Below are positions 1-20,516 of a stretch of DNA of 20,516 bases, one piece after another (position 1 is the stretch's first letter; every line of letters starts with the position of its first letter). Source of the DNA: a virus; IMG/VR virus record IMGVR_UViG_3300042520_001715, positions 1 to 20,516 of that record, one strand, 5' to 3'. A program made the position numbers and the translations under genes. The notes under the pieces were generated by a model. It ran no database searches. It had not been told where the DNA came from and worked only from the letters and a program-made list of their open reading frames with translations.

Positions 1-111
1 TGATAATGCCTCGCAACTGATATTCAGAAATATCACTCGCGCAGGATAAACACAGCGAGCCGCTGCGATTTCTCGTAACGGCTCTCCCGGTGCTGTGGTT
101 GTGGCCTGCAT
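1..111 (-). CDS. Start of a further gene, cut by the left window edge
   Basis: A frame beginning at ATG 111 stays open to base 1 as exactly 37 codons. The visible protein starts MQATTTAPGEPLREIAAARC and runs on VYPARVIFLNISCEALS, which reads like real protein (a helix, then a strand). It starts 22 bases after the adhesin stop, with only a weak Shine-Dalgarno (GAGG right before the ATG). Too little is visible to assign a function. A gene at this point would be another tail-tip or lysis-region gene. Confidence 0.45.
   Translation of the reverse strand, partial: MQATTTAPGEPLREIAAARCVYPARVIFLNISCEALS
18..35. repeat. AT-rich palindrome near the left edge
   Basis: TGATATT (18-24) and AATATCA (29-35) are a perfect 7-base inverted repeat around CAGA. 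It lies inside the partial gene at the left edge and no T-run follows on either strand. It may be an operator-like or hairpin element, or chance. Confidence 0.25.
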
Positions 112-133
112 GCCTCTACGACGGTCCGTGCTT

Positions 134-2899
134 TCAGGGTTGTGGCAGCTCTGCTCGTGACTCTGTGTTGTAGTGAATTGTGCGACCGTCTTTGATCCAG
201 CTGCCGAATGCACGATTGGGAGCTTTTGGACGTGGAATCCATTTGCGAGACCAAATTAAATCCGCAGCGGAAGTTCGCTCTACCATCTGCAACGTATCAT
301 CGTATCCCTCAGGCCAAACCATGTTTCGAAATTCAAAAACGATGTTGGCTTGATTACTGAACGTGGATGATTTTTCTGAAGGAATGTAAGTGTCGGAGTC
401 TATATCTTCTGTGCCAAAACGATCGGTGGTGTAAACCACTAAGATCCCACGTTCTAAAATTGAGTACCAGTTTCGATCCGGATCGATTTCATTGCCTATT
501 CCCCAATCGTTGTATTGAGCACCCATCAACGGTTGCACACTGACGATTGGAAAGTTACCGAATGGTGGTGTTCGATTGTAATTTGATCCGGGTGGTCCGA
601 GGGTTTCTGTCAATTCGTCTTCTAGTTCCGTTTCCGTTGTTGATGTGTATGACATCCAATTCGTGTAGATGAAACTGTCCGGGCTGAAGGTCCATTTTAT
701 TTTGATCCGAAATTCGCCCGAAACTGCACGAATCGCGTTTCGCACCTGATACGCCCACCAGTAGCGACGATACGTTCTGAACCACGGAAGCAACAGATTG
801 GGAGTTTCTACGTTTTCAGTTCTGCCCAGCCATCGCATAACCATGTCGTCTGATGGTGTCGTGTCGACGTTTCTGCCGACAAGCATACGATCGGATGCCG
901 CTGCGTATAGATTCGCTACTCGACAAAACAAGTTGGCGTAATCCTCATTGTTGTCAAATAGGTGGGGTCTTGGGTCTGGATGTACAATAGTCGGCAACAG
1001 TTCAAGCGTGATGGTGTGCCCTGCTGTTATCGCGTAGTTGTCATCTTGATCGAGGTTCGCGTTTGTTTGATCTACTGTTGTGCCGAAATAGGCAATGTTT
1101 CGCAGGCTGGAAGGCCCATAGATACACAAAGGGTTTTCACTATCTCCATCTGCTAGTTTTGCCGCCCAACTAGAACGATATCCAAGCGTGTGAAGAATAG
1201 CACCATCACCATAGTTCGCTGACGGAAGATCTGAAACGCTTCCTGATGATGTGGTCACGAACGTGCCGTATTTACCAAACGTACTATACTTGCCGGACTC
1301 CGGAGATAATATGTCCACCACCCCTTCGTTGTTGGTGCAAGCGTAGCTTATCAAAACAGTTTCGTTTTCGATGTTACTTACACCGCTAAAAGTCGGTGTG
1401 ATGTCGTCAGTCGAATTTGGGACATTCAACCAAATCACCCAATTCCTAGTCCATGTTTCTCCGGGTGTCCAGTTTTCTAATGTGCCGAGTGTGGCTAGTA
1501 AAATAGCATTACTTCCGCACGCTCCAATTATTGTGTTGATTGCTGTGGACGGGGCTGATGTTACTGTTGGCACATCATCATACCCGGAGCTGATCAGCTT
1601 GCTCGCTGTTACGCCAGTACCGAAGCCAAATGACTGCTGGTTGATTGATCCAATTATTTCGCCGGTCTCTGCATCGAACAGCGTCGCTCCTGCCCGTGTC
1701 AGTTTTCCGCCTGAAGTGTTGTCGACAGAAAAGCCCTTGAAGTCACCAGAAAACACTGTCCACACAATCGTCAGTTCAACCGCCTTATGTGGCCACGGCC
1801 CGCCGGTCACCGTGACCGATGACACCTCTGTGAGAGCATCAATCGTGGCTTCGATGGTTGCATTTGACGCAGTAACAGCGAATACGCACGCTACGTTGCC
1901 AACAGTCGTCAGCGTGACGTTTCCGATTTTGTAACTGTGCCCGTGCAACGTGTAGTATTTCGTGGCGTTGTTATCATCAAAATCAACCAGTTCCAGCACT
2001 GGCGGCGGTCCACCACTGGTCACAATGTTTCCGCCGCTAAGCCCGAACAATTCTATTGGGAAATCCGTTGGTCGATAATTGCCTTTCGCGGTTCCGGTGA
2101 CAAACGCACCGGGGACAACGATATCGCTTTCAACGCTGCCGTCCTCTGCGTTAAGAGTCACCCAATGCAATGCCTCTGCTGCGTTGGGAGACAGTCCGGG
2201 AGATGCACCGACAATGCGAGCCTCTAAATACACTGTATCGAGTTCGAGTGTTGCGTCTGCTGTGGTTAATCCAGCTGTTATTTCAAATGCTGGCAGTGTG
2301 CTGATTCCAGTAGTTCCAAACGCCGTGGTGATGGTCATCGATGCCCAACCCCATGCACCACTACCCGGTAGGTTTACTACACTTCCGGTGTGCCATGTAC
2401 CGTTCAGTCGGACTCTCGCACTACTAATTGTACCGTCAGAATTGGAATCAAACCGCACACGCATCCACAGCGTAACACTCGTGATTGAACCAGTTTGCAG
2501 AAAGTTTCGCAGCGTCCATTGCTGCGACTGCGTGTCGGGTGCCCCGCTCATCGGCAACACCGGGCTGCACACGTTACCGTCTCCTGCAACCGGCTGCAGA
2601 ATGTTTTCGTTGATATTTGTAACGGTGCGATTTGTCCACACGGCATTCAACGTCGCACGTGGGCGAATAAACTCAGTCAGCCCCGGACGTATCCACGTGC
2701 CACCACCGATGGATGATTGCACACGTTTATTGAGCACTGTATTTGCTGGCACATACCAGCCGGTGATCAGATCACTGTTGTAATGTGGTGTCCATCCTTC
2801 ACCGGGACCATACTCCCACAGTGTTTCGCCTGTAGATGTGTCATATCGGCGAATTGTGATATTCGCCTCACCGCAACTACAGCACACCTTAAACGCCAT
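134..2899 (-). CDS. Large tail adhesin or receptor-binding protein
   Basis: The start at ATG 2899 is supported by GAGG 7 bases upstream, giving 921 residues; an in-frame start 16 codons earlier overlaps the upstream gene. Residues 1-10 carry a Cys cluster, CCSCG. Residues about 75-247 form a beta-sandwich-like domain paralogous to the stand-alone protein at 19577-20092, with the matching block DSNSDGTISSARVRLNGTWH. The middle (about 250-560) is a long Thr/Gly/Val-rich beta region. Residues about 640-860 are Trp/Tyr rich (YRRYWWAYQVRNAIRAV) and end in basic sequence (SRKWIPRPKAPNRAFGSWIK). No enzymatic motif is seen. Size, composition and place after the tail-tip genes favour a host-recognition protein. 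Adhesins of this size vary widely, so no family name is given. Confidence 0.7.
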   Translation of the reverse strand: MAFKVCCSCGEANITIRRYDTSTGETLWEYGPGEGWTPHYNSDLITGWYVPANTVLNKRVQSSIGGGTWIRPGLTEFIRPRATLNAVWTNRTVTNINENILQPVAGDGNVCSPVLPMSGAPDTQSQQWTLRNFLQTGSITSVTLWMRVRFDSNSDGTISSARVRLNGTWHTGSVVNLPGSGAWGWASMTITTAFGTTGISTLPAFEITAGLTTADATLELDTVYLEARIVGASPGLSPNAAEALHWVTLNAEDGSVESDIVVPGAFVTGTAKGNYRPTDFPIELFGLSGGNIVTSGGPPPVLELVDFDDNNATKYYTLHGHSYKIGNVTLTTVGNVACVFAVTASNATIEATIDALTEVSSVTVTGGPWPHKAVELTIVWTVFSGDFKGFSVDNTSGGKLTRAGATLFDAETGEIIGSINQQSFGFGTGVTASKLISSGYDDVPTVTSAPSTAINTIIGACGSNAILLATLGTLENWTPGETWTRNWVIWLNVPNSTDDITPTFSGVSNIENETVLISYACTNNEGVVDILSPESGKYSTFGKYGTFVTTSSGSVSDLPSANYGDGAILHTLGYRSSWAAKLADGDSENPLCIYGPSSLRNIAYFGTTVDQTNANLDQDDNYAITAGHTITLELLPTIVHPDPRPHLFDNNEDYANLFCRVANLYAAASDRMLVGRNVDTTPSDDMVMRWLGRTENVETPNLLLPWFRTYRRYWWAYQVRNAIRAVSGEFRIKIKWTFSPDSFIYTNWMSYTSTTETELEDELTETLGPPGSNYNRTPPFGNFPIVSVQPLMGAQYNDWGIGNEIDPDRNWYSILERGILVVYTTDRFGTEDIDSDTYIPSEKSSTFSNQANIVFEFRNMVWPEGYDDTLQMVERTSAADLIWSRKWIPRPKAPNRAFGSWIKDGRTIHYNTESRAELPQP

Positions 2900-2904
2900 G
2901 TGAT

Positions 2905-3264
2905 TTACCTCGAAGCCATCGGCCCGCAATCGCCCATGAACCACCAATGACCGTCTATTTTCATTGCGAATCCCAACGTGTCAGCCTCATAAGAATCCGA
3001 TTCAGAATGATTCCACACGGTCATTTGCTCGGTGCCCTCGGTGTATTCCTCGTCGTCATTTGACCATGTGCAGCGTGTAGCCAGGCAGCTGGTGGCACCG
3101 GTTAAGGCGTGCGTCGCTACACCTAAAGCCGCGTCCAGAATCACGGCACGTGGTGGCGCACTGCGAGGGCTGTTTTCTTTGTACGCATTTTCCTGCGTGT
3201 TGATGCCCAGCAGCAGGGCTTCTGCGTCTTCCTTTGCGAATCCGTAGGTGCTTTCGTCGGCCAT
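2905..3264 (-). CDS. Hypothetical tail-tip protein (119 residues)
   Basis: The start ATG 3264 has GAGG 7 bases upstream and is one base from the upstream stop. The product begins MADESTYGFAKEDAEALLLG. It has a middle beta-like section (AVILDAALGVATHALTGATS) and a CLATRCTWSNDDEEYTEGTE segment with two nearby Cys. It ends KIDGHWWFMGDCGPMASR, where the HWWF motif may be a sugar- or protein-binding patch (inference). It has no signal peptide or membrane helix. It lies 5 bases before the large adhesin gene, so it is probably expressed with it, perhaps as a tip linker or adhesin chaperone. Confidence 0.6.
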   Translation of the reverse strand: MADESTYGFAKEDAEALLLGINTQENAYKENSPRSAPPRAVILDAALGVATHALTGATSCLATRCTWSNDDEEYTEGTEQMTVWNHSESDSYEADTLGFAMKIDGHWWFMGDCGPMASR

Positions 3265-3265
3265 G

Positions 3266-4114
3266 TCAGATCCTCAGAAAACTGGCAAAAGCAACTTCCT
3301 GATACATGGCGAATTCACGAACACTCGGAGCTGTTCCTACTGCGACCTTGCCACCGGATCCGTTCAGACCACCTAAAATGATGTTTCCCGCAGCGTCCTC
3401 GTAGGGCAACTGATCTGTGCCGACCTTGTACACGGTGCCCACGTCTAGCCGCTTGTGTTTCCAGTTGCGTTTATCGTATCGCAACGAATACCGTGTTAGC
3501 CTGCGTTTGCGACCGTAATAAAAACCAATAACCGACGACATGACAGTGCACAGCAACGTGCCTGCTGCTCGCCCCTTAAACGGAACGCTGTTCACCACTT
3601 CATTGCGATCAATTATGGTTTCATCACTTATTGATGGTGATTCGAATTGGAAAAACTCCCAGATTGGAATAAACCGCGCCCGTATCAATCCGTTTTCAAA
3701 TGGCTGGCCTGCACTGTTCGCTACGGCGACACCATCAAAATCCTTTGTCACAATTTCCTGCAATCGCTCGAATTTGGTTTCGTAAATCGGCACCCATTCC
3801 TGCGGATCTTGCGAGTCGCTTTCTTTTTGCTGCGACTCATCAACCTCGCTTGAAAACGTTGCCGTAACGTCCCAGTATCGTGGGTGTTCCTCACGCCGTA
3901 CGGCTGTTACCGCTTTGCATACCGCATTGCCAAACGATGACACCGACACATTCGCAACAGGCAGGCCTGGCGTTGCGAGAATCGTGAGGCGGCTTTCGTT
4001 CGCGGAATCGGCCTTGACGAGAAAATGAAACGTCTCGTCGAGAATTGGAATCCCGCCTGACGATCGAATCGCTGACTGTCCCTGGCGTTGTTCGCCGAGA
4101 AGCACTGAGGCCAT
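3266..4114 (-). CDS. Hypothetical tail-tip protein (282 residues)
   Basis: The gene starts at ATG 4114, overlapping the upstream stop as TAATG. The product opens MASVLLGEQRQGQSAIRSSG and includes ETFHFLVKADSANESRLTIL. It then has EEHPRYWDVTATFSSEVDES, a strand pattern that reads like the N-terminal domain of distal tail-type proteins. A central block YETKFERLQEIVTKDFDGVA and the basic segment GFYYGRKRRLTRYSLRYDKR follow, and the end is AMYQEVAFASFLRI. There are two isolated cysteines (near 66 and 191) and no membrane segment. Position straight after the tape measure and its neighbour matches a distal tail or tip component. No named family is recognised. Confidence 0.65.
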   Translation of the reverse strand: MASVLLGEQRQGQSAIRSSGGIPILDETFHFLVKADSANESRLTILATPGLPVANVSVSSFGNAVCKAVTAVRREEHPRYWDVTATFSSEVDESQQKESDSQDPQEWVPIYETKFERLQEIVTKDFDGVAVANSAGQPFENGLIRARFIPIWEFFQFESPSISDETIIDRNEVVNSVPFKGRAAGTLLCTVMSSVIGFYYGRKRRLTRYSLRYDKRNWKHKRLDVGTVYKVGTDQLPYEDAAGNIILGGLNGSGGKVAVGTAPSVREFAMYQEVAFASFLRI

Positions 4115-4518
4115 TATGGAACCTGAATTTCTGTTGCTTTAATGCTGAGGTCTAACTGCGTTGTGCTTGATGCAGTCCCGAGTCGAGTCACGTAAGAACC
4201 AGTAGCACGGTCGACGTTTGGCATGATGCCGCCGGCTGTTGGTGACACCAAATACGTTTCACCGACAACCATTGTGGTTCCCACTAAAATGACAGGGCCA
4301 CCACTCGCCATGATTCCGTAACCGTCGGTCACTCCTGGCGTCATCGCGATTCCCTCAGCGGCGGCGAGTGCTAACGATGCGTTAGCATCTGCGGCGACGA
4401 ACTTGCTCGAGCTTTGCGCAAGCGGCTGACCGACTGATACCGTGCCTCCGTATTGCACCAAACGAAACTGCGTGTTCGCTGTGGGTCTGACTGCTGTAAT
4501 GCCGCTGAGATCCGCCAT
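4114..4518 (-). CDS. DUF2190-like small protein (decoration-like fold) in the tail-tip region
   Basis: This 134-residue protein is almost cysteine-free and rich in Gly, Ala, Val and Thr. It has the run QYGGTVSVGQPLAQSSSKFV, then LALAAAEGIAMTPGVTDGYG, GPVILVGTTMVVGETYLVSP, and YVTRLGTASSTTQLDLSIKA. That order (VxxGQPL, AEGIA, GPVxLVGTTMVVGETYxVSP, LGTA) reads like the DUF2190/decoration-type beta fold that usually coats capsids. Here it is placed directly after the tape measure, so a role on the tail tip or as a trimerising spike base is more likely, which is inference. The start and stop overlap both neighbours as TAATG. Confidence 0.65.
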   Translation of the reverse strand: MADLSGITAVRPTANTQFRLVQYGGTVSVGQPLAQSSSKFVAADANASLALAAAEGIAMTPGVTDGYGIMASGGPVILVGTTMVVGETYLVSPTAGGIMPNVDRATGSYVTRLGTASSTTQLDLSIKATEIQVP

Positions 4519-6260
4519 TATCTGATCCTCTTGAATCCGTTTTCTTTTGTCGCCGTCACCAGCTGCGTCAAAATCGTGGTTTGAGTTTCTGCCACTTTTA
4601 CGGCTCGCTGTTGTTCTTTGTAAAGCTGCTCCGCTTTTTTGGCAATTTCCGTTTCGCCCGGTGTAGGCTGGTCCGGCACGGCAGCTACCCCGATCTGGCT
4701 GTTGACTCTGTCGGCAGCAAATTTAGCGGCCTCTGCAGATCCGACTTCCATTCCTGCGCCCGGGCCTGCGGCGACGTCGGCGCGTCGTTGCTGTTGCTTC
4801 TGTTCCTGCTGCGTGAAGTAATCCATCGCCGCCTTGCGTGCGTTCTCCAGATCACGCTGGAACTGTTCTTCCGCTTGCTTTTCCGCTCGCTCGCGTTCTT
4901 TCTTTTCGTTCTCGATCGCTTTCAGCCGTGCTTTTTCCTGATCCTCGATTCGCTTCTTCTCGTCTTTGGCCGCCTGCTCCTGCTGTTTCTTATGTTCCTC
5001 CAGAGTCTTTCGCTGCGCTGCTGCTGCTTCCTGTGCGGCCTTTTGTTCTGCAGCCGCTACTTGCTTCGCTGCGGCTTCTCGTTTTTGCAGGTTCTTATCG
5101 GACGCTCGTGCCTTAGCGTCTTCCGCATCTCGTTCGCGTTGTTCAATTCGGTCTAGTAGCTTGTCAATTTGCGTAATGTCATTCACGCCCGTCGTGGCAG
5201 TGTTGAACACATCTCTGACAAACGCCACCATTAACGACAGCCCATCGACGACTCGTTGAATAACACTCACGATGTCGTCGAGTACAGGCTTGACTAAATC
5301 AAACGCTTCAAACAGCATTAGGCCCAATGGTGCCAATGCCTGACCCGCTGCAGCCAGTTTCTGTTCCATATCGCTCAGCGCAATGTTCATTTTACCGCTT
5401 AAAGTTTCCGACAGCCTTTCAGTCATGCCGTAGAACATTCCACCTTCTGCAGTGGCGTTTTCGAATGCTGTTCGCACTTCATCAGCCGAAATACCTCCGG
5501 CCTCCATGCGGGCTTTTAGTTCCAACAGGGTTTCGCCGGTGTCTTTGCTGATTTGCTGCAGCGGGTTGAAACCTGCATTGACCATCTGAAGCAGGTCTTG
5601 CCCCATCAAACGCCCTGCGGCCGTAGTCTGTGAAAACGCGAGCGATAGCATTTTGAATCGCTCGTTGTTACCGCCAGTGACGTCCGACAACATCTGCAGA
5701 TTCTTCTGCACGTCCTGCGCTGCGACGCCGAAACTCAGCATTGTTTTCGTGGCTTCGGATGCATTTGAAAACGTTACCGGGGACTCTGCAGCGAACTGGC
5801 GGATTTGCTCGAACAACTGCCGGCCTTCTTCTACACTGCCGGTAAGCACTTCAAAGGCTATGGTTGCGTCCTCAACCTGCGTTGCCAGTTGCAGCGATTT
5901 CGCTACGGTCTGGAATCCAATGTAAGCGGCTGCCATGCCTTTAATAGAGGATATCGCTGACGCGGAAGACGACTGAGATTCTTTCGTAGCTCTCGCTGTA
6001 TCGCGAATTGCCGGAGCGACTTGCTCATGTTTTCTCTTGAGATGCTCTACGGCATTTCCGTATTCCCTAGATTTTTTACCGGCCTCACTAAACGCACGAT
6101 TCAGCAGGTCCAGTTCCTGCTTGTACTTCTCTGCCGGCGGAACGGACTGCCGCATTATCGTGGCCACCTTTGTGACCTCGCTCTTAGCGAGATTTGCACC
6201 CTCGCTGAAGTTTGACACGTCCATTCCAAGCCGGACGTTTAATGCGGTAATCGTTGTCAT
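4518..6260 (-). CDS. Tape measure protein
   Basis: This 580-residue protein sets tail length and is threaded through the tube. The N-terminal 110 residues are helical. Residues about 125-270 carry the tape-measure N-domain style: VEDATIAFEVLTGSVEEGRQ, ESPVTFSNASEATKTMLSFG, AGRLMGQDLLQMVNAGFNPL and LLELKARMEAGGISADEVRT. A hydrophobic stretch (ALAPLGLMLFEAFDLVKPVL) follows at about 305-325. Residues about 368-498 form a long, highly charged coiled coil (such as RIEDQEKARLKAIENEKKER). A short C-terminal domain ends FKRIR. At about 0.15 nm per residue (general rule), 580 residues imply a tail of about 85 nm. It overlaps the chaperone stop by ATGA and the next gene by TAATG. No lysozyme or peptidase domain is seen. 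Confidence 0.93.
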   Translation of the reverse strand: MTTITALNVRLGMDVSNFSEGANLAKSEVTKVATIMRQSVPPAEKYKQELDLLNRAFSEAGKKSREYGNAVEHLKRKHEQVAPAIRDTARATKESQSSSASAISSIKGMAAAYIGFQTVAKSLQLATQVEDATIAFEVLTGSVEEGRQLFEQIRQFAAESPVTFSNASEATKTMLSFGVAAQDVQKNLQMLSDVTGGNNERFKMLSLAFSQTTAAGRLMGQDLLQMVNAGFNPLQQISKDTGETLLELKARMEAGGISADEVRTAFENATAEGGMFYGMTERLSETLSGKMNIALSDMEQKLAAAGQALAPLGLMLFEAFDLVKPVLDDIVSVIQRVVDGLSLMVAFVRDVFNTATTGVNDITQIDKLLDRIEQRERDAEDAKARASDKNLQKREAAAKQVAAAEQKAAQEAAAAQRKTLEEHKKQQEQAAKDEKKRIEDQEKARLKAIENEKKERERAEKQAEEQFQRDLENARKAAMDYFTQQEQKQQQRRADVAAGPGAGMEVGSAEAAKFAADRVNSQIGVAAVPDQPTPGETEIAKKAEQLYKEQQRAVKVAETQTTILTQLVTATKENGFKRIR

Positions 6261-6637
6261 GTGAACCCGAATGCTCTCTTCAGAATATCAGACTGTGCTT
6301 TCGGATGTGTTATGCCGCGAGTTTTGCGTTTCGTCCGTTTTTGCCATCGCAGTGAATCGGACGGCAAAAAATCCACCACGCTCATCGTGTCCATTTTGAC
6401 GCCTCGCGTAGCTGCCAGAATCGCACTGTTTGCGTGCACTGTCGCGGCGATCGACGCGACTTGTTCCCAGTGCGATCCGAACGGCTCACACTGGTAATAT
6501 GCCCACCATACTTCAAACACTCTTTCCGGAATTGAGTCTAACCACGCTTCCGGATCATCTATTCCAAGCTCGAGACAGACTCTGCAAGCGAACCTGAGAC
6601 GGTGGTTGAGACGGACTCCCCCAGCATCTCGGGAGCC
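6257..6637 (-). CDS. Tail assembly chaperone, T-like extension (probable -1 frameshift product)
   Basis: This is the -1 frame relative to the G-like gene, open from 6637 to the TGA at 6257. A GTG at 6520 would give 87 residues, but clear protein lies upstream of it: GIDDPEAWLDSIPERV, running into VFEVWWAYYQCEPFGSHWEQ. The WxxYYxxEPFG pattern, a helix of small residues (VASIAATVHANSAI) and VVDFLP at about two thirds are hallmarks of GT-type tail chaperones (DUF4035-like). The end is basic (KRTKRKTRGITHP). Translation therefore most likely enters by -1 frameshift from the G-like gene, giving a fused minor product. The tape measure start overlaps its stop by ATGA, the expected partner order. Confidence 0.78.
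   Translation of the reverse strand, partial: GSRDAGGVRLNHRLRFACRVCLELGIDDPEAWLDSIPERVFEVWWAYYQCEPFGSHWEQVASIAATVHANSAILAATRGVKMDTMSVVDFLPSDSLRWQKRTKRKTRGITHPKAQSDILKRAFGFT
6526..6553 (-). repeat. Hairpin beside the chaperone stop codon
   Basis: On the minus strand CCGGAA at 6553-6548 and TTCCGG at 6531-6526 form a perfect 6-base stem with a 16-base loop, beginning just after the stop of the G-like frame. It could act as a stimulatory structure for a frameshift close to the stop, but its distance to the five-G run is larger than usual. Confidence 0.4.
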
Positions 6638-6957
6638 TCACTGACTCGCGTAAACTGCTGGCATTCCTCAGACAGTTTTTGGTAGAACCCCAAATCGATC
6701 GACCCGAGCGACTTCAGTTCGGTGTCCTTGAACAGCCGCTCGCCCTCGTCATCGATCCACATGCGAGCAACAAGCAACAGAATCGCGTCGTTCAGATTTG
6801 TCGCGTTCCACTTTCCATCTTTGTCGACAAGTGACATTTGATACTGAGAAAACTCCAGCGGTGTTGGACGTTGAATCCGCACCGCATTTCCGTTGATCTC
6901 AATATCTTTTGTCGCTCGCTTTGTGAGCTTGCCTAACGTCGCTCGCGTTAGCGTCAT
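6559..6957 (-). CDS. Tail assembly chaperone, G-like part
   Basis: This 132-residue protein occupies the lambda gpG position. It opens MTLTRATLGKLTKRATKDIE, continues with VRIQRPTPLEFSQYQMSLVD, and has the helical stretch LNDAILLLVARMWIDDEGER. That length and composition match DUF-type G chaperones that bind the tape measure protein. The C-terminus is a Ser-rich linker (SVSTTVSGSLAESVSSLE) with little conserved content, typical of the region where ribosomes shift frame in this gene class. A run of five Gs (CTGGGGGAG, 6624-6616) lies there. The start overlaps the upstream stop by ATGA. The following T-like frame overlaps its 3' end in the -1 frame. Confidence 0.8.
   Translation of the reverse strand: MTLTRATLGKLTKRATKDIEINGNAVRIQRPTPLEFSQYQMSLVDKDGKWNATNLNDAILLLVARMWIDDEGERLFKDTELKSLGSIDLGFYQKLSEECQQFTRVSEAPEMLGESVSTTVSGSLAESVSSLE
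6616..6624 (-). other. Candidate -1 frameshift slippery site
   Basis: On the minus strand CTG GGG GAG in the G-like frame has a run of five Gs, the only homopolymer run of that length in the window where both frames are open (6637-6559). A -1 slip would place the ribosome in the T-like frame. It is not a canonical XXXYYYZ heptamer, since the A-site GAG would re-pair with GGA. A hairpin CCGGAA/TTCCGG (6553-6548 with 6531-6526, 16-base loop) lies about 60 bases downstream. Confidence 0.45.
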
Positions 6958-7223
6958 AGGTCGTCATCCTCTTGTGGTTGCAGGTCAATATCGACGGGCA
7001 TGACAACGCCGCCGATGGTCAGTGCTGCCGTTTTATTAACGGCCTCGATCAGTTCGGCTTTCGTGTTGTCGTCAAAGGTGACGATACACTGCAGCCAGGA
7101 ATCGGGTTCCTTTGGCAAATACCCAACCTGAATGTCATCGCAAAACACGATCCATTGACCGTGGTCGACTGGCGTTCCGTTGGGTGATTCGCCCACGTGA
7201 TCAATCAACTTGATATCCATCAT
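6954..7223 (-). CDS. Hypothetical tail-region protein (89 residues)
   Basis: The ATG at 7223 overlaps the tube stop by ATGA and the stop overlaps the chaperone start, so the gene is firmly in the operon. The product begins MMDIKLIDHVGESPNGTPVD and contains QWIVFCDDIQVGYLPKEPDS, then TFDDNTKAELIEAVN and an acidic end (LQPQEDDDL). The first part looks like beta strands, the second half like a helix. It has one conserved-looking tryptophan near position 24. No family is recognised. Position between tube and chaperone genes suggests a minor tail or tube-associated role. Confidence 0.6.
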   Translation of the reverse strand: MMDIKLIDHVGESPNGTPVDHGQWIVFCDDIQVGYLPKEPDSWLQCIVTFDDNTKAELIEAVNKTAALTIGGVVMPVDIDLQPQEDDDL

Positions 7224-7672
7224 GCTTCCCGAGTCTGTGCGAGTGATTCACCAGTCATTTTGAGGGTAAATTCAGAGTCCATCGTTTCATTGTTGGCCAT
7301 TTGAGGAAATGCCACACGGCTGAAAAATGCTTTGCCGGTGATTGTGCCGCGAGTCACTCCGCTGGTTGCAGTGCTCACCTGCGGCAACGTGACCGTCACC
7401 GTTGCAACGGTGCCGTCGATAGGCGGAACTCCCAAGGCAGCACTGAACCGCACTACTCCGCTAATTTCGTTCGGGACGGCCAAATCATGCGGGTCAACTC
7501 GCATAAAGCCAGTATCGGACAACAGCGTGACGTCTCTTTCTCCGAGCGTCCATTCGCCGGGATTGATCGAGACGATGTTTCCAGCCCATGCAGTGGTGAT
7601 GCCAGTGGTCTGTGCACCGCCCAAGGTGATCGTTGCTGTGTTTCCAGTTTTGAAACGTGTTCCGGTAGCCAT
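7220..7672 (-). CDS. Major tail (tube) protein candidate
   Basis: This 150-residue beta-rich protein has the start ATG 7672 and AGGAG 11 bases upstream. It begins MATGTRFKTGNTATITLGGA and has a GEWTLGERDVTLLSDTGF segment, like the strand-and-loop core of small siphovirus tube proteins. Its central strands are SGVVRFSAALGVPPIDGTVA and TVTVTLPQVSTATSGVTRG, and it ends MDSEFTLKMTGESL. There are no cysteines and no helical domain. Location between the tail completion gene and the chaperone pair is the fixed position of tube genes in HK97-type tails. No other gene nearby fits tube function. The primary evidence is position and fold style. Confidence 0.7.
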   Translation of the reverse strand: MATGTRFKTGNTATITLGGAQTTGITTAWAGNIVSINPGEWTLGERDVTLLSDTGFMRVDPHDLAVPNEISGVVRFSAALGVPPIDGTVATVTVTLPQVSTATSGVTRGTITGKAFFSRVAFPQMANNETMDSEFTLKMTGESLAQTREA

Positions 7673-7674
7673 GT

Positions 7675-8103
7675 TCAGATTGTCTCCTGATATGCGATCA
7701 TGTAATCAAAAACGGTCAGGTAGCGATGTTCCTGTGAACCATCCGTCGGCCGCTCATCCAATGTCTGGATGCCTCCGGAAATCATCACAGATTCAATAAA
7801 CACACCACCCATTGCTCCGGTATAACCCTGCAGATTACTTGTCCTCACGGCTTCTGCGATCAGATTCGCACCGGCTCGTGTCGATGCAAACGCAGTGAAC
7901 TCAACTCTGCTTCTGACGATTCCTGCCAGTCCGTTAATCAAATGATCGTGAATGGTGCTGATGACTGTGTAAGTCAACGCTCCGCCAGTTCGTATTGTGT
8001 AGCCCTGTGGCAGCACGTCTGGATAGATCCGGCTTGACACCAGCGCCGCTACGCCGGTGTTCGCTGCTAGGTATCCTCGTACTGCACTGCCGATGTCCGC
8101 CAT
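7675..8103 (-). CDS. Tail completion protein (DUF3168 family)
   Basis: This 142-residue protein opens as MADIGSAVRGYLAANTGVAA and continues LVSSRIYPDVLPQGY, the family signature in which xALVxxRIYPxxxPQ follows a first helix. Then come ALTYTVISTIHDHLINGLAG and VRSRVEFTAFASTRAGANLI, with the alternating strand and helix of DUF3168. The C-terminus (QEHRYLTVFDYMIAYQETI) is the last beta-strand pair. Members act at the head-proximal tail end, as lambda gpU-type terminators do. It overlaps the gp10-like gene as TAATG and is followed 2 bases later by the tail tube gene. Confidence 0.85.
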   Translation of the reverse strand: MADIGSAVRGYLAANTGVAALVSSRIYPDVLPQGYTIRTGGALTYTVISTIHDHLINGLAGIVRSRVEFTAFASTRAGANLIAEAVRTSNLQGYTGAMGGVFIESVMISGGIQTLDERPTDGSQEHRYLTVFDYMIAYQETI

Positions 8104-8645
8104 TAGTTGGCCGCCTGTTTTGCGGCTGCATCAATTCCCGCTTTCAAACTTGCTTTTACTGCCGATGCTGCTGCCGATTTTGTTTCGTCCGCCGTTCGTT
8201 TGACGAATTGATTTACCTTTCGCACCGTTCCAGCATCGCGACCCCACAACACTTTTCGATTGTGATCCCGCGAAAACAGATTTCCGTGACCGCCTCCGTC
8301 ACTGTACGATGGTCCCACCAATCCCAGACGGCCGACGATTTGCCCGAATTTGCGTTGTGGACGCACGACAGAGCGAATCGTGGTTTTGAGCTTTTTGGCA
8401 CCACTCCATTTCTGTTTCGTTTTTGCTGACTGCTGTCGTCTGCCGTCCTGACTTTCTGGCGTGTTGGCAATCATTGCCGACTCAACCGGACGGCTGCCCG
8501 CCTCAATCGCTTTTGTCAAAACTGTTGTTTGCACCTCGTACACCAACTTCTGCAGCGACTGCACTAACTCATCACCGTTAATCAATTCCATGCCGACCGA
8601 CACGCCATGCCGTCGGCCGACAGTTTGTTTTCGAGGTCTGGCCAT
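8103..8645 (-). CDS. HK97 gp10-like neck/tail completion protein
   Basis: This 180-residue protein starts at ATG 8645, which overlaps the upstream stop as TAATG; an in-frame start seven codons earlier is not favoured. After a basic N-terminal tail (ARPRKQTVGRRHGVSVGMEL) comes the family helix GDELVQSLQKLVYEVQTTVL leading to AIEAGSRPVESAMIANTP, the usual gp10 motif. The middle is basic and Lys/Arg rich (SAKTKQKWSGAKKLKTTIRS). The end is an Ala/Lys helix (AAASAVKASLKAGIDAAAKQ). It lies between head closure and the DUF3168 protein, the standard order for neck assembly in HK97-like phages. It acts in joining head and tail. Confidence 0.8.
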   Translation of the reverse strand: MARPRKQTVGRRHGVSVGMELINGDELVQSLQKLVYEVQTTVLTKAIEAGSRPVESAMIANTPESQDGRRQQSAKTKQKWSGAKKLKTTIRSVVRPQRKFGQIVGRLGLVGPSYSDGGGHGNLFSRDHNRKVLWGRDAGTVRKVNQFVKRTADETKSAAASAVKASLKAGIDAAAKQAAN

Positions 8646-8992
8646 TACAGCACCACCGATTTGCAATAAAGTTCGCGATACCGATCCATTCCCTGCACCG
8701 GCTTAACGTAGACGATGTAGAATCGCTGCCCCTCGAAGTCGATCGCCATTTCTGGCGTGTAGCCGCTTCGGTACCGCACGGTGAAAATCGCACTGATACC
8801 AGCCTCCACCTGTCTACCTCTTGCTCCTTCTCCGCCAGTTGTCGGTTCCATCTTTGCCGGTTCATCGGCTAACCAACGATTGACCGTCACCACAGGCTGG
8901 CCAGCAGCGTCCTGAGTCGTAGTTTCCACGCTGACCGTGATGCGGTGCCGCATTGTCCCGAGCCGGAATTTTCGTTCAGGGCGAAACGTCAT
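8645..8992 (-). CDS. Head closure protein (SPP1 gp16-like, Phage_H_T_join)
   Basis: This 115-residue adaptor stops DNA leaking from the packaged head and joins the connector to the tail. It opens with RLGTMRHRITVSVETTTQDA, the RxRxxxxxxTxTxD-like pattern common to the family. A long inserted loop follows (EPTTGGEGARGRQVEAGISA). It then has FTVRYRSGYTPEMAIDFEGQ and FYIVYVKPVQGMDRYRELYC, the characteristic beta-barrel ending with R-x-x-x-x-L. Size and position between connector and gp10-like gene fit exactly. It overlaps the connector gene by ATGA and the next gene by TAATG. Confidence 0.85.
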   Translation of the reverse strand: MTFRPERKFRLGTMRHRITVSVETTTQDAAGQPVVTVNRWLADEPAKMEPTTGGEGARGRQVEAGISAIFTVRYRSGYTPEMAIDFEGQRFYIVYVKPVQGMDRYRELYCKSVVL

Positions 8993-9621
8993 GGATAACT
9001 GGCTCTCATTTTTTTGGCCACCAACGCCTCATAAGCTTTTCGTTCTCCCGGTGAAGCAATCATGTCTCTGTCTTCAAACCGATTCGCCAGGCTAAGCTTG
9101 ATTGCCATGCGATCCAATTCCGGACACGCGGCCGACGTCGTTCCATAGCCTGCCGTGTAAGTAATTCGCACGGCCTCACTACGATCCTGCAGCACAGGCT
9201 TTACAAATGTGTCCAGAAATCGCACCTCGTCGCCATTCAGATAATATTCCGACGAGGAAATAGTCTGTTCCGTTCCTGCGGCATCCATGTATTTGACCGA
9301 CGATATCGCAATGACCGGCCGAACCGTCAACGTGATGACCTCCAGCAGTTTTGGCAGCCGATGCTCGAGCGTGCGTGTGATCAGTGCTATTGACGTGTCT
9401 CGTTCCCATTCCTCACGCGCGGCCGCGATGATTGACACAAGTTCCGTGTCGTGGCTATCGTCGCTTGCCCCGATGCTGAGCTGTGCTTTCGCTTCTGCGA
9501 TCGTTACTGGTTCGCTGGTCGGTGGTGTCACTACTCTGACCGTGTGGCGAATCTCCTGATCCTTGATTCGCGTCGTTCGGCTCGGGTAATAATCTTGCCA
9601 CGTTGTTGCGTTGCAGAACAT
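8989..9621 (-). CDS. Head-tail connector, phiE125 gp8-like
   Basis: This connector protein sits below the portal. It has 210 residues from ATG 9621. The recognisable core begins at residue 31, VTPPTSEPVTIAEAKAQLSI, followed by DDSHDTELVSIIAAAREEWE, the helical opening shared by phiE125 gp8-type connectors. A beta region follows (AVRITYTAGYG with preceding DSAG-like turns), and the C-terminal helix MAIKLSLANRFEDRD is also typical. The 30 residues before the core (MFCNATTWQDYY) are not part of the family pattern. A GTG at 9531 matching residue 31 is therefore a rival start, but GGAGG supports 9621. The gene overlaps the small upstream gene by 167 bases and the closure gene by ATGA. Confidence 0.85.
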   Translation of the reverse strand: MFCNATTWQDYYPSRTTRIKDQEIRHTVRVVTPPTSEPVTIAEAKAQLSIGASDDSHDTELVSIIAAAREEWERDTSIALITRTLEHRLPKLLEVITLTVRPVIAISSVKYMDAAGTEQTISSSEYYLNGDEVRFLDTFVKPVLQDRSEAVRITYTAGYGTTSAACPELDRMAIKLSLANRFEDRDMIASPGERKAYEALVAKKMRASYP

Positions 9622-9706
9622 CAAACACACCTCCGCCTATCACATCCAACTGGAACCGAGAACCCATACGATAACCGCGCCAGTCCTGCATTAACTCGAC
9701 TTGCAT
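9455..9706 (-). CDS. Small conserved phage protein of the connector region
   Basis: The ATG at 9706 begins an 83-residue frame whose first 43 residues (QVELMQDWRGYRMGSRFQL, then GGGVFDVLQRNNVARLLPE) match the style of a widespread short phage protein with a KVxxLxDWxGYxxG opening and a DVLxxRxxA end. In most phages that protein stops at about 55-65 residues. Here it runs on as a hydrophilic Ser/Asn/Arg-rich tail (SGDSPHGQSSDTTDQRTSND) that overlaps the next gene. It overlaps the end of the glycosyltransferase gene by 16 bases. Its role is unknown. The first half is convincing as protein; the tail may be fixed mainly by coding in the other frame. Confidence 0.6.
   Translation of the reverse strand: MQVELMQDWRGYRMGSRFQLDVIGGGVFDVLQRNNVARLLPEPNDANQGSGDSPHGQSSDTTDQRTSNDRRSESTAQHRGKRR
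9630..9634 (-). promoter_or_regulatory. Ribosome binding site deciding the connector gene start
   Basis: GGAGG lies 8 bases before the ATG at 9621 on the minus strand. This is the strongest Shine-Dalgarno match near the connector gene and favours ATG 9621 over the GTG at 9630, which lies only next to the motif. It sits inside the coding sequence of the upstream small gene, so ribosomes must load within an already translated mRNA. Confidence 0.6.
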
Positions 9707-10353
9707 GATTCAATCCATTCGTTCGGGTATGCGTGCACAGCTTCGTATGAGGTAGGGTCCACCATAACAACCATTTCCTCGAGATGTCCGATTCGCGTCT
9801 GGGGATCGAGATAGACGGTGTTGCCGGCTTTCTCCCATTGCTTCCAAAACCAGATGTCGTCATCGATTCGCAGATCACCCCATTCGCCGTGTTCGTCTGG
9901 CTGTGACCAGAACCAGGGCTTTGGTACGTCCTTTAGTTTTCGCAGATCGATTACGGTTAGGCCGAAGTGTGCGGTTGAGACCTGCAACGGCTCGCCCGTT
10001 ACCTCGACTGATGATTTTCCTTTGATGCTCGCCAACATCGTCTTATTGCCACGTCGGATCTGCATTGATGCGAGTGCGTCAATGTGCGGATTTGCTTCAA
10101 GCGTTCCAAGCAGCCGCATGATGTCTGAATCTGTGAACAGAGAATCTCCATCACAGATCACAGCAATATCCACTTCGCGTTCTACGGCCTGCTGCAACAT
10201 CCGCTGCATGCATTGGCCATAGAACACACCTTGCGAATCCTGTAGAGGAATCTTTGCGGATACAAATGCCGCATCAATGTGGTCTCGACAGAGTCCGTTG
10301 ATATATCGCGGCGATGTCATCATCCCGCACACTTTGACAGATTTTAAGGTCAC
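9691..10353 (-). CDS. Glycosyltransferase-like protein (GT-A fold) in the head operon
   Basis: This 220-residue protein starts at GTG 10353, with GGAG 7 bases upstream. After a first strand (SVKVCGMMTSPRY) comes a helix-rich segment, then VDIAVICDGDSLFTDSD at 61-77. CDGDS supplies the metal-binding DxD of GT-A glycosyltransferases. HFGLTVIDLRKL at 129-140 is an acceptor-side strand. DLRIDDDIWFWKQWEKAG at 160-177 gives the acidic D/E cluster, and DPQTRIGHL at 183-191 the late His that often completes the metal site. The protein fits soluble, single-domain phage glycosyltransferases. It lies between head genes, so glycosylation of a virion protein or host surface component is possible. It is not a DNA glucosyltransferase by any motif I can see. 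The substrate is unknown. Confidence 0.75.
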   Translation of the reverse strand: MTLKSVKVCGMMTSPRYINGLCRDHIDAAFVSAKIPLQDSQGVFYGQCMQRMLQQAVEREVDIAVICDGDSLFTDSDIMRLLGTLEANPHIDALASMQIRRGNKTMLASIKGKSSVEVTGEPLQVSTAHFGLTVIDLRKLKDVPKPWFWSQPDEHGEWGDLRIDDDIWFWKQWEKAGNTVYLDPQTRIGHLEEMVVMVDPTSYEAVHAYPNEWIESCKSS

Positions 10354-10382
10354 TCGTTTGCTCCGGGTGTTGTGAGAATGTT

Positions 10383-10826
10383 TCAGCCAATCGCGACGAA
10401 GTCCGCCTGTCCTGTGGTGCCTGATGGGTTCGTGTCCAGCACCAAATCAGCCACTGCCGACAGTGCTACCACACTGTTCGTGGTGTGAGTGCCAGGCGTC
10501 GCGAACAGGCGGATATAACGCTTTCGCGTACCGTCCTGATTCACATGAAATTTTGCGACACGCCCGGCTGTGGTCGACAGTGTGACCGACAGCTGCATCG
10601 TGGTTGTCGAAATGTCTGTGAAGTCGGTTGTGGTTGTGGTGTCCGATTCCTGAATCTTGACCACGACCGGAGCGGCGTTTGTGTTTGCTGCTGCTGAAGT
10701 GGTAAGAATGATCGTCGCGTAATCCGCGTTACGCATATCAACAATGGATCCAGCAACCGTGGCAGTTGCGGCTGCCGTCTGCGATGACAGTGCAATCACT
10801 GCCTGAGTCATTTGATTCGGTTTCAT
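10383..10826 (-). CDS. Hypothetical beta-rich protein downstream of capsid (decoration candidate)
   Basis: This 147-residue protein starts at ATG 10826 with AAGG 7 bases upstream. It is very rich in Thr, Ala and Val (about 15-85: VIALSSQTAAATATVAG, then DTTTTTDFTDISTTTMQLSV). It has a central basic stretch, DGTRKRYIRLFATPG, that reads like a beta-strand core, and it contains no cysteine or membrane helix. Proteins of this length and composition directly after the major capsid are often head decoration or minor capsid proteins, which is the role I suggest from position. Hairpins in the 105-base gap upstream probably lower its expression relative to capsid. I do not recognise a named family. 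Confidence 0.65.
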   Translation of the reverse strand: MKPNQMTQAVIALSSQTAAATATVAGSIVDMRNADYATIILTTSAAANTNAAPVVVKIQESDTTTTTDFTDISTTTMQLSVTLSTTAGRVAKFHVNQDGTRKRYIRLFATPGTHTTNSVVALSAVADLVLDTNPSGTTGQADFVAIG

Positions 10827-10869
10827 GTTTTTACCTTATGAAAATGATTTCGTTTTGTTCTCAGAAAGA

Positions 10870-10911
10870 CCGGAACGCCAGCGAACCAGCGTTCCGGCCG
10901 GGTCCACCCGG
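10870..10911 (-). other. Tandem hairpins after the capsid gene
   Basis: CCGGAACGC (10870-10878) and GCGTTCCGG (10889-10897) form a perfect 9-base inverted repeat with a 10-base loop. A second repeat, CCGGG/CCCGG around TCCA (10898-10911), lies directly next to it. Both fall 21-62 bases past the capsid stop. On the minus strand the large hairpin is followed by TCTTTCTGAG, a poor T-run, so partial termination, attenuation or 3'-end protection of capsid mRNA is more likely than full termination. Confidence 0.6.
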
Positions 10912-10931
10912 AGCGACGAGTGGGTCAGTTA

Positions 10932-12281
10932 TCAGCCCATCTGAATCATCAGCAGCGGACCTGCAGCCGAAGCCGTTCCGCGTTCATGCACGTTGATGTC
11001 GAAACGCTCCGTCACTCGCAACGCCAAAGCGTCCTGAGCAAAGTACAGCGATTCGTCAGCCCGCAGCGTCACGCCGCGACGTGTGCCCATCGTGGCAGCC
11101 ATTGCCAGATCACCGAAGTAGGCAATCTTGGTTCCGGACGATGCCGTTGACGGCAGTGTCTGAATAAACCGCACTGGATAGCCAAGAAACTGCAGCACAG
11201 GGCCGCTTCCCAGATCTTGCACGGTGTTTCCACCGGCAGCCATCTGCAGGCGTCCCATAGACGCATGGTAGACGGCTTTGTGCACGTACCACGCTGGCTG
11301 AATGCCTGGGAATTCTGGCAGTTTGCCGACGGCTTCCTGAAACGTGCCGATCAGCAAATTGGACAGGGCCGTAACGCCGGTTGCCGTGACGATTGACCCT
11401 GCAGCCAGGGCATTCGCCACACCCGTGATACCTCCGAACGTGCTGGTAGCATCACCGAGAAAACCGCACTGGTCTTCACGGACTGCCAGAGCGTAGGCAA
11501 ACTCCCGAGCGTAGTAATCCGCGACTGAAATGATTGAATCTTCATTCAGTTCGCTGGAATACTGCGTCAGAGCAGCCAATTTCTTGGCTTCCAGTCGCAC
11601 TTGATCCAATGCGGTGACGGATGTCGTGATCGTGTCATTCTGTCCCACGAAATACGTGGTGAATCCAGACACGCGACGAGGAACAAGCGAAACGTCTGAA
11701 GTCATTGGCCAGTTCATGGCGTAACGCCGGAACATGCCGAATTCCTCCTTCAGGTCGATGAGAGCGTTTTCCAACACTTCCGGGACGAGGTAGCCGCCAT
11801 TGCTGTTGTCGTCGCTGCTGTGCTGCATGGATACGCCATGATCCTGCAGCCACATTTTAGACTTCTGATCACCACCGATGGCAGCCATCAAGAAACGGCC
11901 GGTCAGATAGGCGTTAGCTTCTGCGTCTGGCCCCTTGAAGTGCTTGACAGTGCCGTGACGCTTCGCAGTCGCGGGGACTTTGACGCGAGGCGGGTCTGCC
12001 GTGGCAATTGCCGTGCTATCGGTCTGGCCGCCGACTTCAATTGAGCCGATCGAGCGAACTCGAGCGGCTGAATTCTGCGACATCCGTGCCGCTCGCTTTT
12101 CGTCTGCGTAGAGTTTCTGCAGAACTCCGGGCTTGTCGTCCGTGCCCTGAATGCGATCAACTTCAGCAGTTTCTTCTGCCGTCAGATCGCGGTTCTCCTC
12201 TTTTGCCAGAGCAACAATTGCGTCGACTTTGCCAAGCTCTTCGTCGATCTGCTCACGAATTACCTTGAGATTCCAAATCAT
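10932..12281 (-). CDS. Major capsid protein, HK97 fold
   Basis: This 449-residue protein builds the icosahedral head. The start is taken at ATG 12281 because AAGGA lies 9 bases upstream; GTG 12287 is the alternative. Residues 1-70 form a charged helical segment (IREQIDEELGKVDAIVALAK) typical of the delta/scaffold domain cleaved by the maturation protease. The mature domain opens around NGGYLVPE at 161-168, a hallmark of this family. Later come LDQVRLEAKKLAALTQYSSE at 225-244, the WYVHKAVYHASMGRL helix at 331-345 and the family-typical C-terminal run VTERFDINVHERG at 423-435. The exact cleavage point cannot be read. It is separated from upstream genes by a terminator and its own promoter, and is followed by tandem hairpins. 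Confidence 0.94.
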   Translation of the reverse strand: MIWNLKVIREQIDEELGKVDAIVALAKEENRDLTAEETAEVDRIQGTDDKPGVLQKLYADEKRAARMSQNSAARVRSIGSIEVGGQTDSTAIATADPPRVKVPATAKRHGTVKHFKGPDAEANAYLTGRFLMAAIGGDQKSKMWLQDHGVSMQHSSDDNSNGGYLVPEVLENALIDLKEEFGMFRRYAMNWPMTSDVSLVPRRVSGFTTYFVGQNDTITTSVTALDQVRLEAKKLAALTQYSSELNEDSIISVADYYAREFAYALAVREDQCGFLGDATSTFGGITGVANALAAGSIVTATGVTALSNLLIGTFQEAVGKLPEFPGIQPAWYVHKAVYHASMGRLQMAAGGNTVQDLGSGPVLQFLGYPVRFIQTLPSTASSGTKIAYFGDLAMAATMGTRRGVTLRADESLYFAQDALALRVTERFDINVHERGTASAAGPLLMIQMG

Positions 12282-12287
12282 TTTCAC

Positions 12288-12437
12288 GGTTCCTTGAGTC
12301 GTTGTTATGCCGACTCAGGCCATGAAAAAAGCGGCGCAAAAAGTCGGCGAATTGGTTTCGCTTTGACTTTTCCGGCCGCTAACGAGTTGCTCAGAAAATT
12401 CGTGTTCGATGCGGGATGTCTCCCCCGCGTGATTGTG
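12288..12437 (-). other. Capsid leader region with potential RNA structure
   Basis: About 150 bases lie between the predicted promoter and the capsid start with no plausible ORF. On the minus strand there is a GCGGG/CCCGC pair (12428-12411) near the transcript 5' end. A 7-base inverted repeat GCCGACT/AGTCGGC (12348-12342 with 12315-12309) encloses 26 bases containing a T-rich run. A Shine-Dalgarno AAGGA precedes the ATG at 12281 by 9 bases. The structures could stabilise the capsid mRNA or tune its translation; no known riboswitch class is recognised. Confidence 0.4.
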
Positions 12438-12467
12438 ATTCTAGGCTACTTCCGTCAGTTATGTCAA
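12438..12467 (-). promoter_or_regulatory. Sigma70-type promoter for the capsid transcript
   Basis: On the minus strand a perfect TTGACA (12467-12462) is followed after 18 bases by TAGAAT (12443-12438), five of six matches to the -10 consensus. Transcription would start near 12431, about 150 bases ahead of the capsid ATG. It sits 14 bases past the stop of the small zinc-knuckle gene. The placement, just after a terminator and before the most abundantly needed protein, is what a dedicated capsid promoter should look like. Confidence 0.72.
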
Positions 12468-12481
12468 TATATTTTTGCGAC

Positions 12482-12673
12482 TTAGCACTTACCGCCGCAT
12501 TGAGGACAAATACCGGGGTTTCGACCACCGGCACAAATCAGCCAGACGATCAGCCATAATCCGCCGGTGAGCAAGCTTAGCAATAAATGCAGTACATGGT
12601 TTGCTGTCCGCACATCCGCGACAACTCGCTTGTGGCATTGTTTACAGTTACGAGCTTCTTTAATCATCGCCAT
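12482..12673 (-). CDS. 63-residue zinc-knuckle membrane protein
   Basis: The start at ATG 12673 is set by GGGAG 7 bases upstream; an earlier in-frame GTG (12703) lies inside the terminator hairpin and is unlikely. The protein has CKQC at residues 10-13, then a hydrophobic stretch at about 26-49 (HVLHLLLSLLTGGLWLIVWL at 26-45), then CPQC at 56-59 and a final Cys at 63. Two CxxC knuckles flanking a hydrophobic segment is the arrangement seen in LITAF-like membrane-associated zinc domains and in small unassigned phage proteins. Joint zinc binding with the hydrophobic part in the membrane is inference. It is isolated between the terminator and the capsid promoter, so it may be read by terminator read-through. 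Holin, exclusion or assembly-membrane roles are possible and not shown. Confidence 0.75.
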   Translation of the reverse strand: MAMIKEARNCKQCHKRVVADVRTANHVLHLLLSLLTGGLWLIVWLICAGGRNPGICPQCGGKC

Positions 12674-12685
12674 AACGAGTCTCCC

Positions 12686-12728
12686 AATAAAAAACCCGCT
12701 CACGAGTGGTCAGGCTCGTGGCGGGTTT
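12686..12728 (-). terminator. Intrinsic terminator after the protease gene
   Basis: Read on the minus strand, AAACCCGCCACGAG at 12728-12715 pairs with CTCGTGAGCGGGTTT at 12706-12692 around an 8-base loop, with one bulged base. Six Ts follow directly (12694-12689), then ATT. This is a textbook Rho-independent terminator, 96 bases after the protease stop. It would limit packaging-gene transcripts from running into the capsid genes. On the plus strand the arm is followed only by a short T-run, so termination there should be weaker. Confidence 0.88.
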
Positions 12729-12823
12729 CTTAACACGGCCGGAACCGCATTATTTATTGTTTACCATTTCTGACCAAATGGCTGTGCTGCAATCGTAAGT
12801 TTAGCAGGCCCACTGATCAAGCG

Positions 12824-13492
12824 TTATCGGCCGAACATCGCTTTTAATTGTTGGAGTCGTATTTCGCGTGATGCAATTACTGCGGGAGTCCTGCTGCCTG
12901 CGTGCGGCTCATGAGGGTGAGTCTTATCAGGCTTTCCGCCATACATCGCTTTGGCAAACGCTGGCGCGTCGACGACAATATCACCGACCTCTGTGGCAAA
13001 GCCGGCAGCGACTGCCTCAGAGGCTGTGTACCATGTTTCCGCGTCAAGGATTTCTTTAACTGCGTTGCGGGTTTTCTTTGTTCGTTCTGTGTAGGCGTCA
13101 AGAATGGAATCGCGATATTTATCCAGCACGTCGGCCGTTTTGCGAAGCTCTTCTGCAGATCCCATGGCCATCGTCCAAGGATTGTGCACCATCATCATCG
13201 CGTTTTTTGCCATGACGACACGATCACCAGCCATGGCGATGTAGCTGGCGATTGAGTAAGCTGATGAATCCACTACGACGTCAACGCCGCCCTGATGCCG
13301 CTTGAGTGCGTTGAAGATTGCCCGCCCTTCGTCGACGCTGCCACCAGGTGATGAAATTCGCAGCGTAACTCTGCGCCCAGACATTTTGGCCAAATCAGGC
13401 AGCACTGTGGATGCGTCGATCATTCCCCAGAATGAGGAACCGATAGCGTCATAAAGAAAGATTTCGCCTGTTTCGTGATCAGCTTGGTACAT
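12824..13492 (-). CDS. ClpP-like head maturation protease
   Basis: This serine protease of the ClpP/SppA-like fold is expected to process capsid and scaffold parts during procapsid maturation. With the start at ATG 13492 (AAGG about 9 bases upstream) it has 222 residues; TTG 13528 and ATG 13522 are alternatives with longer overlap of the upstream gene. The glycine-rich oxyanion segment is ISSPGGSVDEG at 46-56. The nucleophile is S83 in AYSIASYIAMAG, the histidine H103 in MMMVHNPWT, and the third member probably D150 in EILDAETWYTA. ETWYTASEAVAAGFATEV is the standard phage ClpP signature. A Pro/His-rich tail follows the core. It lies upstream of the major capsid gene but is separated from it by a terminator. 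Confidence 0.93.
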   Translation of the reverse strand: MYQADHETGEIFLYDAIGSSFWGMIDASTVLPDLAKMSGRRVTLRISSPGGSVDEGRAIFNALKRHQGGVDVVVDSSAYSIASYIAMAGDRVVMAKNAMMMVHNPWTMAMGSAEELRKTADVLDKYRDSILDAYTERTKKTRNAVKEILDAETWYTASEAVAAGFATEVGDIVVDAPAFAKAMYGGKPDKTHPHEPHAGSRTPAVIASREIRLQQLKAMFGR

Positions 13493-14114
13493 AGTTTGCG
13501 ACCTTTTCGACAAAAGAGTCATGGACAAAAATGGAATTGACTCGTGTCGTCCCGAGTCGCGTGTAACTGTGCTCGGCCGCGATTGCTTTCAACGTCGCAG
13601 CGTTATTCTGAATTGTGAACCCATCACTTAACTGTTCACCCAGTAACCAGCTAGGAACTTTTTGAACGATATCCGCATTTTCCGGATGACATCGGTCAAA
13701 ATGCTCCACCATCACGATGTGCGGAGTGCATCTTGAGAGAACCTCGTCCAGAATAATTGAATCAATACTGTCGACGTCAATTACAACCAGCAGCGGAAAC
13801 GGTGCGAACTCTTTTACATTGTCCGGCACGAATTCGCCTCGATGTGTCGCTTTTGGGTATCTGACTATGAGCATACCAAGCGATTGTGAATCTATTTCAA
13901 ACAACAGGCACTCATTGCCGCTTTTGTAAAACGGGGCGATTGTCAGCGGTAGCGTCTCGCCGTTTCCTGCTCCTATTTCTACACATTGGCCATCCATCAC
14001 ACCGATGGCTGCGGTTATTGCCAGCAAAATACGCTGCTCGCCAAATTGCCAGCCACCGGCTTCCTTGCACAACCATTCGAATTCCGGCCGATCCGCTACA
14101 AAACCCTGATTCAT
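13479..14114 (-). CDS. SAM-dependent methyltransferase-like protein in the head operon
   Basis: This 211-residue protein has a Rossmann-type methyltransferase layout. Motif I is CVEIGAGNGE at 44-53 (SAM-binding glycine loop). An acidic position follows the second strand at E74 (LLFEIDSQS), and VVIDVDSIDS at 110-119 stands where the catalytic-side motif IV is expected. The spacing resembles FkbM-type or related small-molecule/protein methyltransferases; no DNA methylase motif (DPPY or NPPF) is visible. It sits between portal and maturation protease, overlapping the portal by ATGA. It overlaps the protease gene by 14 bases if the protease starts at 13492. The target is unknown; a capsid or surface-sugar modification is a guess from context. 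Confidence 0.65.
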   Translation of the reverse strand: MNQGFVADRPEFEWLCKEAGGWQFGEQRILLAITAAIGVMDGQCVEIGAGNGETLPLTIAPFYKSGNECLLFEIDSQSLGMLIVRYPKATHRGEFVPDNVKEFAPFPLLVVIDVDSIDSIILDEVLSRCTPHIVMVEHFDRCHPENADIVQKVPSWLLGEQLSDGFTIQNNAATLKAIAAEHSYTRLGTTRVNSIFVHDSFVEKVANYVPS

Positions 14115-15721
14115 ACTGTCGCTCCAAGTATGTTGTCAGCCAATTCCTCAACACGTTCACCCCATGCCGCTGTGAGTTCTCCCACAGCGTCTGGCAATGC
14201 TTTTACGGCTGTGCGTCCCATCATTTCAATGAGTGCATCCTGCGATTGTCTGCAGTGCTCAGCAGCCGCATAAGGTGTGCCGCCAAGCTGTTCACACACA
14301 TCAGATAAGGTGTCCTGCCATTTCGCGTAGAATCGCTCTACGGCCGCTACCGGTGATTTTGTTTTCATTGCGGCCGCTACTCGCTGCTGCTCAATTGCAA
14401 GCAGTGGGCGAAGTCGGGAAACAATCGCCATTCGCTGGCGTGCGTCCGGCTCTAAATCGTCGTCGGGTTCAGGATTGTCTGGCACATCCTCCGGCTCATC
14501 GACTGGTTCAGTCACCGTGATGGCTGGATTTTTGTATTCATCCCCGCCTTCATACGGGTTCATTTCCAGTTTTTCGCGTGCCTCGTTAGGGCTCATCACC
14601 GTGGCTGCAATTAGTTTCGTCAAGTACTCCGCCTGTTTAAGCGGATCCATTCTCATCAGTGCGTTTGTGTTGAATTTGAAATAGTGCGTTTCACTAGTCA
14701 ACTGGCGTTCCGTCAGCAGCGATCGATTGCAGGCCGCTTCAATGTGCACCAGCCAGCGGTTTAGGCAGTTCGTCAGGTAGGCAAGATGCTTTTCAGCGAG
14801 GCTGTTGTAAGAAACGCTGGAATCGTCGCCGAGAATTTCCTCAAGACAGAACCACATCGCAGCTTCCTGCCGCTGGAACAGTCGCTGCTCGATCCATTGC
14901 GAGTCCTTGCCGGACATAGAGACCATATTGGCCTTAATGCCCTCGCGTAGCATCGCCGTTTTGCCGGTGTTTTCTGCTCCGTCGTGAGCCTCACGAAACA
15001 TCGACAAAAACTTTTTAGCTTCCTCCTCATTGCGGAACATTCCGCCAGGAGCTTCCAAAATAAGCGACCCGCTAAAGCCTTTTTTGGCGAGGTTCCTTAC
15101 CTGATCTTCTGCAGACAAGCCGGCGTCCAGACTGTTGCTCATGACTGCCGAAGCATTCAGCCCAGCGAGCCCGTTGAAACTGAGGCCGTGCACGAAAAAA
15201 ACGTCTTCATCTGGAAACCACACGGTTTGGCTGTCTTCCGTCACGCCGAGCAATTTCGCCAGCGGCTCATGCTTGCACAATACCGTGCCATGGTATCGCT
15301 TGCCCTCGTACCATTCGCTGCCGGAGCGGTCTGGCAATAGTGGATACAAGCCGACTGGCCGAGATCCTTCCCGCACAATCAGGCATCGCCAGTTACCGTA
15401 AAGCAGCAGGCTCGGCGCACCAAACATCTTCCATTCGGGAGCGGTCTGGTACTCGTTCGGGCGAGTATGAACAAGCTTATGCCCAGGGTGAGTACGCTCG
15501 ACTGTGCTGCCACGCTCGAGCCGTCGATGGCAGTTTATAGGCAACTGCGAAAAGTGCCCGGCAATCTTGTTGACTGCGTACCATACTGGCGCATATTCAA
15601 TTGCTCTTCGTGGCGTAACCTTAGAGTCGCCAAATTCCGGCGAAACGCCGAAAAAAGCACTCAAACCTGAGCCAATTCGTGTGATAAACCGTCTAAACAG
15701 GTCCATATTATGGGCTTTCAA
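14111..15721 (-). CDS. Portal protein, HK97 family
   Basis: The portal is the dodecameric ring at the capsid vertex through which DNA enters and to which the connector attaches. This 536-residue protein has family features near the N-terminus: PVWYAVNKIAGHFSQLPI at about 45-62, LVHTRPNEYQTAPEWK at about 83-98, and SLLLYGNWRCLIV at 104-116. After the conserved core comes an acidic Pro-rich linker (PEDVPDNPEPDDDLEPDA, about 410-427) and then a helical 110-residue C-terminal domain. That extension, with Arg/Glu/Ala-rich helices, makes the protein longer than a minimal HK97 portal and may reach into the capsid interior. It overlaps terL and the downstream methyltransferase-like gene by ATGA at both ends. 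Confidence 0.93.
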   Translation of the reverse strand: MKAHNMDLFRRFITRIGSGLSAFFGVSPEFGDSKVTPRRAIEYAPVWYAVNKIAGHFSQLPINCHRRLERGSTVERTHPGHKLVHTRPNEYQTAPEWKMFGAPSLLLYGNWRCLIVREGSRPVGLYPLLPDRSGSEWYEGKRYHGTVLCKHEPLAKLLGVTEDSQTVWFPDEDVFFVHGLSFNGLAGLNASAVMSNSLDAGLSAEDQVRNLAKKGFSGSLILEAPGGMFRNEEEAKKFLSMFREAHDGAENTGKTAMLREGIKANMVSMSGKDSQWIEQRLFQRQEAAMWFCLEEILGDDSSVSYNSLAEKHLAYLTNCLNRWLVHIEAACNRSLLTERQLTSETHYFKFNTNALMRMDPLKQAEYLTKLIAATVMSPNEAREKLEMNPYEGGDEYKNPAITVTEPVDEPEDVPDNPEPDDDLEPDARQRMAIVSRLRPLLAIEQQRVAAAMKTKSPVAAVERFYAKWQDTLSDVCEQLGGTPYAAAEHCRQSQDALIEMMGRTAVKALPDAVGELTAAWGERVEELADNILGATV

Positions 15722-17424
15722 ACGATGAATAGAGAACCTGTAGGACGTGATGGAGCTAACATCGCTAAGCGAATCCCCATCAACAAGGCTACCGCAGCGT
15801 CTATTTTCTCGCTCGAATTCCGCTTATCGGGCATCATTTTACCTTGTGCATTGCTGGTTGTCATCATGTTAAGTGCACACCAGCGTAATATGTTGTCAGT
15901 CTTGTCTGGAGTGAATCTGTTTTCGCGAATTGCCGCCGATAGCTCTTGCATCGGCTCATGAAATTGAAAGCAGTTCTGCGGCATTTTTATCACTTCCAGA
16001 CCTGCCTGTGATAGCTCATCACCTAATTGAGCTGCGTTGTATGGGTCATAGGCTACGGCACGAATTCCGATTTCGTCGGCAAGTTGCAAAAACACATCTC
16101 TGAGAGATGCAACGACGTATCGAACGACCGTCAATTCTCCGGTTGCGATCCATCCAGCCCATGGCTGTTTTTTTAGGTCTCGACTCGTTTCGTCGACGAT
16201 GAATGATTTTGTAAACCCCTCATATCGCCAGATGGTTTTCCCGTCATCGTCTTCGTCTACCGGAAACCTCGCTACAACACCGAAGCTTGCGAGGTCATCA
16301 CGGCCGCCAAGGTCGATTCCTGCAGTAATTGCGTCGGCGTCACGCCATGAGGACAGACTGTCAGCCATATCATCCCAATCGGCCGGCAGAATAAATCGTT
16401 CGTATGCCGACACCTTGCGATTGCAGTGGTATCGCGTGAAGCGATTAAGTTCTACCGGTGAGGTTTTCGCCTTTGCTGCCGCTTCCCTGAGCGACTCCAA
16501 ACCGATTGAAACGTGAATATTTGGATTGGCTTTCGGCCACAGCGATTCGTCCAGTGCGTCGTCGTTTTCATCCAGTTCAAATATGTAGGAAAAATAAGAC
16601 TCGTCTACGAAGTCGCCACGCACCACACCCGTTGCGTAGTTGTAATCCTCCTGCCAAAGCTGACTAGTATCGTCCCCTGCAGTAGTAAAGTCACCTATTA
16701 ACGGCTGAGAACGGTTGCCCGAACCAGTCATCATTGTGTCATAAAATTTACGATGATGTTCACGCCATGCGTGCTTTTCATCCATCAGCACCATGTGAGG
16801 ATTCAGTCCGTCAAACGGCTTATCGCTTCCAATGCAGTGGATGTACCCCTTGTTGTGACTGAACGTGATCTGCTTATTTATCGGAGTCGACAGGGCTTTT
16901 ACGTGCTCAGATTGTCCTCGCATGCGTTCGATTTCCGCATACATCACCTTCTGCACCTGTTCGCGCTTTGTCGCACACAACACCACTTCGGCGACATCTT
17001 CCGGCCGTCCCGTAAATGGGTTCACATCTGACATCGCGCCGAGTATTGCAATTCCTGAGCCAAGCGTAGATTTACCGTTCTTGCGTGCCATCGTCCAAAA
17101 GAAACGACGGAACCTGCGGGTTCTGTCAGCGCATCGCTTCCACCCAAAAATATTCCAGATCCCGAACAATTGCCAAGGCTCAAGCACAAAGGGCATTCCC
17201 GAACATTTGCCGATAGAGTGCTTCAGTATTTGAGGGAAAAAATCACAGCATGCGGTAGCGGCATCGAGCGAAAAATAGTACGGAAACTCACTGCTGTTTT
17301 GCCGTTCAAGATCGTCGAGGTATCGCTGAATTGCAGCACGATGCGACACACAAGACGCAATGCGACCGCTCAACACGTCCTTGACGTATTTGTCAACTGC
17401 CTTGTGTGCCTCATGCTTTTTCAT
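15718..17424 (-). CDS. terL: Terminase large subunit
   Basis: This 568-residue packaging motor couples ATP hydrolysis to DNA translocation into the procapsid and cuts the DNA. The Walker A region is ARKNGKST at 113-120. Walker B is MVLMDEKH at 211-218, where the Asp-Glu pair is the expected Mg/ATP site. The C-terminal RNase H-like nuclease shows acidic positions at D371 (AGIDLGGRDD), D460 (VAYDPYNA) and D542 (SSEKIDAAVAL), the normal three-Asp arrangement. Length and motif order fit the YmfN/HK97 class of large terminases. It overlaps terS at the start and the portal gene at the end, both by ATGA, so stoichiometry is set by coupling. No frameshift or missing catalytic residue is visible. Confidence 0.95.
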   Translation of the reverse strand: MKKHEAHKAVDKYVKDVLSGRIASCVSHRAAIQRYLDDLERQNSSEFPYYFSLDAATACCDFFPQILKHSIGKCSGMPFVLEPWQLFGIWNIFGWKRCADRTRRFRRFFWTMARKNGKSTLGSGIAILGAMSDVNPFTGRPEDVAEVVLCATKREQVQKVMYAEIERMRGQSEHVKALSTPINKQITFSHNKGYIHCIGSDKPFDGLNPHMVLMDEKHAWREHHRKFYDTMMTGSGNRSQPLIGDFTTAGDDTSQLWQEDYNYATGVVRGDFVDESYFSYIFELDENDDALDESLWPKANPNIHVSIGLESLREAAAKAKTSPVELNRFTRYHCNRKVSAYERFILPADWDDMADSLSSWRDADAITAGIDLGGRDDLASFGVVARFPVDEDDDGKTIWRYEGFTKSFIVDETSRDLKKQPWAGWIATGELTVVRYVVASLRDVFLQLADEIGIRAVAYDPYNAAQLGDELSQAGLEVIKMPQNCFQFHEPMQELSAAIRENRFTPDKTDNILRWCALNMMTTSNAQGKMMPDKRNSSEKIDAAVALLMGIRLAMLAPSRPTGSLFIV

Positions 17425-17915
17425 CCGCGTCCCATTCGTGCCATGATTTTGGCAAACGGATCCTCTTTTTCGTCATCGAGTTTCAGACTAGTCAATTTCT
17501 GCCGACTGGCTGGCGTCAGGCCCAACTCAGGCAGCAGTTTATTCATCTGCTCGCGAAACTTATTCATTTCTCCAACGTAAGCATTTTTTGCAATAAAGGT
17601 GTTTCCGGCTTTGTCGACTCCTTCAATTGCCAGTCCAGTGTTTGCGACCTGCTCACGTGCCTCCATCCATTTTGCATAAGCGGTGCAATACGCGATTAGT
17701 ATTTCTCGCGTGTCCGATGACAACACACCATTCAGTTTCAGGTCCGCACTTAACTCTGCCCACTTTTGCGATTCACGATCGTCAAACCAGTCCGGCATTT
17801 GTGGACATTTTCCATCCGCAACCGGAGCAGCCTTGTTCTTGCGTTTCGGATTCTTGCGAAACGCGCCCGTCGCTTCTTTGAGTTCAGCCGCTAACGGCTT
17901 TCTACCTCTCACCAT
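17421..17915 (-). CDS. terS: Terminase small subunit, P27 family
   Basis: The small terminase recognises phage DNA and recruits the large subunit for packaging. The start is taken at ATG 17915, giving 164 residues that begin MVRGRKPLAAELKEATG, the usual opening of P27-type small terminases; an ATG ten codons upstream is possible. The middle contains WFDDRESQKWAELSADL, a helical DNA-binding-like region with the conserved trailing W. The C-terminus has LGLTPASRQKL, a hallmark of the family, followed by a charged tail ending AKIMARMGRG. The gene overlaps terL by ATGA. The HNH gene lies 76 bases upstream. This order (HNH, TerS, TerL, portal) is classical for HK97-like cos phages. Confidence 0.9.
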   Translation of the reverse strand: MVRGRKPLAAELKEATGAFRKNPKRKNKAAPVADGKCPQMPDWFDDRESQKWAELSADLKLNGVLSSDTREILIAYCTAYAKWMEAREQVANTGLAIEGVDKAGNTFIAKNAYVGEMNKFREQMNKLLPELGLTPASRQKLTSLKLDDEKEDPFAKIMARMGRG

Positions 17916-17945
17916 TATTAAGAACCCCCAATTTTGTGGAGACAT

Positions 17946-17963
17946 GCCTGTGCATAAACAGGC
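17946..17963. repeat. Inverted repeat ahead of the small terminase gene
   Basis: GCCTGT and ACAGGC form a perfect 6-base inverted repeat around a 6-base spacer, inside the 76-base gap between the HNH and small terminase genes. No T-run follows on the minus strand, so it does not look like a terminator. It could be an RNA hairpin shaping translation of the terminase gene or a protein-binding site; neither is shown. Confidence 0.35.
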
Positions 17964-17991
17964 TATCAGGGACGACTGATCTCCAACATTA

Positions 17992-18327
17992 TCACCGCCC
18001 CCCTGCCTGTTGCCTCGCTAGCTCAATTGATCTATGACATGTGACACACAGTGCCATGAGGTTGCTCCATTGCAACCTAAGCCATGGTGCTTCTGTAATG
18101 GGCACTATGTGGTGCACTTCCTCTGCAGCAACAGCCTTACCATTATTCGCACACTCTGTGCACAGTGGATTGTCTTTAATGAAACGATCTCGCAATTGCT
18201 GCCAGTCCCAGCCATAGCCTGCCTGTGTTGTACCTTGCCTCGCTCTTTTCCTGCCACGGCCGCACTGTGTACACTCCTTGTTTCGCAGTGCAAGCACGGC
18301 ACCACATGCACACAGCTTTAGCGTCAT
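17992..18327 (-). CDS. HNH endonuclease (terminase-associated)
   Basis: This is a 111-residue nuclease. The start at ATG 18327 makes an ATGA overlap with the upstream gene; an in-frame start 11 codons earlier is less likely. Residues 6-22 carry a zinc-ribbon-like pair (CAC and CTQC). The HNH core has CTEC at 56-59, the His-His pair in EEVHHIVPI at 69-77, Asn in SNLMALC at 88-94 and CVTCH at 94-98, so the four structural cysteines and the catalytic His/Asn/His set are present. In HK97-type cos phages, an HNH protein beside the terminase is known to help cut concatemeric DNA during packaging. The position directly ahead of both terminase genes supports that role over a homing endonuclease, although homing cannot be excluded. 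Confidence 0.9.
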   Translation of the reverse strand: MTLKLCACGAVLALRNKECTQCGRGRKRARQGTTQAGYGWDWQQLRDRFIKDNPLCTECANNGKAVAAEEVHHIVPITEAPWLRLQWSNLMALCVTCHRSIELARQQAGGR

Positions 18328-18974
18328 GTGTCTGCCTTCGGTGCTGCTACCACACTGCACACCCCTTGCAGATACATGGTCATTGGTGCTGCTGCATCAC
18401 GTAGAGCGAACCGCAGTGTTCTCTCTGATGCTGTCACTGCAGACGGATACGCAAATGTCACGACGTTGTCACTCGTTCCACCGACGGAAATATCTGCATT
18501 GTCTACTGTCGCCACATCCAACCCTGACAAAGTTTCGAAAATAATCTTTAAAGTTTTTCCGCTGAGGTCTACAGCTGTGGTTCCATCGGATTGATATACA
18601 GTAATAGTCTGACTTATCGTCTCTCCGACTACGGGCACTAACGTCACTCCGGCACTTCTGTTTGCCACGATCCCTGTGGCTGGCAGGACTGTGACCACGG
18701 TTGATGCTGCACTTACCGGATACTCATCCTGCACCAGTGTGGACCCAACCGCCAACCACCCATCCCGCACCGGCCCGACCGCATCATGCAACCGTGCTGA
18801 AGCAATGGCTGAAATGCTTTCCGCAACCGTCGCGACGAATCGACCTGAAGACGCTGGAGACTCTGACAACGCATCGCCGCCAGTGTTGATTAACACGCCC
18901 GCGGTGGTGTAGAGGTAGAGCGTCAGGCCGGTTTCACCAGTAAGTTCTGGTGCTGTCCATGCAATGTCAGCCAT
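18324..18974 (-). CDS. BppU-like baseplate or fibre-connecting protein
   Basis: This 216-residue protein appears to have two beta-rich halves. Residues about 1-95 begin MADIAWTAPELTGETGLTLY and have the style of a small beta-sandwich. Residues about 105-216 include ETISQTITVYQSDGTTAVDL, then SGKTLKIIFET, ending in LRFALRDAAAPMTMYLQGVC. That order resembles the N-terminal domain of baseplate upper proteins (BppU family), which anchor receptor-binding proteins to the tail of lactococcal-type phages. The match is by pattern memory and not by alignment. It overlaps the preceding small gene by 8 bases and the HNH gene by ATGA. It would fit as an attachment platform for the fibre proteins encoded just upstream. 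Confidence 0.55.
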   Translation of the reverse strand: MADIAWTAPELTGETGLTLYLYTTAGVLINTGGDALSESPASSGRFVATVAESISAIASARLHDAVGPVRDGWLAVGSTLVQDEYPVSAASTVVTVLPATGIVANRSAGVTLVPVVGETISQTITVYQSDGTTAVDLSGKTLKIIFETLSGLDVATVDNADISVGGTSDNVVTFAYPSAVTASERTLRFALRDAAAPMTMYLQGVCSVVAAPKADT

Positions 18975-19131
18975 TGTCGGTCTCTGGTGTTGGTGGTGAT
19001 TTGAGTGCGTCGATCAGCGACAAAGCGGTGGCACCGATCTGCTGGGATTCTTCGAGCGACTTGCCCTGCTGCAGTGCCGCTGCACCGATGCGAACGAGCT
19101 GTTCAATCTGATTGATTTGTTCTGGTGTCAT
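18967..19131 (-). CDS. Small helical protein (54 residues)
   Basis: The start is taken at the ATG at 19131, which forms an ATGA overlap with the stop of the upstream gene; a start 13 codons earlier would overlap that gene by over 40 bases. The product is a short, mostly helical protein beginning MTPEQINQIEQLVRIGAAAL. It is Gln/Ala/Leu rich and ends in a Pro-rich tail (SPPTPETDNG). The heptad-like spacing of Ile and Leu suggests an amphipathic helix pair or oligomerisation helix. Its last 8 bases overlap the start of the BppU-like gene. No function can be assigned. Placement inside the fibre cassette suggests an accessory or chaperone of fibre assembly, with low certainty. Confidence 0.6.
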   Translation of the reverse strand: MTPEQINQIEQLVRIGAAALQQGKSLEESQQIGATALSLIDALKSPPTPETDNG

Positions 19132-19574
19132 GGGGTTGGTTCTTCTGGTTCTGAAGTAGGCACTTGCCATGCGGCTTTTAACTCTCCGACGATAATTCGG
19201 AACTGAGGGGTGCCCGGCGTTCCCTCAGTCGATAGCTCCCACGCAGGAGACAAGTATGCTTCCGGTAATATCGCTTCAGTGCCTTCTGCACCAAGCAACT
19301 GGGTACAGAGTGTTCTGATTGTAAGCAGGATCTCATATGCAGCTTCCCGCATCTGTACCAGAGATTGCAAATCGATGGCATCTACAACTTCCTGTTGTTC
19401 CGCCTGAGTGCGTGATGCACCTTTACCCGGCTCACTCACTGACCATGTGCTGTGATAACCATGCTTCAGATCCTGAATAATCTTCTGGACCGTCTGGTTG
19501 GCAAGGATCGTGATGTTGTCCGCTATCTGAACCGCTGGAAATGGTGTTGTCGGACGTGTGAAAATCTCTGTCAT
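19128..19574 (-). CDS. Hypothetical phage protein in the fibre cassette
   Basis: A 148-residue soluble protein starts at the ATG at 19574, chosen because AGGAG lies 7 bases upstream; a TTG two codons earlier lacks this spacing. The N-terminal third is Thr/Pro rich (TEIFTRPTTPFPAVQIADN). The middle (about 60-100) is predicted helical by eye, and the C-terminus ends in Pro/Glu-rich sequence (TSEPEEPTP). No catalytic motif, cysteine pair or membrane helix is visible. Two bases separate it from the upstream adhesin-domain gene and it overlaps the next gene by ATGA, so it belongs to the same operon. I do not recognise the family; a role in fibre assembly or attachment is suggested by position only. 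Confidence 0.65.
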   Translation of the reverse strand: MTEIFTRPTTPFPAVQIADNITILANQTVQKIIQDLKHGYHSTWSVSEPGKGASRTQAEQQEVVDAIDLQSLVQMREAAYEILLTIRTLCTQLLGAEGTEAILPEAYLSPAWELSTEGTPGTPQFRIIVGELKAAWQVPTSEPEEPTP

Positions 19575-19576
19575 GA

Positions 19577-20092
19577 TCAAACTCCTAATAGAGCCAGCAT
19601 TGCAGCTGGGTTTATGCTTGGGGAAGCTGCAGCAACGTAAGTGATGTCTAAGTACACCACGTCAACATCTACTAAAGAATCGGGAGAGGCACCGCTGTAA
19701 GTCAATTCGAAGGCTGGTGCCGAGCCGGCAATCTCCCCATACGATCCGGAAATTGACATGCTGATCCAGCCAAAAGACCCCGCAGGTTGAGAGCCAGCAA
19801 AGGTTCCAGTATACCATGTACCGTTGAGTCGAATACGCCCGGCACTTAGATATCCGTCGCCGTTCGAATCAGTCTGCATTCGCACCCACAGCACTGCGGC
19901 AGACATTGTGCCCGAAGCTGCCGGACTACCGAGCGACCACTGTTGAGCAGCACCGAGGGCTGTTTCAGAAATACCACAAGTCGCACCGTCCCCTGCTGCT
20001 GGTTGCGTCACAACATCATCGATATTCGCCGCATTAGTCACAGACCATACTGAATTGATGGCGGCTGATGGTCGTACAATTTCGCTTGGCAT
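19577..20092 (-). CDS. Beta-rich adhesin-domain protein, paralogous to the large adhesin
   Basis: This is a 171-residue protein with no signal peptide or membrane segment, rich in Gly, Ser and aromatic residues as in beta-sandwich proteins. Nearly its whole length matches residues about 75-247 of the 921-residue adhesin encoded at 134-2899. Shared anchors are RPxAxxNxVW, QPxAGDGxxC, QQWxL and the block DSNGDGYLSAGRIRLNGTW (DSNSDGTISSARVRLNGTW in the paralogue), followed by GWxSM and PAFE. The DSNxDG stretch looks like a calcium-binding-type turn, which is inference. The start ATG overlaps the stop of the upstream fibre-like gene as TGATG. The best guess is a stand-alone adhesion or spike domain on the virion. 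The family is not one I can name. Confidence 0.75.
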   Translation of the reverse strand: MPSEIVRPSAAINSVWSVTNAANIDDVVTQPAAGDGATCGISETALGAAQQWSLGSPAASGTMSAAVLWVRMQTDSNGDGYLSAGRIRLNGTWYTGTFAGSQPAGSFGWISMSISGSYGEIAGSAPAFELTYSGASPDSLVDVDVVYLDITYVAAASPSINPAAMLALLGV

Positions 20093-20516
20093 CAGTTCTT
20101 CCCCGTGTGCCAGCCCAGGTAAGTCCCCGAACCAGTTCGTTGAAACATGATGCTGTCAGTTTTATTAATCGCCGTGCTGATTGTCGGAGCCGCACCAGAG
20201 TCAGTCAGCCATGTGATGCCGGATGGCCATATCACAGTGCCCGGTGTACCTGACCCCGATGTTTGCAGGACCAGCAGGAATAACTGGTTCGCCGAGTCAC
20301 CTGAGAACGCGATTGTGATGTTGCCTGAAACAGGTCGAGTAACATGATGCAGGTTGCTGCCCGTGTCACTCAGCAGCAGCGTTGCCGTGGCAGCACCGGC
20401 GGGCGTGTAGGTGCTCCATGTAGGAGCATGTACCAGCGTTCGCTGCGTCTCACCTGATGCGTAAAACACCTGTGGGTTTCGTCGTGTCGTGCCATCCGAG
20501 CCACGGTAGACCAGAT
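20092..20516 (-). CDS. Fibre-tip-like structural protein, 5' end cut by the window edge
   Basis: The reading frame stays open from the right edge of the window to a TGA at 20092, giving about 141 visible residues. A GTG at 20469 could be read as a start, but the codons upstream of it are also open (LVYRGSDGTTRRNPQ), so I treat the gene as truncated by the window. The C-terminal part is rich in Gly, Ser and Thr, with the pattern GTVIWPSGITWLTDSG, a Thr-rich turn, a Phe in MFQRTGSGTY and a final GWHTGKN. This style is typical of C-terminal domains of phage tail fibres and receptor-binding proteins; the assignment rests on composition and motif style only. No catalytic motif or membrane segment is visible. 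Its stop overlaps the next start as TGATG, so the two are translationally coupled. Confidence 0.6.
   Translation of the reverse strand, partial: LVYRGSDGTTRRNPQVFYASGETQRTLVHAPTWSTYTPAGAATATLLLSDTGSNLHHVTRPVSGNITIAFSGDSANQLFLLVLQTSGSGTPGTVIWPSGITWLTDSGAAPTISTAINKTDSIMFQRTGSGTYLGWHTGKN

Follow-up and report, generated by a model that had tools for sequence, protein, structure and literature searches.

A lambda G/GT-type tail assembly chaperone pair with a predicted −1 frameshift at an invariant GGGGGAG in a phage of a likely planctomycete host

Results

We analysed one window of DNA, a virus record of 20,516 bases, whose minus strand carries a head-and-tail module comprising terminase, portal, Clp-type protease, capsid, connector, tail and tape measure genes. 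A G-like tail assembly chaperone of 132 residues is the zero-frame product of 6559–6957 (minus strand, as are all features described here). The T frame is offset by −1 relative to G, and extends from 6637, directly after an upstream TGA (6640–6638), to a closing TGA (6259–6257); the T domain that would be read after a slip spans 6257–6619. Stop positions confine the stretch in which both frames are open to 6559–6637, and the original prediction had these coordinates right (G at 6957–6559, T at −1, both open only at 6637–6559). The G stop is located 19 codons past the slip site described below, and translation in silico across the shift gives a GT fusion of 233 residues. The ATG of the tape measure gene (4518–6260; TMP_3, E = 5e-21; phrog_9959, E = 2.5e-42) overlaps the T stop, forming ATGA at 6260–6257.

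On the other side of G, 7220–7672 is probably the tail tube gene, as judged by position. Profile searches returned no family match for it, its relatives sit in the same place, and its structure model was of too low quality to reveal what the protein is. Between this gene and G lies a conserved 89-residue open reading frame (6954–7223), which overlaps G by ATGA and is present in most members of the clade described below (46–99% identity), with no family match in profile searches. Elsewhere in the window, an HNH endonuclease gene (17992–18360; PF01844, E = 9.3e-10) resides near the terminase genes, a common arrangement in such phages, while the head gene cluster includes reading frames at 9691–10353 and 13479–14114 that look by eye glycosyltransferase-like and methyltransferase-like and have no significant Pfam match. 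A profile search against NCBIfam gave no useful matches, and no tRNA genes were found in the window.

G matches the phrog_344 ‘tail assembly chaperone’ profile (E = 6.1e-12), as do all 16 G sequences of relatives tested. Its AlphaFold2 model has a mean pLDDT of 77, with a C-terminal tail of very low confidence past residue 105, and the best PDB match to this model is the HK97 tail assembly chaperone (PDB ID: 2ob9; Foldseek E = 8.5e-5). G is a member of the tail assembly chaperone family, and the profile and fold matches bear out the identity first proposed from the sequence. The T domain of the window has weak matches to phrog_337 (E = 0.0018) and Phage_tail_T (E = 9e-4, below the curated Pfam cut-off), with phrog_337 matched by 12 of the 13 T family members among relatives. 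The T extension lies in the −1 frame directly ahead of the tape measure gene, which is the arrangement of lambda G and GT, and we infer a chaperone function for the pair.

To place the shift, we compared related loci. A scan of viral contigs yielded 79 T loci, of which 62 are close relatives, and every one of the 62 reads YTG GGG GAG TC(C/A) at the same position. In the window this is the heptamer GGGGGAG (6616–6622), read by the G frame as G GGG GAG, and CTGGGGGAG is at 6624–6616 as the original prediction stated. Across 36 distinct full-length sequences, the ten-base core TGGGGGAGTC (6614–6623) does not vary, constituting the longest invariant run of the alignment once its gap-rich N-terminal columns are set aside. 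The alignment of homologues that had been suggested as a check on the five-G run thereby finds it conserved. Within this core the GGG codon is fixed, as are the T-frame GGA and GTC codons. Elsewhere, none of the 28 columns whose amino acid is invariant and at least four-fold degenerate keeps to a single codon, and neither does any of the 22 two- or three-fold degenerate columns.

The frame under selection also changes at this point. Variation peaks at codon position 3 of the G frame upstream, and at G-frame position 2, that is T-frame position 3, downstream, with the flip in wobble phase located at the slip site. The frame offset and the flip together argue for a −1 frameshift, and the flip and the invariance in all 62 loci point to GGGGGAG as the shift site, in agreement with the original prediction. 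As a bare string, GGGGGAG is not rare, the window having two copies where chance alone would give 1.2; the copy at 6622–6616 is the only one inside a predicted gene, and GGG is the rarest glycine codon of the window (13%). The evidence beyond chance for the site is its conservation. The G/T overlap of the window contains no XXXYYYZ heptamer and hence no canonical X XXY YYZ site. A run, GAAAAAACC, slightly downstream in some relatives was considered as an alternative slip site and rejected, being variable and absent from the window.

In distant relatives, including Pirellulaceae prophages, the homologous position is occupied by canonical X XXY YYZ heptamers. One viral group has CTG GGA AAC TAA, and a prophage region of strain TBK1r (Planctomycetota, Pirellulaceae), which we take to be Stieleria magnilauensis, has TTG GGA AAC TAA in two copies. 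Other viral contigs have GGGAAAA, AAAAAAC or CCCAAAA there, and planctomycete genomes searched by phylum and family have GGGAAAC, GGGAAAA, AAAAAAC, AAAAAAA, AAAAAAG or CCCAAAC. One Pirellulaceae genome (L271) has a G/T overlap seemingly without a canonical heptamer, and close to the G stop its GCG GAA AAC would again require tRNA(Glu) to move from GAA to GGA. A protein tree groups the GGGGGAG members into a single clade (support 100/100) that falls among canonical lineages. GGGGGAG likely replaced a canonical site once, a direction read from a tree with long deep branches.

The two TBK1r tail-region copies (L113 and L114; CP036432.1, ∼7.95–8.01 Mb) are ∼44 kb apart. The host of the phage is likely a planctomycete, since the TBK1r prophage has a terminase near its T gene that is 36–39% identical to the terminase of the window. 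This terminase matches that of the window in two pieces within a single 731-residue frame, which suggests an inserted segment. In the phage collection, no isolate relatives matched G, T or the Stieleria T.

We then considered how T could be made other than by ribosomal slippage. Were it produced separately, by internal or coupled initiation and with no frameshift, the operon would offer a setting, as its genes overlap by ATGA and coupled initiation is therefore common here; in a minority of relatives, moreover, a possible start codon (ATG, GTG or TTG) occurs in the T frame close to the slip site. In the window, however, the first such codon is GTG 6520, which lies past the conserved DDPEAWLDSIPERV, and in 59 of 77 loci, those of the window lineage among them, the T frame has none of the three start codons between its upstream stop and the conserved core. 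T conservation begins at the slip site, ∼30 codons before GTG 6520. With no start ahead of the conserved core in the window, as first noted from the sequence, or in most relatives, separate initiation fails, and it would moreover leave without a role both the invariant site and the canonical heptamers that relatives have at the same place. We consider it very improbable. We give no more credence to slippage of RNA polymerase on the five-G run, whereby mixed mRNAs would encode GT by ordinary translation. Five G is short for this mechanism, even though the site does contain a homopolymer and other cases of bacterial recoding are known to involve slippage during transcription (PMC5009743). The homologous GGGAAAC and CCCAAAA of relatives have no long homopolymer, and the site keeps a constant phase relative to the codons G GGG GAG, both of which argue against a transcriptional origin of the fusion.

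A further question is whether a shift at GGGGGAG would be stimulated by RNA structure downstream or by an element upstream. The original prediction had proposed a hairpin, CCGGAA...TTCCGG, which is indeed present in the window at 6526–6553, 62 nt downstream of the slip site. As a stimulator it did not hold up, pairing in 61.7% of cells across 20 relatives with no covariation above shuffles, and we rejected it as a conserved element. Two other candidate stems, pairing alignment columns 22–28 with 65–71 and 39–45 with 57–63, showed no compensatory changes and nothing above shuffles. Over the 75 nt after the site, folding shows a modest gain in stability relative to shuffles (mean z −2.15) with no common structure, and a stem of 7 bp, ∼30 nt beyond the site, is paired in 84% of cells. 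Against these, the stability of the nearest 35 nt does not exceed that of shuffled sequences (mean z −0.15), the 7-bp stem has no compensatory changes and gave no signal beyond that of shuffles, and the downstream RNAalifold consensus is weak, with no covariation support. Fold stability, covariation and RNAalifold thus identify no conserved stem-loop a few nucleotides downstream, of the kind that a 3′-structure cassette would contain, and a downstream structure as the stimulator in place of the upstream element is unlikely.

The upstream candidate, missed by the original prediction, is a Shine–Dalgarno-like GAGG at 6636–6639, 13 nt upstream of the heptamer. GAGG or GGGG occurs in all 14 non-redundant clade members at an unvarying −17 to −14 relative to the heptamer. 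The predicted duplex with the anti-Shine–Dalgarno sequence has a mean energy of about −6.4 kcal/mol, and little pairing immediately upstream would compete with it. The GAG of this element comes from a Glu codon that is GAG in 30 of 30 sequences; no other of the 12 Glu columns is confined to one codon. In other lineages, about 4 of 22 sequences have a comparable element (Fisher p = 1.6e-6, a value that, given the relatedness of clade members, overstates independence). A matching anti-Shine–Dalgarno sequence, CACCTCCTTT, forms the end of Stieleria 16S rRNA. The spacing for −1 stimulation by Shine–Dalgarno elements is 9–14 nt (PMC5009743), and the 13-nt spacer falls within this range, a dnaX-like arrangement by sequence. 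GAGG is probably a frameshift stimulator.

Discussion

The comparative evidence on gene identity, frames, the position of the shift, the invariant site, the lack of a T start and the lack of a conserved hairpin is best read as a lambda G/GT-type pair with a −1 slip at GGGGGAG, aided by GAGG, to which we assign a probability of about 0.88. That slippage occurs, and how efficiently, we infer from sequence. Most ribosomes would complete G, giving the product of 132 residues. In a fraction, peptidyl-tRNA(Gly) on GGG (6621–6619) would re-pair with the overlapping GGG one base upstream, with perfect pairing, and these ribosomes would read on into T to make the 233-residue GT fusion. The slip would probably be aided by pairing of GAGG (6639–6636) with the 3′ end of 16S rRNA, and not by downstream RNA structure. 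If lambda is a guide, G would bind the tape measure protein, while the T part of GT would recruit tail tube subunits.

Two forms of the slip predict different junctions. If only the P-site tRNA(Gly) slipped, the junction would be LGGVR (VSEAPEMLGGVR), whereas a tandem slip, in which tRNA(Glu) on GAG also moved to GGA, would give LGEVR (VSEAPEMLGEVR). Re-pairing in the A site from GAG to GGA requires a G-U pair in the middle position, which counts against the overall reading; such a middle G-U pair is the explanation that PRFect offers for GGGGGAA (PMC10885494). A tentative proposal, which we think possible but hold as rather less than even, is that the clade exchanged the tandem-slip heptamer of its relatives for a slip of one tRNA, peptidyl-tRNA(Gly), on GGGG, with the Shine–Dalgarno-like element as sole stimulator and no downstream structure. 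If so, non-canonical sites could take the place of canonical ones in evolution where a 5′ stimulator already exists.

A tail chaperone frameshift is in itself textbook. What the present genes add is one homologous set in which a canonical heptamer and GGGGGAG have been interchanged, and which tests what a bacterial −1 site needs. In these phages, probably of planctomycetes, the GT fusion would escape annotation tools that recognise XXXYYYZ only.

The site had been described as new or atypical. It is atypical, having no XXXYYYZ, but ‘new’ overstated the case: a non-canonical class with GGGGGAA in the same phase is already recognised (PMC10885494, PMC5506516). In a search that covered part of the literature, we found no paper with GGGGGAG as a phage shift site; among the matches listed, the one phage paper with this string has it in a table of ribosome-binding sites and not as a shift site. 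The site is unconventional, yet with precedent, and its novelty is modest.

The slip heptamer of lambda is the canonical GGGAAAG, whereas the window has GGGGGAG and no XXXYYYZ in the overlap. The HK97-type chaperone fold is common to both. Also shared with lambda G/GT (PMC5009743) are the gene order ahead of the tape measure gene and, as predicted for the window, the production of G and a G–T fusion from one start by a shift in the −1 direction. The Pirellulaceae prophages, such as that of S. magnilauensis TBK1r, are closer, with homologous G and T (41% identity between the T domains of Stieleria and the window) and the same shift position, but their heptamers are GGGAAAC, AAAAAAC and the like, often placed immediately ahead of the G stop, whereas in the window the stop comes 19 codons later.

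The nearest precedent for the site itself lies in actinobacteriophages. The PRFect authors report about a thousand GGGGGAA (‘fivetwo’) motifs in SEA-PHAGES actinobacteriophages (PMC10885494), and in corynephage phi16 a GAGG together with GGGGGAA has been predicted, along with a pseudoknot (PMC5506516). The phi16 sequence reads GTG GGG GAA GAC TAA, in the same phase as the window, with GAGG 10 nt upstream. These sites differ from ours in their final base, which is A and not the invariant G of the window clade, placing GGGGGAG outside the GGGGGAA class; phi16 has a predicted pseudoknot and 10-nt spacing, compared with no conserved downstream structure and 13-nt spacing here; and the hosts belong to an unrelated phylum, with the stop more distant in the window clade. 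They share with the window the five-G run, the phase G GGG GAR, and the post-slip codons GGG and GGA.
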